A DNA stretch of 64,000 nt from positions 62,001 through 126,000 of the forward strand of contig NZ_JARGDQ010000007.1 of assembly GCF_029210385.1 (NCBI RefSeq), in the 5' to 3' direction. Source of the stretch: Desulfurivibrio dismutans (GTDB lineage: Bacteria; Desulfobacterota; Desulfobulbia; Desulfobulbales; Desulfurivibrionaceae). Below are positions 1 to 64,000 of the stretch, one piece after another (position 1 is the first letter of the stretch; every line of letters begins with the position of its first letter). The notes beneath the pieces are model-generated. The model made no database searches, was not told the DNA's origin, and saw only the letters and a program-made list of their open reading frames with translations. Both the position numbers and the translations under genes were made by a program.

Positions 1-844
1 CATCACCCCGGGCCCGGGGAACTTCGCGGTTGTAGATCTCCTCGGCCTCGTTGATCAGCCGCTGCATATCCTGGTCGGCCTCGTTGACCTCGTTGAAGGC
101 AGGCTTGACCGGCTCCGGCGGGTTAACATCCTGCAACTGGACGGTGATGACCTGGATGCCGCTTTCATATCGGTTCAGAGTCTCCTGCAGCTCCCGGGCC
201 ATGGCGTCGGCCAGGACGGCCCGGCCGTCGAGCACCGCGTCGAAATCCATGTTGCCCACCAGACGGCGCAGGGTCATCTCGCTGACGTCCCGCACCGCCG
301 GGGAAATATCGCGGATCCGGAAGAGAAAGTGGTAGGGGTTGTCCACCCGGTACTGCACCACCCATTCCATGTCGATGACGTTACGGTCGCTGGTGAGCAT
401 CAGAGACTCCTGGGTGTAGCCCTGCTTCTGGTACTGGGTGCGGTCGGCCACCCGGCGGGTGCGGAAGCCGAACTGCTCTTTACGCACCGTTTCCATGTCC
501 ACCTTGTGCACCACGTCCACCAGGGGAATTTTGAAATTCAGACCGGGATGGGTGGTGGCGTAATAGGCCCCCAACCGCAGCACCACGCCCTGCTCACCGG
601 GGCGGATGGTGTAAAAGGATGAGGCCAGCAGCAGGCCCACCAGTACCACCCCGATGACCCCGGCGATCAGGCCGGGATTGACCCCCGGCCCCTGGCCGCC
701 GCCGGAGTCGCGATCACCGCCGCCCTGGCCACCGCCTCCTGAAAAAAAATTCTTAATTTTCTGCACCAAAGCCGCCAGCTGCTCTTCCGGCGACTGGCCG
801 CCCTTGCGCTGCCCCCAAGGGGGTTGCTGATTGTCCCATGACAT
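1..844 (-). CDS. hflK: HflK, FtsH protease modulator (3' end beyond window)
   Basis: This is the N-terminal ~281 residues of HflK, a membrane SPFH/prohibitin-domain protein that with HflC surrounds and modulates the FtsH protease. Visible are a Gly/Gln-rich cytoplasmic start (MSWDNQQPPWGQRKGG), one membrane helix at about residues 55-75, then the SPFH domain with the typical strings TIRPGEQGVVLRLG and HPGLNFKIP, and later VQLQDVNPPEPVKPAFNEV. The start ATG lies at 844 behind an AGAGGA ribosome site. The gene runs off the left edge, so the C-terminus is not visible; hflC would be expected next. Identity is confident from the linear motif order. Confidence 0.93.
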   Translation of the reverse strand, partial: MSWDNQQPPWGQRKGGQSPEEQLAALVQKIKNFFSGGGGQGGGDRDSGGGQGPGVNPGLIAGVIGVVLVGLLLASSFYTIRPGEQGVVLRLGAYYATTHPGLNFKIPLVDVVHKVDMETVRKEQFGFRTRRVADRTQYQKQGYTQESLMLTSDRNVIDMEWVVQYRVDNPYHFLFRIRDISPAVRDVSEMTLRRLVGNMDFDAVLDGRAVLADAMARELQETLNRYESGIQVITVQLQDVNPPEPVKPAFNEVNEADQDMQRLINEAEEIYNREVPRARGD

Positions 845-1063
845 AAAAGCCGTCCTCTGAAATACGGTTAACTTGTTTATCGAATCGGTATGATTTACCG
901 CAGTTGAGCAGTTTGCCTTATTTCGCCGCGTGGTTCAACCCTTATTTGTCCTTCCCCCGCCCCCGGACCAGCCGTCGCCCCAGGCTGGCCTTGACTTTTT
1001 GCCTGAAGCTCAGTAGAAAGCGACCACTCGACGCCCGCTGGCCGACGGTGGGCCGAGCACCAA

Positions 1064-1098
1064 ACAAAAAAAGCGTAACCCCGAAGGATTACGCTTTG
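1064..1098 (-). terminator. Rho-independent terminator of tRNA-Leu
   Basis: On the minus strand an 11-bp stem (AAGCGTAATCC / GGGTTACGCTT, allowing one G-U) closed by a TTCG loop is followed directly by a run of seven T. It begins about 11 bases after the tRNA 3' end. Confidence 0.9.
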
Positions 1099-1108
1099 AT
1101 CGTCTTAC

Positions 1109-1195
1109 TGGTGCCGAAGGGGAGACTCGAACTCCCACGGGGGAACCCCCACTAGACCCTGAACCTAGCGCGTCTACCAATTCCGCCACTTCGGC
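1109..1195 (-). tRNA. tRNA-Leu (anticodon CAG)
   Basis: An 87-nt class II tRNA with encoded CCA. The 5' acceptor strand GCCGAAG pairs with CTTCGGC before ACCA. The anticodon stem CTAGG/TCTAG closes the loop TTCAGGG, giving anticodon CAG (reads CUG). The long variable arm (stem TGGGGG/CCCCCGT region) and the T-loop GTTCGAGTC are present. CUG is a major Leu codon in a genome of this GC content. It stands alone between its own promoter and terminator. Confidence 0.97.
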
Positions 1196-1213
1196 AGCAC
1201 CTTTGAAGAGGCG

Positions 1214-1243
1214 ATAATATAGACTCCTTGGCTTTTTTGTCAA
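1214..1243 (-). promoter_or_regulatory. Sigma-70-type promoter of tRNA-Leu
   Basis: Minus-strand TTGACA (1243-1238), an 18-base spacer and TATTAT (1219-1214), ending 18 bases before the mature tRNA 5' end. The -35 is perfect and the -10 matches at five of six positions. Confidence 0.8.
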
Positions 1244-1348
1244 GATAAATCGGACAAGCCCGCAAAAAGCCGCCCACACCTTGGGACGCTTACGTAAAAT
1301 CAACGAGCTGCCAAACCAAAATGACACTCGCTACCCCCGGAAAACACC

Positions 1349-2329
1349 ATGACCATGAAAATTTACACCAGCCTGGACCAGATTACCGCCCCCTTCGCAC
1401 ACGCCTGCGCCACCATCGGCAACTTCGACGGAGTGCACATGGGCCACCAGCAGCTGTTCAATACGGTCAGCGACCTGGCCCGCCGCCACCGGGGTACCGG
1501 TGTTGCCATCACCTTCGAACCCCACCCCCTGCAAGTGGTGCGCCCTGAAATCGGCATCAAGCTGATCTCCACCTATGAGCAGAAAGTGGAACTGATTGCC
1601 ATGGCCGGCATCGACGCCCTGCTGGTAATCCCCTTTGACCGGGAGTTCGCCTCCATGGACGCCGAGCAGTTTGTCGATGATGTACTGATCAACACCCTGG
1701 GTGTCCGCGAACTGGTGGTGGGGTATGATTACGCCTTCGGCAAGGGCCGCCGGGGAGATGCCGATTTTCTCGAGACCTGCGGCAAAAAACGAGGGTTTAC
1801 GGTCCGGGTGATCCCTGCCTTCAAGGTGGACGGCATGGTGGTAAGCAGCAGCAAGGTGCGGGAGTTGGTGGCGGCTGGCCGCATGGAAGATGTTACCAAG
1901 CTGCTGGGGCGCTATTACCAGTTGCGCGGGGTGGTGCAGGTGGGCAAAAAGCGGGGCGGCAGCATCCTGGGGTTCCCCACCGCCAACCTCAGCCTCAACG
2001 AGCACGACCTCTGCCCCCGGCACGGGGTGTACGTCACCCAGGTGGTCTACGGCGGCAAATGTTACGGCGGAGTGCTCAACATCGGCTACAACCCCACCTT
2101 CGCCGACAGCAAGCTGGCGGCGGAAACCCATATCTTCGACTTCAACCAGGATATTTACGGCCAGCCCATCAAGATCAACCTGCTTAAGCACCTGCGGGGC
2201 GAGCGCAAATTCGCCGGCCCCGAAGAACTGGCCGCCCAGATCGCCCGGGACGTGGCGGCGGCCAAGGAGATGCTGGCCGCCGCCGAAGAGGAGTTCTGGC
2301 TCTATTGCGCGGAAAAATACAATAGTTAG
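1349..2329 (+). CDS. ribF: Bifunctional riboflavin kinase / FAD synthetase
   Basis: RibF phosphorylates riboflavin to FMN and adenylylates FMN to FAD in the cytoplasm. The 326-residue length is usual. The N-terminal nucleotidyltransferase domain has GNFDGVHMGH (about residues 24-33) and SSSKVREL near 170; the C-terminal riboflavin-kinase barrel shows GKKRGGSILGFPTANL near 198-213. ATGACCATG offers two starts six bases apart with only a weak ribosome site, so residue 1 or 3 could be the true start. It is followed at once by a long palindromic repeat and faces argJ convergently. Confidence 0.95.
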   Translation: MTMKIYTSLDQITAPFAHACATIGNFDGVHMGHQQLFNTVSDLARRHRGTGVAITFEPHPLQVVRPEIGIKLISTYEQKVELIAMAGIDALLVIPFDREFASMDAEQFVDDVLINTLGVRELVVGYDYAFGKGRRGDADFLETCGKKRGFTVRVIPAFKVDGMVVSSSKVRELVAAGRMEDVTKLLGRYYQLRGVVQVGKKRGGSILGFPTANLSLNEHDLCPRHGVYVTQVVYGGKCYGGVLNIGYNPTFADSKLAAETHIFDFNQDIYGQPIKINLLKHLRGERKFAGPEELAAQIARDVAAAKEMLAAAEEEFWLYCAEKYNS

Positions 2330-2330
2330 G

Positions 2331-2460
2331 GTAACGATCCAGCAGCACCCCCGAAAGCGGCGATCAGGTCGTTAAGTACCTGATCTACGCAACGCCGCCC
2401 TGCTTACCGCAATCTGGGGCACTGCTGAACAGTTACCTTGGTTGTGAGCTGGATAGTTAC
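2331..2460. repeat. Family 2 long palindrome, class I arms
   Basis: Fills the convergent gap between ribF and argJ. The left arm GTAACGATCCAGCAGCACC answers two rightward arms, GCTGAACAGTTAC and GCTGGATAGTTAC. The centre has the family's GTAC-like turn (AAGTACCTGATCTACG). Related copies lie at 16.1 and 25.1 kb. Confidence 0.8.
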
Positions 2461-2463
2461 CGA

Positions 2464-3681
2464 TCAGGTCCGGTAGTCGGCGTTGATTTTGACGTAATCC
2501 AAAGAAAAATCGCAGGTGAGATAATCGGCGTCGGCGCTGCCGGCCCGCAACTTGACGGTAACCGTGAACTCCGGGCGACGCAGCACTTCGGTGGCCGCCG
2601 CTTCCACTTCGGCCCCCAGACCGACGCCGTTTTCGACCATCACCACGTCATCAAAGGCGATGCTCACCACCTCGGGGTCAAATTCGGCCCCGGAGCGGCC
2701 AAGGGCGGCGATAATGCGACCCCAGTTGGCGTCTTCACCGAAAAATGCGGTTTTCACCAGGCTGGAGTTGGCAATGGTCCGGGCTGCGGCCCTGGCCTGG
2801 CCCTCATCTGCCGCTTGGGCCACCCGCACGGTCACCAGCTTGGTAGCCCCCTCCCCGTCACGGACGATCTGGCGGGCCAGATCCAGGCAAATCTCATCCA
2901 GTTGCTGCTGAAAAAGCAACTGTTCCTGCGAGCCGGGCACCAGCAGCGGTGCTCCGGCCTTGCCATTGGCCAGCAGCAGCACCGTGTCGTTGGTGCTGGT
3001 ATCACCGTCGATGGTGATCCGATTAAAAGAGGCGTCCACGCTCTGTTTTAGCATGGTACGCAGCAGCCCGTGATCGACGGCGGCATCGGTGAGAATGAAG
3101 CAGAGCATGGTGGCCATGTCCGGCATGATCATCCCCGCCCCTTTGGCCACCCCGGCCAGATAAACCTCGACCCCGCCGATTTTGCAGCTGCGGTCGGCAG
3201 TTTTAGGCACCGTATCGGTGGTCATCATGGCCCGGGCCACCGCCTCCAGGCCCGTTTCCGTGACCCCGGCTGCTTCAATGGAAACCGCATCTCCGGCCAG
3301 GGCGGCCTGCAATTTGGGAATACCGAGCCGGAAGCATTCAACATCCAGCGGCATGCCGATGACCCCGGTGGAGGCCGGCTGCACCAGCCCTTCCTCGATC
3401 CCAAAGGCATCGGCCACCATGGCCCCGCAGAGCCGGGCATTGAGCATGCCGCCGGCCCCGGTACAGGCGTTGGCGATCCCGGAGTTAACCAAAATGGCCT
3501 GGGCCCGACCGCCGGCCAACCGCTGACGGCCCAACACCACCGGAGCGGCCTGCACCCGGCTGGTGGTAAAGACCCCGGCAGCGGCGGCCGGCACCTCGCT
3601 GACGATCAGCCCCAGGTCCAGTCGATCTTTGCCCCGAATCCCGGACTTGACCGCCGATGCTTTAAAACCTCGCACCTTCAA
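2464..3681 (-). CDS. argJ: ArgJ, glutamate N-acetyltransferase / amino-acid acetyltransferase
   Basis: ArgJ moves the acetyl group from N-acetylornithine to glutamate in the cyclic arginine pathway; bifunctional forms also use acetyl-CoA. The 405-residue chain carries the self-cleavage site KGAGMIMPDMATML with the nucleophilic Thr at 191, which separates alpha and beta chains. The chosen start is TTG at 3681 (GAGGA nine bases upstream, inside the end of the chemoreceptor gene); GTG at 3675 is an alternative. Only two bases separate it from the upstream chemoreceptor stop codon, so the two are probably co-transcribed although functionally unrelated. A GNAT N-acetylglutamate synthase sits 4.6 kb away on the same strand. 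Confidence 0.95.
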   Translation of the reverse strand: MKVRGFKASAVKSGIRGKDRLDLGLIVSEVPAAAAGVFTTSRVQAAPVVLGRQRLAGGRAQAILVNSGIANACTGAGGMLNARLCGAMVADAFGIEEGLVQPASTGVIGMPLDVECFRLGIPKLQAALAGDAVSIEAAGVTETGLEAVARAMMTTDTVPKTADRSCKIGGVEVYLAGVAKGAGMIMPDMATMLCFILTDAAVDHGLLRTMLKQSVDASFNRITIDGDTSTNDTVLLLANGKAGAPLLVPGSQEQLLFQQQLDEICLDLARQIVRDGEGATKLVTVRVAQAADEGQARAAARTIANSSLVKTAFFGEDANWGRIIAALGRSGAEFDPEVVSIAFDDVVMVENGVGLGAEVEAAATEVLRRPEFTVTVKLRAGSADADYLTCDFSLDYVKINADYRT

Positions 3682-3683
3682 CG

Positions 3684-5354
3684 TTAAAAGTCCTCAAAAT
3701 CATCGTCGTCCAGCGGAAAAACCTCCTCGACATTCTTCTTCTCCGCCGACCGGCGGCGCTCACCACCGGCGGCCTTGCCACCTACCGCTGCCACCCCGGC
3801 TCCCATTCCGGCCGCCGCACCCTTACCGACTGGGCCGGGCAGAGCTTTGTGAACCGTAGCCGGCCGCTTCAGACCGCGATCACTATTCCTGGTCGACGGG
3901 CGCTTCAGGACGCCGGCCGCCCCTGGTTCGCCGTTAAAAATACTTTCGTCAATCCCGCCGATCACTGCGATCATCCGCCGCACCATGTTCCGCAGCACCG
4001 CCGACTGGGCGCTCAACTCTTCGGAAGCCGAGGCCGATTCCTCGGCGGTGGCGGCGTTGCGCTGAATCACCGTATCGATCTCACCGATGGCCGAACTAAC
4101 CTGCGCCACCGCCTTTGACTGCTCGGCGGACGACTCGGCAATCTCCTGGATAAGGGTGGAGATTTTGCCGATGGACTCGGTGGTGGTCTTGAAGCTGCCG
4201 CTGGTTTCATCGACCAGGGAAGATCCGCTTTGGATTTTTCCCACCGTGCCGTCAATCAGACTGGAGGTATTCTTGGCCGCCTCCGCCGCCCGCATAGCCA
4301 GGTTGCGCACCTCGTCGGCCACCACCGCAAAACCCGCCCCGGCCTCGCCGGCTCGGGCCGCTTCCACCGCCGCGTTCAAGGCCAGCAGGTTAGTCTGAAA
4401 GGCGATTTCGTCGATGGTCTGGACAATCTTCTGGGTCTCGGCACTGGCCTTGGAAATCTCCTGCATGGAGGTCACCAGACGGCGCATGGACCCCTCGGCA
4501 CTGCCGATCACATGGCCAGCCTCCGCCATGAGGTTGTTGGCCTGGCTGATATTATCGGCATCCCGCCGAGTCATGGCACTCACCTCCTCCAGGGAGGCGG
4601 AAATCTCCTCCACCGAGGCAGCCTGCTCGGTGGAGCCCTCCGCCAGACTCTGGCTGGAGGCGGAAACCTCGTTGGCGGCGGCGGCCACCTGGCTGGCCCC
4701 CTCGCCCATCTCCCGGCCGACATTACCCATGATGGAAGTCAGCCCACGATAGGTCAGAAGGCCGATGACACCGGCCAGCAGGGCTGCCAGCATCAGGGAG
4801 CCGGCAACCACCAGGGCCGTGTTGCGCATGGTGGCCCGGGCGGTTGCCTCCCGGCTGCTCACCGCCTCCCCGGTTTCGGTCCGGATGTCTCGAAGCACCC
4901 CCTGCACCCCCTGCAGGGCCGGCGCGCTTTGCCGGGCGTAAATACCGGCCGCTTGCCGGCGGTCGGCGGCCTGCTCGATGGCCACCGCCGATTCGTGCAA
5001 CTCCCGGTGAGGACGCTCGATTCTGGCCAGCAACGGCGCCAGACTGGGCACCAGCTGCTCCGCCTGCCGCCGGCCCTCACCATAATACCAGAGCCCGAAA
5101 CCGCAGCGGCGATAATCGGTTTCCACCTCCAGGCGGGTGGCCTGTTCGTCATCGATAAAGTCCCGCACCCGGGCGGCCCAAACCAGATGATCCACCTCCC
5201 GCTGGGCCAGTTCGCCATCCAACTGCAAACCGGTAACAATCTCACCGCTCTGCTGCTGCATGCTGCGCACCGCCAAACTGTTACCAAATCCGATCAGGAC
5301 CAGCAGCAAAACAATCAGCCCGAAGCCGCCAAGGATTTTTTGCACAATTGTCAT
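3684..5354 (-). CDS. Methyl-accepting chemotaxis protein with a CZB-like zinc-binding sensor region
   Basis: A chemoreceptor of 556 residues. A first membrane helix near residues 4-26 is followed by a periplasmic segment that looks like a CZB (chemoreceptor zinc-binding) domain: H56 (DHLVW), C84 in RRCGFGLWYYGEG, and H116/H120 in HRELHES. A second helix near 180-203 precedes the signalling domain, whose hairpin tip is EIAFQTNLLALNAAVEAARA. CZB ligands (His, Cys, His, His) bind zinc in known members; most of those are cytosolic, so the predicted periplasmic place is unusual. No HAMP is obvious. ATG at 5354 is preferred because GGAGAGGAG lies 11 bases before it, whereas the upstream GTG at 5366 directly abuts that site. 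The acidic C-terminal tail (DDDDFEDF) has no pentapeptide tether. Confidence 0.93.
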   Translation of the reverse strand: MTIVQKILGGFGLIVLLLVLIGFGNSLAVRSMQQQSGEIVTGLQLDGELAQREVDHLVWAARVRDFIDDEQATRLEVETDYRRCGFGLWYYGEGRRQAEQLVPSLAPLLARIERPHRELHESAVAIEQAADRRQAAGIYARQSAPALQGVQGVLRDIRTETGEAVSSREATARATMRNTALVVAGSLMLAALLAGVIGLLTYRGLTSIMGNVGREMGEGASQVAAAANEVSASSQSLAEGSTEQAASVEEISASLEEVSAMTRRDADNISQANNLMAEAGHVIGSAEGSMRRLVTSMQEISKASAETQKIVQTIDEIAFQTNLLALNAAVEAARAGEAGAGFAVVADEVRNLAMRAAEAAKNTSSLIDGTVGKIQSGSSLVDETSGSFKTTTESIGKISTLIQEIAESSAEQSKAVAQVSSAIGEIDTVIQRNAATAEESASASEELSAQSAVLRNMVRRMIAVIGGIDESIFNGEPGAAGVLKRPSTRNSDRGLKRPATVHKALPGPVGKGAAAGMGAGVAAVGGKAAGGERRRSAEKKNVEEVFPLDDDDFEDF

Positions 5355-5420
5355 ACTGTTTACCACTCCTCTCCACTTGGCATTTGCACCCTTGCCGGGC
5401 GGAACGGGACGGAATTAACA

Positions 5421-5580
5421 ATGATGATGTCGCAAAAAGTCCGTCCATGGACTTTTTGCTCCCCGGAAAGCGAAAACGCGGTTTCCGCTTTCCTTACAAA
5501 TCAATAGGTTACACAGCAAGCTATTGATTTGCGCGCCCATCCATGGGCGCGTTGATGACTTCTTGCGAAGTCATCAATAA
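5421..5580. repeat. Family 1 five-hairpin element, copy A
   Basis: Five consecutive hairpins: 5432-5459 (GCAAAAAGTCC / GGACTTTTTGC), 5465-5493 (GGAAAGCG / CGCTTTCC), 5497-5531 (CAAATCAATAG / CTATTGATTTG), 5532-5551 (CGCGCCCAT / ATGGGCGCG), 5552-5577 (TTGATGACTTC-ttgc-GAAGTCATCAA). It occupies most of the 377-base gap between the chemoreceptor and secA; I see no gene in the remainder. Copies B and C (18.0 and 36.7 kb) are in the opposite orientation. Confidence 0.9.
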
Positions 5581-5731
5581 TAAGTTTGTTCAGCCCAGTA
5601 ACCGACCAGCCGGCCAATCAATGTATTGATCAGGCTTTCTACCACAAGACCGAAACGGGAGCATCTTTTTTTTTAGACAACACCCTGATTTTTATAGAAA
5701 AAATACCACATTGTGACAATTATGGTAACTG

Positions 5732-8275
5732 CTATTGCCGACCACAGCAGCGTTTATGTTTTTTGCCGCTGCCGCAGGGGCAAGGCGCGTTGCGTCCCAC
5801 TTTGTCACCCTGCCGGGTGACCGGCTGGCGGGCCCGGGCTTCGCCGCCGCCCTCTCCCCGGCTCAGTTGCATGGGCTGCCTGCGGTTGCGCTGCTGGGCT
5901 TCAAGCTCTTCCACATCGTCGCTTCTCACCAGCCGCACCCGGAACAGGGTGCGCACCGTCTGCTCATCCATCCGAGCAATCATCTCCCTGAACATCTGGA
6001 ACCCTTCCCGCTTGTACTCGATCAGCGGGTTTTTCTGGCCGTAACCGCGCAGGCCGATGCCCTCCTTGAGATGATCCATGTTGAGCAGGTGCTCTTTCCA
6101 ATGGTTGTCCACCATCTGCAGCAGCAACAGCCGCTCAAGCTGGCGCATGTTGTCGACGCCGATCTCTGCTTCCCGCTCCTCATAACGCGATTTGACCAGG
6201 TCCAGCAGTCGCGATTCCAGCTCGGTGGCGTTCAGATCGCTTTTGGCCGCCTCGTCCCACTCCAGAGGAAAGAAAAAGAGATCCTGGCAACGCTCTTCAA
6301 GGGCCTGCCAGTCCCAGTCCGCCGAGGGGATGTTGGCGTCCCCGATATCGGCGGCCAGGGCCTGCACCTGCTCGGTGATCATATCCATGACCGCCTCCTT
6401 GAGGTCGGTGCTTTCCAGCAGCTCCCGGCGCTGACCGTAGATCACCTCCCGCTGCTTGTTCATGACATCGTCGTACTCCAGCAGGTGCTTACGGATCTCG
6501 AAGTTATGGCCCTCCACCTTGCGCTGAGCGTTTTCAATGGCCTTGCTGATCATGTTGTGTTCAATGGGCTCATCTTCCTCCATGCCCAGGCGATCCATGA
6601 TGCCGGAGATCCGGTCGGAGCCGAAGACCCGCAGCAGGTCGTCCTCCAGGGAGAGAAAAAAACGGGACGAACCGAGGTCACCCTGGCGCCCGGACCGGCC
6701 CCGCAGCTGGTTATCAATACGCCGGGACTCATGCCGGCTGGTACCCAGAATATGCAGCCCGCCCAACTCGGCCACCCCCTCCCCTAGCTTGATGTCGGTG
6801 CCACGGCCGGCCATGTTGGTGGCAATGGTCACCTTGCCTTTTTGCCCGGCGTCGGCGACGATCTCCGCTTCCTTGTCGTGCTGTTTGGCGTTGAGCACCG
6901 CGTGGGGAATTCTATCCTTCTTGAGCATCGCCGAAATCTTTTCCGACACATCAATGCTCACGGTACCCACCAGCACCGGCTGGCCGGCGGTATGCAGCTC
7001 CTTGATCTCCCGGACGATGGCCCGGTACTTGGCGGCCAGGGTTTTATAAATGGCATCCGGATAGTCTTCCCGGACCATGGGATGGTGGGTGGGGATCACC
7101 ATCACGTCCAAGTTGTAGATCTTCTTGAACTCGGCCGCCTCGGTATCGGCAGTCCCGGTCATGCCGGCGAGTTTTTCATACATCCGGAAATAGTTCTGAA
7201 AGGTCACCGAGGCCAGGGTCTGGTTCTCCCGTTCCACCTTCACCCCTTCCTTGGCCTCCAAAGCCTGATGCAGGCCGTCGCTGAAACGACGGCCGGTCAT
7301 GGCCCGGCCGGTGAACTCATCGACGATCACCACCTGGCCGTCGGTCACCAGGTAATCGACATCCCGCTTGAACAGCACGTGGGCCTTCAGTGCCTGGTTA
7401 AGATGGTGGAGCTGCTCAATGTTCCGCGGATCATAAAGGTTCTCCACCCCCAGCAACTCCTCGCCCAAGGCCACCCCTTCCTCGGTTAAGGCAACCGACT
7501 TGGCCTTTTCATCAATGGTGTAGTGCACCCCGGCCTGAAAACTGGGGATCAGGGTATCGACCTTGACATACAGATCGGTGGAAACATCGGCGGGGCCGGA
7601 GATGATCAGCGGTGTACGGGCCTCATCAATGAGGATGCTGTCCACCTCGTCGACAATGGCGAAGTTAGGGGCCCGCTGGCAGAAATCCTCCAGACTGAAC
7701 TTCATGTTGTCCCGCAGGTAATCGAAGCCGAACTCGTTGTTGGTCCCATAGGTCACATCGGCGGCATAGGCCTCCTTGCGGGCGGCGTCATCGACCCCGG
7801 GCACCACCACTCCGACGCTCAGTCCCAGGAAGTTGTACAGCCGCCCCATCCATTCGGCGTCCCGGCGGGCCAGGTAATCGTTGACCGTCACCACGTGCAC
7901 ACCGCGGCCGGTCAGAGCGTTGAGATAGACCGCCAGGGTGGCCACCAGAGTCTTGCCCTCGCCGGTCTTCATTTCGGCGATCCTACCCTGGTGCAGGACG
8001 ACACCGCCAATGAGCTGGACGTCGAAATGCCGCATCTGAAGCACCCGCCTGGATGCCTCGCGGACCACCGCGAAGGCCTCGGGCAGCAGATCATCAAGAG
8101 TGCCACCCTGGTTCAAGCGCTCCCGGAATTCAACGGTTTTGGCGGCCAGGGCGGTGTCGTCCAGGGCTTGCATTTCCGGTTCCAGGGTGTTGATCCGCTC
8201 CACCAAAGGTTGCATCACCTTCAGCATTCGTTCATTCTGGCTGCCGAACAGCTTTTTCAGTACTTTTGCCAACAT
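5732..8275 (-). CDS. secA: SecA, preprotein translocase ATPase
   Basis: SecA drives unfolded preproteins through SecYEG using ATP. The 847 residues match the family. Walker A is [12 protein letters not shown] and the DEAD-like box is [14 protein letters not shown], followed by the second motor domain with [10 protein letters not shown]. The extreme C-terminus keeps the zinc-binding SecB/lipid-contact motif [13 protein letters not shown]. The ATG at 8275 has GGAGA nine bases upstream. It is the last member of a run argS - small membrane protein - GNAT - secA. Confidence 0.98.
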
Positions 8276-8309
8276 CAGGTAATCTCCTTACGCAGAAGGC
8301 GCCGAAGGG

Positions 8310-8822
8310 TTAAGCCTCGGCCTCCCAGATTAGCGATTCTTCGTTGCAATCGGGGAACATCGGGCAATTGATGCAGTCGCTCCACACCTTGTGGGGCAAC
8401 TCGTTTTTATCAATCGGGCGAAATTTTATTTTTTTGAAAAACTCCGGCTGATAGGTCAGGGTAAAAACCCGGGTGATTCCGTAGTTACGGGCCTCCTCCA
8501 GGCAGGTCTGCACCAGGGCCCGGCCCACCCCCGCCTGCTGAAAGCTTTCCGCCACCGCCAGAGAGCGGATTTCGGCCAGGTTCTCCCAGCAGATATGCAG
8601 CGAGCAAACCCCCAGCACCTGCTGGTCGTTATCGGCGGCCACCGCCACCTTGAAATCCCGAAGATGATCGTAGAGGGAACTGAGCGAACGCCCCAGCAGA
8701 AGATTGCGGCCGGCAAAAAACTGCAGCAGGGCGTAAATGGCCCTCACATCATCCATCCGGGCCGAGCGCACCAAAAACGCAGGCGCCGGCCGACCGGGGG
8801 CTTTGGCTTGTGACGCGGTCAT
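8310..8822 (-). CDS. argA: GNAT N-acetyltransferase, probable short-form N-acetylglutamate synthase
   Basis: A 170-residue single-domain GNAT. The acetyl-CoA loop is AESFQQAGVGRALV (about residues 90-103). The C-terminus has PHKVWSDCINCPMFPDC, a cysteine cluster typical of the stand-alone ArgA-type enzymes of deltaproteobacteria, which lack the kinase-like domain of E. coli ArgA. It would supply N-acetylglutamate to arginine synthesis; argJ nearby fits. Assignment to glutamate as substrate is by family resemblance, not proven here. Its start codon lies one base past the stop of the small membrane protein. Confidence 0.8.
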   Translation of the reverse strand: MTASQAKAPGRPAPAFLVRSARMDDVRAIYALLQFFAGRNLLLGRSLSSLYDHLRDFKVAVAADNDQQVLGVCSLHICWENLAEIRSLAVAESFQQAGVGRALVQTCLEEARNYGITRVFTLTYQPEFFKKIKFRPIDKNELPHKVWSDCINCPMFPDCNEESLIWEAEA

Positions 8823-8823
8823 G

Positions 8824-9030
8824 TCAGTTCCCCTCCCTGGTTTGCACGGCGGTCAAGCCGGCGGCGGTCATCTCCGGCAACGGCGCCAGGATACTCTGGC
8901 CGGCCCACAGGCCCAGCAGAAACATCCACATAAAAATACAGAACACCACCACCGCCAGGCTGAACAGACCGCCCCAGCCCAGTTCCACCTTAACCACCGT
9001 CTTTTTTTTACCCCGTCGCGCCGCCGCCAT
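8824..9030 (-). CDS. Small single-pass membrane protein of unknown function
   Basis: 68 residues: a basic N-terminus (AAARRGKKKTVVKVELG), one strong membrane helix at about 20-46 (LFSLAVVVFCIFMWMFLLGLWAG), and a short polar tail. It lies between argS and the GNAT gene. In related bacteria this position after argS is often held by a SPOR-domain protein with a similar N-terminal anchor, so this may be a reduced form lacking the peptidoglycan-binding domain; that is inference. Codon use and the tight spacing downstream support a real gene. Confidence 0.6.
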   Translation of the reverse strand: MAAARRGKKKTVVKVELGWGGLFSLAVVVFCIFMWMFLLGLWAGQSILAPLPEMTAAGLTAVQTREGN

Positions 9031-9138
9031 CTTGATCGCTCTCCGGCCTGCCTGTCGGCAGTTGCCCGTTGTTGATTTAGTAAACGTGCAACAGCACGGC
9101 TGAACATTTACTCAAGGTTAGATCCATGGTCAACGGCA

Positions 9139-10806
9139 TTACATACTCTCGGGGGCGCTCACCCCGATCAGCCGCAGGCCGTTGGCAAAAACCACCCGCA
9201 GGGCCAGGGCCAGGGCCAACCTAACCTGGCTTAACTGCTCGTCTTCCCCGACGATCCGATGACGATTGTAATAACCATGGAACCTGGCCGCCAGGTCCTG
9301 GAGGTAAAAAACGATACGGTGAGGCTCCAGGGCGACGGCGGCAGTCTCCAGCAGAGAAGGCAGCCCTGCCATGGCCTGCAGCAGTTCCAGTTCTTCAGCT
9401 AAATCCAGACGGGAAAAATCAATCTCCGCCACCGCCACCGGTGTCAGCCCCTTTTCCCTGGCCTGGCGCTGGATGCTGCAGAGGCGGGCATGGGCGTACT
9501 GGACGTAATAAACCGGGTTTTCCTGTCCCTCCTTGGTGGCCAGATTCAGGTCGAACTCCAACTGGCTGTCGGCCTTGCGCATGAGGAAAAAAAAGCGGGT
9601 GACATCGGCCCCCACCAGATCCAGCAACTCATCGACGGTGACGAAGGTGGCCTTGCGGGTGGACATCTTCACCTGCTGGCCATCGCGCATCAGGGTAACA
9701 AACTGGTGAATCACCGTGGTCACCTTGCCCGGGTCGTAGCCCAGAGCCTTGATCCCGGCCATCACATCAGGCACCGTGGCGATATGGTCGGAGCCCAGCA
9801 CGTTGACCAACCAGTCATAGCCGCGCCGCATTTTCTCCCGGTGATAGGCGATATCCGGCAGACGGTAGGTAGGCTCCCCGCTGGATTTAATAATCACCCG
9901 GTCCTGCTCCAGCCCGAATTCGGTGGTCTTGAACCACACCGCCCCGTCCTGGTCATAAACCAGACCCTGGTCGCGCAAGTTGGCCACCACCTCATCCACC
10001 AGGCCTTGCTCATACAGGGTGTGTTCGTTGTAATAATTATCGAACTTGATACCCAGGCGGGCCAGGGTGGCATTGATATCGGCAAAAATCACCTCTTCCG
10101 CCTTTTTGGTAAACGGCAGATGATCGGACACCTCTTTCAAGGCCTCGCCCTGTTCATCCACCAGGGCCAGGGCAATCTCCCGGATATACTCCCCCTGGTA
10201 ACCGTCCTCGGGAAATTCGTAAGGGACCCCCAGCAGATCCAGATAGCGGGCCCGCACCGATTCCCCCAGCACCCGCATCTGGCGGCCGGCGTCGTTATAA
10301 TAGTACTCCCGGGTCACCGTGTAGCCGGCGGCACTGAGCAGACGGGCAATGGCATCCCCCAGCACCGCCTGGCGGCCATGCCCCACACTCAAAGGACCGG
10401 TGGGGTTGGCACTGACAAACTCCACCAGCACTTCGCGACCCGCACCGCTGCTGCAACGGCCGAATTCTTCCCCCTGTTCCAGAATAACCGGCACCACCGC
10501 CTGCCAGACTGCCGGTTTGACAAAGCAGTTGACAAAACCGGGCCCGGCCACCTCCACCCGCTGGAACAGATCACCGGTGTTGGCCGGGTCGCTGAGCAGC
10601 CCCACCAGGGCCTCGGCGATTTCCCGGGGCTTGCGTTTTTCCCGACCGGCGGCCACCATGGCCAAATTGGTGGCAAAATCCCCCTGTCCGGCCCGCTTGG
10701 GCTCCTCTACTGCATAATCACCGGCAGCCGCCTCGGTCCATAATTTTTGTTCGACGCCCAGGGCGAAACAGCGGTCAATGGCCGCCTGAACCCGTGTCTT
10801 GATCAT
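9139..10806 (-). CDS. argS: Arginyl-tRNA synthetase
   Basis: Class I synthetase charging tRNA-Arg. The 555 residues contain the HIGH-type motif in NPTGPLSVGHGRQAV (about 130-145), the KMSKS-type string VKMSTRKATF near 377, and the C-terminal DALR anticodon-binding domain with AARFHGYYNRHRIV. ATG at 10806 follows AAGGAATTTAGC. First gene of the argS-to-secA group; alr lies 39 bases upstream on the same strand. Confidence 0.97.
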   Translation of the reverse strand: MIKTRVQAAIDRCFALGVEQKLWTEAAAGDYAVEEPKRAGQGDFATNLAMVAAGREKRKPREIAEALVGLLSDPANTGDLFQRVEVAGPGFVNCFVKPAVWQAVVPVILEQGEEFGRCSSGAGREVLVEFVSANPTGPLSVGHGRQAVLGDAIARLLSAAGYTVTREYYYNDAGRQMRVLGESVRARYLDLLGVPYEFPEDGYQGEYIREIALALVDEQGEALKEVSDHLPFTKKAEEVIFADINATLARLGIKFDNYYNEHTLYEQGLVDEVVANLRDQGLVYDQDGAVWFKTTEFGLEQDRVIIKSSGEPTYRLPDIAYHREKMRRGYDWLVNVLGSDHIATVPDVMAGIKALGYDPGKVTTVIHQFVTLMRDGQQVKMSTRKATFVTVDELLDLVGADVTRFFFLMRKADSQLEFDLNLATKEGQENPVYYVQYAHARLCSIQRQAREKGLTPVAVAEIDFSRLDLAEELELLQAMAGLPSLLETAAVALEPHRIVFYLQDLAARFHGYYNRHRIVGEDEQLSQVRLALALALRVVFANGLRLIGVSAPESM

Positions 10807-10845
10807 CGTTGCTAAATTCCTTAAGAAAAAAGTAAAAATTTCCGG

Positions 10846-11988
10846 TTAACTTAACGGGCCGTAAACCCGCTGGTTCATGGCGCCAATACGGCACAAAATC
10901 TCGTAACTGATGGTCCCGTGCCAGGCGGCAAGCTCATCGGCACCGATAAACCCTTCTCCCTGGCGACCCAGAAAAACCGCCTCATCCCCGGCCTGCACCA
11001 GCGGCAGGGAGCTGATATCGGCCATACAGGCGTTCATGCAGATGGTGCCCAACAGCGGCGCCCGGTGACCTCTCAGCAAAACCTCGGCCCGGCCGCTGAT
11101 CCCGCGAGGGTAACCGTCGGCATACCCCACCGGCAGCACCGCCAGCCGGGTGCGACCGGAGGTCACATAACGGTGACCATAGCTGACCCCATGACCGGCA
11201 GGCAACTCCTTGACCTGCAGCACCCGACTGTGCAGGCTCATGGCCGGCTGCAGCGGCGGCACGACCCCAGCAAATTCCGCCGGCAAGGGAGAATAACCAT
11301 ACAGGCTGATCCCCGGGCGTACCAAATCGCCGTGGGCCCAAGGAAAACGCAGCAGGGCCGCCGAATTGGCCATGTGCAGCAGTGGCCGGGGAACATCGGC
11401 CGGCGGCAGACAGACCGCATATCCGGCCTGCAGCAGTTGCCACTGTTCCCGACAGCGTTCCTCCGCGCCGGGTACATCGGCCAGAGGGAAATGGGACATG
11501 AGGCCGGCCAAATGCAAGCCGGGCAGCCTGGCAATGAGCGCCGCCAACCGGGTAAGGTCAGTGGGAACCACGCCGAACCGGCCCATCCCGGCATCAAGTT
11601 TCAGATGAACCCCCACCATCCCGGCCCGCCTTTCGGCCAGGCGGGACAACTCCGCCAGCCCGGCGGGATCGAAAACCACCGGGCTCAATCGGTTTTCGAC
11701 CACCTCGGCCGCCTCTCCGGGGGCAACACCCAGCAGGAGCACCACCTCGCCTGCCAGCCCGGCCCGGCGCAGCCTGACCCCTTCTTCCACGGTGCCCACC
11801 CCGAAACAATCAGCCCCGGCCCGGGCAAAGGCCTCGGCCGCCGCCTCCAGGCCATGGCCGTAAGCATCGGCTTTGACCACCGCCATGATCCTGATCCCCG
11901 GCAGCAACCGGGAGCGCACCGCCTTAAAATTAGCCTGCAGAGCCTTAAGGTCGACCTGCACCGAATTATAAGAGGCGGCGCCCCTCAT
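10846..11988 (-). CDS. alr: Alanine racemase
   Basis: PLP enzyme that makes D-alanine for peptidoglycan. The 380 residues are standard. The PLP-binding lysine is K39 in VVKADAYGHG, the catalytic tyrosine lies in GVSYGHRY, and GYADGYPRG follows. An open frame extends upstream to 12144 but that stretch is Gly/Pro-rich and overlaps the neighbouring gene; the ATG at 11988 gives the family's proper N-terminus and a 4-base ATGA overlap with the upstream membrane-protein gene, which implies translational coupling. Confidence 0.96.
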   Translation of the reverse strand: MRGAASYNSVQVDLKALQANFKAVRSRLLPGIRIMAVVKADAYGHGLEAAAEAFARAGADCFGVGTVEEGVRLRRAGLAGEVVLLLGVAPGEAAEVVENRLSPVVFDPAGLAELSRLAERRAGMVGVHLKLDAGMGRFGVVPTDLTRLAALIARLPGLHLAGLMSHFPLADVPGAEERCREQWQLLQAGYAVCLPPADVPRPLLHMANSAALLRFPWAHGDLVRPGISLYGYSPLPAEFAGVVPPLQPAMSLHSRVLQVKELPAGHGVSYGHRYVTSGRTRLAVLPVGYADGYPRGISGRAEVLLRGHRAPLLGTICMNACMADISSLPLVQAGDEAVFLGRQGEGFIGADELAAWHGTISYEILCRIGAMNQRVYGPLS

Positions 11989-12419
11989 GCCGGCCGCCTG
12001 CGAGACCACTGGCGCCAGAACAGCCCGCTGGCCAGCAGCAGGGACAGCCCCACCGCCAGGTAAATCAGGGCCACCCAGAACTCCGGCAAACCAAACCCCC
12101 GCAGGACGCGCCCGGCAACCATCATCACCACCACCAGGGCCCACATCTTAAACGAATACACTGCCCCCAGGCAGGTGTTTTCCTGCAGCGCCAGGATCCG
12201 GACAATATTTTTCCGGGCCGAAGGAATCAGCATAAAGTAAGCCTTCAGGGCGCCAGCGGCCAGTGCCACCAGGGGTGGCCAGTAGGCACCGTCGCCATAG
12301 AGCAGCACTCCCCTGATCAGCAGATAGACACCGATAAAGCTCCAGAGCACGGCGGCCAGCAGCAGGTGGGCCTGCACCGAGGCTCCTGGCTTGAAGCGCT
12401 GCGCGGCTTGGGTGAACAT
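11985..12419 (-). CDS. Four-helix inner-membrane protein, function unknown
   Basis: 144 residues from the ATG at 12419 (MFTQAAQRFKPGASV). Predicted membrane helices lie at about 16-37, 45-65, 85-107 and 112-133, with the basic loop SARKNIVRILALQEN between helices 2 and 3. I do not recognise the family. Its stop overlaps the alr start by four bases. The upstream leader holds an unusual interleaved inverted repeat that overlaps the likely ribosome site (GGGGAGG, 15 bases before ATG), so translation may be structure-controlled. Confidence 0.7.
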   Translation of the reverse strand: MFTQAAQRFKPGASVQAHLLLAAVLWSFIGVYLLIRGVLLYGDGAYWPPLVALAAGALKAYFMLIPSARKNIVRILALQENTCLGAVYSFKMWALVVVMMVAGRVLRGFGLPEFWVALIYLAVGLSLLLASGLFWRQWSRRRPA

Positions 12420-12436
12420 GACCAGTTTTCCGTGCC

Positions 12437-12497
12437 TCCCCGAGGCGGGATTACCAAACAAGAATAGGCATATCCCGCCTCGGGGACATGCCTATTC
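12437..12497 (-). promoter_or_regulatory. Interleaved inverted repeats, possible pseudoknot leader
   Basis: Two perfect inverted repeats are interleaved: a 14-bp pair (12437-12450 with 12473-12486, TCCCCGAGGCGGGA) and a 10-bp pair (12462-12471 with 12488-12497, GAATAGGCAT). On the minus-strand transcript the 10-bp stem closes a 16-base loop holding the sequence that pairs downstream, the order required for an H-type pseudoknot or for two exclusive hairpins. The 3' arm overlaps GGGGAGG before the membrane-protein/alr genes. It could also be a ferredoxin 3' end structure; no T-run follows. Confidence 0.6.
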
Positions 12498-12528
12498 ATC
12501 AGCAGCTTACACCAAGGTTTAGGCTACA

Positions 12529-12714
12529 TTAAACCTCGGTTACGGTGATGGCGCCTTCCGGGCAAACCTCAACGCAGGTCTCGCAACCCAGGCACTCATC
12601 CACGTTAACGGGATCAGCCTTGCCGTCAACCATTTCAAAAACCTGGGCCGGGCAGGCGTTTACGCACTCTTCATCACCGCTGCATTTGTCTTTGTCGACA
12701 TCAACTTGCCACAT
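12529..12714 (-). CDS. Ferredoxin with one CxxDxxC and one CxxCxxC cluster motif
   Basis: A 61-residue bacterial ferredoxin. The first motif is C11-SG-D14-EE-C17-VNA-C21-P: aspartate replaces the second cysteine. The second motif is complete (CLGCETCVEVCP). The length and D14 match Desulfovibrio africanus ferredoxin III, whose D14 site holds a [3Fe-4S] cluster that can take up a metal and become a four-metal cluster. It is expected to be a cytoplasmic low-potential electron carrier; partners are not apparent in the window. A good ribosome site (GGAGG) precedes ATG at 12714, and a structured leader lies further upstream. Confidence 0.93.
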   Translation of the reverse strand: MWQVDVDKDKCSGDEECVNACPAQVFEMVDGKADPVNVDECLGCETCVEVCPEGAITVTEV

Positions 12715-12755
12715 GATTCATTCCTCCGTGTTAACGAAATAATAAGTTAAATACA

Positions 12756-12831
12756 GGCTCGAAGCGGATCACCTTGTGGCGCTGGGGAAGCTGCGCGCAA
12801 TGCTCCACTCCCAACCAGATCACTTCGAGCC
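12756..12831 (-). promoter_or_regulatory. Hairpin leader of the ferredoxin mRNA
   Basis: GGCTCGAAG (12756-12764) and CTTCGAGCC (12823-12831) form a perfect outer stem extended by GATC/GATC with one bulge and enclosing about 50 bases with further local pairing. It starts about 12 bases after the predicted transcription start and ends 42 bases before the ferredoxin ATG. I do not recognise a known RNA class. The 12715-13076 gap holds this leader, two promoter-type signals and a short dyad but no gene that I can see. Confidence 0.5.
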
Positions 12832-12849
12832 ATCAATTTCCGACACTTT

Positions 12850-12878
12850 TCTCTAATGCACCGCCTTTTTTTTGTCAA
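12850..12878 (-). promoter_or_regulatory. Possible ferredoxin promoter
   Basis: Minus-strand TTGACA (12878-12873), a 17-base A-rich spacer and TAGAGA (12855-12850). The -35 is perfect but the -10 is weak. The predicted start near 12843 would place the hairpin leader at the extreme 5' end of the mRNA. Confidence 0.45.
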
Positions 12879-13033
12879 CATAAAAGCGGTGACGAATCCT
12901 TTGGTGGCGGTCCGGATGGCACCGGCCGGGAGCGCCTGTTGACCGCAACGCCCAAATAAGGTAGCTTTTCGTGGTTAAACGGCTATTTTCAGTTTTACAA
13001 CCACGCAGGTAATCACCGAGGTGGCAGAATATA

Positions 13034-13056
13034 TGACCTGATTCGTTAACAGGTCA
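13034..13056. promoter_or_regulatory. Short dyad, operator-like
   Basis: TGACCTG (13034-13040) and CAGGTCA (13050-13056) flank a 9-base AT-rich centre, 20 bases before the start codon of the following gene and just upstream of its CAGGAG ribosome site. It may be an operator or a translation-affecting hairpin; no regulator is identified. Confidence 0.35.
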
Positions 13057-13076
13057 ACCCATCAGGAGTACAACCG

Positions 13077-13433
13077 ATGAGCAAAGCTAACCCCCCGGCC
13101 AAGACCAAAAACAAGGGCCTGAGCGCCGAGAAATCAGAAGAAGCGATGATTGGCGGCATCATCGAGGGCAGCCCCGAGGCGGTGGGGGTGGCAGTGCTGC
13201 GCCTGGCCTGCGGCTGTCGCAAGATGGCAGCGGTGGACAAGGAGGGGGAGCCGGCCAGCAAGGTGGTCATTTACCGCGACAACGCCCTGAACGTCTGCGA
13301 TCAATGCCAGGAGGACAACGGCGCCTTCATCCGGGTCAAAGAGTCCTTCATCCACTGGACCGACCCCGCGCCGCCTGAGGAACAGCAAAAAAAGATTCGC
13401 GCCAAAGTTTTCGGCACCGTCACCACCCACTGA
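13077..13433 (+). CDS. Small zinc-ribbon-like protein of unknown function
   Basis: 118 residues with a basic, lysine-rich N-terminus (PPAKTKNKG), then two cysteine pairs, CGC near 46-48 and CDQC near 74-77, spaced as in a zinc ribbon. I do not recognise the family. The ATG has CAGGAG nine bases upstream. It ends four bases before the MinD-type ATPase gene, so the two are likely one operon and may act together. Confidence 0.65.
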   Translation: MSKANPPAKTKNKGLSAEKSEEAMIGGIIEGSPEAVGVAVLRLACGCRKMAAVDKEGEPASKVVIYRDNALNVCDQCQEDNGAFIRVKESFIHWTDPAPPEEQQKKIRAKVFGTVTTH

Positions 13434-13437
13434 CCCG

Positions 13438-14415
13438 ATGCAGAAACTCGGTGCCAGACCCGTCATCATCCCCATCGCCAGCGGCAAGGGCGGCGCGGGC
13501 AAAAGTGTTTTTGCCGCCAGCCTGGCCATTAATCTGGCCCGCCGTGGGGCCAGGGTGGTGGCGGCAGATCTCGACCTGGGCGGCTCCAACCTCCACACCT
13601 ATCTCGGCCTGCCCAACACCAACCCCGGGGTGGGCGATTTCCTCAAACAGCAACGCCGGGAACTGCAGAAACTGCTGGTTCCCACTTCTTTCAACGGCCT
13701 GCGTTTTCTCCCCGGCGATGGCAAAACCCCTTTCATGGCCAACATCCCCAGCCAGCAGCGTTTTCTGCTGCTGAGCCAATTGCAGCAGCTACCGGCCGAT
13801 TACGTGATCATCGACCTGGGAGCCGGCTCGGCCCTCAACACCATGAACCTCTTCGGCCTGGCCCGGAACGGTATTGTCATCACCACCCTGGACACCCCGG
13901 CCATGATGAACGCCCTGGTCTTTCTTCGCAACTTCATGTTCGCCAATATCATCAGCCTCACCGCCAAACGAGCACCCATTAAAAAGGATCTGCTGGCCGC
14001 CTACCGCCGCTCCGCCGGCGGGGCCAACCTGACGGTGGAGGAGGTCTACCGGCTGATCGAACGGCACGACCCCCTGCTGGCTCGGGAAACCAGGAAACGC
14101 TGCGGGGGCTTCCAGCCGCGACTGGTTTACAACATGGCCGATGAGGCCGAAGAACTGCAGGTGGCCCAGCGTATCGAAAGCACCATGAAAAAAAATCTCT
14201 CCCTGCAAAGCTCCACCCTGGGGCTACTATTCCATGACCCGGCCGTCCGGCTGGCAGTGAGGAAAAACCGGGTATTTCTGCAAGACCACCCAGACACCCC
14301 TTATGCCCGCGGCCTGGCGGCCATTACCGAACGTATTCTGCAGCCGCCCGCCGCCCCCCGCCTGGACGACCTGATCCGCGAAGCTGCGACTCACCGCGCA
14401 GCCCCGGCCCGGTAA
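13438..14415 (+). CDS. MinD/ParA-type P-loop ATPase
   Basis: 325 residues with the deviant Walker A GKGGAGKS (16-23), switch I-like DLDLGGSNLH, and Walker B-like YVIIDLGAGS near 117-126. Such ATPases dimerise on ATP and position or count structures (Min, FlhG) or carry metal clusters (Mrp). It lacks the CxxC of Mrp. An insert of about 70 residues after the third strand (RAPIKKDLLAAYRRSAGG...) is shared with MinD-like proteins of sulfate reducers. FlhG-type function is possible, but it is not next to the flagellar genes. Its 3' end overlaps the convergent cobB by 25 bases. Confidence 0.85.
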   Translation: MQKLGARPVIIPIASGKGGAGKSVFAASLAINLARRGARVVAADLDLGGSNLHTYLGLPNTNPGVGDFLKQQRRELQKLLVPTSFNGLRFLPGDGKTPFMANIPSQQRFLLLSQLQQLPADYVIIDLGAGSALNTMNLFGLARNGIVITTLDTPAMMNALVFLRNFMFANIISLTAKRAPIKKDLLAAYRRSAGGANLTVEEVYRLIERHDPLLARETRKRCGGFQPRLVYNMADEAEELQVAQRIESTMKKNLSLQSSTLGLLFHDPAVRLAVRKNRVFLQDHPDTPYARGLAAITERILQPPAAPRLDDLIREAATHRAAPAR

Positions 14416-15884
14416 GCCGCGGCGCGGGCCACCAGGGCCGGGGCCCATTCCGGGGTGCCCAGGGCGTGGATGTGGGTATAAAGGGCGAGCACATTGCCGA
14501 TGGTAAGGCCATCGCGGCCCTCGCTGAAGCCAACCCCCCGGGCCATGACCAGGGCCAGGCCGGCGGGGTCAATCGCCGCCTGCGTCACCGTCGAATAACG
14601 GAATTCATGCCCCCGGATCTCGGTGCCGGGGGCGTAAAATGGATTTTCCCGCTCCACCCGCAGCACCGTGTAGCCATGAGCCTGGGGCTTGCGCGCCAGC
14701 CCGAAGCGTACCGGAAAGACCCCGGCCAGGGAAAATTCCTGACCGTCCAGCACAATGGCCTCGCCAAGATAGATCAACCCCCCGCATTCAGCGTAAATTG
14801 GCAGACCGGCGGCCGCCGCCCGGCGCACCGATTCCCGGAAGGAAATATTGCTTGACAGCGCCGCCGCCGAGGTTTCCGGGAAACCACCCCCGATATAAAG
14901 TGCGTCCAGATCAGACGGCAAGGCCGCCGCCACCAGGGCATTGACCGGCACCAACTCCGCTCCCGCCGCCGTCAGGGCCTCCAGGTTGTCGGGGTAATAA
15001 AACTGAAAAGCGACATCCAACAGGTAGCCGATCCGCAACGACCCGGCCACCGTCCCAGCAGGCGCAACCTGCGGCACCCCGTGATCGTTTACGGGACCGA
15101 ACCTGCGGCTGGTTACCGAGGGTTTTATCTGGTCCGCCGGTTTCAACTTTCCGTTGACGTTCACGGCCCAACCGGCAACATCAGCCGCCCCGCCCATGGC
15201 AACAACAATCCGTTCCAGATCAAGACACTTTTCCGCCTGTTCGCCCAGCTCGAGCACGGCCCGGTTCGCCTCGCCATGCTCCACGGCGGGGGTCACCCCC
15301 AGGTGCCGCTGGGGGAAAAAATCCCGGCGGCTCCGGGGCACCGCCCCCAGCACCGGCAAGCCGGTATATCGTTCCACCGCCTGGCGGACGATACTTTCAT
15401 GGCGCGCCCCTCCCACCCGGTTCAGCACCACCCCGGCAATGGCCAGCTCAGGATCAAAATGACGACAACCCAGCACCTGGGCCGCCACGGTGCGGGTGGT
15501 CTTGGTGCAATCCACCACCAGCAGCACCGGCACCGCAAGCAACCGAGCCAACTCGGCGCTGCTGCAACTGCCCTCCACATCCACCCCGTCGAATAACCCC
15601 CGGTTGCCCTCCAGCACCGCCAGCTCCGCCCCGGCCAGATGCTCGGCAAAAGAGGCCCGAATCACCGATGCGGACATCAGGTAGGGGTCCAGATTATAAC
15701 AGGGGCGGCCGGCGGCCAGGGCCAGCCAGCCGGCATCGATATAATCCGGCCCTTTCTTGAAGACCGCCAGTAGATGACCGCGCCGCCTCAAGGCCGCAGC
15801 CAAACCCACCGCCACCACACTCTTTCCACTGCCGCCAGCCAGGCCGGCCACCAGCAGCCCGCCTGCCACTGCTTGCTCCGCCAT
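14391..15884 (-). CDS. cobB: Cobyrinate a,c-diamide synthase family (CobB/CbiA; DsrN-like possible)
   Basis: An ATP- and glutamine-dependent amidotransferase that amidates side chains of cobyrinate; a close paralogue, DsrN, amidates siroheme in sulfate reducers and cannot be told apart here. From ATG 15884 (GGGGAAG before it) the protein has 497 residues: P-loop AGLAGGSGKS (14-23), GPDYIDAGW, then a C-terminal class I glutaminase with the nucleophile in YAECGGLIYLGEA and a late histidine in YTHIHALG. The linker between the domains contains codons from a palindromic repeat (15063-15092), in frame. Upstream alternative starts to 15995 are possible but less typical. Confidence 0.92.
   Translation of the reverse strand: MAEQAVAGGLLVAGLAGGSGKSVVAVGLAAALRRRGHLLAVFKKGPDYIDAGWLALAAGRPCYNLDPYLMSASVIRASFAEHLAGAELAVLEGNRGLFDGVDVEGSCSSAELARLLAVPVLLVVDCTKTTRTVAAQVLGCRHFDPELAIAGVVLNRVGGARHESIVRQAVERYTGLPVLGAVPRSRRDFFPQRHLGVTPAVEHGEANRAVLELGEQAEKCLDLERIVVAMGGAADVAGWAVNVNGKLKPADQIKPSVTSRRFGPVNDHGVPQVAPAGTVAGSLRIGYLLDVAFQFYYPDNLEALTAAGAELVPVNALVAAALPSDLDALYIGGGFPETSAAALSSNISFRESVRRAAAAGLPIYAECGGLIYLGEAIVLDGQEFSLAGVFPVRFGLARKPQAHGYTVLRVERENPFYAPGTEIRGHEFRYSTVTQAAIDPAGLALVMARGVGFSEGRDGLTIGNVLALYTHIHALGTPEWAPALVARAAAYRAGAAR
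15063..15092. repeat. Family 2 repeat half-arm inside cobB
   Basis: Thirty bases within the cobB linker match the right arm of the family 2 palindrome at 61202-61231; CGCAACCTGCGGCACCCC is identical in both. The reading frame stays open (…NDHGVPQVAP…), so the element was accommodated in coding sequence. Confidence 0.7.
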
Positions 15885-16090
15885 ACTTTCTTCCCCACTG
15901 CCCACGGCAGTCGCTATTTTTTGCTCCACCCACCGGTTCTCCTTCATAACCACGGCCACTATACCTCTTCCCTTCCCGAGAAGCCAGAACCACAACTGCT
16001 CTTCCAGGGCCCATCAACGTCGGGCCACGCTTGTACAGGGGCCCGACCGCTTACCGTTTGCCCCCCTGTGATCAGTTACCTTACTTTTTT

Positions 16091-16223
16091 ATAACTATCC
16101 AGCTCATGCGGGGGTAACTGTTCAGCAGTGCCCCAGGTTGGGGCAAGCGGCCTGGCGCCGCGTACTGTTGGGTACGCAAGCCGGGCCGATCGCCCCAAGA
16201 TGGGGTGCTGCTGGACAGTTACA
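16091..16223. repeat. Family 2 long palindrome, class I arms
   Basis: GTAACTGTTCAGCAGTGCCC on the left answers GGGGTGCTGCTGGACAGTTAC on the right around the centre GCGTACTGTTGGGTACGC. It lies in the divergent gap between cobB and the TPR gene (15885-16316), which otherwise holds only the promoter noted next. Confidence 0.85.
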
Positions 16224-16230
16224 CTTTTTT

Positions 16231-16259
16231 TTGACCTGGGCTCCGGGCTGTGTTATCTT
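16231..16259 (+). promoter_or_regulatory. Promoter of the TPR-HEAT gene group
   Basis: TTGACC (16231-16236), a 17-base spacer and TATCTT (16254-16259), 58 bases before the TPR gene start and directly after the palindromic repeat. Confidence 0.5.
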
Positions 16260-16316
16260 TTTTGGTTTTGACCCTCACCATAAAAACAACACTTTGCCTA
16301 CCCCAGGGAAACTATC

Positions 16317-16955
16317 ATGTCGGAAAAAGCAGAAAGCCAAGAACAGTTAAACAAAATCATCGCCGAGCTGGAACAGAAATGTGCCGATAAGCCCAATAAT
16401 GTGCCCGCTCACCACCACCTGGCCCTGGTTTACCGCAAGGCGAACCGCATTGACGACGCCATCCGGGAACTGGAAAAGTGCCTGGAACTTGACAACCAGG
16501 CGGTGGAGGCCTATATCAACTTGGGTGCCATCTACTTCGAGCAGGGCAACCTGGACAAGGCTCTGGAGGTCAACCTCAACGCCATCAAGGTGCTGCCGGA
16601 AATGTCGCAGGCCCATAACAACATCGGCCTGATCAGGCAGCAGCAGGGTGAGGCGGCTGCCGCCATCGCCGCTTATGAAGAGGCGGTGCGCCACGATCCC
16701 AAGCTAACCAACGCCTGGGTCAACATGGCCTCCTGCCGGATCATGGCCGGCGAGTTCGACCAGGCGCGCCAGGCGGCCAAAGAGGCGATCAAGCTCGCCC
16801 CCGATTTCGGCATGGCCCATAACAACCTGGCCGTGGCCCATTACTACCTGGAACAATACCAGGAGGCCAAAGAGGCGGCCGACAAAGCCCAAAGCCTCGG
16901 CTACCCGGTGGACCCGCGCTTCCGGCAAGCGCTTGAAGAAGCCCTGACCACATGA
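16317..16955 (+). CDS. Tetratricopeptide repeat protein
   Basis: 212 residues made almost wholly of about five 34-residue TPR units (for example AIRELEKCLELD, ALEVNLNAIKVLP, AIAAYEEAVRHDP, ARQAAKEAIKLAP). No signal peptide or membrane helix, so cytosolic. TPR arrays bind partner proteins; the partner is not evident. Its last four bases overlap the start of the HEAT-type gene (ATGA), arguing that the two products work together. Confidence 0.88.
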   Translation: MSEKAESQEQLNKIIAELEQKCADKPNNVPAHHHLALVYRKANRIDDAIRELEKCLELDNQAVEAYINLGAIYFEQGNLDKALEVNLNAIKVLPEMSQAHNNIGLIRQQQGEAAAAIAAYEEAVRHDPKLTNAWVNMASCRIMAGEFDQARQAAKEAIKLAPDFGMAHNNLAVAHYYLEQYQEAKEAADKAQSLGYPVDPRFRQALEEALTT

Positions 16956-18079
16956 AAGGCCAACAGATTAAAATCCGCCCCCGCTGTCCTTTTTGCGGCG
17001 ACGAAATCGAACCACCCCAGGACCAGGATCAGCGCAAGCTGGGAGAATTCAAAGTCGGCCGCTGTCAATGCGGCGCGGTTTATGCCTGTGATGCCACCGG
17101 CCACAATATCGGCTCGGCGATGATCGAGGCCCTGGTACACGCCTGTAACGACAACTGGGAACTGGCCTGGGAGTTGCTGCCGGACCAGGACTACCTTACC
17201 GGCCGGGTGGAAAGCTACGACGAAATCACCCACCAGACCCTGGAGCAGCGCCATTTGGACGGCCGCTACGTCCGCGGGGTGCTCTATTTTGTCCGGCTGC
17301 AGAAGGAGATTGAAGAGATTACCCAGCAGCTCCAAGCAAAGCCCGCCGATTATTTGCCGCCCCTGGAACCCGAACGCGACCCCCATCGCCGCCGGCAACG
17401 AGCCGACAAAAAAGAGGTGCAGCGCCTGGCCCTGGCCGGCGACATTGACGGGCTGGTGGATCTGACCCTCGATGATGTTCGCACCCTGCGTTTTCTCCAG
17501 CGCCTGCTCTACACCCCCGATGACGATCAGCGCTGGTGGCTGGCCCACGTCATCGGTCAGGTTTGTGCCCGGGTGGCTACCCGCCAGCCCGGGGTGGTCA
17601 GCGACCTGCTGCACCGGCTCTTTGACGCCAGCAGTGATTCCGCTGCCGCCAACTGGGGGCTGGTGGAAACCATGGGCGCCATCATCGCCGGCCGGCCGGA
17701 CATCTACGGCGCTTTTACCCGACACCTGCTGCGCTACATCAATCATGTCAGCACCCGCCCCCTGGTCCTCTGGGCCCTGGGCAGCGTGGCCGCCCGCCGG
17801 CCGGACCTGATCCGGGCCAACCAGTTTTACCAGTTGTTCAATCTGCTGAACGATCCCGATGCCTTGACTCGCGCCCTGACCATCAGGCTTTTGGGCCGGG
17901 CCGGAGCCCGGGAAGTTTGCGACCGCCTGGCGGCGCTCACCCGGGATCAGACCCCGGTGACCATCCACGAAGAGGGCCGCCCCCGGGCAACCACCGTCGG
18001 CGATCTGGCCGCGGAGGCACTAATGATGACTTCGCAAGAAGTCATCATCGCGCCCATGGATGGGCGCGCAAATCAATAG
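16952..18079 (+). CDS. DVU0298-like protein: zinc-ribbon N-terminus with HEAT-type repeats
   Basis: 375 residues. The N-terminus has two cysteine pairs, CPFCGDE (about 11-17) and CQCGAVYACDATGHNIG (about 36-52), suggestive of a zinc ribbon. A polar linker near 130 leads to helical HEAT-like repeats (RPLVLWALGSVAARRPDL; RALTIRLLGRAGAREVCDRL). It resembles proteins called DVU0298 family in sulfate reducers; the function is unknown. The last 16 or so residues after LAAEAL are encoded by the five-hairpin repeat element that begins at 18022, and the stop codon lies in its third hairpin, so the native C-terminus has been replaced. Confidence 0.75.
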   Translation: MKGQQIKIRPRCPFCGDEIEPPQDQDQRKLGEFKVGRCQCGAVYACDATGHNIGSAMIEALVHACNDNWELAWELLPDQDYLTGRVESYDEITHQTLEQRHLDGRYVRGVLYFVRLQKEIEEITQQLQAKPADYLPPLEPERDPHRRRQRADKKEVQRLALAGDIDGLVDLTLDDVRTLRFLQRLLYTPDDDQRWWLAHVIGQVCARVATRQPGVVSDLLHRLFDASSDSAAANWGLVETMGAIIAGRPDIYGAFTRHLLRYINHVSTRPLVLWALGSVAARRPDLIRANQFYQLFNLLNDPDALTRALTIRLLGRAGAREVCDRLAALTRDQTPVTIHEEGRPRATTVGDLAAEALMMTSQEVIIAPMDGRANQ

Positions 18080-18187
18080 CTTGCTTGGTAAGATATTGAT
18101 TTGTAAGGAAAGCGGAAACCTCGTTTTCGCTTTCCGGGGAGCAAAAAGTCCATGGACGGACTTTTTGCGGATTCATCAATAATGATG
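18022..18187. repeat. Family 1 five-hairpin element, copy B (inverted relative to A)
   Basis: Hairpins in order: ATGATGACTTC-gcaa-GAAGTCATCAT, CGCGCCCAT/ATGGGCGCG, CAAATCAATAG/TATTGATTTG, GGAAAGCGG/CGCTTTCC, GCAAAAAGTCC/GGACTTTTTGC, ending in TTCATCA. It overlaps the 3' end of the HEAT gene and stops 20 bases before the next gene of the group. Confidence 0.92.
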
Positions 18188-18207
18188 ATAGAGAAGGTGG
18201 AACAATC

Positions 18208-18774
18208 ATGAGCAACGACATCGACAAAGAACAGGAAGAACCTAAAAGTCAGGCCCAGCAGGACTACGATGAGGGCCTGGAAAAAATGAAAAACAAGGCT
18301 CTGCCCCAGGCGGCGGCGGCCTTTCACAATTCCTTGCGGGGGTTTGAAGAAGAGGGGGACGAGACCGGCGTGGCCCGAGCAGTGACCAAACTGGCGGAAG
18401 TCTGCCTGCTGCGGGAAGAATACCCCAAGGCGCTGGAACACCTGCAACGGGCCCTGGCCATCTGCCGGGCGGCCAACGATCACCTGAGCGTAACCTACCT
18501 GGAAAAACAGCTTTTTTACACCAACCTCTCCCTGGGCAACCACGAACGAGCCCTGGAGTTGGGGCTGGAGTTGCTGGCCGCCTACCAGGATTACAACAAT
18601 CCCGCCGGAGCTGTGGAAATCCTGGAGAAATTAGCGGAAGTTTACCTGGCTGTCGGCGACCGCGCAAAGGCGGCCGAAAGCCTGCGTACCGCCGCCGGCA
18701 TCCATAAAAATTTCAAGCACCAGCGCGCGGCCCAGCAACTGCTGGACCAGGCCGAGGCCATCAGCCGCGGTTAA
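18208..18774 (+). CDS. Tetratricopeptide repeat protein
   Basis: 188 residues: an acidic/basic N-terminal stretch, then about four TPR units (RAVTKLAEVCLLREEYPKAL; YTNLSLGNHERALELGLELL; EKLAEVYLAVGDRAKAAESL). Cytosolic by absence of signal sequence. The ribosome site GAAGGTGG precedes ATG. It follows the HEAT gene but is separated from it by repeat copy B, and a terminator follows. Confidence 0.82.
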   Translation: MSNDIDKEQEEPKSQAQQDYDEGLEKMKNKALPQAAAAFHNSLRGFEEEGDETGVARAVTKLAEVCLLREEYPKALEHLQRALAICRAANDHLSVTYLEKQLFYTNLSLGNHERALELGLELLAAYQDYNNPAGAVEILEKLAEVYLAVGDRAKAAESLRTAAGIHKNFKHQRAAQQLLDQAEAISRG

Positions 18775-18806
18775 AGACACCCAAACCTGACCGGCGGGCT
18801 ACCGTA

Positions 18807-18834
18807 CCCGAGCTGCTTTGCTTGGGCCTTTTTT
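18807..18834 (+). terminator. Rho-independent terminator after the TPR group
   Basis: CCCGAG (18807-18812) pairs with CTTGGG (18821-18826, one G-U) around an 8-base loop, followed by CC and six T. Confidence 0.6.
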
Positions 18835-18863
18835 GCCAGCGAACGCCAACCCAGCCCGACCCG

Positions 18864-19606
18864 TCATGATTCGGCGCTGGCCGCACTGTCTCCAAACCAC
18901 TTGACCATGATGATACTGATTTCGTAAAGGACGATCAGCGGCCCCACCATCAGCAGCTGATTGACCGGATCGGCGGTGGGGGTAAGCATGGCGGCAATGA
19001 TAAAGGCCAACAGGATGGCATACCGGCGGTGGCGCACCAGAAAGGGGGCGTCCACCACCCGCAGCCGGGCCAGCATGACCATGAACACCGGCAATTGGAA
19101 GATCACCCCAAAGGCGATGAACAACCGCAATGACAGCCCGAAGTATTCACTGACCCCGGGCATGGTGGCCAGATATTCGTGGGAGTAGCCAACCAGGAAG
19201 CGGAAAGCGGGTGGAAATATCACGTAATAGGCAAAGGCCGCGCCCGCCAGAAAACAGAGCACCGAAATGACGGTAAAGGGCAGCACCACCTTCTTTTCAT
19301 GGCGGTATAGCCCCGGCGCCACGAAGCTCCAGAACTGCCAGAAAATAACCGGCAAGGCCAGCAGCAGGGCGGCGGTGAAGGCCACCTTCAGATAAAAAAA
19401 AACCCTTCCTGGTAAGAGGTGAAAATCAGCGTGCTTTCGGACGGCAGGGCGGCGAACAGGGGGGCAAAGAACCAGTGGCCAATGGGCTCGGCGAAACTGT
19501 AGGTGCCCACGAAAAAGACCCCCACGGCGATCAGTGATCGCACCAAGGCCCGACGCAAATCGGTCAGGTGTTCGGCGAGAGTCTGCGACTGAAATGTTTC
19601 TTCCAT
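18864..19606 (-). pseudogene. tatC: TatC (first copy), interrupted by a -1 frame break at a nine-T run
   Basis: Two frames together make one TatC. The first (19606-19388) encodes the N-terminus MEETFQSQTLAEHLTDLRRA, helix 1 and SYQEGFFF; the second continues YLKVAFTAALLLALPVIFWQFW through the remaining helices to the end at 18864. They meet at nine consecutive T on the coding strand (plus-strand A run 19394-19402); ten T, or one slipped base, would give the family's FFFYLKVAF. This could be a real mutation, productive polymerase or ribosome slippage, or a sequencing error. TatC forms the Tat receptor with TatB; an intact second copy with tatB lies at 41.5-42.6 kb. No tatA/B gene is adjacent to this one. 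Confidence 0.85.
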
Positions 19607-19615
19607 AGTCGTGAC

Positions 19616-19644
19616 ATACTAACGTCACCATCGGCCGTGGTCAA
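19616..19644 (-). promoter_or_regulatory. Promoter-like sequence at the frameshifted tatC
   Basis: TTGACC (19644-19639), a 17-base spacer, TAGTAT (19621-19616). The predicted start falls about three bases before the ATG at 19606, which would make the message nearly leaderless; no ribosome site precedes that ATG. Confidence 0.35.
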
Positions 19645-19728
19645 GCATTTCAGCTCTCTCTTAATATCCTTCAAAGTCGGGTCGCTCCTGAACGGGGGCC
19701 GTAAAACCCACGGCCAAAACCAATAATT

Positions 19729-19756
19729 TTGACTGATCCTCGGATCTGTTTATGGT
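19729..19756 (+). promoter_or_regulatory. Possible promoter of the YkgJ-type gene
   Basis: TTGACT (19729-19734), a 16-base spacer and TATGGT (19751-19756), upstream of the repeat that carries the start region of the following gene. Confidence 0.4.
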
Positions 19757-19802
19757 TTCAACTGATGCATGACGGGCTTTTGCAAAACGACAACTATGAT
19801 AA

Positions 19803-19899
19803 TCTCGCAAAAACCCGCCAAAGGGGTTGGTCGGGAGCGTGAAAACAAATAGCTACAAAGAGTGCCCAGTCGGCGACGCGGCTTTTTGCGACGCCGACC
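19803..19899. repeat. Family 3 structured repeat, inverted copy
   Basis: Reverse-oriented copy of the element seen at 39.9-40.2, 46.9, 47.7 and 61.3 kb: TCGCAAAAACCCGCC on the left and GGCTTTTTGCGACGCCGAC on the right. It contains the apparent start codons of the following gene. Confidence 0.75.
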
Positions 19900-20759
19900 A
19901 CTTTCAGGCCGGACGGCAACTGCTGCAGCGGCCACTGCTGCCGTTGGTGCGCCTGGTACACCTGCTCTTTCTCACCGGACCTTTCACCACTCTTGGAGAG
20001 TTGCTGAGCCAGCTTACCGAGCCGCTGGAGACTGCGGGGATCAATTATGACCGCCCCGCCGACCTGCTGGCTCCCCACCTGACGGCCCTCAGGCCCCTGG
20101 AGGCACTGAAGGACCCGGCCAGCGAGGCAAAAAAAATCACCATCCTGGACCAGCATGACCACCCCCTGCCGGCCATGGAAGCCTTAGCCATGCAGGTAAA
20201 CCAGGCTGTGCTGGAGCAGGAACTGGAAGCCATCAACAGCCTGCTCTGCGGACCCTGCCGGTGCAGCCTCTGTTGCACCGGACCAACCGAGGAGATGCGC
20301 CAGCTTTTTTTTGAAATCCCCCTGCAGCCGGAGGAGGCGAATTTAATGGCCCTGCCGCAAATCGACACCCCGGCCAGTCAAGCCCGGGACAGCGCCACCG
20401 AACCTCCTTTTGAACTCCACGGCCGGCCTTTTTATCAACAGCCGCCGGCTGTTTATCACTGGCGGGCTGGCTGGAGCATGATCCTGCCCCACGGCAGCAG
20501 TTGTCCCCAGCTTGATGACCGGGGCGGCTGCCGTATTTACCCTGCCCGGCCGAAGGTCTGCCGCCGCCCTCAGATTTTTGCCTATATTCTGGAATGCGAC
20601 GAAGAAGCCCAAAGCTCACAAGACCCTCCTGTCTACCGGGCCCGCCACAAACTGCTGGCCGTCTGGGACTGCCCTTACGTTCAGGTGCTGCAAGACGAGA
20701 TCGCCGCCTTTGCCCAGCTCAGCGGCCTGGAACCGATCTTCCGCACCAATAAGAACTAG
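19827..20759 (+). CDS. YkgJ/UPF0153-like cysteine-cluster protein
   Basis: Up to 310 residues. The metal-chelating cluster typical of the YkgJ (CxxCxxCC) family is visible: CGPCRCSLCC near 140-149, then C near 231, C240 in RGGCRIYPARPKVCRRP and a late C. The family is thought to bind zinc or iron; its role is unknown. The first 25 residues are encoded by a family 3 repeat and resemble the spurious N-terminus of the open frame at 39.9-40.0 kb, so the true start is doubtful: TTG 19827, GTG 19839 or a start after 19900 are all possible. An insertion at the 5' end of an older gene is likely. Confidence 0.7.
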   Translation: MVGSVKTNSYKECPVGDAAFCDADHFQAGRQLLQRPLLPLVRLVHLLFLTGPFTTLGELLSQLTEPLETAGINYDRPADLLAPHLTALRPLEALKDPASEAKKITILDQHDHPLPAMEALAMQVNQAVLEQELEAINSLLCGPCRCSLCCTGPTEEMRQLFFEIPLQPEEANLMALPQIDTPASQARDSATEPPFELHGRPFYQQPPAVYHWRAGWSMILPHGSSCPQLDDRGGCRIYPARPKVCRRPQIFAYILECDEEAQSSQDPPVYRARHKLLAVWDCPYVQVLQDEIAAFAQLSGLEPIFRTNKN

Positions 20760-20817
20760 CCACAGGCCGAAACCGGTGACCGGCACAACCGCGCACCCGG
20801 CCCAGCCATCTCCCGGG

Positions 20818-21519
20818 TTAACGGTCAGCCTGTTCCCGTAACTGCCAAAGCGGGGTAATGCGCCGGATGCGGACCGGCGGCAACTGCTCCCAATGGATCG
20901 ACCAGCCGTGAGGATCCTTGGGGGCGCGACACAGGGTCAAGCCAGAGGCGTCAAGTCGGTGGTCGGCCCGAACATCCCATGGCTCGGACGGCAGGGACCG
21001 ACCGGCGGCACCCGCCGATCCCACCACCGTCACCCGGGAGGCCAGGGCTTTGGTGGCGGCCAAAATAGCGGCGGCCAGGTCAAAAAAACCTTTGCCGTCA
21101 CCCAGCATTGTTCCCTGCTCATCCACCGCCAGGGCATCGGCCACCAGCAACCCCACTTGCAGCCCGGCCAGTTGTGCGGTGGTCAGTTTACGCCCATGGC
21201 GCAACATCCCTTGGGGCGTCACAGCCTGGGCCAGGCGGGCAAAGGGGATGGAGAAAGGGGCAAAGAGGTAAAAACCGTCGTGCAGGGAGGGGGCCGGCAT
21301 CAGCAGGGTTTTGCCGTCCGCCAGGAGATTGATGCGAAACTGCTTGAGCAATGGCGCCGGCGACACAAAGACACACTCGGCCGACCGGTAACTTTCGGAT
21401 AAGCGCAGGTGCTGGGCCAACTGGCCGCCAAACGCCGGCGGCAGGGGGCGGTAACGGGAACGCAACTGCTCCTTGCCTTCCCCTGTAGCCCCTGAATTAG
21501 AGTCCTGACTTGGCTGCAT
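20818..21519 (-). CDS. 5-formyltetrahydrofolate cyclo-ligase-like protein
   Basis: 233 residues with an MTHFS-type fold: KTLLMPAPSLHDGFYLF near 70-86, then VGLLVADALAVDEQG and GDGKGFFDLAAAI, which stands where the family has its phosphate-binding GxGxGFYD string. Typical enzymes convert 5-formyl-THF to 5,10-methenyl-THF. The chain is longer and more divergent than standard FAU1/YgfA enzymes and resembles the MTHFSD-like branch, so the exact substrate is uncertain. The start overlaps the end of the upstream carboxypeptidase gene by 23 bases. Confidence 0.68.
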   Translation of the reverse strand: MQPSQDSNSGATGEGKEQLRSRYRPLPPAFGGQLAQHLRLSESYRSAECVFVSPAPLLKQFRINLLADGKTLLMPAPSLHDGFYLFAPFSIPFARLAQAVTPQGMLRHGRKLTTAQLAGLQVGLLVADALAVDEQGTMLGDGKGFFDLAAAILAATKALASRVTVVGSAGAAGRSLPSEPWDVRADHRLDASGLTLCRAPKDPHGWSIHWEQLPPVRIRRITPLWQLREQADR

Positions 21520-22588
21520 TGCTCAGCACGGTCAAAGACGCCACCGAGCCACCACCCGCTGTTCCCTGCCGGGTAAAGGCGGCATCCACTGGGGCAGCGG
21601 CCACCATGCTGCCGTCCCGCAGCTGCCGGAAGCCGTATTCCACCAACTGGCCGACATCTTCCCACATGGTATCGCTACCCATCAGCGCCACGATCAACTT
21701 CTGGTTGCCGCGCTCGAATTTACCCACGTAGGTCTGGCCGGCGGCGCGGGTAAAACCGGTTTTGCCGCCTCGCGCCCCGTTGATCTGCCACAGAGCCCGG
21801 TTATTGGTGCGCAAAGTCTGGCCGAAATTGGTGGAGGTGCTGGTGGTGCCGATGCGGCGGGCAAATTCCGGATTCTGCATGGCGCGATGAAAAATAATCG
21901 CCAGATCCCGGGCCGTGGACTGCTGCCCCCGGGCGGTCAGGCCGTTGGAGTTGCGGATCACGGTATTGGTGGCCCCCAGGGAGCGGGCCTTGCTGGTCAT
22001 CAGGCGGGCGAAAGCGGCCTCGCTGCCGGCAATCCTCTCCGCCAGGGCCACGGTGGCGTCGTTGGCAGAGCGCAGCAAAGTGGCGTTGATTAAATCACCG
22101 GCCCGATACGAGCGGCCGGCCTGCAGGTAAATTTTGGAACGGGGCATTCTGGCTGCCCGCGCGCTGGTGGACACTAGCTCGGCATCACGGAGCGACTGCA
22201 TGGCGATCAAACCGGTGATCACCTTGATGGTGCTGGCGGGCTGGCGGGGCTGATCGGGATTCAGGGCAAAAAGCATCCGACCGGAGGAGGGGTCGACCAC
22301 CACCGCGCTGCGGGCGGTAATCCGCCGCTCCAGCAAGGCCGCCTCCCGGGTGCGAGCAAGTTGACTGCTGCCGCCGGGCGGGCTTTTGATCAGGTCCACA
22401 TCAGCGGGCCCCAGCACCACCCGAGAAGGTGTTGCCGCAAAACCCGCCGAGCCCTGATCAATGTTGCCGTCCCCCGGCGAGGCCTTGTGGGTGGTAGCCA
22501 GAACCTGCCGGGCCTGAACATCCATACTCGACCAGCCCAGCACCAGACAGCAAAAAAGCATAACCTGCAACGCTCCGGCGATACGCAT
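21497..22588 (-). CDS. D-alanyl-D-alanine carboxypeptidase, S11 family (PBP5-like)
   Basis: A periplasmic penicillin-binding protein that trims the terminal D-Ala of peptidoglycan stem peptides. From ATG 22588 (GGAGAG site) it has 363 residues with a signal peptide (about 1-27, LQVMLFCCLVLGWSSMDVQA). The three active-site motifs are S119-TI-K122, S174-A-N176 and K276-T-G278. The C-terminal PBP5-type beta domain seems absent or short. Earlier in-frame starts reach 22702 but would lie upstream of the predicted transcription start, which supports 22588. Confidence 0.92.
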   Translation of the reverse strand: MRIAGALQVMLFCCLVLGWSSMDVQARQVLATTHKASPGDGNIDQGSAGFAATPSRVVLGPADVDLIKSPPGGSSQLARTREAALLERRITARSAVVVDPSSGRMLFALNPDQPRQPASTIKVITGLIAMQSLRDAELVSTSARAARMPRSKIYLQAGRSYRAGDLINATLLRSANDATVALAERIAGSEAAFARLMTSKARSLGATNTVIRNSNGLTARGQQSTARDLAIIFHRAMQNPEFARRIGTTSTSTNFGQTLRTNNRALWQINGARGGKTGFTRAAGQTYVGKFERGNQKLIVALMGSDTMWEDVGQLVEYGFRQLRDGSMVAAAPVDAAFTRQGTAGGGSVASLTVLSNAAKSGL

Positions 22589-22673
22589 CCGCTCTCTCCG
22601 TGCTTTTACTTGAAAAAACACCGCACCCTCGGCTAGTAGTGAAGATGCACCTCCTCCGTACAACCTGTTAAGA

Positions 22674-22702
22674 GCTATAGAGAACTGATCGGCAAAAATC
22701 AA
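22674..22702 (-). promoter_or_regulatory. Probable promoter of the carboxypeptidase gene
   Basis: TTGATT (22702-22697), a 17-base spacer and TATAGC (22679-22674), about 85 bases before the chosen ATG. Confidence 0.45.
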
Positions 22703-22847
22703 GGAAAAAGTTAAAAGTTTTTTCTATCGACCCGTTTTTTCTGAAATAACCAACATAGCCCAAAAAGCAAAGGCCCACCACATCTCGTGTTTTACCAACC
22801 AGGCACCACAATATCTAGGCCTGATCAAGGATTACGAGGAGCTGACG

Positions 22848-24472
<1,625 letters not shown>

Positions 24473-24583
24473 TCAGTTCAGTTTGCATAACCGATAATTT
24501 CCATTTCCGGCAAGCCACTCCACGTTGTCGTTGAGTGACCGGGCCAGTTAAGCCGCCAGTTTGCCAATCCCGCCGGGCTGATG

Positions 24584-25042
24584 TCAGTTTTTGAATACTA
24601 CCCACAACGCCCCGAAGTCGGTATTAAAAAGCAGCGCCCCCGGCTGTTCAAGCAGTTCCTGAGCGGAAAAATCATCCAGCAGGTACGCCTCCGGGATGTG
24701 CAGCTTGGCTTCACCGCCCGGGTCAACCCGGCCCAGCAGACTGCCCACCGCCATATTGGCAGTCTCTTTGGCCGTATCCAGTATCTGTGCCTCCCCGACC
24801 TCACCTGCTTCGACCCCGAGGAAGTTCATGGTGATATTGCGCGCCAGGCGCTGGGGCAGATAAAGGGCGAAGCGCCCCGATTCGGGACCGTGATAGGAAA
24901 TATTGGCCTGGATATAGTCATCGTCGGCACTCAACGCCACCGCCCCGGACAACTCGTCAATGGGCTCCAGAAAGGTAAAAAACATGGTTTCAAAAACCTC
25001 GCTGAAGGTATCGTAAATCATTTGCCGGAATTGCTCATCCAT
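24584..25042 (-). CDS. cheX: CheX-type CheY-phosphate phosphatase
   Basis: 152 residues from ATG 25042 (GGAAGG site). The CheC/CheX/FliY phosphatase motif ExxN is E93-TA-N96 in DTAKETANMAVGSL; there is one such motif, as in CheX. The protein dephosphorylates CheY-P and replaces CheZ in this operon. It follows cheY, separated by a 132-base palindromic repeat. Confidence 0.85.
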   Translation of the reverse strand: MDEQFRQMIYDTFSEVFETMFFTFLEPIDELSGAVALSADDDYIQANISYHGPESGRFALYLPQRLARNITMNFLGVEAGEVGEAQILDTAKETANMAVGSLLGRVDPGGEAKLHIPEAYLLDDFSAQELLEQPGALLFNTDFGALWVVFKN

Positions 25043-25076
25043 GGGGAACCTTCCTCTAGCTCGGGTTAACGCAAGT

Positions 25077-25208
25077 GTAACTATCCAGCTCATTCTGGCA
25101 CGTAACTGTTCAGCAGTGCCCCAGGTTGCGGTGCCGAGTCGGCGTAGCGTACATCAGGTACTCAAGCCGACCTGATCACCGCTTTCGGGGGTGCTGCTGA
25201 ACAGTTAC
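25077..25208. repeat. Family 2 long palindrome, class I arms, inside the che operon
   Basis: GTAACTGTTCAGCAGTGCCC (25102 on) faces GGGGTGCTGCTGAACAGTTAC ending at 25207, around GCGTACATCAGGTAC. An extra GTAACTATCCAGCTCAT precedes the left arm, as in the 16.1 kb copy. Confidence 0.88.
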
Positions 25209-25217
25209 ACGCAAGCT

Positions 25218-25667
25218 TCAGAAATCCATACCATCATCATCATCAGCATCAGCGGCCGGCTGGGGTGGGGCCTCAATCTTGTGCTGGAAGGCCTTTTCCA
25301 GCACATCATACAAAATGGTCTTGATGGTTTCCGGCTGAAATGGTTTTTTGATGTAACCGGCCGCGCCCTGTTGCCGAGCCTCTTCCATGCGGGCCTCACT
25401 GGACTCGGTGGTGATAAAAACCACCGGAATATGCCGAAAGTCGTCGTTTTTCTTCACTTCAGACAACAATTCCATGCCCCCCATCACCGGCATATTGATG
25501 TCCGAGAGGACCACGTCAATCCAGTTGCGCTCCAGTATCTCCATGGCTTCTTTGCCGTGGGCCGCCTCAAAAAACTCTCCCACTGGCACCCCGGCCATTT
25601 CCACGGTTTTTTTGATCACCACCCGCATGGTCGCCGAGTCATCCGCCACCAGAATGTTGAATGCCAT
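25218..25667 (-). CDS. cheY: CheY-like response regulator with acidic tail
   Basis: 149 residues: receiver domain with acid pocket D9/D10, phospho-acceptor D56 (VVLSDINMP), Thr in VFITTESSE and Lys in YIKKPFQPE. An unstructured tail (APPQPAADADDDDGMDF) extends beyond the usual ~125 residues. Being inside the che group, it is the likely motor-signalling CheY or an adaptation-linked receiver; the tail is unusual for a canonical CheY. Confidence 0.9.
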   Translation of the reverse strand: MAFNILVADDSATMRVVIKKTVEMAGVPVGEFFEAAHGKEAMEILERNWIDVVLSDINMPVMGGMELLSEVKKNDDFRHIPVVFITTESSEARMEEARQQGAAGYIKKPFQPETIKTILYDVLEKAFQHKIEAPPQPAADADDDDGMDF

Positions 25668-25812
25668 TATCTTGTCCTTTTACCACGGGTTGTTCTCTGC
25701 GGCTCCCGGTCTCCCGGCAACACGCACCGCTGACACTGCCATCACCGGGCGGCTTCTGTATAAGCCGGCCCCGGGCTGCTAAATATGCATTACCGCTCAG
25801 CCGTGTCAAACG

Positions 25813-26658
25813 CTACAGCTGCAATAACTCCTCGGCCTGCTCCAGCTCCTCCATCAGGCTGACCAAGGCCAAATCCAGATGCGGCTGGCTTATCCCGAAG
25901 CGGCGCAATCCTTCACCTTTAAGCCGGGTGGCCAGGCCGTCGGCCCCTACCCCGATGCCAGCGGAAATCACCAGGGCATTACTCAAGGCCACCAAAGCGG
26001 TCAACGGCTCTCTGGCCAACGCCTCGGGGTCATGATGCAGCTGCACCGCTCTTTGCATCTCGGGAGGAAAGTCCCAGCGCTGCAGAATCAACCCGCCCAA
26101 CTCGGCATGGGTGATCCCCAGGATCTCCTTTTCCGCTTCCACAAAGGAGGTTTTTTCCTGCGTCACCTTGTTCATAATGCGCTCAAAATCGTCGGAGACA
26201 AAGGCGCTTAAAAAGCGCTTACCAATATCATGCAACAGCCCGGCGGTAAAAGCCGTCCCCGCCTCAACTTCCTTGATCTTCCCCACCAGGTGCTTGGCCA
26301 AAATACCCACCGCCACCGAATGGCGCCACAACTCACCCTGCTCCAGGGCGTAACCGGCGCCCACTTCACCCTTGAAATAAGCGGCACTGCTGCTGGTGAC
26401 AATGATTTCCCGCAAAGCCTCATGGCCGAGCATCACCAGAGCTTCGTTCAAGGAAGAAACTTTCCGGGCCAAGCCATAATATGGTGAGTTACAAATTTTC
26501 AGCACATTGGCGGTGATCACCTGATCATACTGGATCACCTCGGCCAGGGCCTTGACTTCCACCTCGGGATCGGCCAGCAGATCCATTACTCGGCGGCCCA
26601 CCTTGGGAAAGGGCTGGACAAACTCTAACAGATTTAAAATTTCTTCAACTCTGCTCAT
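25813..26658 (-). CDS. HDOD-domain protein
   Basis: 281 residues spanning an HDOD domain, a degenerate HD-phosphohydrolase-like fold (FPKVGRRVMDLLADPEVEV; GHEALREIIVTSSSAAYF; AGLLHDIGKRFLSAF). HDOD proteins serve signalling and regulation without known catalysis in most cases; here LLHDIGK keeps an HD dyad. Start ATG overlaps the cheD stop by four bases, tying it to chemotaxis signalling. Confidence 0.9.
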   Translation of the reverse strand: MSRVEEILNLLEFVQPFPKVGRRVMDLLADPEVEVKALAEVIQYDQVITANVLKICNSPYYGLARKVSSLNEALVMLGHEALREIIVTSSSAAYFKGEVGAGYALEQGELWRHSVAVGILAKHLVGKIKEVEAGTAFTAGLLHDIGKRFLSAFVSDDFERIMNKVTQEKTSFVEAEKEILGITHAELGGLILQRWDFPPEMQRAVQLHHDPEALAREPLTALVALSNALVISAGIGVGADGLATRLKGEGLRRFGISQPHLDLALVSLMEELEQAEELLQL

Positions 26659-27134
26659 AGTTCGAATTCCCCCCGCCCGGAAACCTTAAGCATGGTCCGC
26701 CCGGTATCCACCTCGATGCTGACGGTGCGATTCCCCGATTCACCGACATCCTCGGCGGTTACCATGATGTGATTTTTCCAGAACATCTTACGCAGCACCG
26801 CATAATTACGCTTGCCGATATTAAAAATTCCGGAGCTGTCCATAATCTGCGATCCGCCCACCACTTTCACCACCAGCCGGCTTTTGGCCGCGCCGTATTT
26901 GTAAGTTTCTTTAAAAAGGCGAGGGATGCCGGTATCGGCAAACATGAACGGCTTTAATTGGGCTTTCTCTTTATCCAACGAAGAGTCAGGCAGCATATAG
27001 TGGAGCAAACCCGCCACCTTGGCCACCGGATCCCAGATCACCACGCCGATGCAGGACCCCAGTGAATAGGTAATCAACACATCCTCGGGATTGTTGCTTA
27101 CCTTCATATCGGAAATACCAACCACAATTTTCAT
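26655..27134 (-). CDS. cheD: CheD, chemoreceptor glutamine deamidase
   Basis: 159 residues with the catalytic pair C28 (TYSLGSCIGV) and H45 (LLHYMLP), and VVGGSQIMDSSGIFNIG. CheD deamidates receptor glutamines and is usually regulated by CheC/CheX-type phosphatases and CheY-P; a cheX gene lies downstream in the same group. Confidence 0.95.
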   Translation of the reverse strand: MKIVVGISDMKVSNNPEDVLITYSLGSCIGVVIWDPVAKVAGLLHYMLPDSSLDKEKAQLKPFMFADTGIPRLFKETYKYGAAKSRLVVKVVGGSQIMDSSGIFNIGKRNYAVLRKMFWKNHIMVTAEDVGESGNRTVSIEVDTGRTMLKVSGRGEFEL

Positions 27135-27184
27135 GCCGTCTGTATCCTCTCGCCCCCCTCAGGGCCATAGCCTCGCTGTCGCCG

Positions 27185-27296
27185 AGTAAGCGATCACGGG
27201 GGCACCGCCGGTAGCGACGATCGGGCCGGCTCACGTACTTAGGCACGCATCGCCGTCCCGCTTGCCGCAACTTGCGGCACCCGGTGACCGTTTTAC
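27185..27296. repeat. Family 2 long palindrome, class II arms, inside the che operon
   Basis: GTAAGCGATCACGGGGGCACC faces GGCACCCGGTGACCGTTTTAC around CACGTACTTAGGCACGC. It lies in the 355-base gap between cheD and cheR; the rest of that gap shows no gene. Confidence 0.85.
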
Positions 27297-27489
27297 TTCA
27301 GGCGATCAGTTATGTCGCCAATTCCACGCCCGTTAAAGTTGTCTGCTGAACCAGTGCGCCAACGTCTGGCGCGCCCGATGATTCCTGTTTTTTCGCTGCC
27401 ACCAACCAACCTCCTGGGCCGGTTTTGGCGGCCGCCAGAGTTAATTTTCCAGCAGTAATCCGGCAATATGGCCGGAAACATAACGCGAT

Positions 27490-28350
27490 TTAGCCGTTCT
27501 TCTGGTAAACCGTGGATGCCACCGGCGTAAAATTATGCTTCAGGCTGGAAATACTCTCCGAGTGCCCGATGAACAGATACCCCCCGGGCGCCAGCGCCCG
27601 GTAAAACTTGTTGACCAACTGCTGCTGGGTTTCACGGTTAAAATAAATCATGACATTGCGGCAAAAGATAATGTCCAGTGAGCCGTTCCAGGGGAAATCG
27701 TCCATCAGATTAAAGCGCTCAAAGCTGATCCGCTGGCGCAGAGCCTCTTTGACCCGGACATGTCCGGACGCCCTCCCCTGGCCACGTTGAAAATATTTTT
27801 TCAGGTAGTTTTTGGGTACCTTGATCATCCTGTCCAGGGTATAAACGCCTCGCTGGGCATGGGCCAGCACCCGGGTGGAGATGTCGGTGGCCAGAATTCG
27901 ATAGCCCCACCCCGGCTGCTGTTCAAAAAAATCCTCGGTTACCAGGGCAATGGTATATGGTTCTTCACCGGAAGAAGACGCCGCCGACCAGATCACCACC
28001 TCTTTTTTGCCGCCGGGACGGGAGACCAAGGCCGGCAACGCGTGGTCGACCATAAACTCGAAATGAGCGTTTTCCCGGAAAAAACTGGTAAAATTAGTGG
28101 AAACAACATCAATCATCTGCACCAGTTCATCGCCGCTGGTGTCATGAACCACGTAATTGTAATAGTCGCTGAAGCTTTCAATCCCCAGGGCCCGCAGACG
28201 CTTGCCCAGGCGGGCATTAAGCAGTTCCTTTTTTTCCGGTTTCAGATAAATTCCGGCCTTTTCGTACACCAGAACGCTGAATTTCTGAAAAAGCGCGTCG
28301 GTAAGCTGGCTTTTACGCAGGCTTAATTGATCGTGGTAATTGGCTGTCAT
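27490..28350 (-). CDS. cheR: CheR, chemoreceptor methyltransferase
   Basis: SAM-dependent methylation of receptor glutamates. 286 residues from ATG 28350 (MTANYHDQLSL); upstream codons to 28437 are not CheR-like. The N-terminal helical domain is followed by the SAM-binding motif VIWSAASSSGEEPYTIAL and IIFCRNVMIYF, both diagnostic. It follows cheW by 31 bases. Confidence 0.95.
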   Translation of the reverse strand: MTANYHDQLSLRKSQLTDALFQKFSVLVYEKAGIYLKPEKKELLNARLGKRLRALGIESFSDYYNYVVHDTSGDELVQMIDVVSTNFTSFFRENAHFEFMVDHALPALVSRPGGKKEVVIWSAASSSGEEPYTIALVTEDFFEQQPGWGYRILATDISTRVLAHAQRGVYTLDRMIKVPKNYLKKYFQRGQGRASGHVRVKEALRQRISFERFNLMDDFPWNGSLDIIFCRNVMIYFNRETQQQLVNKFYRALAPGGYLFIGHSESISSLKHNFTPVASTVYQKNG

Positions 28351-28381
28351 GCAAGTTGTGGCCGGCGGAGGAAGGCCGGTC

Positions 28382-28903
28382 TTACATCTCCTCGAACTGG
28401 CGGAGTAAACCTTCGCCCACAACGCGATCGACATCAAGCAGAATCTTAACCTCGCCCTTCACCTTGGCCATCCCTAAAATGTTATCACTTTCGGTGGAAG
28501 CACCCATGGAAGGCGGCGGCTCTATTTCGGAACCGGCAATATTGACCACCTCGGAAACCGAATCGACCACCATCCCGACCTGTACGGCACTGCTGCGACC
28601 CTGCACCTCAACCACAATGACGCAGGTCCGTTCGTCGTACCCCTTGGCCGGCATGCCGAACTTAAGCCGCAGGTCCATCACCGGAATAACCCGGCCGCGC
28701 AGGTTGATTACCCCTTTGATGTGGGGCGGGGTGTGCGGCACCGCCGTGATCTCCATGACCCCTATGATTTCCCGAACTTTCAGAATGCCGACCCCGTACT
28801 CCTCGTTGGCCAGCGAAAAAGTCAGGTACTTGCCAGCCAGCTCACTGACCCCCTGCACGCTTTCGTCGGCGCGCTTGCTGGTACTTTCCGCCGGTAGTGT
28901 CAT
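28382..28903 (-). CDS. cheW: CheW, chemotaxis coupling protein
   Basis: 173 residues with the CheW fold: YLTFSLANEEYGVGILKVREIIG, the receptor-contact NLRGRVIPVMDLRLKFG, and a C-terminal ILLDVDRVV strand. It bridges CheA and chemoreceptors in the array. A short Ser/Glu N-terminal extension precedes the fold. Between cheA and cheR. Confidence 0.96.
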   Translation of the reverse strand: MTLPAESTSKRADESVQGVSELAGKYLTFSLANEEYGVGILKVREIIGVMEITAVPHTPPHIKGVINLRGRVIPVMDLRLKFGMPAKGYDERTCVIVVEVQGRSSAVQVGMVVDSVSEVVNIAGSEIEPPPSMGASTESDNILGMAKVKGEVKILLDVDRVVGEGLLRQFEEM

Positions 28904-29019
28904 GTCGCCTCCTTCGGGCTTAAGACCCTGTTGTTTAGTAAGCCGTTCATCACCGCCGCGGCCGATCCGGTGGCGGCGGCGATGAAAGCTTATAAGATCT
29001 TTGTTTCGTTAGTGACCAC

Positions 29020-31329
29020 TTAACTTTCTTCCGCCGCTGAGGCAATCACTCCGGCCAGATCGAGGATCAGCCCCACGCGGCCGTCACCCAGAATGGTCCC
29101 CCCGGCCACGCCGCGCACATCCGACATCCCGCCCAGGTTTTTGATCACCACTTCTTCCTTGCCCAACAACTCATCCACCATCAAAGCCCGGCGGCGGCCC
29201 TCGTTCTCCACCACCACCACGATGGCCTCACAAGGGTCGTTGTGGGTGGGGTCCTCGACCCCAAACAGTTGGTAAAGCCGGATGACCGGCAGTAACTCTC
29301 CCCGCACCAGCAAGGATTCCCCTCGACCATGAACGGTGTTGTAATTCTTGCGCTCCGGCTTCATGGACTCCTGAATGGCGGTGGTGGGAATGATATAACG
29401 CTCACTGCCCACCCGCACGATAATCCCGTCGATGATCGCCAGGGTCAGCGGCAGGCGGATGGTAAACAGCGATCCCTTGCCGGACTGGCTTTGCACCTCA
29501 ACCTTGCCGCGCAACTTCTCCACCGCCTTTTTGACCACATCCATGCCCACTCCCCGGCCCGAAACGTCGGTGATCTGGTCGGCGGTGGAAAAGCCGGGCA
29601 TGAAGATCAGGTTGTTGAGCTCATGATCGGAAAGGTTGTCGCCGGACTGGATCAGCCCCCGGCTTTCGGCTTTTTTCTTGATCTTGATGGTGTTCAGCCC
29701 TTCACCGTCATCCTCGATCTCAATGACCATGTTGCCGCCCTTCTGATAAGCCCGCAGGCTGACCGTACCGGTGGGCGACTTGCCGTGCTTGACCCGTTCG
29801 TCCGGGGGCTGGATGCCGTGGTCCACCGAATTGCGCATCATGTGCACCAGGGGGTCGTAGATGGAGTCCACCATGTTGCGGTCGATTTCAGTGTCCGCAC
29901 CCTCCATGACCAGGTTCACCTCTTTGCCGCTTTTCTTGGAGAGATCGCGCACCAGGCGAATCATTTTGTCGAAGGTTTGCTTGATGGGCACCATCCGCAT
30001 GGACATGGCGGTGTGCTGCAGATCGGAAGTAATACGGCTGAGCTGGGAAAAATCCTTGATCAGCTTGGGGTCGGCAATCTTGGACACCAGCGGGTTCTGG
30101 CGCACCAGCGACTGCATGATCACCAGCTCCCCCACCGCGTTGACCAGGGCATCAAGCTTTTCCACGTCGACTTTGATGAAGGCCCCCATTTTTTTACGGG
30201 GGGCGGCCTGACCGTTGGCAGCGGCCGGGGCGGGGCCCTCGCTGTTCGAGGGCTGGCCGGCACGGGGCAGGGCGGTGAAAGAGTCCGCCGGCTCCATTCC
30301 CGGGGCGGTGGTTTCTGGCGCCGCTTGATCCTCCGGAGCGGCGGCACCTTCATCAATCACCGCCGCCTCCGGGGCGCTGTCGGCCGGGCTTTTCCCTTCC
30401 TGCAGGGCCAGGATGTGCGCAACTTGGGCGGAAATATCCAGATCCTGATAACGATCGGGACCGTTTTCCAGCACATCTTTGATGTTCTCCACCATGCTGC
30501 GGAGCGTATCCCCCACGGTCAAAACCAGGTCGATGACATCGGAATCCATCTCCCGTTTGCCGTTGCGGACGTCATCCAGGAGATTTTCGGTGGCATGGGC
30601 CAGTTTGTTGATGGTGCGCAGGTTGAGAAAACCGGACACCCCTTTGATGGTATGAAAGGGGCGAAAGATGTTGTTAATGATATCCAGGTCTCCGGGGTTC
30701 TGCTCCAGTTCCAGGACATTGACCTCGATACTCTCCAGATGCTCAAAGGCTTCATCAATAAAGCCGCCGAGCAGCTCCTTGTCCTGGAGAAAATCCGGAA
30801 CGCCGCCGCTGCCGGTCGCTGCCGGTTCCGGCGCCGCCGGTGCAGTTGCCGGCTCGGCCTCCTCTTCGGGGGGAGGCGAGGCGGAAGCATCGTCGCCGGA
30901 CGGCGCTGCCGCCGCGGCCTGTTCTTCCTCCTTCGGGCCGACTTGGCCCGGATCGCCCAGCAACTCAGCGGCGCTAACCAGATAACCGGCATCGCTGAGG
31001 TGCCGGGCAAAAGCCTCCACCCCGGCTTCATCCATGTCCGCCCCTTTGCGTACCGCCTCCTGTATCTGGGTGATGGCCTTGCCCAGCAGTTCATAATTTT
31101 CAGCCGAGTCCGGCAGTTCACCCATGATCATCCGTTCCAGAGCGGACTTGAAGGCGTGTGCCATGGCGTGCAGCACCGGCAGGTTGGCCACTTCATCCCG
31201 GGTGGCCAACAGATCCTCCGCCGCCGCCAACAGCTCTCCCACCACCGAAAGGTCACCCGGTTCAACCATGAGGATTTTCACGGCCATATCATCGAGAATT
31301 TTAGCTACGGCATGTTCGTCCTGGGGCAT
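29020..31329 (-). CDS. cheA: CheA, chemotaxis histidine kinase
   Basis: 769 residues. A first, degenerate Hpt-like helical bundle occupies about 1-125 (HAMAHAFKSALERM); a Glu/Pro/Ala linker follows; the functional Hpt has phospho-acceptor H226 in RPFHTIKGVSGFLN. After a second low-complexity linker (about 312-380) come the dimerisation domain, the ATPase with N-box N500 (HMMRNSVDHG) and G-box EIEDDGEG, and a CheW-like P5 domain. A P2 (CheY/CheB docking) domain is not evident. It phosphorylates CheY and CheB in response to receptor state. Confidence 0.96.
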   Translation of the reverse strand: MPQDEHAVAKILDDMAVKILMVEPGDLSVVGELLAAAEDLLATRDEVANLPVLHAMAHAFKSALERMIMGELPDSAENYELLGKAITQIQEAVRKGADMDEAGVEAFARHLSDAGYLVSAAELLGDPGQVGPKEEEQAAAAAPSGDDASASPPPEEEAEPATAPAAPEPAATGSGGVPDFLQDKELLGGFIDEAFEHLESIEVNVLELEQNPGDLDIINNIFRPFHTIKGVSGFLNLRTINKLAHATENLLDDVRNGKREMDSDVIDLVLTVGDTLRSMVENIKDVLENGPDRYQDLDISAQVAHILALQEGKSPADSAPEAAVIDEGAAAPEDQAAPETTAPGMEPADSFTALPRAGQPSNSEGPAPAAANGQAAPRKKMGAFIKVDVEKLDALVNAVGELVIMQSLVRQNPLVSKIADPKLIKDFSQLSRITSDLQHTAMSMRMVPIKQTFDKMIRLVRDLSKKSGKEVNLVMEGADTEIDRNMVDSIYDPLVHMMRNSVDHGIQPPDERVKHGKSPTGTVSLRAYQKGGNMVIEIEDDGEGLNTIKIKKKAESRGLIQSGDNLSDHELNNLIFMPGFSTADQITDVSGRGVGMDVVKKAVEKLRGKVEVQSQSGKGSLFTIRLPLTLAIIDGIIVRVGSERYIIPTTAIQESMKPERKNYNTVHGRGESLLVRGELLPVIRLYQLFGVEDPTHNDPCEAIVVVVENEGRRRALMVDELLGKEEVVIKNLGGMSDVRGVAGGTILGDGRVGLILDLAGVIASAAEES

Positions 31330-31492
31330 GGCTGTTCTCGGTTTTGGTTAATAATCGGCGATACCACAGCGTTTGAGGGGCGACAAAGAGCAGTAACTTT
31401 TGTTGACGCAAGGCCACCTCACCGCCGCATACTGCCCAAAAAACGGCATAAAGACAAGCTTTTTCTCATTCATTATCAATAAGCCAGGCCAC

Positions 31493-33187
31493 CTATTCGC
31501 TCTCCCCCCGCTCCTGTAGTTCCTTGAGCAGTTCGGGATCCAGATCGGCAAGATAATCCTCCACCGAGGACAGATTGTCCATCACCCGGTCGACGATGTC
31601 GCTGTCGGGATAAACGGTGACAATCCGATGCAATAATTGCCATGATTCGCCGGCCAGGGCCGCTGCCCGCTCCGGATCATCACTGCGCCGCGCCCGGACA
31701 AAAAGGGCGGCGGCTTCCCGGCGCAATTCAGTGGCCGCCTCCCGGGTAGCCTCGGCCATGCGCCGCCGGGCCTCTTCGCGGTAGTCGCTTTCCAGCAGGC
31801 GGGAGAAGAGCACGCTTGCTTCGTCGTACTGCCCCAGATCAAGCAACCGATTAGCCTCTTCCCACTGCATGGACAGCGCCTGCTGTTCCAGCAGCTGCCG
31901 CCGCTCCGCCGCTGCCCGCCGGGACTCTTCAGCTTCGACCAGCATCTGCCGGACCAGATATTCCTGCTCCCGGTTCAAGTTTTCCGTCAGGAGAGCTTCA
32001 AGCGCGGCGACGGCATGGTCGAAGGCCCCTTCTGCCTGCATTCCTTCCACTTGCCCCAGTCGTCCCTGGAACCATCCCTGGGCCCGGCGCTCAACCTCGT
32101 CGACCAGCAAACGGGCCCGAAAAGTCAGGATGCCGGCCGGAAAACGTTCATCCAGCCGCTGCATGCGCTGTTGCATGCCAACAGGCATGGCACGGCCGTC
32201 AAAAAGAATCGCATCTTCCAGCAGCCCCAGAAACAGGGAGCGTTCTTCCCGACTGGCCGGAATCTGACCGCTTAACAGCCGCAGCTGCTCATCAACCCAC
32301 TGACGCTGCTCTTCCAAGGCCGCGTGGCGGTCGGCAATTTTCTCATACTGTCGGCGAGCCTCATCGGAACGCCCGGCAATCAACAGCAAATCCCCCCTCA
32401 GTCGGGTGATATCGGAGGTCTCCATCCTCGTTGCCGCCACCGCCTCTTCCTGCTCCGCCAGCAACTCCAGAGCGGGTTCCCTTTGGCCGGCGCGAAAAAG
32501 GGCCAGGCTGATTTTTTGCAGCAGGGAGAAAGGCAGAATCCGCTCGGGATAAATCCAACGCCACTCTTCCAGGGTCTGCCGAACTTCGTCGGCCTTACCC
32601 TGGCGAGCGTAATGAAACAACACCGCTTGCAACTGCTCGGCGGCCAATTCATGAAATTGGTCAAGCCGGACGGCCACCGTTTTCTCCGCCAACCGGCGGT
32701 AAGTATCGCAATTACCAGCGACAAACTCCCGGTCGGCCCGGTAGGCCACACTCAGCGCGGCAACCGCCGCGCTCCAGTTGCCGCCGGTTTCCCATTCCAG
32801 ATCGCCCAGTTTTTCCCGGGCGCGCTCAAAGCTTACCGTTACCTCATCCAACTGAACCAGGCAATTGCTCCACCCGTCCGGCCAGTTCGCCCGGGGGATC
32901 AACTCGGCCAGGGCGGTCGCCAGTTGCTGCCACTCTCGCCGTTCCTCCCGGTAGTACTCAAGCCGTGGTGCAAGGTTCCGCTCCTCCGCCGCCACAAAGC
33001 GCAACAGCTCTTCCTCGTCAAAGTCAGACCGAACCGGCGACGGCATCGGCGGCGGTTCCGCCACCGGTCGCGGCGTCACCTCCGGCGGCGGCATCGGCAC
33101 CGTCACCGGCGGCGGCGCTGTGGCGCAGCCAACCGTGACCGCAGCCCCCAACAGCAACAACCCGTATAAATATTTTTTCAGCTGCAA
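31493..33187 (-). CDS. Outer-membrane-type lipoprotein with helical repeats
   Basis: 564 residues. The signal peptide ends in a lipobox (AVTVGC, C21), followed by a Pro/Val-rich spacer to about 50 and then helical, TPR-like repeats rich in Glu/Arg/Gln (for example FRAGQREPALELLAEQEEAV; EEANRLLDLGQYDEASVLFSRLL). I do not recognise the family. Positioned 42 bases after PBP1A and before cheA; a role with the peptidoglycan synthase, as an activator-like lipoprotein, is possible but unproven. Confidence 0.75.
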   Translation of the reverse strand: MQLKKYLYGLLLLGAAVTVGCATAPPPVTVPMPPPEVTPRPVAEPPPMPSPVRSDFDEEELLRFVAAEERNLAPRLEYYREERREWQQLATALAELIPRANWPDGWSNCLVQLDEVTVSFERAREKLGDLEWETGGNWSAAVAALSVAYRADREFVAGNCDTYRRLAEKTVAVRLDQFHELAAEQLQAVLFHYARQGKADEVRQTLEEWRWIYPERILPFSLLQKISLALFRAGQREPALELLAEQEEAVAATRMETSDITRLRGDLLLIAGRSDEARRQYEKIADRHAALEEQRQWVDEQLRLLSGQIPASREERSLFLGLLEDAILFDGRAMPVGMQQRMQRLDERFPAGILTFRARLLVDEVERRAQGWFQGRLGQVEGMQAEGAFDHAVAALEALLTENLNREQEYLVRQMLVEAEESRRAAAERRQLLEQQALSMQWEEANRLLDLGQYDEASVLFSRLLESDYREEARRRMAEATREAATELRREAAALFVRARRSDDPERAAALAGESWQLLHRIVTVYPDSDIVDRVMDNLSSVEDYLADLDPELLKELQERGESE

Positions 33188-33229
33188 TTATTTCCCCCCG
33201 CAAGATCAGCTTTCAGCCAGCAAACGCCG

Positions 33230-36200
33230 TCACTCCACCGAGCGCCAGTAAGGCTCAAAAAAGCGCTCCAGCACGATTTCGCCGTCGCCGACGCGTTGGC
33301 CGAAGGTGGTAATTTTAGCGCCATCCCAAGTATCGGATGGCTCCAGGAGCAGGTTTCTGCTTACCACACCACCGCGACCAGCATCAACCGGAATTTCCAC
33401 CTGGAAAAGCTCGGGATAGGCCACATCAACCCTCTCCTGGCCGGAAAAGGCCATATCTTCAAGGTCCAGGCTGACGGCGTAATCCCTGTGCCGATAGACG
33501 GCTTCGGCCAGCCTGGCCCAAACCGGCATGGCCCCGGCCCCTCCGGTAATCCTGGTCACCCCGTGCACCATGGGGCGGTTATCATCGTAGCCCACATAAA
33601 CCGCCAGAGTGTGCCCCTGGCCCAGGGTAAAGCGGTCACGCCCCCCGGGGCTCGGTAAATAGCCGGCAAAGGCGGTGTTCAAATAGCGATTGGCGGTACC
33701 GGTTTTGCCAAAAAGCGGCACCCGGAGGTCGAGATCCGCCAAAATCTCCTGGCGTGAGCCATCGGTGCTTTGCAGGCGCACCTGGTTCTGGGCTCCACGA
33801 CCGGTGCCGTGCGCCATGGCGTTATAAAGAATATCGCTGACCGCCAGAGCGACCCGGGGGGCAAACACCCGCCGCGGGGTAAGAGAGGACTCATAAATGA
33901 CCTTGCCGTCACTGGTCTCGATTCTTTCAATGATGGCCAGCCCGCCGCCATCCACCCGGCTGCCCGGCAAAAAGAACCGGCCATCCTGAAATGATTCATA
34001 AATCCTCCCCAACTCCAGCAAGCTGATGGCATTGGAGCCCAGAGGAAAAGACAGCACCGGATCCAACCGGCTTTCAACCCCCAGCGCCCGACTCAGCCCC
34101 ACCAGGTATTCAAGGGCCACCATCACTCGGAAGTCTCTGGTCCGGTAAAGCACCTGCGGATCGTACGGAGAAAACGCCGCCAGGCGCCGGTACTCATCTT
34201 CCAGGTACTCCTCCAGCAAATCCAGAGTGTCCATCCGCAGACGTCCTTCCACCAGGACTTCCCCCCAAAACCGCCGGGGAGAAACCCCGCCGGTTGCCGG
34301 CGGTTCGGCCACATCCCAGATCTCCACCGGCCGCCAGCCCGCCTGTCGCCCTTGTTCGCTGTAGATATAGGCGCCACTCTCCTCATCGCGGTAAAGACGG
34401 ATCGGGCGAAACTCCTCAAAATCATCGACATTTTCGGCGGTGGCAATCAGCTCCCGCAGGTTGTCCCGCAGAGCCAGGTAACGCAACAGGTTCCGGTCCA
34501 AAATGGCCAGCCTGGTCCGACCTTCCCGCTGGTCCGCCGCCGAACTGTCGGGACCGAAGAACTCGGCCTCCACCTCCGCCCGGAAGCGGTCAAAATTGTC
34601 GCCGTAATGAATCTCCTGCAGAAACTCAAATTCTTCGGTCAAATCATTAAAAATCAGGTCTGGCTCCACCAGTTCCACGGCCCGCTCGAAAGCGGCTTTA
34701 TAGAGGGCGGCACGATCCGCCACCACCCCCATCCGATCCCTGATCCTCCGGATATATGCCTCCCGGTTTTCATGCGCCCCCCGAGCAAGCCCCAAGTGCT
34801 CGACCAGTTCGGCAAACCGGGCCGGCGACAAATGATCCAGCAAGTGGTACAGTAGCCAGATGCTGGCCAAATTCTCCGAGGTCACGCCGGCCCAGCTCAG
34901 GGAAACCTGCTCATCGCGGATGGCCTGAAACGGCCGGGGAAAATAGGCCTGCTGCTGGTAGACAAATACATTGCGGCGGTTGTCCAGGACATCGGCACTG
35001 TTCCAGCCCAGTTGCAGAGCCGCAGCATACACCAGGGGCTTCATCGACGAACCCATGGGCCGACGGGCGGTAACCGCCCGGTTGTAATGCAGGTTGTCCA
35101 CTCCGCCGACCATGGCCCGTACCGCCCCCTTTTCCAGCGCCAGCACGCCGCCCTGCAATTCGGGGTATTTTTCCAGGCTCAGCCGTAACTCCCCGTCCGT
35201 CCGTCGCGCCCGCACACTTACATAAACCAGATCATCCTCTTTAAGCTGCGCCAGCAGCCGGGTCAAGTCAGCATCCGTGGTCTCCAGCCAGCGGCGGTTG
35301 GGCTGGCGGTAATGGGCCAGCGGCTGAAGCAAATTTAACAATCCCGCCCGGTCAATATAGGCCGGAGGCGGGGTTTCACCGACGGGGGATCTGGCGCCGG
35401 CAAGATCCACCCGTATTTCAGGGCTTTGCTCCGAACCTTCAATGGCGGCGATGCGGCCGATCATGAAAGGCGACGGTCGCTGCCGCCAATCGCCCCCCCG
35501 GGGCAGATCAGCGTAAACCTCCTGCATGGCCCGGTGATCATACCCCTGTAGCCGGGTATCAAGCCGGGAGAGCTCGGCCCGCAGGGCATGATGGGCCTCG
35601 TTCTGCAGATCACCGTCCACCGAAGTAATGATCCTGATCCCCGAAGTCGCCACGTTGTCGATCCCGTGCCGGCTTAAGGCCTCCACCACCTCCGGCTCAC
35701 TCAGGCCTTCCCGGACCAGATCCAACAGGGTGTTAAGGGCATAGGCCATCTGGCCCCGGTTGAATGGGATCTCACGGTCGCGAACGGCCACCAGCTGATC
35801 GGCGTCAAGATAGTTCTGCCGGTACATTTGGTCCAGCACATAACCGGTACGCTGCCGAGCCCGCTGCCGAGCCCGTTCTTCACGTTCCTCGTCGCGCTGA
35901 ATAAAGGGGTTGTAGTGGTTTGGTCCTTTGACACTGCCGGCAATGAAAGCGCTTTCCAGCAGGCCAAGCTGCTCCACCGGCTTGTCGAAGAAATAACGGG
36001 CCGCCATCCCCAGCCCCCGGCCGTTGCCGCTGACAAAAAACTGGTTGGCGTAAAACTCCAGAATGTCTTCCTTTTCGTAGTGGTACTCCAGCCGCAGGGC
36101 ATACAGCAGCTCCCGCAGTTTGGAGGCCAGTGAGCGGTCTCGCCGTTCAAAAAGATTCTTAGCGGTCTGCTGGGTGATGGTACTGCCGCCCTGCACTACG

Positions 36201-36547
36201 CGCCGGGCCTTGATATTGGCAATCGCCGCCCGGGCCACCCCGGTAAAATCGATCCCGTAGTGATCAAAAAAGGAACTGTCTTCAGCGGCTACGATGGCGT
36301 GGATGAAATCTGTGGGAATCTGCTCAAAATGGACGTACTGGCGGTGGGCCTGTTCAAAAAAAACCCCGATCCGCCGGATACCGTCCCGGTAGTAAACCGG
36401 GCTTTCCATGGCCAGGATTTTTTCAATATTTCCTCGCTTGATCGCCTCCCCCGGACTGACCACCACCAGCCAGAACAGAGTCACGGCGCCCAGCAGCAGA
36501 CAAGCGGTCGCCGCCAGCACAAAGATATAAAAGATTTTTTTCAGCAT
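33230..36547 (-). CDS. Class A penicillin-binding protein (PBP1A-type), enlarged
   Basis: Bifunctional murein synthase. From ATG 36547 it has 1105 residues (a GTG at 36559 adds four; numbering below follows the GTG form). Membrane helix about 8-34; GT51 glycosyltransferase with E93 in VAAEDSSFFDHYG and GGSTITQQTAKNLF; transpeptidase with S504-SM-K507, S561-E-N563 and K952-T-G954. About 390 residues separate the second and third transpeptidase motifs, far more than in usual PBP1A, with a charged insert about 590-810. An OB-like stretch (about 340-470) lies between the catalytic domains. Followed by the lipoprotein gene. Confidence 0.93.
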   Translation of the reverse strand: MLKKIFYIFVLAATACLLLGAVTLFWLVVVSPGEAIKRGNIEKILAMESPVYYRDGIRRIGVFFEQAHRQYVHFEQIPTDFIHAIVAAEDSSFFDHYGIDFTGVARAAIANIKARRVVQGGSTITQQTAKNLFERRDRSLASKLRELLYALRLEYHYEKEDILEFYANQFFVSGNGRGLGMAARYFFDKPVEQLGLLESAFIAGSVKGPNHYNPFIQRDEEREERARQRARQRTGYVLDQMYRQNYLDADQLVAVRDREIPFNRGQMAYALNTLLDLVREGLSEPEVVEALSRHGIDNVATSGIRIITSVDGDLQNEAHHALRAELSRLDTRLQGYDHRAMQEVYADLPRGGDWRQRPSPFMIGRIAAIEGSEQSPEIRVDLAGARSPVGETPPPAYIDRAGLLNLLQPLAHYRQPNRRWLETTDADLTRLLAQLKEDDLVYVSVRARRTDGELRLSLEKYPELQGGVLALEKGAVRAMVGGVDNLHYNRAVTARRPMGSSMKPLVYAAALQLGWNSADVLDNRRNVFVYQQQAYFPRPFQAIRDEQVSLSWAGVTSENLASIWLLYHLLDHLSPARFAELVEHLGLARGAHENREAYIRRIRDRMGVVADRAALYKAAFERAVELVEPDLIFNDLTEEFEFLQEIHYGDNFDRFRAEVEAEFFGPDSSAADQREGRTRLAILDRNLLRYLALRDNLRELIATAENVDDFEEFRPIRLYRDEESGAYIYSEQGRQAGWRPVEIWDVAEPPATGGVSPRRFWGEVLVEGRLRMDTLDLLEEYLEDEYRRLAAFSPYDPQVLYRTRDFRVMVALEYLVGLSRALGVESRLDPVLSFPLGSNAISLLELGRIYESFQDGRFFLPGSRVDGGGLAIIERIETSDGKVIYESSLTPRRVFAPRVALAVSDILYNAMAHGTGRGAQNQVRLQSTDGSRQEILADLDLRVPLFGKTGTANRYLNTAFAGYLPSPGGRDRFTLGQGHTLAVYVGYDDNRPMVHGVTRITGGAGAMPVWARLAEAVYRHRDYAVSLDLEDMAFSGQERVDVAYPELFQVEIPVDAGRGGVVSRNLLLEPSDTWDGAKITTFGQRVGDGEIVLERFFEPYWRSVE

Positions 36548-36660
36548 AATTAAGAACACTCGATTTTACTGGCCGGCGCAGGACACCGAGGGCGGGCTGC
36601 ACCCGATATCTGCTTGCATATCCGCCGAGAGTCAAGTAAAAAACGGCAACTTTATTGATT

Positions 36661-36848
36661 GATGTGTGACGACTGCGCAAGAAGTCGTCATCACGCCCCC
36701 GCGCGCCCCCCGCGCCCCCTAATGGACGGACGCACAAATCAATAGCCTGCTTTGTCAGCTACTGATTTGTAAGGGAAGCGGAAACCGCGTTTTCGCTTCC
36801 CGGGGAGCAAAAATTCCATGGACGGACTTTTTGCGGATTCATCATTAT
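36661..36848. repeat. Family 1 five-hairpin element, copy C
   Basis: Same orientation as copy B. Hairpin 1 is GACGACT-GC-rich loop-AGTCGTC with compensating changes, hairpin 2 is replaced by an expanded C/G-rich tract (about 36693-36720), hairpins 3-5 are recognisable. It fills the divergent gap between PBP1A and mltD (36548-36926); no gene is seen there. Confidence 0.85.
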
Positions 36849-36926
36849 GTCGTTGTCGCTGTTATTTACCGAGTAACCGGCACCAAAAAAAGTTTCATCA
36901 TTTTCAGCTTAGGGAGAATTCCGACC

Positions 36927-38687
36927 ATGGCGCCGTCACCGCAAAATGAGCCCAAACCGGCGCCGATGGCCGGTTTCCTCGCCAATCGGCCATCGGCGCC
37001 ACGTCTCGGTGGCTTGCCCCTCTTCATCTGCCTGCTCGGCGCCATCGCGATCATGACAGGTGGCTGCGCCCCCGGCAAAGGGACGTCAACCACCAGCCGC
37101 GAACTCCCCACCACGCCCCCCACAGCTTATCAGTATACCCTGCCGGCGCCGGTTATCGACCCGCTGCTAAGCGAAGAAGCCAGCGAACTGACCCCGGCCG
37201 AACCTGACCAGTTTCTGGAAGAAGAGCTGGCCCGCTTCGAAGCCCTGGGCGACCTGGATCCCGCCGCCGAGTCCGAAGAAGAACTCAGCGACACCGTTTA
37301 CGATTTCCCGGTGGTAATGAACAAGCACGTCGAGTTTTATCTGGACTACTTCCAAAACGACCTGCGGGTCACCTTTGATCGCTGGCTGGCCCGCTCCGGC
37401 CGTTACGTGCCGATGCTCCGGGAAAAACTCCGAGAGGCCGGGCTGCCCGAGGATCTGGCCTATCTGCCGATGATTGAAAGCGGCTACAGCCTGACTGCCT
37501 ATTCCCGGGCCCGGGCCGTGGGCCCCTGGCAATTCATGGCCCCCACCGCCCGCCAGTACGGCCTGGCCATCAACGACTACACCGACGAACGCCGCGACCC
37601 CATCCGCTCCACCCAGGCCGCCATCAATTTCTTGCGCGATCTACATGAAGAGTTCGGCTGCTGGCACCTGGCGGTGGCGGCGTACAACGCCGGCGGCGGC
37701 CGGATTCGCGGAGCCATGCGCCGCTTCAACAGCGACGATTTCTGGGAGATCTCCGGCAACAACCACCTGGCCAAGGAAACCCGGCACTATGTGCCCAAGC
37801 TGATCGCCGCCATCATCATCGCCAAAAACCCCGAAGAGTACGGTTTCACTAACATAACATACGATGAGCCCCTGCGCTACGAAACCCTGCAGGTTCCCCG
37901 CTGGACTGCCTTGGAGGCGGTGGCCCTGGCCGGCAACATCGACCTGGAAGAACTGCACGATCTTAACCGGCAGTTGCGGCGCCTGGTCACCCCGCCGGAG
38001 CAGGCCAGCTACACCCTGCGGCTGCCGGCGGACACCAGGCAACAAGTGACAGCCAATCTGCCCCGGGTGCGGGCGGTGGCCGAAATCGAATACCGAACCC
38101 ACGTGGTCCGCCGCGGTGACACTCTGACCGGCATCTGCAACCGCTACAACATCAATAAAACCACTTTATTAAAGGCCAATAGCCTGCGCTCCGAGCAGCT
38201 GATGATCGGCCAGCGCCTGCGAATCCCCACCCAGAAAACCGCCTACGTCCTGCTGCCCGAGGGATCCGATCTCCAACAGGCCGGGCTCACTGGCGCCGGC
38301 CCCGACGGCCTGGTACTGCACAAAATCAAGCCCGGCGAATCACTGTGGGTTATTGCCCGCCGTTACGGCGTCAGTGTCGACACCCTGGCGGCCTGGAACG
38401 ATATCAGCGATCCCCGTCGGATCCGGGCCGGCCAGCAACTTGCCCTCTATCTGCAACCCGCCCCGGCCGAATATCTGGTTCTGGCGGCCGGCCCCGGCAA
38501 ACAGGCACCCGGCGACCAGGCGCAACCAGAGGTTACCTATTACCAGGTCCGGGGCGGCGACACTCTGTGGTCCATCGCCCGCAAGTTCCAGACCACCACC
38601 GAGATGATTCGCCAGTGGAACCAGCTCAGTGGAGATTTGATCCATCCCGGCAAAACCCTGCTGATCCGGCTGGCCGAGCTACGCTGA
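36927..38687 (+). CDS. mltD: Membrane-bound lytic murein transglycosylase D with three LysM domains
   Basis: 586 residues from ATG 36927 (AGGGAGAA site); an open frame upstream starts inside repeat copy C and is not real. A lipobox (IMTGGC, C47) predicts outer-membrane anchoring. The SLT domain has catalytic E184 in LPMIESGYSLTAYS and AVGPWQFMAPTARQYG. Three LysM domains bind glycan strands (VVRRGDTLTGICNRYNI; IKPGESLWVIARRYGV; VRGGDTLWSIARKFQT). It cleaves murein to 1,6-anhydro products. The PBP1A gene is divergent to it. Confidence 0.95.
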   Translation: MAPSPQNEPKPAPMAGFLANRPSAPRLGGLPLFICLLGAIAIMTGGCAPGKGTSTTSRELPTTPPTAYQYTLPAPVIDPLLSEEASELTPAEPDQFLEEELARFEALGDLDPAAESEEELSDTVYDFPVVMNKHVEFYLDYFQNDLRVTFDRWLARSGRYVPMLREKLREAGLPEDLAYLPMIESGYSLTAYSRARAVGPWQFMAPTARQYGLAINDYTDERRDPIRSTQAAINFLRDLHEEFGCWHLAVAAYNAGGGRIRGAMRRFNSDDFWEISGNNHLAKETRHYVPKLIAAIIIAKNPEEYGFTNITYDEPLRYETLQVPRWTALEAVALAGNIDLEELHDLNRQLRRLVTPPEQASYTLRLPADTRQQVTANLPRVRAVAEIEYRTHVVRRGDTLTGICNRYNINKTTLLKANSLRSEQLMIGQRLRIPTQKTAYVLLPEGSDLQQAGLTGAGPDGLVLHKIKPGESLWVIARRYGVSVDTLAAWNDISDPRRIRAGQQLALYLQPAPAEYLVLAAGPGKQAPGDQAQPEVTYYQVRGGDTLWSIARKFQTTTEMIRQWNQLSGDLIHPGKTLLIRLAELR

Positions 38688-38711
38688 AACCAGCGCTTTA
38701 ATAAGGTGGCC

Positions 38712-39545
38712 ATGACTTCTCCTCTGACCGGCAAGACCGCCCTGGTACTCGGGGCCAACCGTGGCATCGGCCGCCACCTGGCCCTGGAACTGGCCCGGCG
38801 GGGCGCCACGGTCATGGCCGGGACTTACGACTGGCCGGCCGACACCGCCTCTCTAACCCGGCAACTGCAGGAAATGGACCCCCGGCACCGGGTACTCACT
38901 GCCGATCTGCAAACTCCGACAGCGGTGACAAAGTTCTTCACCACCCTCCGCTCGCACTGTTCTTCGCTTAATTACCTAATCAACAACCTGGAACGTGGCG
39001 GCATGCCGGTGGTGCATGGCCCCTACACCGAACAGCAATGGGATCTGGAGATCAACACCACCCTGAAGGCCAAATGGTGGGTGATGCAACAGGCCTTGCC
39101 CCTGCTGCAAAAGGGCGGCAGCAAAGAAAACCTGGCGGCAGTGGTGGTGATCTCTTCCATCGCCGGCCTGATCGGGCGCAGCGGCCCGGCCGGGATGATC
39201 TTCAACGATGCCTACGCCGCCGCCAACCACGCCCTGGCGGCCTGCACCGCCACCTGGGCCAGGGAGGGGGCTCCGACGGTGCGGGTCAACGAACTGATGC
39301 TGGGCCTGATCAAAACCCGCCACGCCGAAGAAACTCGGGGCTGGGGACTGCTGGACGAAACACAGCGCCGGGCCCTGCACGACCACACGCTGCTGGGCCG
39401 CAGCGGCGAACCGGAGGAGGTGGTCAAAACGGTGCTGTTTCTGCTCACCGAGGCCACCTACATGACCGGCAGCACCCTCCGCCTGGACGGCGGCTATCTG
39501 TTGGGCGGCGAGCGGGTCCCCCCCATGCCCCCGGGCGTCCTGTAA
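38712..39545 (+). CDS. Short-chain dehydrogenase/reductase-like protein lacking the catalytic lysine
   Basis: 277 residues with a Rossmann fold: GANRGIG (14-20) binds the cofactor, NNLERGG replaces the usual NNAG. The active site string is Y168-AAA-N172: the Lys of YxxxK is Asn, and the Ser (ISSIAG, 148-149) lies about 19 rather than 13 residues before Tyr. The C-terminal TGSTLRLDGGYL is typical of SDRs. Either catalysis is altered or the protein is a non-enzymatic NAD(P)-binding member. ATG 38712 follows AAGG; the gene starts 24 bases after mltD. Confidence 0.85.
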   Translation: MTSPLTGKTALVLGANRGIGRHLALELARRGATVMAGTYDWPADTASLTRQLQEMDPRHRVLTADLQTPTAVTKFFTTLRSHCSSLNYLINNLERGGMPVVHGPYTEQQWDLEINTTLKAKWWVMQQALPLLQKGGSKENLAAVVVISSIAGLIGRSGPAGMIFNDAYAAANHALAACTATWAREGAPTVRVNELMLGLIKTRHAEETRGWGLLDETQRRALHDHTLLGRSGEPEEVVKTVLFLLTEATYMTGSTLRLDGGYLLGGERVPPMPPGVL

Positions 39546-39647
39546 AGGCACCGCCCGGTTGTCCTTGGGAGACCCCAGAAGGTTATCTGTACCAGAGGAT
39601 CCTTTTGTTATGCCTGGTGTCCTGTTTTCGCCGCATTGAGCGGGTGT

Positions 39648-39920
39648 TTACTCCTGCTCTGCCGCCCAGGTGGGGATCTGGTGGAGGACCAGCTCCACTG
39701 CTTTGGCCTTCAGATCATCTTCCTTCTTGGGTAGCCCACCTTCCATGGCCGCCAGTTCGGCCATGATTTCCTCGGCATCAAACCAGCACAGCTCCCGCTC
39801 GTTCTTATCGTACACGGTGAGCACCCGGCGATCCGGCTCATGAATATGCTCTTCTTCCATCACCGCCCCCACCAGTTTCAGGGCCTCTTCGTAGGGCAAA
39901 AAACTTACTTCGTCACTCAT
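39648..39920 (-). CDS. Small acidic protein of unknown function
   Basis: 90 residues from ATG 39920 (GAGGTG site): MSDEVSFLPYEEALKLVGAV, then VLTVYDKNERELCWFDAEEIMAELAAM. Acidic and alpha/beta, no membrane helix, cytosolic. Family not recognised. An open frame reaching 40013 is repeat-derived (family 3) and should not be used as the N-terminus. Confidence 0.65.
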   Translation of the reverse strand: MSDEVSFLPYEEALKLVGAVMEEEHIHEPDRRVLTVYDKNERELCWFDAEEIMAELAAMEGGLPKKEDDLKAKAVELVLHQIPTWAAEQE

Positions 39921-39931
39921 CACATCACCTC

Positions 39932-40155
39932 TTGCAAAATTGTCGGCGTCGCAAAAAGGCGCGACGACCACGGGGCACGTTTTGTAACTACTTGTTTTCG
40001 CATTACCGACCAATTAGTTTGGGGTGTTTTGCGAGGTTGTCAAAATTGTCGGCGTCGCAAAAAGGCGCGCCGCCGACTGGGCACGCTTTGTAACCAGTTG
40101 GTTTCGCGTTGCCGACCAACCCGTTTGGCGGCTTTTTGCGAGGTTGTCAAAATTG
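39932..40155. repeat. Family 3 structured repeat, two tandem copies (106 bp period)
   Basis: TTGTCGGCGTCGCAAAAAGG recurs at 39940 and 40046-40047, and TTTTGCGAGGTTGTCAAAATTG-type ends close each unit. Within a unit GTCGGCG pairs with CGCCGAC, and CGCAAAAAG…GCCGCC can alternatively pair with GGCGGCTTTTTGCG. Confidence 0.85.
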
Positions 40156-40213
40156 TAACCGATCCCCAGACCCGATAACCAGTCGATATATAAGTGATCA
40201 CAGGGGCCACAAG

Positions 40214-40322
40214 GTAAGCGGTCACGGGGTGCCGCAGGTTGCGGCACGCGGGACGGTAAAGCCTACACCAATGCGTGAGCCGGCCCGATCGCCGCAAGAT
40301 GTGGTGCCCCGTGATCGCTTAC
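40214..40322. repeat. Family 2 long palindrome, class II arms
   Basis: GTAAGCGGTCACGGGGTGCC faces GGTGCCCCGTGATCGCTTAC. It covers the first codons of the open frame that precedes the radical SAM gene. Confidence 0.88.
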
Positions 40323-40358
40323 GTTGCGGGAAACCTGAAATCCGGATATGTTGCCGCC

Positions 40359-41426
40359 ATGATTACCCCAACCCCCAACGCCGCCGGTCAGCAAGCCCGA
40401 ACCCTGTTCTTTCAGCCCGGCGAACGCAACATTTTTTTTCACCTGCTGACCAGTTGCAACCTCCGTTGTCGGCACTGTTATATCAACCCCGCCCAGCACG
40501 GCAGCGGCATGGTGTCGCGCCGGGAGATGGAGCAATGGCTGGAGTTGTTTGCCGCCCCGGCCCAGGAAAGCAACCTCATTTTGCTGGGCGGTGAGCCCAC
40601 CCTGCACCCGAACCTGGTGCACGGCGTCCGACGGGCCCGGGAACTGGGGTACCGGGGAGTGACCATCGACACCAACGGTTATCTGCATCACAATTTGCTG
40701 GCCCGGCTGGCCCCCGACGAGGCGGTGCTAAGCTTCAGCCTGGACGGCCCCACCCCGGCGGTCAACGATCCCATCCGGGGAGACGGGGTTTTTGCCACCT
40801 GCACCGCCAATCTGCGCCAGGCGGTGGCGGCGGGGTTTGATGTCAGCCTGATCTTCACCGCCAGCCGGCTGAATATCGACCATCTGGCGCAGATGCCGGC
40901 CCTGCTGGAGCAACTGGGCTGCCGTCGCTTTTTCATCCAGGTCATCGGCATCCGGGGCAAATCGGCCCAGCCCGGCAAGCCCGACGGGGCACCTCCTGAC
41001 AACCGACCGGAAAATGACTCAACCCTGCAACTGAGCCCCGAGCAGTGGCTGGAAATCGTGCCGCAGGTGGCGGCGGACGCTGCCGCCCGGGGCATCCGGG
41101 TTATCTATCCCAAGGTTTACCTGGAGGACGGGGAACCATTCCAGTGCGCCGGCCGGCAAGAGCAAAGTTACTTTATTTTTCCCAACGGCCGGGTCTACCT
41201 TTGCCCGCTGTGCGAAGACTTTCCGCTGCACACCTGGCAGATCGAAGACGGCCGGCTGCGGCCCAACCCGGGCCTCACCGAACGCCAGCTGTTCACCCTG
41301 GAAATCGCCGAAGGCTGTGTGATGAACAAACTGCTTCAGCCCGGCAACATCGTCTACGACGCCCCGGGCCGGCCCCGTCACCGCATCTCCTGCTGCCTGC
41401 TGAAGCAGGAAATGCGACCCGTCTGA
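40359..41426 (+). CDS. Radical SAM protein with SPASM-like cysteine-rich C-terminus
   Basis: 355 residues from ATG 40359; earlier codons (to 40275) derive from the palindromic repeat. The [4Fe-4S]/SAM motif is C33-NLR-C37-RH-C40, followed by LLGGEPTLHP and LSFSLDGPTPAVND. The C-terminus has several cysteines (FQCAGR; VYLCPLCEDF; EGCVMN; SCC) where SPASM/twitch proteins bind auxiliary clusters. The ribosome site is weak. Relatives modify peptides or assemble cofactors; no substrate peptide is evident nearby. Confidence 0.88.
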   Translation: MITPTPNAAGQQARTLFFQPGERNIFFHLLTSCNLRCRHCYINPAQHGSGMVSRREMEQWLELFAAPAQESNLILLGGEPTLHPNLVHGVRRARELGYRGVTIDTNGYLHHNLLARLAPDEAVLSFSLDGPTPAVNDPIRGDGVFATCTANLRQAVAAGFDVSLIFTASRLNIDHLAQMPALLEQLGCRRFFIQVIGIRGKSAQPGKPDGAPPDNRPENDSTLQLSPEQWLEIVPQVAADAAARGIRVIYPKVYLEDGEPFQCAGRQEQSYFIFPNGRVYLCPLCEDFPLHTWQIEDGRLRPNPGLTERQLFTLEIAEGCVMNKLLQPGNIVYDAPGRPRHRISCCLLKQEMRPV

Positions 41427-41535
41427 CCTCGACCCTCGGACCCTCGACCCGCCGCTCCGGCTGCTGCCCTCGCAATCGTTCACCAGCGCCAATCACCGGC
41501 TGATTCAACGCGCCGTATAAGTTCAGACGGAGCCG

Positions 41536-42252
41536 TTACGAAGGCGGAAAAATTTTGCCGATCAGAATCCCGGCTTCATAGAGCAGGCATAACGGCACGG
41601 CCAGCATGAAGGCGGCCACTGGATCGCCGGCCACCAGCAGCAAGGCGATAACAATCATCCCGATATATGAATAGGTCCGATAGCGGACGAAATAATCGCT
41701 GGCCACCAGTTCCAGCCGGGTGGCCATGACCATTAAAAATGGCAACTCGAAGGCCAGGCCGAAGGCAATAGAGCTGCGTACCACGAAATTAAGGTAAGGG
41801 GCCAGCTTGAGATGGGGGTGAATCTGCTCGGTGGCAAACCAGAGCAGAAAACTGAGCATCTGGGGCAGTACCACCAAATAAGCAAACAACGCCCCGCCGG
41901 CAAACAGCAGAACCCCCCAGGACGCCACTTTGATCGCCGTCACCTTCTCCCGGCGGTGCAGCCCCGGCGCCACAAACATCCACAACTGATAGACCGCCAC
42001 CGGCAAGGCCAGGATCACCCCCAGCAGCAGCGACAGCTTTAGATAGCTGAGCAGGGCCTCAGGCAGGGCGGTATAAACCAGCCGACTGAGTTCCGGATCA
42101 ATCCGCACCAGGGGCCCGGAAAGATGGCGAACAAGATCCTCCACAAACCAGTAAACACCGGCACTAGCCAGCACCACCGCACCGATGACGGTCAGCAGCC
42201 GACGCCGCAACTCCCGCAGATGGGGGGTGAAATGCGGAGCCAGAGTGCTCAT
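41536..42252 (-). CDS. tatC: TatC, twin-arginine translocase subunit (second, intact copy)
   Basis: 238 residues with six membrane helices. Typical strings are [13 protein letters not shown] at the N-terminus, the [11 protein letters not shown] motif after helix 2 and [14 protein letters not shown]. TatC binds the twin-arginine signal. ATGA overlap with tatB at 42249-42252 shows coupling. This copy is complete, unlike the 18.9 kb copy. Confidence 0.95.
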
Positions 42253-42641
42253 GGGCCGGCGGCGGCTTTCGGTGGTGCAGCCGTTTTCTCATCCTGCTCC
42301 TGGCCGTCAGCCGCCGGCGCAACGCCGCTGGCCGGCCCTTCCCCCCCGGCACCGGCCGCCTCACCCCGGTCTACCCCCGCTTCCCAGCCATCATAGGCTT
42401 GCTCCGCCTGCTTTTGCTCATCCATGGTCAGGCGAGGCAAGGGTTTTTCCAGATCCCGGCTCCAGCCCTCGACATCCCCAACCTCATTTTCCACGTTCGC
42501 CTGCAACTCCTGGACGGCCTTTTTCACCTCCAGCACGCCGCGGGCGATGGATTTGGCCATCTCGGGCAACTTGTCGGGACCCACCACGATCAGGGCCACC
42601 GCCATGATTATCAGTAATTCGGGTAAACCGATACCAAACAT
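42249..42641 (-). CDS. tatB: TatB-type Sec-independent translocase subunit
   Basis: 130 residues from ATG 42641: [20 protein letters not shown] forms the N-terminal helix, followed by [15 protein letters not shown] amphipathic helix and a long polar, acidic/Ala/Gly tail. The glutamate in GLPEL is the TatB hallmark (TatA has Gln/His). The open frame upstream to 42788 lies in the promoter. No tatA is seen in this window. Confidence 0.9.
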
Positions 42642-42759
42642 AATGTCCTGTCCACAAGCAAAGGCCCCGCCCAAGCAGGGAGCCGTCAAAGTGATTGGTT
42701 TTAGCACCGGGATGGGGGCCACGAAGCCCGGCAACGGAATTAAACATTTACGCCAGAGC

Positions 42760-42788
42760 AATCTACGGCAGACCCCAGCCCCTGTCAA
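42760..42788 (-). promoter_or_regulatory. Promoter of tatB-tatC
   Basis: TTGACA (42788-42783), a 17-base spacer and TAGATT (42765-42760). It lies about 120 bases before the tatB ATG. Confidence 0.6.
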
Positions 42789-42817
42789 GTTATCCGGTAA
42801 CGCGTGATTCCTCGCGA

Positions 42818-42846
42818 TTGACTTTTAAAGGGGTGTTGGCTATGTT
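42818..42846 (+). promoter_or_regulatory. Promoter of purA
   Basis: TTGACT (42818-42823), a 17-base spacer and TATGTT (42841-42846), 86 bases before the purA ATG; divergent to the tat promoter. Confidence 0.55.
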
Positions 42847-42913
42847 GGCATCATTTTGACTGGCGCAACCCTCTCGGTTGGTGCCGGACACAACATCAAA
42901 AACAACTTCTTAA

Positions 42914-44229
<1,316 letters not shown>

Positions 44230-44230
<1 letters not shown>

Positions 44231-44578
44231 ACGTTGGGCAGCACCGCATCTTTGGGCGATCGGCCCGGCTTGCGTACCTGGGGTACGCGGCGCCGGACCG
44301 CTTGCCCAAATCTGCGGCACTGCCCAACGTTTACCGGGTTGTTCTGTAACTGTCCAGCAGCACCACATCTTTACGGCGATCGGCCCGGCTTGCGTACCTG
44401 GGGCACGCGGCGCCGGACCGCTTGCCCAAATCTGCGGCACTGCCCAACGTTTACCGGGTTGTTCTGTAACTGTCCAGCAGCACCACATCTTTACGGCGAT
44501 CGGCCCGGCTTGCGTACCTGGGGTACGCGGCGCCGGACCGCTTGCCCAAATCTGCGGCACTGCCCAACGTTTACCTGG
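44230..44578. repeat. Family 2 tandem array, three units at a 120 bp period
   Basis: CGATCGGCCCGGCTTGCGTA begins at 44257, 44377 and 44497. Unit 1 has matching arms (AAACGTTGGGCAG / CTGCCCAACGTTT). Units 2 and 3 have a different left arm (GTAACTGTCCAGCAGCACC, as in class I copies) but the class III right arm (CTGCCCAACGTTTACC), so they look like hybrids. Convergent gap between purA and the lipoprotein gene. Confidence 0.92.
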
Positions 44579-44609
44579 TTGATCTTACCTTAAGATCGGG
44601 GCTGCCCGT

Positions 44610-45353
44610 TTAGCGGGCCACTTGGTGGGCGCCTTGCATGACCTCGGCCATGTCTACGGCCATGGCGGCCAGCATGTTGGGCAGCGGCGGCGCGCCCCGG
44701 GAGGGGCGGATGGGCGGCAGGGTAAACGACTCCTTGATCCTGGTCCAGGGGCCGACATCGTGGTGATCCACCGGCTGATCCATGGCCTGGGCGATATGCC
44801 AGACGGTATTGCCGCTGTGGACGTTGATCAGTCGGATGGAGATCTCCGCCCGGGCGCCGCCCAGCTCGGTGGCATCCAGGGCCCGGTGCAGGCGCCCGGC
44901 CAGCACCAGGTCCACCCCGGCCTGGCGGCCCAAGGCAATGGCGTCGTCAAAATCGCCGTAAGCCTGACGGCTGGCGATTACCCGGGGAAAAACCTCTTTG
45001 GCCAACAGCACATCCCGAAACAGGGCGGCCAGGGCCTCCCCTCGGGCCGGGTCATGGTTAACCGGCACCCGGAAGGGCAGCACCCCCACCGTGGCCCGGC
45101 GATAATTACCCGGGTCTTCGGGATGCAGATAAACCACCGGCGACCCCTTGACCGGCGGCACATAAATGCTGCTTTGTGGTGGCTCTTTACTCGCGCAGGA
45201 GGCGAACAACAGGCCCAGCAGCAACACTGCCCCCCAGCACCAGCAGGGCAATTTGCCGATGGGCACCGCCGACGCCAACCGCGGAGACTTCATAAACCGC
45301 CCGGCTGGCCTCACCGAACGGCATGGTTGATGTTTTTTTTGCCGGCTCATCAT
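44610..45353 (-). CDS. Lipoprotein of an envelope gene cluster
   Basis: Up to 247 residues; a hydrophobic segment ends in the lipobox LLFASC, then PPQSSIYVPPVKGSPVV and a globular domain with VGVLPFRVPVN, GVDLVLAGRLHRAL and EISIRLINVHSGNTVWH. This order (fragile residue, lookup of a named component, ISIRLI..GNTVW) recalls LpoB/CsgG-type lipoprotein folds; relation is tentative. ATG 45353 overlaps the upstream gene's stop by four bases; MKSPRL at 45293 is an alternative start. Confidence 0.75.
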   Translation of the reverse strand: MMSRQKKHQPCRSVRPAGRFMKSPRLASAVPIGKLPCWCWGAVLLLGLLFASCASKEPPQSSIYVPPVKGSPVVYLHPEDPGNYRRATVGVLPFRVPVNHDPARGEALAALFRDVLLAKEVFPRVIASRQAYGDFDDAIALGRQAGVDLVLAGRLHRALDATELGGARAEISIRLINVHSGNTVWHIAQAMDQPVDHHDVGPWTRIKESFTLPPIRPSRGAPPLPNMLAAMAVDMAEVMQGAHQVAR

Positions 45354-46006
45354 CGTTCATACCCCGAAAGTCCAGAGTCCTGCAGCCCTTCATGGCGGCT
45401 CCGGCCCATTACCGTCCCCTCCTGCAGCAGATGATCGATGGCCGGTGAACGCTGAATCTCCATGCCGGCCACCGAAAGTACCGAATGGGAGGTGGCATCC
45501 AGCAGACGCAGATTGACGATCACCGTCTGCCGGGTCAGGGAATAGGTGCCCGCCACCACCGCGTGGGCCTCATGGGCCCGCGCCAGCCGACCAACATCCC
45601 GCGACAGCACCAGTTCACCGCCGGGATCACGAAAGATCAGCGAATCCGCCTTGCGCACCTCCTCCACCGCAAACCCGTGCCGAAAAAGCTGGGTGGCCAG
45701 CGATTCGCTTACGGTTCGCCCAAAACGGCTGGAGTTGTCCAGGTTATCCAGATCCACCAGAGAGGTCAGGATCAGCTTGGTCCTGCCCGGCTGGCCGCTG
45801 TGGCGGTAATTGCCCACCAACTGCCCGGCCAGCTCTTCACCGATACCGAAAAAGTCAGGGCTGATCACCGAAATCGTAGCCCCCGTCTGTACCGGTCGGG
45901 GCTCGGGCTCACTGCTCCGGAAGCCGCAGGCGCTCAACCCCAGCAGCAGCACCGCCAGGAACAGCGCCCAGCAACCGTAGCCGATTTTTGTTATCATCTT
46001 TTGCAT
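45350..46006 (-). CDS. FlgO-like lipoprotein
   Basis: 218 residues. Lipobox LLGLSAC near 22-28. The FlgO-type domain shows LILTSLVDLDNLDNSSRFGRTVSESLATQL, R-x-GFAVEEVRKADSLIFRDPGGELVLSRDVGRLA and HAVVAGTYSLTRQTVIVNLRLLD. FlgO in Vibrio and relatives is an outer-membrane protein needed for normal motility. A 75-base gap with repeat copy D separates it from the upstream paralogue. Confidence 0.8.
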   Translation of the reverse strand: MQKMITKIGYGCWALFLAVLLLGLSACGFRSSEPEPRPVQTGATISVISPDFFGIGEELAGQLVGNYRHSGQPGRTKLILTSLVDLDNLDNSSRFGRTVSESLATQLFRHGFAVEEVRKADSLIFRDPGGELVLSRDVGRLARAHEAHAVVAGTYSLTRQTVIVNLRLLDATSHSVLSVAGMEIQRSPAIDHLLQEGTVMGRSRHEGLQDSGLSGYER

Positions 46007-46019
46007 GCCGTTATCCCAA

Positions 46020-46089
46020 TTAGTGATGAACTCGCAAAAAGTCCGTCCAGGGACTAATGATGACTTCTTGCGAAGTCATCATTAGTCCC
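46020..46089. repeat. Family 1 element, collapsed copy D
   Basis: Left end of the element (TGATGAACTCGCAAAAAGTCC) is joined directly to hairpin 1; hairpins 2-4 are missing. The result is a perfect 18-bp stem (46050-46067 with 46072-46089) with a TTGC loop. Its right arm includes the stop codon and last codons of the upstream gene (GGGACTAA on the coding strand). Confidence 0.88.
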
Positions 46090-46876
46090 GTTGATGGTAA
46101 TCCCGCACCGGCACCTGCGCCACTGGCCGCCGCGGGCTCTCTTCGTCGGCCAGCAGGAGGCTGAGCTCCTGGCTCATGTCAAAATCACGACGGGCCGAGG
46201 CCAGCACCCGGTTGTCCCGGTTGCGCAACACCCGCAGGTCCACCAGCAGTCGCGACCCGGTTACCGTATAGGTGCCCACCATAACCGCCTGAGCCTCCTG
46301 CACGAAGGATAGTTCGTCCATATCACGGGACAACCCATATTCGCCATGGGAATCCTTGATCAGCAGCGCCGGTGTTTTACGGACGTCAATCACCGCCAGG
46401 CCGGAACGCTGCAGTTCCCCCAGCAAACGCTCCCCCAGCAGGCGCCCAAAAGAAGAGGTGGCGTAAAGATCCCGCAGACTGACCGGGGTGCTGACCGCCA
46501 GGGTGTATCCGTCGCGCAGTTCCTCCCGGCCGGAAGACAGCAGATCGGCCACCAATGCCCGGACGGCTTGATCGGTAAGCCCCTTTGCCGGCCTCCCTTC
46601 GGCTACCGCCGGGCCGGCCGGTTCACCGTCGGCACCGTCAAAACGGCCGGCCTGGCGGGCCAGCTCTTCCGGTGAAAAAACCCGGCCGGTGCGATAAACA
46701 TAGTCGGCGGGAATCTCATGGGGATAATTATAGTAATAATGGTTATGCGGCACCCCGGTAACTGCGGCCGACCCGGCCACCGGCGGGGGAGCGGCGGTGG
46801 CCGACACTGCCGGCGGCCCCACCAGCAGCAGACCGGCGGCCATGAACCATAAACTTTTTTTATGCAGCGTCATCAT
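46082..46876 (-). CDS. FlgO-like exported protein
   Basis: 264 residues with a signal peptide (MMTLHKKSLWFMAAGLLLVG… cleaved near residue 28). After a Tyr/Asn-rich stretch (NHYYYNYPHEIPADYVY) comes the FlgO-type domain: STPVSLRDLYATSSFGRLL, RSGLAVIDVRKTPALLIKD, GEYGLSRDMDELSF and AVMVGTYTVTGSRLLVDLRVL. A paralogue of the next gene, but not a lipoprotein. ATG follows GAGGTC. Confidence 0.8.
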   Translation of the reverse strand: MMTLHKKSLWFMAAGLLLVGPPAVSATAAPPPVAGSAAVTGVPHNHYYYNYPHEIPADYVYRTGRVFSPEELARQAGRFDGADGEPAGPAVAEGRPAKGLTDQAVRALVADLLSSGREELRDGYTLAVSTPVSLRDLYATSSFGRLLGERLLGELQRSGLAVIDVRKTPALLIKDSHGEYGLSRDMDELSFVQEAQAVMVGTYTVTGSRLLVDLRVLRNRDNRVLASARRDFDMSQELSLLLADEESPRRPVAQVPVRDYHQRD

Positions 46877-46920
46877 TTTGACCTCATCAGGCTAAACTTG
46901 CCGTTTTGCTGACTCTTCAT

Positions 46921-47022
46921 CTTGTCGGCGTCGCAAAAAGGCCGCGCCGCCGACTGGGCTCTTTTGGTAACTCATTGTTTATGCGTTACCGATCAACACG
47001 TTTGGTGGTTTTTTGCAAAGCA
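46921..47022. repeat. Family 3 structured repeat
   Basis: CTTGTCGGCGTCGCAAAAAG at the left, GGTTTTTTGCAAAG at the right. It separates the 112-residue lipoprotein gene from the FlgO-like gene of the same orientation. Confidence 0.8.
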
Positions 47023-47039
47023 ATCACCTTCACGCACCT

Positions 47040-47378
47040 TCACGGCTCAAATGGATTAAAACTGTAATCCTGGTAAACTGGCTCCAGCCCCTGCCATGCT
47101 GGGCCGAAGTTGGCGGTCATGGGATTATCCCCACGGTCGCCGCCTTCACGGGCTGTCGCCCCGGCCGGATAAACCACCGGCACCACCGCCTCCGCTTTCT
47201 CATCCTGTTGACCAAAGCGCAGCCAAGAGGGGCGCTTGTCCGCCTCTAGCAGCGTTGACCGCAACCCGGCACAGCCGGCGGACAGCAGCAAAACCAGCCC
47301 CAGCAACAAAATAAGCCGAGCAACCCTTCTTTCAGCCTGACTTTTCGGCCATCCCACAGCTTTTCTCCAATCAAACAT
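47040..47378 (-). CDS. Small lipoprotein at the head of the FlgO-like cluster
   Basis: 112 residues from ATG 47378 (perfect AGGAGG site). A basic N-terminus precedes a hydrophobic segment ending in the lipobox LLSAGC; the mature part is short, polar and ends PVYQDYSFNPFEP. Family not recognised. Same orientation as the FlgO-like genes, so it may be co-transcribed despite the intervening repeat. Confidence 0.72.
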   Translation of the reverse strand: MFDWRKAVGWPKSQAERRVARLILLLGLVLLLSAGCAGLRSTLLEADKRPSWLRFGQQDEKAEAVVPVVYPAGATAREGGDRGDNPMTANFGPAWQGLEPVYQDYSFNPFEP

Positions 47379-47650
47379 CACACACCTCCTGAGCAACAAA
47401 AATGCCGTGGCCACCTCGAAATCGCTCACCCGGCTGCCGCACTCCACGCGGCAACCTCTTCCCAGCTCTGGCGGGCGGCAGAAATTGCCGACCCGGACCA
47501 TCGGCGCGGTCTGTTGCCGGGAGATATTGCAGATTCCATGCCATAACCCGAAAAAAGAAATAGACCTTTACCTTGCGGCTGTGATCAGTTATATAGTTAC
47601 GGTTTGGCGACAAAGCGTCCCAATTCATTAAACTAACGAATCATGTCCAA

Positions 47651-47762
47651 ACTTGTCGGCGCTCCCTGAAGCGGCAGCGCCGACGGGGCGCGCCTGTAGC
47701 TGCCTGTTGGCGTATTACCTACCCAACGCGCCTGGTGGTTTTTGGGTAGGCCATCAAAATTT
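47651..47762. repeat. Family 3-related repeat upstream of rpoZ
   Basis: CTTGTCGGCGCTCCC…GGCAGCGCCGACGG hairpin followed by TACCTACCCAACGCGCCTGG and GGTTTTTGGGTAGG. It is a diverged copy that keeps its own arm complementarity. The 47379-47784 gap holds it and otherwise nothing I can identify. Confidence 0.7.
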
Positions 47763-47784
47763 TACTGACCGACCGGAGGAAGTT

Positions 47785-48069
47785 ATGGCGAGGATCACCG
47801 TGGAAGATTGCCTGCAGCAGATCGGCAATGAAAATCGTTTTGCCTTGATCCACCTGGCTGTGGAGCGAGTAAAGCAGCATCGTCAGGGCGCCCCCTTTCC
47901 CGAACGCTGCAAGAACAAGGAAATTGTCTGCACCCTGCGGGAGATTGCCAACGGCCAGGTCAACTTCAACAACGTCCGGGAGCTGAAAAAGCAGTTGCAA
48001 CAGCAGACCGCCGCCAACGCCGAACCAGAAGCCGAACCGGCTCCCGCCGCCCCGGCCGCCGAGGCATAA
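47785..48069 (+). CDS. rpoZ: RNA polymerase omega subunit
   Basis: 94 residues from ATG 47785 (GGAGGAAG site). The omega signature is MARITVEDCLQQIGNENRFAL, then RVKQHRQG and CKNKEIVCTLREIANGQV. It assists assembly of RNA polymerase and binds ppGpp with beta-prime. The Ala/Pro/Glu tail is variable in the family. A longer frame upstream is repeat-derived. Confidence 0.92.
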   Translation: MARITVEDCLQQIGNENRFALIHLAVERVKQHRQGAPFPERCKNKEIVCTLREIANGQVNFNNVRELKKQLQQQTAANAEPEAEPAPAAPAAEA

Positions 48070-48166
48070 CCCCCCGCGCGGCCGCAACCACGGCGGCTAA
48101 CGAAGCCAGGTCAAGCCGGCCCGGCGTCGCCGGAAAACGCAAAAAAACAACGTTTGCCAGGGATTT

Positions 48167-49303
48167 ATGAGTAACCAGCAGCAAAGCATGGATATCGACT
48201 ACTATCAGGTCCTGGGAGTTGCCCCCGACGCCTCCAAGGATGAAATCAAAAAGGCCTACCGCAAATTGGCCCTGAAATACCACCCTGACCGCAACCCGGA
48301 CGACAAAGAGGCGGAAGAGCATTTCAAAACCGCCACCGAGGCCTACGAGGTTCTGGGCGATCTGGAGAAGCGTAAGATTTACGACCGCTACGGGGTCGCC
48401 GGCCTGCGGGATAGCGGCTATAACGGTCCCGGCGGATTCGACGACATCTTCAGCGGCTTCAGCGACATTTTCGGTGATCTTTTTGGTTTCGGCGGCCGCC
48501 GCGGCCCCCAACGCAGCCACCAGGGCCCGATTTCCGGCCACGATCTGCGCTACGATCTGAACATAAGTTTTTTCGAAGCGATTTTCGGGGTCGAAAAGGA
48601 AGTTGAGATCCGCAAAAACGACACCTGCTGGACCTGCGAAGGCTCGGGACTGCGACCCGGCTATCAGCCGGAAACATGCACCACCTGCAAGGGAATGGGG
48701 CAGGTGCTTCAAGCCCAGGGACCCTTCCGGATTCAGACCGCCTGCCCCCATTGCCGTGGTCAGGGCGCCGTAATCACCGAACCCTGCCAGGACTGCCAGG
48801 GCCTGGGCCTGATAGAACGCCCCAAAAAGGTGACCCTGAAAATCCCCGCCGGGGTGGACACCGGGGCCAGAATGCGCCTGCGGAGTGAAGGGGAAGGCGG
48901 CCGCCGGGGCGGGCCGGCCGGCGACCTTTATGTAATCCTGCATGTCGAGCCCCACGATTTTTTCCAGCGGGAGGGAGACCATATTTTCGCCACCATCCCG
49001 GTCTCCTTTACCCAGGCGGCCCTGGGCTGCACCTTGGAGGTGCCCACCGTTCACGGTCCACACAAGCTGAAAATTCCCGCCGGCACCCAGCCAGGCAAAC
49101 ACCTGACCCTGCCCGGCCAGGGCGTCCCGCGACTGCGGGGCGGCGGCCACGGCGACATGATCTGCGAAATCAAGCTGGTGGTGCCCGGCAAGCTCAGCAA
49201 ACGACAGAAGGAACTTCTTCGGGAATTCGCGGAAATTGAAGACAAGAGCGAAGAGAAAGAAAAGAAGGGTGCCGGTTTTCTTAAAAAGTTCTTTCATTTA
49301 TAG
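48167..49303 (+). CDS. dnaJ: DnaJ-type co-chaperone
   Basis: 378 residues: J-domain with HPD at 39-41 ([10 protein letters not shown]), a Gly/Phe-rich stretch (about 80-115), four CxxCxGxG zinc modules ([32 protein letters not shown]) and the C-terminal peptide-binding domains. It hands substrates to DnaK and stimulates its ATPase. An additional DnaJ elsewhere is likely, since no dnaK or grpE is adjacent. Basic/Glu C-terminal tail. Confidence 0.96.
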
Positions 49304-49385
49304 ACCGGCCAAGGCTATATAAGCAGAGTACCTACCACCACAACCGGTGGCGAGACGGAACCCAAGGGGCGGCAAGGAACCGGCA

Positions 49386-49886
49386 ATGCAGCAGGGAGAT
49401 GAGCACACCGGCGGCGGATTGACGCACTTTGACCCGGCCGGACAGGCCTGGATGGTGGATGTCACCGGCAAGCAGGATACCGCCCGGCAGGCCACCGCCA
49501 CCGGCCGGATAACCATGTCGGCGGAAGCCTACCGGCTGCTTAAAGGCGGCCGGGCCGGTAAGGGTGATGTGCTGGGAATCGCGCGGGTGGCCGGGATCAT
49601 GGCTGCCAAAAAGGTGGGCGACTTGATTCCCCTCTGCCATCCGCTGAACCTGGGCAAAGTAACGGTGGACTTCCGCCTGAATGACACCACAACGGCCGTG
49701 GACATTGAAGCCACGGCCAGCCTGGTCGGCAAGACCGGAGTTGAGATGGAGGCCCTCACGGCGGTATCGGTGGCGGCGCTGACCATTTATGATATGTGCA
49801 AGGCGGTGGACAAGGCCATGGCCATCGACAATATCCGCCTGCTTACCAAAAGCGGCGGCAAAAGCGGGACCTACCGGGCCCGGTAA
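49386..49886 (+). CDS. moaC: MoaC, cyclic pyranopterin monophosphate synthase
   Basis: 166 residues from ATG 49386 (AAGGAA site). Family strings: [77 protein letters not shown] and the C-terminal KSGGKSGTY. Acts with MoaA in the first step of molybdenum cofactor synthesis. Follows dnaJ by 82 bases; dksA follows. Confidence 0.96.
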
Positions 49887-49918
49887 CAACCCTGTAACGA
49901 TTTGGCACGAGGAACAGC

Positions 49919-50284
49919 ATGGACCAGAAAGATCGCGACTATTTTCGCAAAAAGCTAGATGAAATGAGCCAGCAACTGCTCAGCGAGGCGGAAAAAACCA
50001 TCCATGAGATGACCGACCACAGCGACAGCTATCCTGACCCCACCGATCGAGCAACCGCCGAAAGCGACCGGAGCTTCGAGCTGCGCATCCGCGACCGGGA
50101 GCGCAAGTTGCTGGTCAAGATCAAGGAAGCCCTCGCCCGGATCGACGACGACACTTACGGCATCTGCGAAGCCTGCGGCGACGATATTTCCCTCAAACGC
50201 TTGGAGGCCCGCCCGGTCACCACCCTGTGCATAGCGTGTAAGACCGCACAGGAAAGCCAGGAAAAGGCCCAACAGGGACGTTAA
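49919..50284 (+). CDS. dksA: DksA/TraR family transcription factor
   Basis: 121 residues with a coiled-coil N-terminal half and the C4 zinc finger CEACGDDISLKRLEARP…CIAC. It enters the RNA polymerase secondary channel and works with ppGpp. Shorter than E. coli DksA (151), typical of deltaproteobacterial members. galT starts eight bases after the stop. Confidence 0.92.
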   Translation: MDQKDRDYFRKKLDEMSQQLLSEAEKTIHEMTDHSDSYPDPTDRATAESDRSFELRIRDRERKLLVKIKEALARIDDDTYGICEACGDDISLKRLEARPVTTLCIACKTAQESQEKAQQGR

Positions 50285-50291
50285 AGCAACC

Positions 50292-51296
50292 ATGCCGGAA
50301 CTCCGCAAAGACCCGATCATCGGGCGCTGGATCATTATTGCCACCGAACGCGGCAAGCGCCCCAGTGATTTTATTATCGATCAGAGCAAGACCAAGGGCG
50401 GTTTCTGCCCGCTGTGCCCCGGCAACGAAAACACCACTCCGGCCGAAGTTCTGGCCTACTCCGACCAACCCCAGCGCCTGAAAAATCATCCCGGCTGGAG
50501 CCTGCGGGTGGTACCCAACAAATACCCCGCCCTGGTGATCGAGGGCGACATCAACAAGCAGGGCGAAGGTCTTTATGATCGGATGAACGGCATCGGGGCC
50601 CACGAAGTTATCATCGAAACTCCGGATCATACGGAAACTTTCACCTATTTACCGCCGGAAAGGATGATTCAGGTTTTTTGGGCCTACCGGGACCGGTTGG
50701 TTGATCTGGGCAAGGACGAGCGCTTCCGCTACGTAATGATCTTCAAAAACTTCGGCGCCGCCGCCGGGGCCTCGCTGGAACATTCCCACTCGCAACTGGT
50801 TGCCCTGCCCATTCTGCCCCGCATGATCACCTCGGAGCTGGAAGGCAGCCTGTCTTACTATCGCTACAAAGAGCGCTGCGTTTTCTGCGACATCATCCAC
50901 CAGGAACTGGAACAAGACACCCGGGTGGTGACCCAAAACGACAAATTACTCGCCATTGTCCCCTTTGCGCCGCGTTCGCCGTTTGAAATGTGGATTCTGC
51001 CCCGCAAGCACAGCTCATCGTTCTGCAACTCGGACAATGAAACCTTCCGAGCCCTGACCGAAATTTTCTCCGAATGCCTGCGGCGGCTGGACAAATGCCT
51101 GCCCGACGTCCCCTATAATTTCGTGCTCCATGCCGCACCGCTGCGGTCGCCGGCTTTAGAGCACTACCACTGGCACTTTGAAATAACCCCCAAGCTGACC
51201 ATGATTGCCGGTTTCGAATGGGGCTCCGGCTTCTACATCAACCCCGTAGCTCCGGAAGAAGCGGCCCGGTTTCTGCGGGAAGCCGATATCGGGTAA
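50292..51296 (+). CDS. galT: Galactose-1-phosphate uridylyltransferase
   Basis: 334 residues. Zinc-binding CPLCPGNE (near 37-44) and CVFCDIIHQE; active-site histidines in EHSHSQLVALP (HPH in E. coli; here HSH), and EHYHWHFEITP near the end. Converts UDP-glucose plus galactose-1-P to UDP-galactose plus glucose-1-P. No other Leloir genes lie here, so it may supply nucleotide sugars for polysaccharide. Confidence 0.93.
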   Translation: MPELRKDPIIGRWIIIATERGKRPSDFIIDQSKTKGGFCPLCPGNENTTPAEVLAYSDQPQRLKNHPGWSLRVVPNKYPALVIEGDINKQGEGLYDRMNGIGAHEVIIETPDHTETFTYLPPERMIQVFWAYRDRLVDLGKDERFRYVMIFKNFGAAAGASLEHSHSQLVALPILPRMITSELEGSLSYYRYKERCVFCDIIHQELEQDTRVVTQNDKLLAIVPFAPRSPFEMWILPRKHSSSFCNSDNETFRALTEIFSECLRRLDKCLPDVPYNFVLHAAPLRSPALEHYHWHFEITPKLTMIAGFEWGSGFYINPVAPEEAARFLREADIG

Positions 51297-51326
51297 CTGG
51301 CGTCTGACTTTGAAGGGAGCTGGATC

Positions 51327-51677
51327 ATGAAGAAAATACTGCTGGTCGACGACGAAGAATCCATCCACCTGCTATACCGGGAAGAACTTGAAGAGGAAGG
51401 TTTCGAGGTACACTCGGCCCTGACCGGAGAAGAGGCTTTGGAAAGGTTGGGCATCGTTAAGCCGGACCTGATCATCCTGGACATCAATATGCCGGGGATG
51501 AACGGCATTGAGGCCCTGCGCCGGATCAAGGAGATCAACTCCGCCATTCCAGTGATTCTCTGCTCCGCCTACCAGGAATTCAAGCAAGATCTGGCTTCCT
51601 GGGCCTCGGAAGAATACATTGTCAAATCCGCCGACCTGAGTGAACTGAAGGCCGCGGTCAAAAAACATCTCTCCTGA
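51327..51677 (+). CDS. Stand-alone receiver-domain response regulator
   Basis: 116 residues, receiver only: D8/D9 acid pocket, phospho-acceptor D52 (LIILDINMPGMNG) and Lys in YIVKSADL. No output domain. No cognate kinase adjoins; it stands 30 bases after galT and 14 bases before folE2, both same strand. Confidence 0.92.
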   Translation: MKKILLVDDEESIHLLYREELEEEGFEVHSALTGEEALERLGIVKPDLIILDINMPGMNGIEALRRIKEINSAIPVILCSAYQEFKQDLASWASEEYIVKSADLSELKAAVKKHLS

Positions 51678-51691
51678 GAGCCGTCGGCAGG

Positions 51692-52492
51692 ATGCGGGAT
51701 ATTCAGGGCCAGCCGGACCACCGGCGAATCAACATCCGCAAGGTAGGGATCAAAAACATCTCCTACCCCGTCAAAGTGCTGGACCGGGCGCGGCGCAGTC
51801 AGCGCACCGTGGCCACGGTCAACATGTACGTCAACCTGCCCCACCATTTTAAGGGCACCCACATGAGCCGCTTTGTGGAAATCCTCAACCGTTTCCACGG
51901 CGAGATCGACCTGGAGAGTTTCCCCCGCATCCTGGAGGAGATGAAACAGCGGCTGCAGGCCGAAGCGGCGCACCTGGAAATCGAGTTTCCCTACTTCGTC
52001 AGCGAAGATCCCCAAACCGGCCGGCCAACGGCGGCCGGGCCGGACGGCATCGGGCTCAGTGAATACCGTTGCCGGATGCACGGCTCGCTGGCCGACCGGG
52101 ATGAACTGACCCTGGAAATCCGGATTCCCATTGCCCCCCCCAAAGCACCGGTGCACTGCAGCGGCTTGCCCCGTTCGCTGGGACACTGGGGATATGCCGA
52201 AATCGCCCTGCAGTTTCGTCGCTTTGTCTGGATCGAGGAGATCATCGAACTGGCCGCCGCGGTTACCCGCCACGATGTCTGCTGGCCCTCCCCCGATCAG
52301 CCCGCCGGTGGCGACCCTGATGCCGATCGCGGCGAATGCGCCCTGGCGGTGGAAAACCTGGCCAAGGCCCTGGGCCGCAAGCTGAAACAGCACCCCGACA
52401 TCCGCTGTTTTTCGGTCCGGGTGGAAAACCTGGCCGCCGGCTTCAACACCTTTGCAACCATCAACCACACGGCACCTAAAAATCATGACTGA
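51692..52492 (+). CDS. folE2: FolE2-type GTP cyclohydrolase with an atypical cysteine motif
   Basis: 266 residues in the COG1469 (FolE2) family, which makes 7,8-dihydroneopterin triphosphate for folate and queuosine. The N-terminus MRDIQGQPDHRRINIRKVG and IKNISYPVKVLDR are diagnostic, with THMSRFVEILNRF. The usual central motif (CPCSKEIS..GAHNQR) is replaced by PVHCSGLPRSLGHWGYAEI, retaining a single cysteine. Overlaps the glyS start by eight bases. Confidence 0.88.
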   Translation: MRDIQGQPDHRRINIRKVGIKNISYPVKVLDRARRSQRTVATVNMYVNLPHHFKGTHMSRFVEILNRFHGEIDLESFPRILEEMKQRLQAEAAHLEIEFPYFVSEDPQTGRPTAAGPDGIGLSEYRCRMHGSLADRDELTLEIRIPIAPPKAPVHCSGLPRSLGHWGYAEIALQFRRFVWIEEIIELAAAVTRHDVCWPSPDQPAGGDPDADRGECALAVENLAKALGRKLKQHPDIRCFSVRVENLAAGFNTFATINHTAPKNHD

Positions 52493-54575
52493 CACGGCAA
52501 CAAGCGGCGAACTGCTGCTGGAAATCGGAGCGGAAGAAATCCCCGCCGGCTACCTCAACCCCGCCCTGAAGGCCCTGCAGAGCAGCCTGACACAGAGCCT
52601 GCGGGAGCACAACCTGGAATTCGGTGAGATCACCACCGGCGCCACTCCCCGCCGACTGACCATCAGTGTCCGCAACTTAGCGGCCCGCCAGCCCGACCGG
52701 GTGGAGGAGGCCATGGGCCCCCCCAAAAAAGCCGCCTTCGACGCTGACGGCAACCCCACCAAGGCCGCCCAGGGCTTTGCCGCCACCAAAGGGGTGGCGG
52801 TGGCGGACCTGCAGGTGGTAAGCACCCCCAAGGGGGAATATCTCCAGGCCCGGGTGGAACTGCCGGGCCGCGACAGCGCCGAAATTCTCAGCGACCTGCT
52901 GCCCGGCCTGATCACCGGCCTGCCTTTCCCCAAGTCCATGCGCTGGGGCAACGGCAAAACCCATTTCGCCCGTCCCCTGCGCTGGCTGCTGGCGGTTTAC
53001 CGGGATCAACCCCTGAATTTCCGCCTGGAAGAAGTGGCCGCCGCCAACCAGACCTGCGGCCATCGCTTCCTGGCCCCCCAGACCCTGCGCGCCACCACCT
53101 ACGAAAGCTATCGCGACCAGCTCCGCCGGGCCCAGGTGCTGGTGGACCCGGTCGAACGGCACCAGGCCCTGGTGGCGGAGATCAACCGGGCCGCCGAAGA
53201 AGCCGGCGGCCGCATTCTGCCGGACCCCGAACTGGAGGAGACGGTCACCAACCTGGTTGAATCCCCCTTTGCCATCTGTGGCAGCTTCGCTGAACGTTTT
53301 CTGCAACTGCCGCAAGAAGTGCTGATCACCTCGATGAGGGAACACCAGAAGTATTTTGCGGTGGTGGACCAGCAGGGCAAGCTGTTGCCCCGCTTCGTGG
53401 CGGTCAACAACACCAGGGTCAAGGACGCCAGGGTGGGAGCCCAAGGCCACCAGCGGGTGCTGCGGGCCCGCCTGGAAGACGCCTTTTTCTTCTTCAGCGA
53501 AGACCAGCAGCGCCCTTTAAGCCAACTGGCCGGCCGTCTCGACGGCATCATCTTCCAGCATCAGTTGGGCACCATGGCTGACAAAACCACCCGCCTGGAG
53601 CAACTGGCCGGCCGCCTGGCCGATGAGTTTGCCCCTGAACTGGGCGCCACCGTCCGCCGGGCCGCAACGCTGTGCAAGGCCGACCTGCTGACCAGCATGG
53701 TGGATGAATTCCCCTCGCTGCAGGGGATCATCGGCCGGGATTACGCCCGCCGCCAGGGGGAAAGCCAGGAGGTGGCCGAGGCCCTGTACAGCCACTACCT
53801 GCCCCTGCGGGCCGGAGGCGTTCTGCCCCAGGACCAGGCCGGCGCCATCCTGGGGATTGCCGACCGGCTGGACACCCTGGCCGGCTGTTTCGGCATCGGC
53901 CTCAAGGTAACCGGCGCCGCCGACCCCTTTGGCCTCAGGCGCCAGGCCGTGGGCCTTATCCACCTGCTGCTGGGGCATGGCCTCAAACTGCCGCTGACCA
54001 CTTGGATCGACAGCGCCCTTGCGCTTTACGACTGCCAGCTTAAAGAAGAGCCGGCGGCGGCCCGCCAGCGCCTGCTGGAGTTCATCAAGGGCCGCTTCGC
54101 CAACGACCTCACCGGCCGCGGGATCCCCCCCGAGGCGGTGGAAGCGGTACTCAGCGTCGAATTCAAGGAAATAAACGACGCCAAGGCCCGCATCGAGGCC
54201 CTGGTGGCGGTCCGCGAACAGCCGGCTTTCACACTGCTGGCCGGATCTTTTAAGCGGGTCAACAATATCATCAAGGATAACCCCGACGACCGTATTGATC
54301 CAGAATTACTGGAAGAAGCGGGGGAAAAAGAACTGGCGGCGGTGCTGGCCCGGATTACTGCCGCCACCGATCCCCTGCTGCAGCAAGGTGCCTACCAGGA
54401 GGCCCTGGAACACATCCTGACTATCAAGGAGCCCATCGACCGCTTTTTCGACCAGGTCATGGTCATGGCCGAAGACGAGGCCCTGAAACGCAACCGCCTG
54501 GCCCTGCTTACCGCCATCGCCAAGCTTTTCCGCCGGGTGGGCGATTTTTCCAAGATGTACGCCCTGCAGAAATAG
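52485..54575 (+). CDS. glyS: Glycyl-tRNA synthetase beta subunit
   Basis: 696 residues from ATG 52485 (MTDTATSGELLLEIGAEEIPAGYL); an earlier in-frame start exists but lies within folE2. The N-terminal B-subunit core contains LLEIGAEEIPA and ITTGATPRRLTISV; later VITSMREHQKYFAV-type string (LITSMREHQKYFAV) and an HD-like region (LCKADLLTSMVDEFPSLQG). The alpha subunit gene glyQ, usually directly upstream, is not in the window. Confidence 0.95.
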   Translation: MTDTATSGELLLEIGAEEIPAGYLNPALKALQSSLTQSLREHNLEFGEITTGATPRRLTISVRNLAARQPDRVEEAMGPPKKAAFDADGNPTKAAQGFAATKGVAVADLQVVSTPKGEYLQARVELPGRDSAEILSDLLPGLITGLPFPKSMRWGNGKTHFARPLRWLLAVYRDQPLNFRLEEVAAANQTCGHRFLAPQTLRATTYESYRDQLRRAQVLVDPVERHQALVAEINRAAEEAGGRILPDPELEETVTNLVESPFAICGSFAERFLQLPQEVLITSMREHQKYFAVVDQQGKLLPRFVAVNNTRVKDARVGAQGHQRVLRARLEDAFFFFSEDQQRPLSQLAGRLDGIIFQHQLGTMADKTTRLEQLAGRLADEFAPELGATVRRAATLCKADLLTSMVDEFPSLQGIIGRDYARRQGESQEVAEALYSHYLPLRAGGVLPQDQAGAILGIADRLDTLAGCFGIGLKVTGAADPFGLRRQAVGLIHLLLGHGLKLPLTTWIDSALALYDCQLKEEPAAARQRLLEFIKGRFANDLTGRGIPPEAVEAVLSVEFKEINDAKARIEALVAVREQPAFTLLAGSFKRVNNIIKDNPDDRIDPELLEEAGEKELAAVLARITAATDPLLQQGAYQEALEHILTIKEPIDRFFDQVMVMAEDEALKRNRLALLTAIAKLFRRVGDFSKMYALQK

Positions 54576-54637
54576 CTGCCAGCCGGCACCCACCAGAGCA
54601 TTAACGGGACAACAACCACTACCACCAAGGGGCAAAG

Positions 54638-56047
54638 ATGAAAATAACCTTCTTCGGTGCCGCCGGCACCGTCACCGGCTCCCAACATCTGATCGAAGTC
54701 AACGACCAGCGCCTGCTGCTGGACTGTGGCCTGTTCCAGGGCAAACGCAAGGAATCCTTCGAGCTCAACCGCCGGGGTTTCTGCGACGCCCACAGCCTGG
54801 ACGCCCTGGTCCTCTCCCACGCCCATATTGACCACTCCGGCAACATCCCCTGCCTGGTCAAAAACGGCTTTACCGGCGATATCATCTGCACCCCGGCCAC
54901 CCGCGATCTCTGCGCCATCATGCTGATGGACAGCGCCCACATCCAGGAGCAGGACGTGCAGTTTGTCAACAAACGGCGGGCCAAAAACGGCCAGCAACTC
55001 TTTGAGCCGCTGTATGACAAGGAAGACGTGGTCCGGGCCATGGGCCAGTTCATCGGCATCAGCCCCAAGCGGTCCAAGGAGATCCTGCCCGGAATCCGGC
55101 TGACCTTCACCGAGGCCGGCCACATGCTGGGCAGCGCCAACGTGATTCTCGACATCCATGAACAGAAAAGCGGCCGGGATCTGCGGCTGATCTTCAGCGG
55201 CGATATCGGCCGCCCCGGCATTCCCATCATCCGTGATCCCGCCAAACTGAGCGAAGGGGCGGACATCCTGATCATGGAAAGCACTTACGGCCATCGCAGC
55301 CATCCGCCTTACCCGGATTCCGAGCATGACCTGGAACGGATCGTCAATGAAACCTACCAGCGGGGCGGCTGCCTGCTGATCCCCGCCTTTGCCGTGGGCC
55401 GCACCCAGCAGCTGGTGTACGCCCTGCACAAGCTTTATTTGGAAAAAGCCATCCCCGACCTGCCGATTTACGTCGACAGCCCGCTGGCCACCAGGGCCAC
55501 CGACATCTTCCGACTCCACCCGGAAGCCTACGACCGGGAAATCAGGGACTTCATTCTCAAAGGCAACCACGACAACCCCTTCGGCTTCGACACCCTGCGC
55601 TATACCCAGTCGGCGGGAGACTCCAAGCAGCTCAACCACCTTAAGCAACCGGCCATCATCATCAGCGCCAGCGGCATGATGGAAGGCGGCCGCATCCTGC
55701 ATCACCTGCGCAACCGGATCACCGACCCCAAAAACACCATCTTGGTCACCGGCTGGCAGGCGCCCAATACTCTGGGCCGCAAAATCGTCGAAGGGCAGGA
55801 AACGGTCAAGATTTTCGGCGAGGAATTTCCCCTGAAAGCCCGAGTGGAGCAGCTCACCGGCTTCAGCGGCCACGCCGACCGGGAAGGTCTACTGGCCTGG
55901 GCCGGCGCCATGGAGCAGAAACCCGCCCACACCTTCCTGGTCCACGGCGAAGCGGAGGCCAGCCAGGCCCTGGCCTCCGCCATGCAGCAGGAATTGGGGT
56001 TCACCAACATCAAAATCCCGGAACTCTACCAGGAGTTTGAGGTATAG
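54638..56047 (+). CDS. Metallo-beta-lactamase fold beta-CASP RNase-type protein
   Basis: 469 residues. The metal motif is H61-A-H63-I-D65-H66 (LSHAHIDHSGNIP), with TEAGHMLGSANV and GDIGRPG. The beta-CASP domain follows (IMESTYGHR; PAFAVGRTQQ; SASGMMEGGRILHHL) and the C-terminal FSGHAD histidine. It is a CPSF73/Ysh1-type protein; bacterial members are presumed RNA-processing nucleases. Substrate unknown. Confidence 0.93.
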   Translation: MKITFFGAAGTVTGSQHLIEVNDQRLLLDCGLFQGKRKESFELNRRGFCDAHSLDALVLSHAHIDHSGNIPCLVKNGFTGDIICTPATRDLCAIMLMDSAHIQEQDVQFVNKRRAKNGQQLFEPLYDKEDVVRAMGQFIGISPKRSKEILPGIRLTFTEAGHMLGSANVILDIHEQKSGRDLRLIFSGDIGRPGIPIIRDPAKLSEGADILIMESTYGHRSHPPYPDSEHDLERIVNETYQRGGCLLIPAFAVGRTQQLVYALHKLYLEKAIPDLPIYVDSPLATRATDIFRLHPEAYDREIRDFILKGNHDNPFGFDTLRYTQSAGDSKQLNHLKQPAIIISASGMMEGGRILHHLRNRITDPKNTILVTGWQAPNTLGRKIVEGQETVKIFGEEFPLKARVEQLTGFSGHADREGLLAWAGAMEQKPAHTFLVHGEAEASQALASAMQQELGFTNIKIPELYQEFEV

Positions 56048-56166
56048 ACCGCCCTCCCACCACCTCCACCTGACCAACCCCACCTGCGCTTTTACCGTCG
56101 CGAACCACCCCGGCAATAATACGCAGGATCACCGGCATCTTCGACGCCGGCAGGTTTGATAGTAAA

Positions 56167-56964
56167 TCAGGACAAGCGGGTGAGCAACTCGGCAAGCAGA
56201 CGGTTGAAGCCTTGGGGGGCTTCCATCTGCAGGAAGTGACCAGCGCCGGGGACGATGGTTTCCTGGACGAAGGGAGCGCAGCGGTGGCGGGCCGATTCGG
56301 GGATCAGGGCGCCGTTGATGGCGTGCAGGGGGATCTGCAGTTGAGCAAAGGACGGGGCCGGATCCCAGCTGAGCAGGTCGCGCCAGAGCGGTAGGGCCCA
56401 GGCGGGATCGGCCTGGGCCATTTCCCGGCGCAGTTTTTGTTTAAGCTCCGGCGGGGTGGCGGCGGTGGCGGTCTGCTCCACCAGGCCGGCGACGGCGGCG
56501 GGGAAATCAGCGGCAAAGGGCGCGAAGATGCTCTCCACGGTCTCCGAATCCAGACCGCCATAGTCGATAACAAAAGTGTCCACCATGATCACCGCGGCGA
56601 CCGCGTCGGCAAGCTGGCGGGCGGCCTCCAGGGCCACCGCGCCGCCCATGGAATGGCCCACCAGAATCACCCGGCCGGCCTTCAGTTCCCGTACTGCGGC
56701 CGCCACGTCGGTGGCCAGCCCGGTTACCGTCCATGCTTCCCGCCGGCCGGGACCGGAATCGCCGTGGCCCGGCAGATCCAGTGCCGCCACCGCCTGGCGG
56801 CGGCCGAAATAACTCAACTGGGGCGCCCAGTAGCTCCGCCGACAGGTCCAGCCATGGACAAACAGCAACAGCGGCTCCCCCTCACCCCGGCAATCACATA
56901 TCATCGGCGTGCCGTCTTGGCCCTGCAAGGTACAGCCGGTGAAGCCGGCAACTGCTTCCGTCAT
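56167..56964 (-). CDS. Alpha/beta-fold hydrolase
   Basis: 265 residues: oxyanion HGW (37-39), nucleophile S105 in VGHSMGGAV, and a C-terminal His in PGAGHFLQMEAP. ALDLPGHGDSG is typical of esterase/lyase-type members. No signal peptide. Substrate cannot be told from sequence; neighbours give no hint. Confidence 0.9.
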   Translation of the reverse strand: MTEAVAGFTGCTLQGQDGTPMICDCRGEGEPLLLFVHGWTCRRSYWAPQLSYFGRRQAVAALDLPGHGDSGPGRREAWTVTGLATDVAAAVRELKAGRVILVGHSMGGAVALEAARQLADAVAAVIMVDTFVIDYGGLDSETVESIFAPFAADFPAAVAGLVEQTATAATPPELKQKLRREMAQADPAWALPLWRDLLSWDPAPSFAQLQIPLHAINGALIPESARHRCAPFVQETIVPGAGHFLQMEAPQGFNRLLAELLTRLS

Positions 56965-56989
56965 CGTTTAAAACCTCCAAACATAAGAT

Positions 56990-57036
56990 TTAAGCCGACC
57001 TGATCGCCGCTTTATGGGGTGCGGCTGGACATTTTC
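56990..57036. repeat. Partial family 2 repeat
   Basis: TAAGCCGACCTGATCGCCGC…GGGGTGCGGCTGGACA resembles the right half of the 25.1 kb class I copy, without a left half. Lies in the 86-base gap between the hydrolase and the LuxR-type gene. Confidence 0.6.
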
Positions 57037-57050
57037 ATCCCACCTACAGT

Positions 57051-58220
57051 TCAGCGGCGCCGGGCCGGACCGGAGAGCAACAGCTTAATCAGCGCCGCCT
57101 GGCTGCCGGTGCCGGTTTTGAGAAAAATCGACTTAATATGGGAGCGCACCGTGTGCAGGCTGACATTACAGCGCCGGGCCACCGCCGCCGGTTCCGGGGT
57201 TACCGCCAGGGACTGGGCGATCCTGATTTCCGCCACCGACAGTTCATAAAGGCGGCGCAGACGCTCGCCATCGATTACCGCCCCGGCCGCCGGGTCGAAA
57301 AGATACACCGCCACGTGCGCCGGCGGCTCGCCCATCACCACCGGCACCTCAGGGTGAATGGGGCGCACCAGCAACTGCAGGCCCAACCCGTCCGCCGGCG
57401 GCATCTCCACCGAACCTCCGTCATCGTCAAACAGGCGACTGGCCGCCGCCTGCCAAGCGGTCCGCAACAATTTCTGGAAGCGAGCATCGGCCGTCTCATT
57501 GACCAGCCGCAACCGGCCGCCGCGACTGGTCAACCCGCCGCCGGCGGCCAATAACTCCTCGGCGCCGGGGGTGGTATACACCAGGCGCAGTTCATGATTC
57601 AGCAGCACAAAAGGCAGGGTTTCCCGACCCGCCGCCAGGGCCACTGCTTCATCGCGGGCCCGGCCGGCCGCCACCTGCCCGGCCAGCACCAGCGACTGCT
57701 GCAGGTGGGGGATAAAATCGTTGATAAATTCGGTTTCCGCCTCACTGTAGTGCCCCTGACCCCGAGTACGCTGAATCAGCAACTGCACCGAGCGCTCGGC
57801 ATCCTGGTAAACGGTGCCGCAAACCCCGTGGTGAATATCCTGGGGGCCGGCCCATTCATTAAAAAATTCGGTGCGATAATAATCCGGCTGCCGGCAACTG
57901 AAGTGCAGATGGGTGGAATAGAGCCGGCCGGGCTTTTTGCGCCGCAACTCCGGGCGCCAGGGGCAGGTATTGACATAGTGCTCGACGTAGCGCCGATGAA
58001 AGTCGTCGTCGATGTTGAGCTTGAAGCTGGAAAGAACCTGGTCGGCCTCGGCATTGAGCATCAACAGCCGTGCCGAACGCGAACGGCTTAAGGCTACCAG
58101 TTCACCGAGAAAGGTCATCCAGCCGGCCGGATCGGTAATGGTGGCGTAAATGCCGGCGATTAAACGTTCCCGTTCACGCCAGAGGCGAAATTCCTTTGAA
58201 GCTTTAATCCCGCTACCCAT
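57051..58220 (-). CDS. LuxR-family transcriptional regulator
   Basis: 389 residues. The C-terminal LuxR helix-turn-helix is LYELSVAEIRIAQSLAVTPEP…NVSLHTVRSHIKSIFLKTG (about 310-365). The N-terminal ~290 residues look like a PAS/GAF-type sensor pair (RLYSTHLHFSCRQPDYYRTE region; PFVLLNHELRLVYTTPGAEELL). Ligand unknown. It has its own promoter 110-138 bases upstream and stands alone. Confidence 0.88.
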   Translation of the reverse strand: MGSGIKASKEFRLWRERERLIAGIYATITDPAGWMTFLGELVALSRSRSARLLMLNAEADQVLSSFKLNIDDDFHRRYVEHYVNTCPWRPELRRKKPGRLYSTHLHFSCRQPDYYRTEFFNEWAGPQDIHHGVCGTVYQDAERSVQLLIQRTRGQGHYSEAETEFINDFIPHLQQSLVLAGQVAAGRARDEAVALAAGRETLPFVLLNHELRLVYTTPGAEELLAAGGGLTSRGGRLRLVNETADARFQKLLRTAWQAAASRLFDDDGGSVEMPPADGLGLQLLVRPIHPEVPVVMGEPPAHVAVYLFDPAAGAVIDGERLRRLYELSVAEIRIAQSLAVTPEPAAVARRCNVSLHTVRSHIKSIFLKTGTGSQAALIKLLLSGPARRR

Positions 58221-58329
58221 TGCCGGACCAACTGGCAGTGGCGCTTTTCAGCACCTTTAAACTCCCTCCCCCTTACCGGTTCCCATAACGCCGGACACCC
58301 CGCAACGGCAAGGAGGGTTTACCTTTTCC

Positions 58330-58358
58330 ATAATAAAACCGGCTCGCCTGTCAGTCAA
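58330..58358 (-). promoter_or_regulatory. Sigma-70-type promoter of the LuxR-type gene
   Basis: TTGACT (58358-58353), a 17-base spacer and TATTAT (58335-58330), giving a leader of roughly 100 bases. Confidence 0.7.
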
Positions 58359-58395
58359 CGGAAAAAACGACATTACAAAAAGATACCGCCACAAC

Positions 58396-58983
58396 TCAGG
58401 CCGGTGTAATAATATCACAATTAATCAAAGTCGTGGTCACTTCAGCCAACGGCAGACCGATAACATTGCTCACCGAGCCTTCGATTTTCGCCACCAGCAT
58501 CCCACCCCGGCCTTGGATACCGTAGGCCCCCGCCTTATCCAACGGTTCACCAGTGGCGACATAGGCGCGAATCAGGGAGGGGGACAACGGGGCAAACCAC
58601 ACCCTGGTGGCCACCACCTCGGCCACTTGTTCCCGGCCCCGCAGCAGGGCAAAGCCGGTCCAGACCGTGTGTTCCCGGCCGCTCAAAGCCGCCAGCATGG
58701 ACGCGGCCTGGGATTGGTCGGCTGGCTTGCCCAGAATACGCTCCCCCAGGGCTACCACCGTGTCAGCGGCCAGCACCCAACTCTCCGGCCGGGCCGCCGC
58801 CACCGCCGCCGCTTTCTCCAGGGCCAGCCGGCGGACAAAATCAGCCGGCCCCTCCCCCGTCGCTGCCACTTCCGCAATCTCCGCCGCCGCCACGGTAAAT
58901 TCAAGCCCCAGCTCGGCCAGCATCCGCCGCCGTCGCGGCGACCCCGAAGCCAACACCAGGGACTGCAAAGTAGTAAACATCAT
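58396..58983 (-). CDS. maf: Maf-family nucleoside triphosphate pyrophosphatase
   Basis: 195 residues from ATG 58983 (MMFTTLQSLVLASGSPRRRR); further upstream Met codons exist to 59001. ASGSPRRRRML and AADTVVALGERILGKP are the Maf signatures; members hydrolyse dTTP/UTP or modified nucleotides. The PDKAGAYGIQG string is present as LDKAGAYGIQGRGG. Confidence 0.93.
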   Translation of the reverse strand: MMFTTLQSLVLASGSPRRRRMLAELGLEFTVAAAEIAEVAATGEGPADFVRRLALEKAAAVAAARPESWVLAADTVVALGERILGKPADQSQAASMLAALSGREHTVWTGFALLRGREQVAEVVATRVWFAPLSPSLIRAYVATGEPLDKAGAYGIQGRGGMLVAKIEGSVSNVIGLPLAEVTTTLINCDIITPA

Positions 58984-59028
58984 AAGCTCACACCAACTCA
59001 CCCACGACCAGGCAATGACGGCAATGAC

Positions 59029-59138
59029 GGCAAGCGTTCAGCTGTGCCGCAGATTTTCGCAAGCAGTCGCGGCGATTATAGCAGCGCTATATCGCCGCGA
59101 CTGATCGCGGAAAGATGCGGTGCTGATGAATGCTTGCC
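59029..59138. repeat. Family 2-related palindrome, class IV arms
   Basis: GGCAAGCGTTCAGCTGTGCC faces GGTGCTGATGAATGCTTGCC; the inner stem AGTCGCGGCGATTATAG / CTATATCGCCGCGACT is nearly perfect. It begins 46 bases before maf's start and ends one base before the aconitase stop. Confidence 0.82.
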
Positions 59139-59139
59139 G

Positions 59140-61065
59140 TTATTGCCCGGAGGCCCAGTTCAGCAGACTGCCGGCCAATAAAATCTCCCGGTGCCGGGGG
59201 GAGACCTCCAGGCGCACCGGAATCTGCCGACCGCCGGATTCCGCTGTCAGGGTTTCGGCCCCGGCCGCCAACTGGTCGCGCAGGCCGGGAATCCGCACCA
59301 TCTCCCCCTGGCTCAACTGGCCATAATCGGCCGGATCAACAAAGGTTAAGGGGATAATGCCGAAGTTGATCAGATTAGCCTTGTGAATGCGGGCGAAACT
59401 CTTCACCAGTTTCACCTGCACCCCGAGGTAACGGGGTGCCAGAGCGGCATGTTCCCGCGAGGAGCCCTGGCCGTAGTTGTCGCCGCCCACCACCAGGCCG
59501 GGCCCCCGCTCCTTGGCCCGCTGGACGAAATCCTGGTCCACCGCCTCGTAAACAAACTCACTGATGGCCGGCACATTGCTTCTAAGCGGCAGCACCCGAG
59601 CACCGGCGGGCATGATATGGTCGGTGGTAATGTTGTCCTCCACCTTGAGCAGCACCTCGCCCTGCCAGTCCTCCGGCGCCGGCTCGAAAACCGGGAAAGG
59701 GGCGATGTTGGGGCCGCGAATGATCTCCACCCGCTCACCCTCGGCGGCGGCCAGGGGGGCTTCGATGCGGGCATCGCCGGGCAGATATTTTTTCGGCATG
59801 GCAAAGGTCGGATATTCGCCCAGTTCCCGGGGGTCGGTGATCTTGCCGGTGATGGCCGCCGCCACCGCCACCTCCGGGCTGCAAAGATAGACCTGGTCGT
59901 CCTTGGTGCCGCTGCGGCCGGGGAAATTACGGGGAAAGGTGCGCAGCGAGATGGCGCCGGTGGGCGGCGCCTGGCCCATGCCGATGCAGCCCAGGCAGCC
60001 GGCCTGGTGTACCCGGGCGCCGGCCTTGACCAGGGTCAGCATATCGCTCTGGGCGGTCATATTTTCCAGCACCTGACGGCTGCCGGGGTTGATCTCAAAG
60101 CTCAGTTCCCGGCTCACTTCGCGAGTTTCAAGGGTTTTGGCCACCACCATCAGATCCCGCAGCGAGGAGTTGGAACAGGACCCCACCAGCACTTGGGCCA
60201 CCGGCTTACCCGCCACTTCCCGCACCGGCACCACGTTGTCCGGCGACGAGGGGCAGGCGATCAGCGGCTCCAGCGCCCCCAGGTCGATCTCCATCACCTC
60301 GTCATACTCGGCGTCGGCATCGGCGGTCAGTTCCAGCCAGCCCTCCCCGCGGCCCTGGCTGGCGAGAAACTCTTTAGTTTTGGCATCGGAGGGAAAAACC
60401 GAACTGGTGGCCCCCAGCTCAGCACCGAAGTTGGTGATGGAGGCCCGGTCGGTCACCGACAGCTCGGCCACGCCGGGACCGAAGTATTCCATTACATAGC
60501 CCACCCCGCCCTTGACCGACAGCCGCCGCAGCACCTCCAGCAGCACGTCCCGGGCCGACACCCAGGGCGAGAGTTTGCCGGTGAGTTTAATGCCGTACAC
60601 CTTGGGCATTACCAGGTAAAAGGGCTTGCCGGCCATGGCCATGGCCACGTCCAGGCCGCCGGCCCCCATGGCCAGCATGCCCAGGCCACCGCCGGTGGGG
60701 GTGTGGCTGTCGGAACCCAGCAGGGTCTTGCCCGGCAGGCCGAAACGCTCCAGATGCACCTGGTGGGAAATGCCGTTGCCCGGCGGCGAGAAATAAAGGC
60801 CGAACTTGCGGGCCACCGACTGCAGGAAACGATGGTCATCGGCATTGCGGAAATCCGACTGGATCAGGTTATGGTCGACATAGCAGACCGACAGCTCGGT
60901 CTGCACCCGGGGCAGGCCGATGGCCTCAAACTCCAGGTAAGCCATGGTGCCGGTGGCGTCCTGGGTTAGGGTTTGATCGATGCGAATACCAATTTCCTGT
61001 CCTTTTACCAGCTCGCCTTCCACCAGGTGGGCGGCGAGAATCTTTTCCGTTACCGTCTGTCCCAT
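59140..61065 (-). CDS. Aconitate hydratase
   Basis: 641 residues, the compact form common in deltaproteobacteria and related to mitochondrial aconitase. The [4Fe-4S] cysteines lie in LVGSCSNSSLRD and QAGCLGCIGMGQ. Other landmarks are LLGSDSHTPTGGGLGML and the C-terminal swivel domain with GDNYGQGSSREHAALAPRYLG. Interconverts citrate and isocitrate. ACAGGAG lies six bases before ATG. Confidence 0.96.
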   Translation of the reverse strand: MGQTVTEKILAAHLVEGELVKGQEIGIRIDQTLTQDATGTMAYLEFEAIGLPRVQTELSVCYVDHNLIQSDFRNADDHRFLQSVARKFGLYFSPPGNGISHQVHLERFGLPGKTLLGSDSHTPTGGGLGMLAMGAGGLDVAMAMAGKPFYLVMPKVYGIKLTGKLSPWVSARDVLLEVLRRLSVKGGVGYVMEYFGPGVAELSVTDRASITNFGAELGATSSVFPSDAKTKEFLASQGRGEGWLELTADADAEYDEVMEIDLGALEPLIACPSSPDNVVPVREVAGKPVAQVLVGSCSNSSLRDLMVVAKTLETREVSRELSFEINPGSRQVLENMTAQSDMLTLVKAGARVHQAGCLGCIGMGQAPPTGAISLRTFPRNFPGRSGTKDDQVYLCSPEVAVAAAITGKITDPRELGEYPTFAMPKKYLPGDARIEAPLAAAEGERVEIIRGPNIAPFPVFEPAPEDWQGEVLLKVEDNITTDHIMPAGARVLPLRSNVPAISEFVYEAVDQDFVQRAKERGPGLVVGGDNYGQGSSREHAALAPRYLGVQVKLVKSFARIHKANLINFGIIPLTFVDPADYGQLSQGEMVRIPGLRDQLAAGAETLTAESGGRQIPVRLEVSPRHREILLAGSLLNWASGQ

Positions 61066-61122
61066 GACTGCTCCTGTAAATTGTCAAGTTGCCGGGGGCA
61101 GCTGCCGCCCCGTCGAATTGAA

Positions 61123-61231
61123 GTAAGCGATCACGGGGCACCGCATCTTGCGGCGATCGAGCCTGCTCACGTACTGATGTACGCATCGCCGCCTCGCTTG
61201 CCGCAACCTGCGGCACCCCGTGACCGCCTAC
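61123..61231. repeat. Family 2 long palindrome, class II arms
   Basis: GTAAGCGATCACGGGGCACC faces GGCACCCCGTGACCGCCTAC; centre CACGTACTGATGTACGC. Within the 671-base gap 61066-61736 between aconitase and fliL. Confidence 0.9.
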
Positions 61232-61328
61232 AGTTTGACTCCCTGTGATCTGTTGCGACTTGAATTGTCAATTGAAACAAATCAGGCTTCTTACCACAAT
61301 TACCAGGTTTTGTACATCCCCAGCCGGA

Positions 61329-61440
61329 GTTGGTACACGCCAAAAGCCGCGCCGCCAACTGGACACGCTTGGTCGCTACTTGTTTTCATCTTACCGACCA
61401 ACCCCTTTGGCGGGTTTTGGCGAAGTTGGCAAAATTGTTG
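61329..61440. repeat. Family 3-related repeat
   Basis: ACACGCCAAAAGCCGCGCCGCC at left and GGCGGGTTTTGGCGAAG at right. Arms show compensatory changes relative to the other copies. The remaining parts of the 61066-61736 gap show no gene; it ends with the fliL promoter. Confidence 0.75.
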
Positions 61441-61667
61441 GCTTTGGCCCCGCCCAGTGCCCATGCGACCTTGACTTTGCTCCGGCGACAACGGATCCGT
61501 CAAATATCCCCCGCCGCCACTCACTCGTAGTCAATAAAATGACCCACCTGGTCACCAAACGCCCGGGGCAAAAAGCTTGGGAACAGCGGCTCATTTTTCC
61601 AAAAACGCCAGGAAATCGTTGAATAACGGGAAAATCAACGTTACATTGGCGTCTGTTTGCCGGCAAC

Positions 61668-61681
61668 GGCACACCCTTTGC
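61668..61681 (+). promoter_or_regulatory. Sigma-54-type promoter of fliLMNO
   Basis: CGGCACACCCTTTGCAT: GG at 61668-61669 and GC at 61680-61681 with exactly ten bases between, as required for a -24/-12 promoter, matching TGGCAC-N5-TTGCA at most positions. Predicted start near 61693, 44 bases before the fliL ATG. Sigma-54 control of flagellar genes is common. Confidence 0.65.
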
Positions 61682-61736
61682 ATTGCCCACCGGCCAGAAG
61701 CAAGGATACAGTTGAACTGTTTACGGAGAAGCCATC

Positions 61737-62210
61737 ATGGTCGACGAAAAAGAAGCACCGAAAAATGAGGAAGAGGCGCCGCCAAAGAAATCCAAGACCC
61801 TTTTCTTCATCATTGCCGGCATCGCCCTGCTGCTGTTGGCCGGCGGCGGTTTTTTCGCCTACACCACCTTTATGGCACCGCCGGCCGATGAAGACCCCCG
61901 GGAGCCGCTGGGGGAAATGTTTGCCCTGGAACCATTTGTGGTCAATCTGGCCGACCCCACCGGCAAACGCTACCTGAAGGTACAGATCGCCCTGGAACTG
62001 GAAAATGAACGGGCGGTAGCCAACGCCGAGCGGTCCGTGCCCAAGCTGCGGGACACCGTGATCAGCATGCTCACCGCCCTCTCCTTCGAGGAGGTGATGA
62101 CCCCGGAAGGGAAAATCCGCATCCGGGATGAGCTGCTGGAACGCTTCAACGTGGTCATGCGCCCGGACCGGGTGCGTAACATCTATTTCACCGAATTCGT
62201 GGTACAGTAG
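61737..62210 (+). CDS. fliL: FliL, flagellar basal body-associated protein
   Basis: 157 residues: charged N-terminal tail, one membrane helix about 22-43, then the periplasmic domain with LEPFVVNLADPTGKRYLKVQIALEL and the C-terminal RNIYFTEFVVQ. FliL surrounds the stator units. Begins the fliL-M-N-O group; three bases separate it from fliM. Confidence 0.95.
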   Translation: MVDEKEAPKNEEEAPPKKSKTLFFIIAGIALLLLAGGGFFAYTTFMAPPADEDPREPLGEMFALEPFVVNLADPTGKRYLKVQIALELENERAVANAERSVPKLRDTVISMLTALSFEEVMTPEGKIRIRDELLERFNVVMRPDRVRNIYFTEFVVQ

Positions 62211-62213
62211 CCC

Positions 62214-63206
62214 ATGGCGGAACAAATTCTCAGCCAGGACGAGGTAGACGCCCTACTCAAGGGAATCTCCGGCGGCGAAATCGAAGAACCCGAAGAGGCG
62301 ACGGAAGCCGAATCGCTGGGCTACACCCCTTACGATTTCACTCGCCAGCAGCGCATTGTCCAGACCCGAATGCCGGCCATGGACGCCATCAGCGACGCCT
62401 TCATGCGGAGCATGCGCAACTCGCTGGCCTCGGCCCTGCGCCGGATTCTTGACGTCACCGCCGCGCCCATGGAGCTGGAGCGCTTCGGGGCCTTCGTCCG
62501 TACCCTGCCGGTGCCCAGCAGCCTGCAGATCTTCAAGATGGCCCCCTTCCGCGGCCACGCCCTGATCGTTCTGGAACCCCGCCTGGTTTTCAACCTGGTG
62601 GAAAGTTTCCTCGGCGGCAGCGGCTCCCGCAACGTGCGGATCGAAGGCCGGGACTTTACCGCCATCGAACAGCGCCTGATCCGCCGGGTGGTCAATCTGC
62701 TGCTCACCGACATGGAAAAGGCCTGGTACTCGCTGCAGCCGCTGAAGGTGCAGTACGTGCGCAGCGAGATCAACCCCCAGTTCGCCAAAATCTGCCAGCC
62801 CGAAGACGTGGTGCTGATCAACCGTTACGAGATCGACATGGACCGGGCAGTGGGAAGTATCACCACCTGTATCCCGATGAGCAACCTTGAGTCGGTGCGC
62901 AGCAAACTGATGACCACCTTCCAGCGGGAGCAGAGTGAAGAGGATATCGCCATCCAGCGCACCATCACCGAAAACATCAAAAACGCGGATCTGGACATCA
63001 AGGTGGAGCTGGGCAAGGCCATGGTCCCGGCCCGGGAAATCATCAATTTGCAGGTAGGCGACACCCTCTCCCTGGACCGCCGCACCGACGAGCAACTGCC
63101 GGTCTTCGTGGCCGGCCGCCGCAAATACATGGCCACGCCCGGCGTACACCGGAACAACAACGCCGTGCTGATCAAGAAAAAAGTTCTGGACCCCAACCGC
63201 GATTGA
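62214..63206 (+). CDS. fliM: FliM, flagellar motor switch protein
   Basis: 330 residues. N-terminal CheY-binding peptide LSQDEVDALLKGI (7-19), the middle domain with GHALIVLEPRLVFNLVESFLGG (the GGxG turn), and the C-terminal SpoA domain (LGKAMVPAREIINLQVGDTLSL). Part of the C-ring that receives CheY-P and sets rotation. Confidence 0.97.
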   Translation: MAEQILSQDEVDALLKGISGGEIEEPEEATEAESLGYTPYDFTRQQRIVQTRMPAMDAISDAFMRSMRNSLASALRRILDVTAAPMELERFGAFVRTLPVPSSLQIFKMAPFRGHALIVLEPRLVFNLVESFLGGSGSRNVRIEGRDFTAIEQRLIRRVVNLLLTDMEKAWYSLQPLKVQYVRSEINPQFAKICQPEDVVLINRYEIDMDRAVGSITTCIPMSNLESVRSKLMTTFQREQSEEDIAIQRTITENIKNADLDIKVELGKAMVPAREIINLQVGDTLSLDRRTDEQLPVFVAGRRKYMATPGVHRNNNAVLIKKKVLDPNRD

Positions 63207-63222
63207 AAGAGGAGAAAAACCC

Positions 63223-63630
63223 ATGGCAGAAGAAGAAACCACCAAAAAAGCGGAAGAGGAAGCCGGCGACGACTGGACTTCGGCCCTGGCCGACCAGGAT
63301 GACAAAGCAAGTTTCGACCAACTGCCGGGCGACAGTGGCGGCCCCGCGCGCTCCGGCAGCGCTGCCGGCAGCCAGAACCTGGAATTCCTGCTTGACGTAC
63401 CATTGGAGGTCAGCGTCGAACTGGGGCGGACCAACATGATCATCAACAAGATGCTGCAACTGACCCAGGGCTCGGTAGTCGAACTGGACAAGGCCGCCGG
63501 CTCGCCGGTGGAGATTTACGTCAACCAGAAGCTGATGGGCAAAGGTGAAGTGGTGGTGGTCAACGAACGCTTCGGCATCCGGGTGACGGAGATCATCAGC
63601 CAGGCCGACCGGATTAAAAGCATAGGCTGA
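63223..63630 (+). CDS. fliN: FliN, flagellar motor switch protein
   Basis: 135 residues: an acidic low-complexity N-terminal half, then the SpoA domain about 60-132 (DVPLEVSVELGRTNMIINKM, LDKAAGSPVEIYVNQKLMGKGEVVVVNERFGIRVTEI in family order). GGAG ribosome site. The stop overlaps the fliO start (TGATG). Confidence 0.96.
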   Translation: MAEEETTKKAEEEAGDDWTSALADQDDKASFDQLPGDSGGPARSGSAAGSQNLEFLLDVPLEVSVELGRTNMIINKMLQLTQGSVVELDKAAGSPVEIYVNQKLMGKGEVVVVNERFGIRVTEIISQADRIKSIG

Positions 63631-64000
63631 TGCCCATGCCCACCTCTCTCACTGGCATACAACCGTCTGCCGTCAAACGATCCCTGCTCTGGCAGCCCTT
63701 GATGCTCGGGCTGCTGGCGTTGCTGTGGCTGCTGTCGGCCACCGCCGCCGCTGCCTCCACAGAGGAAATATCGACCGCCGCCACCGAGTCGTCTCCGGCA
63801 TCGCCGGTGGCCTACAGCCCCGGAACCGGGGTTGAAAAATCGGCCGAAAGCGACCGGGAACCCCGCCAAGATACTTCCCCATCAGCCACCGACGACCCCT
63901 GGAGCACCGGCTACCAGCGCGGGGAGCACCAGAGCGAACCCTTCTCTCCCACCCTCTCGCTGTTCAAGGCCTTCGGGGTGCTGCTGCTGCTCATCGGCCT
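63630..64000 (+). CDS. fliO: FliO, flagellar type III export protein (3' end beyond window)
   Basis: First ~123 residues. ATG 63630 overlaps the fliN stop. A hydrophobic N-terminal segment (LMLGLLALLWLLSATAAAA) is likely a signal anchor, followed by a Ser/Thr/Glu-rich stretch and the start of a second membrane helix (FKAFGVLLLLIGL) at the edge. FliO helps assemble FliP. Identity rests on position after fliN plus this topology. Confidence 0.8.
   Translation, partial: MPMPTSLTGIQPSAVKRSLLWQPLMLGLLALLWLLSATAAAASTEEISTAATESSPASPVAYSPGTGVEKSAESDREPRQDTSPSATDDPWSTGYQRGEHQSEPFSPTLSLFKAFGVLLLLIG

Follow-up and report, generated by a model that had tools for sequence, protein, structure and literature searches.

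A new MITE family in Desulfurivibrio dismutans that has the ends of an IS1182-like group of insertion sequences

The described systems closest to the repeat reported here are the REP/BIME elements with their RAYT transposases, the IS1182 family of insertion sequences, and the bacterial and archaeal MITEs. A RAYT is defined as a tyrosine transposase flanked by REP palindromes, with no target duplication, and REP elements themselves, to our knowledge, make none. The IS1182 family, which includes IS1272 and is represented by the NCBIfam model NF033551, usually carries the domains DUF772, DDE_Tnp_1 and DDE_Tnp_1_6. IS1272 is reported to have inserted into inverted repeats, its new insertions had no duplication, and some IS1182 members are cited as palindrome-targeting (PMC5678879). 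PMC3852290 describes archaeal MITEs with little in common with their partner beyond ends of less than 20 nt. The present repeat is a new family of MITEs, a class of mobile DNA already known, and its ends are those of an IS1182-like group. Judging from sequence comparisons, we put the probability that it was moved by an IS1182-like DDE transposase supplied in trans at roughly 0.83. Among the titles and abstract openings of that part of the matches covered in a literature search on MITEs and IS1182 in related bacteria, no description of the repeat was found.

Four copies lie in the window, by which we mean the whole stretch of 64,000 nucleotides analysed (Table 1). When the genome (33 contigs, 2,838,417 bases) was searched with the copy at 5422-5576, 49 matches were obtained, the query itself counted, and 15 of the others span most of it at 77-99% identity. 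The family has many copies beyond the four of the window, and the same-genus genome G002 (a single contig of 3,097,763 bases) holds four element matches. At the loci examined in the D. dismutans genome, 39 elements could be delimited. Five belong to a second, 103-bp family and the other 34 to the main repeat, comprising 16 full five-hairpin copies (155-183 bp), 17 collapsed copies (48-70 bp) and one of 124 bp. Their terminal inverted repeats (TIRs) are ~20 bp long, TGATGAnnTCGCAAnAAGTC. With up to two mismatches allowed, the TIR pattern has 77 matches in the genome, against 2 with the reversed control; with up to three, it has 10 in the window, where 0.09 are expected, and 8 of these are the ends of the four copies while 2 belong to the 103-bp family. 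No transposase gene is present in these elements, whose sizes run from 48 to 183 bp, and the two copies in which reading frames were enumerated contain by-product frames only. The string VRPWTFCSPESEN, which had been quoted as such a by-product, does sit in a mechanical reading frame entering the element, and spurious small frames of this kind are thereby explained.

Table 1. Positions in the window of the four copies, of the parts of the reference copy and of one target site duplication
Feature	Position	Strand	Remarks
Reference five-hairpin MITE copy, 155 bp	5422..5576	+	10 other near-full copies at 92-99% identity; aligned
Left TIR TGATGATGTCGCAAAAAGTC	5422..5441	+	end-pattern match
Right TIR TGATGACTTCGCAAGAAGTC	5557..5576	-	end-pattern match
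Hairpin 1	5432..5459	.	fold; 2 pairs with two-sided changes
Hairpin 2	5465..5493	.	fold; 3 pairs with two-sided changes
Hairpin 3	5497..5531	.	fold; 2 pairs with two-sided changes
Hairpin 4	5532..5551	.	fold; 0 two-sided changes
Hairpin 5, terminal palindrome including right TIR	5553..5576	.	fold; 2 pairs with two-sided changes
Second full copy, 155 bp	18024..18178	-	in last codons of upstream frame; site empty in G002 (equal length, no gap), G001 and G004
Third full copy, 178 bp	36667..36844	-	hairpin 4 enlarged by GC-rich sequence
Collapsed copy, 58 bp, left TIR and terminal hairpin	46024..46081	+	short class, 17 members delimited
Target site duplication TTAG, left	46020..46023	.	flanks 46024 copy
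Target site duplication TTAG, right	46082..46085	.	flanks 46024 copy

The earlier note on this DNA had described four copies, found in both orientations, in which five shared stems follow one another in an identical order and the ends are of TGATGA/TCATCA type. This stands for the copies at 5422-5576, 18024-18178 and 36667-36844, save that one outer end of the last reads TGACGA. The fourth copy lacks the five stems: of the full form it keeps just the left TIR and the terminal hairpin, along with a CCAGGG remnant. It is one of the 17 delimited elements of 48-70 bp. The copies had been located in the right places, with a few flanking or duplicated bases taken in.

On either strand the 5422 copy folds into five hairpins, and the fold is strong (z of -10.8 as DNA and -9.2 as RNA, with 0 of 200 shuffles equally good). 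Stems are also better kept than loops, as the earlier note had observed, the mean identity being 0.962 in paired and 0.895 in unpaired columns over 17 rows. The stem alignment consists of 16 copies from this genome together with a single G002 copy; 54 pairs entered the count, and 96.6% of their cells are able to pair. Two-sided changes were seen in nine pairs, against a shuffled mean of 1.0 (sd 0.9; 0 of 500 shuffles reach nine) and 1-2 in slid controls, and each of the nine is confined to a single copy. Since a single aligned row supplied the fold, and the shuffles take no account of relatedness, these statistics support, short of proof, a structural constraint. RNAalifold, run on the same alignment, gave 49 pairs, 8 of them with two-sided changes, and a small covariation term (-0.14).

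Comparison with relatives revealed the empty orthologous sites that a mobile unit had led the earlier note to look for. All four window copies lie between syntenic matches that are closer together in G002, where the element is absent; the four matches that G002 does hold are at other places. At the first, third and fourth copies the G002 gap falls short of that in this genome by 174, 147 and 60 bases, and at these sites G002 is too diverged for an exact junction. At the second copy the flanking matches overlap by 6 bases, the junction is ungapped and base-exact, and the same site is empty in G001 (three bases shorter) and in G004 (diverged beyond).

As a separate observation, the insertion at 18024 has swapped the last residues of the upstream frame for element-encoded ones. 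That frame ends AEALKMTEKVEQA in G002 and inside the element here, and MIEKVEQS, the C-terminal residues of the relatives, reappears in frame past the element.

Target site duplications are a further feature of the family. Of the 39 delimited elements, 21 are flanked by a perfect 4-bp duplication, whereas 2000 shuffles gave a mean of 1.64 and never more than 7. Once the five rows of the 103-bp family are set aside, 18 of 34 have such a duplication and one more has 5 bp. The remaining lengths stay close to chance expectation in this genome: 3 bp was found 3 times against 2.2 expected from shuffles and 5 bp twice against 0.5. Within the window only the copy at 46024 has a perfect 4-bp duplication. 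Among 80 short elements at the loci of other genomes, 4 bp was found in 39 (shuffle mean 1.66), 3 bp in 9 (mean 2.3) and 5 bp in 9 (mean 0.50). Because 3 and 5 bp also exceed chance there, we describe the duplication as 4 bp, sometimes 5.

The end pattern is widespread: it is present in 99 of 193 sampled genomes of the order, which we take to be Desulfobulbales, with at least 10 matches in 28 of them and one control match among those listed. The hunt for an autonomous partner started from 39 DDE_Tnp_1 places in 8 TIR-rich genomes, 30 of which were examined as loci. A close end beside the transposase, here present as a fragment, was seen in only three of the 30 (L183, L190 and L194), all of one type; at L180 a separate MITE lies nearby, rather than an end beside the transposase. 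A scan of genome contigs with one transposase fragment yielded 13 loci, titled mostly Desulfobulbaceae, Desulfobacterales, Desulfofustis or delta-proteobacteria, and in one case Candidatus Thiosymbion. In nine of these, TIRs 1.9-2.0 kb apart flank an intact or broken transposase gene; the remaining four loci are fragmentary or truncated, or hold a 709-bp derivative. The transposase profile (A1), which gained further full-length copies, has matches in 19 of the 193 genomes, many of them with fragments.

Altogether, 16 distinct insertion sequences of ~1.9 kb with both TIRs were collected in other genomes, duplicates being counted once. The set derives from 23 long pairs, 8 of which were dropped because they rest on weak matches or pair up ends that belong to separate elements (L157, L160, L161, L164, L213 at its outer end, L215 at 4465, and L228 at 3212 and 3323); L226 was added by hand, since the script requires a longer left flank than this locus offers. 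By hand count, duplications at the 16 are of 4 bp in 9, of 5 bp in 2 and absent in 5. Before any pair was dropped, 12 of the 23 had a duplication of 4 or 5 bp, and the dropped L213 pair has a 4-bp match.

Intact transposases at the scan loci are 579-608 aa long. The three proteins scored with NF033551 match most of the model at 171.8, 134.6 and 163.7 bits; these scores fall below the curated cut-off of 270, and the partner is for that reason named IS1182-like and not IS1182. In the two proteins compared with Pfam, DUF772, DDE_Tnp_1 and DDE_Tnp_1_6 were all above their cut-offs. Compared with the 16 insertion sequences, the MITE has its best matches at the termini (query positions 1-20 and 123-155), and the few interior matches are of 10-23 bases with E above 1. 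L190 1340-2048 (G182:C291), which is 709 bp long and has both TIRs and a transposase fragment, probably represents a stage between insertion sequence and MITE. Because the insertion sequences were found via their transposase, their agreement on its type is not independent evidence, and others with the same ends could be missed.

The mobile-element reading follows from the TIRs common to the MITEs and the 1.9-kb insertion sequences, from the 4-bp duplications on both, from the empty orthologous sites and from the many copies in both orientations. The suggestion in the earlier note of a mobile, non-autonomous, TIR-bearing unit without a linked transposase is thus borne out by the TIR counts, the duplications and the gaps against relatives. 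In the proposed mechanism, an IS1182-like DDE transposase provided in trans would bind both ~20-bp TIRs, the MITE would be cut out or copied and then joined to a 4-bp staggered break, and gap repair of that break would give the 4-bp duplication. We infer that the copies were mobilised by this group and not by some other enzyme that prefers the same ends, and that the genome later lost the partner. The IS1182-like transposase, searched for directly and by profile, was not found in this genome or in the 26 other sampled genomes of the family (G001-G026, several incomplete). As the partner was found neither here nor in the sampled family, the MITE looks orphaned, apparently throughout the genus. 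More generally, with the ends in 99 of the 193 genomes and the transposase profile in only 19, the short passengers seem to outlast the transposase.

Several candidates and collections were also examined. The two DDE_Tnp_1 loci of this genome both lack the TIR, one of them (L253) being cut by a contig end. Inward-facing ends 1.2 kb apart at C30:130475-131690 resembled an autonomous element, but they enclose a 366-aa frame (L077 1475-2691, G000:C30), presumably cobT-like as judged by eye. The 160-bp element had no match in plasmid and phage collections. The end pattern occurs on 12 viral contigs, where no end pair at insertion-sequence distance was found, only 173-bp pairs.

The identity of the moving enzyme has to be weighed against two other possibilities. 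A different DDE transposase, whose ends would be the same through sharing or convergence, is made conceivable by the failure to find the IS1182-like type in this genome and the sampled family, and by the fact that the insertion sequences were found via the transposase, so that others could have escaped. Yet close ends were seen only beside the IS1182-like type among the 30 DDE_Tnp_1 loci, and the two such loci of this genome have none; we consider another DDE enzyme unlikely. The earlier note had proposed a REP-type tyrosine transposase, and strong hairpins, many copies in both orientations and three Y1_Tnp matches in the genome would fit a REP/BIME-type element that depends on a Y1 (RAYT) enzyme. 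However, in the flanks examined none of the three Y1_Tnp loci showed a matching end, and the repeat has variable 4-bp duplications, of the sort produced by DDE enzymes, in place of none. The 4-bp duplications, ~20-bp TIRs and empty sites speak against REP/RAYT, favour a MITE mobilised by a DDE transposase, and make a Y1 mover highly improbable.

The earlier note had also raised a structured RNA unit. On a fuller version of this reading the repeat would be an RNA or regulatory unit, such as a terminator or a processing site, kept for its RNA fold, with its spread incidental. The excess of two-sided stem changes over shuffles and the greater conservation of stems than of loops speak for it. Against it stand the empty orthologous sites, the target duplications and the occurrence in both orientations, and a covariance-model search at the Rfam gathering score found no family at the element, a tRNA being the sole match in the window. 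Moreover, two-sided changes that are each confined to one copy are also what hairpin-templated repair gives, and the covariation term is small. As an explanation of the repeat we regard an RNA unit as very unlikely; an RNA role could have come later in the life of the element and is not needed for its spread. In the MITE reading, the stems may have been kept by hairpin-templated repair or because the fold aids mobility. The five-hairpin interior is unusual.

Mean identity is 94.5% among the eleven 155-bp copies and 82.3% among 13 copies of 55-62 bp, which makes the five-hairpin form look like a younger burst; the five hairpins form the inner part of a single subfamily whose amplification was recent. 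Several 59-bp copies match the long form once the segment bounded by two TCCATGG repeats is taken out. At 48 bp, the shortest copy (L056) amounts to hardly more than two TIRs back to back; it has an AAAA duplication in an A-rich site, but could reflect shrinkage in place. Short elements of other genomes are the better evidence on the role of the interior: they have the same ends, their interiors differ from the present one (17 were inspected), and 4-bp duplications occur among them, so the five-hairpin interior is probably not needed for insertion.

In the collapsed window copy, 8 bp of the internal arm of the terminal hairpin are complementary to the copy's own external flank, and in L060 (1355-1520) the same is true of 6 bp. 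Of 33 copies tested, 3 reach 6 bp (shuffle mean 0.09; 0 of 5000 shuffles reach three), of which two remain because L012 was mis-registered by 5 bases; the shuffle figures include L012, and single shuffled pairs reached 8 bp. Transposition of an unchanging sequence would hardly produce flank complement of this kind, which, from few cases, suggests hairpin-templated copying. Tentatively, stems might be re-perfected arm-from-arm during replication or transposition, with flank DNA copied into the terminal hairpin, and lengthening it, in at least two copies, although we hold this to be doubtful. If true, it would, together with the inverted-repeat targeting of IS1272, make the fold part of a structure-dependent transposition or repair cycle of IS1182-like elements. 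The near-identical hairpin set is in any event a place where hairpin-templated mutation could be measured.

Other repeats were noted alongside. The second short family, 103 bp long, occurs in the window at 19797-19899, 39941-40043 and 40047-40149 and also at L080 and L095; its ends resemble TGTCGGCGTCGCAAAAAG and TGATnnnCTCGCAAAAACCC, its TIR core is related, and some copies have 4-bp duplications. Further multi-copy repeats, which came up as additional matches in the synteny comparisons, lie at 2331-2460, 16092-16239, 40191-40323 and 44217-44445 of the window, and these also have many copies in G001 and G002. Two contig ends, G000:C30 223084-223161 and G000:C32 2-90, each hold part of one further copy of the main repeat, which suggests that the two contigs are perhaps neighbours.

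Set beside the known systems, the repeat resembles REP/BIME elements and their RAYTs in having palindromes in many copies, and differs from them in its target duplications, its long TIRs and the lack of an end at the three Y1 loci. The proposed partner, whose ends are common in the order, would give this widespread repeat end a transposase. It resembles the IS1182 family in matching most of NF033551; it differs in scoring below the family cut-off and in having 4-5-bp duplications, where new IS1272 insertions are reported to have none. Like the bacterial MITEs of insertion sequences, the repeat is short and protein-less, has TIRs of the autonomous type and a target duplication, and is present in many copies. 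It departs from them in that its partner was not found across the sampled family, and in having five consecutive internal hairpins with two-sided changes.
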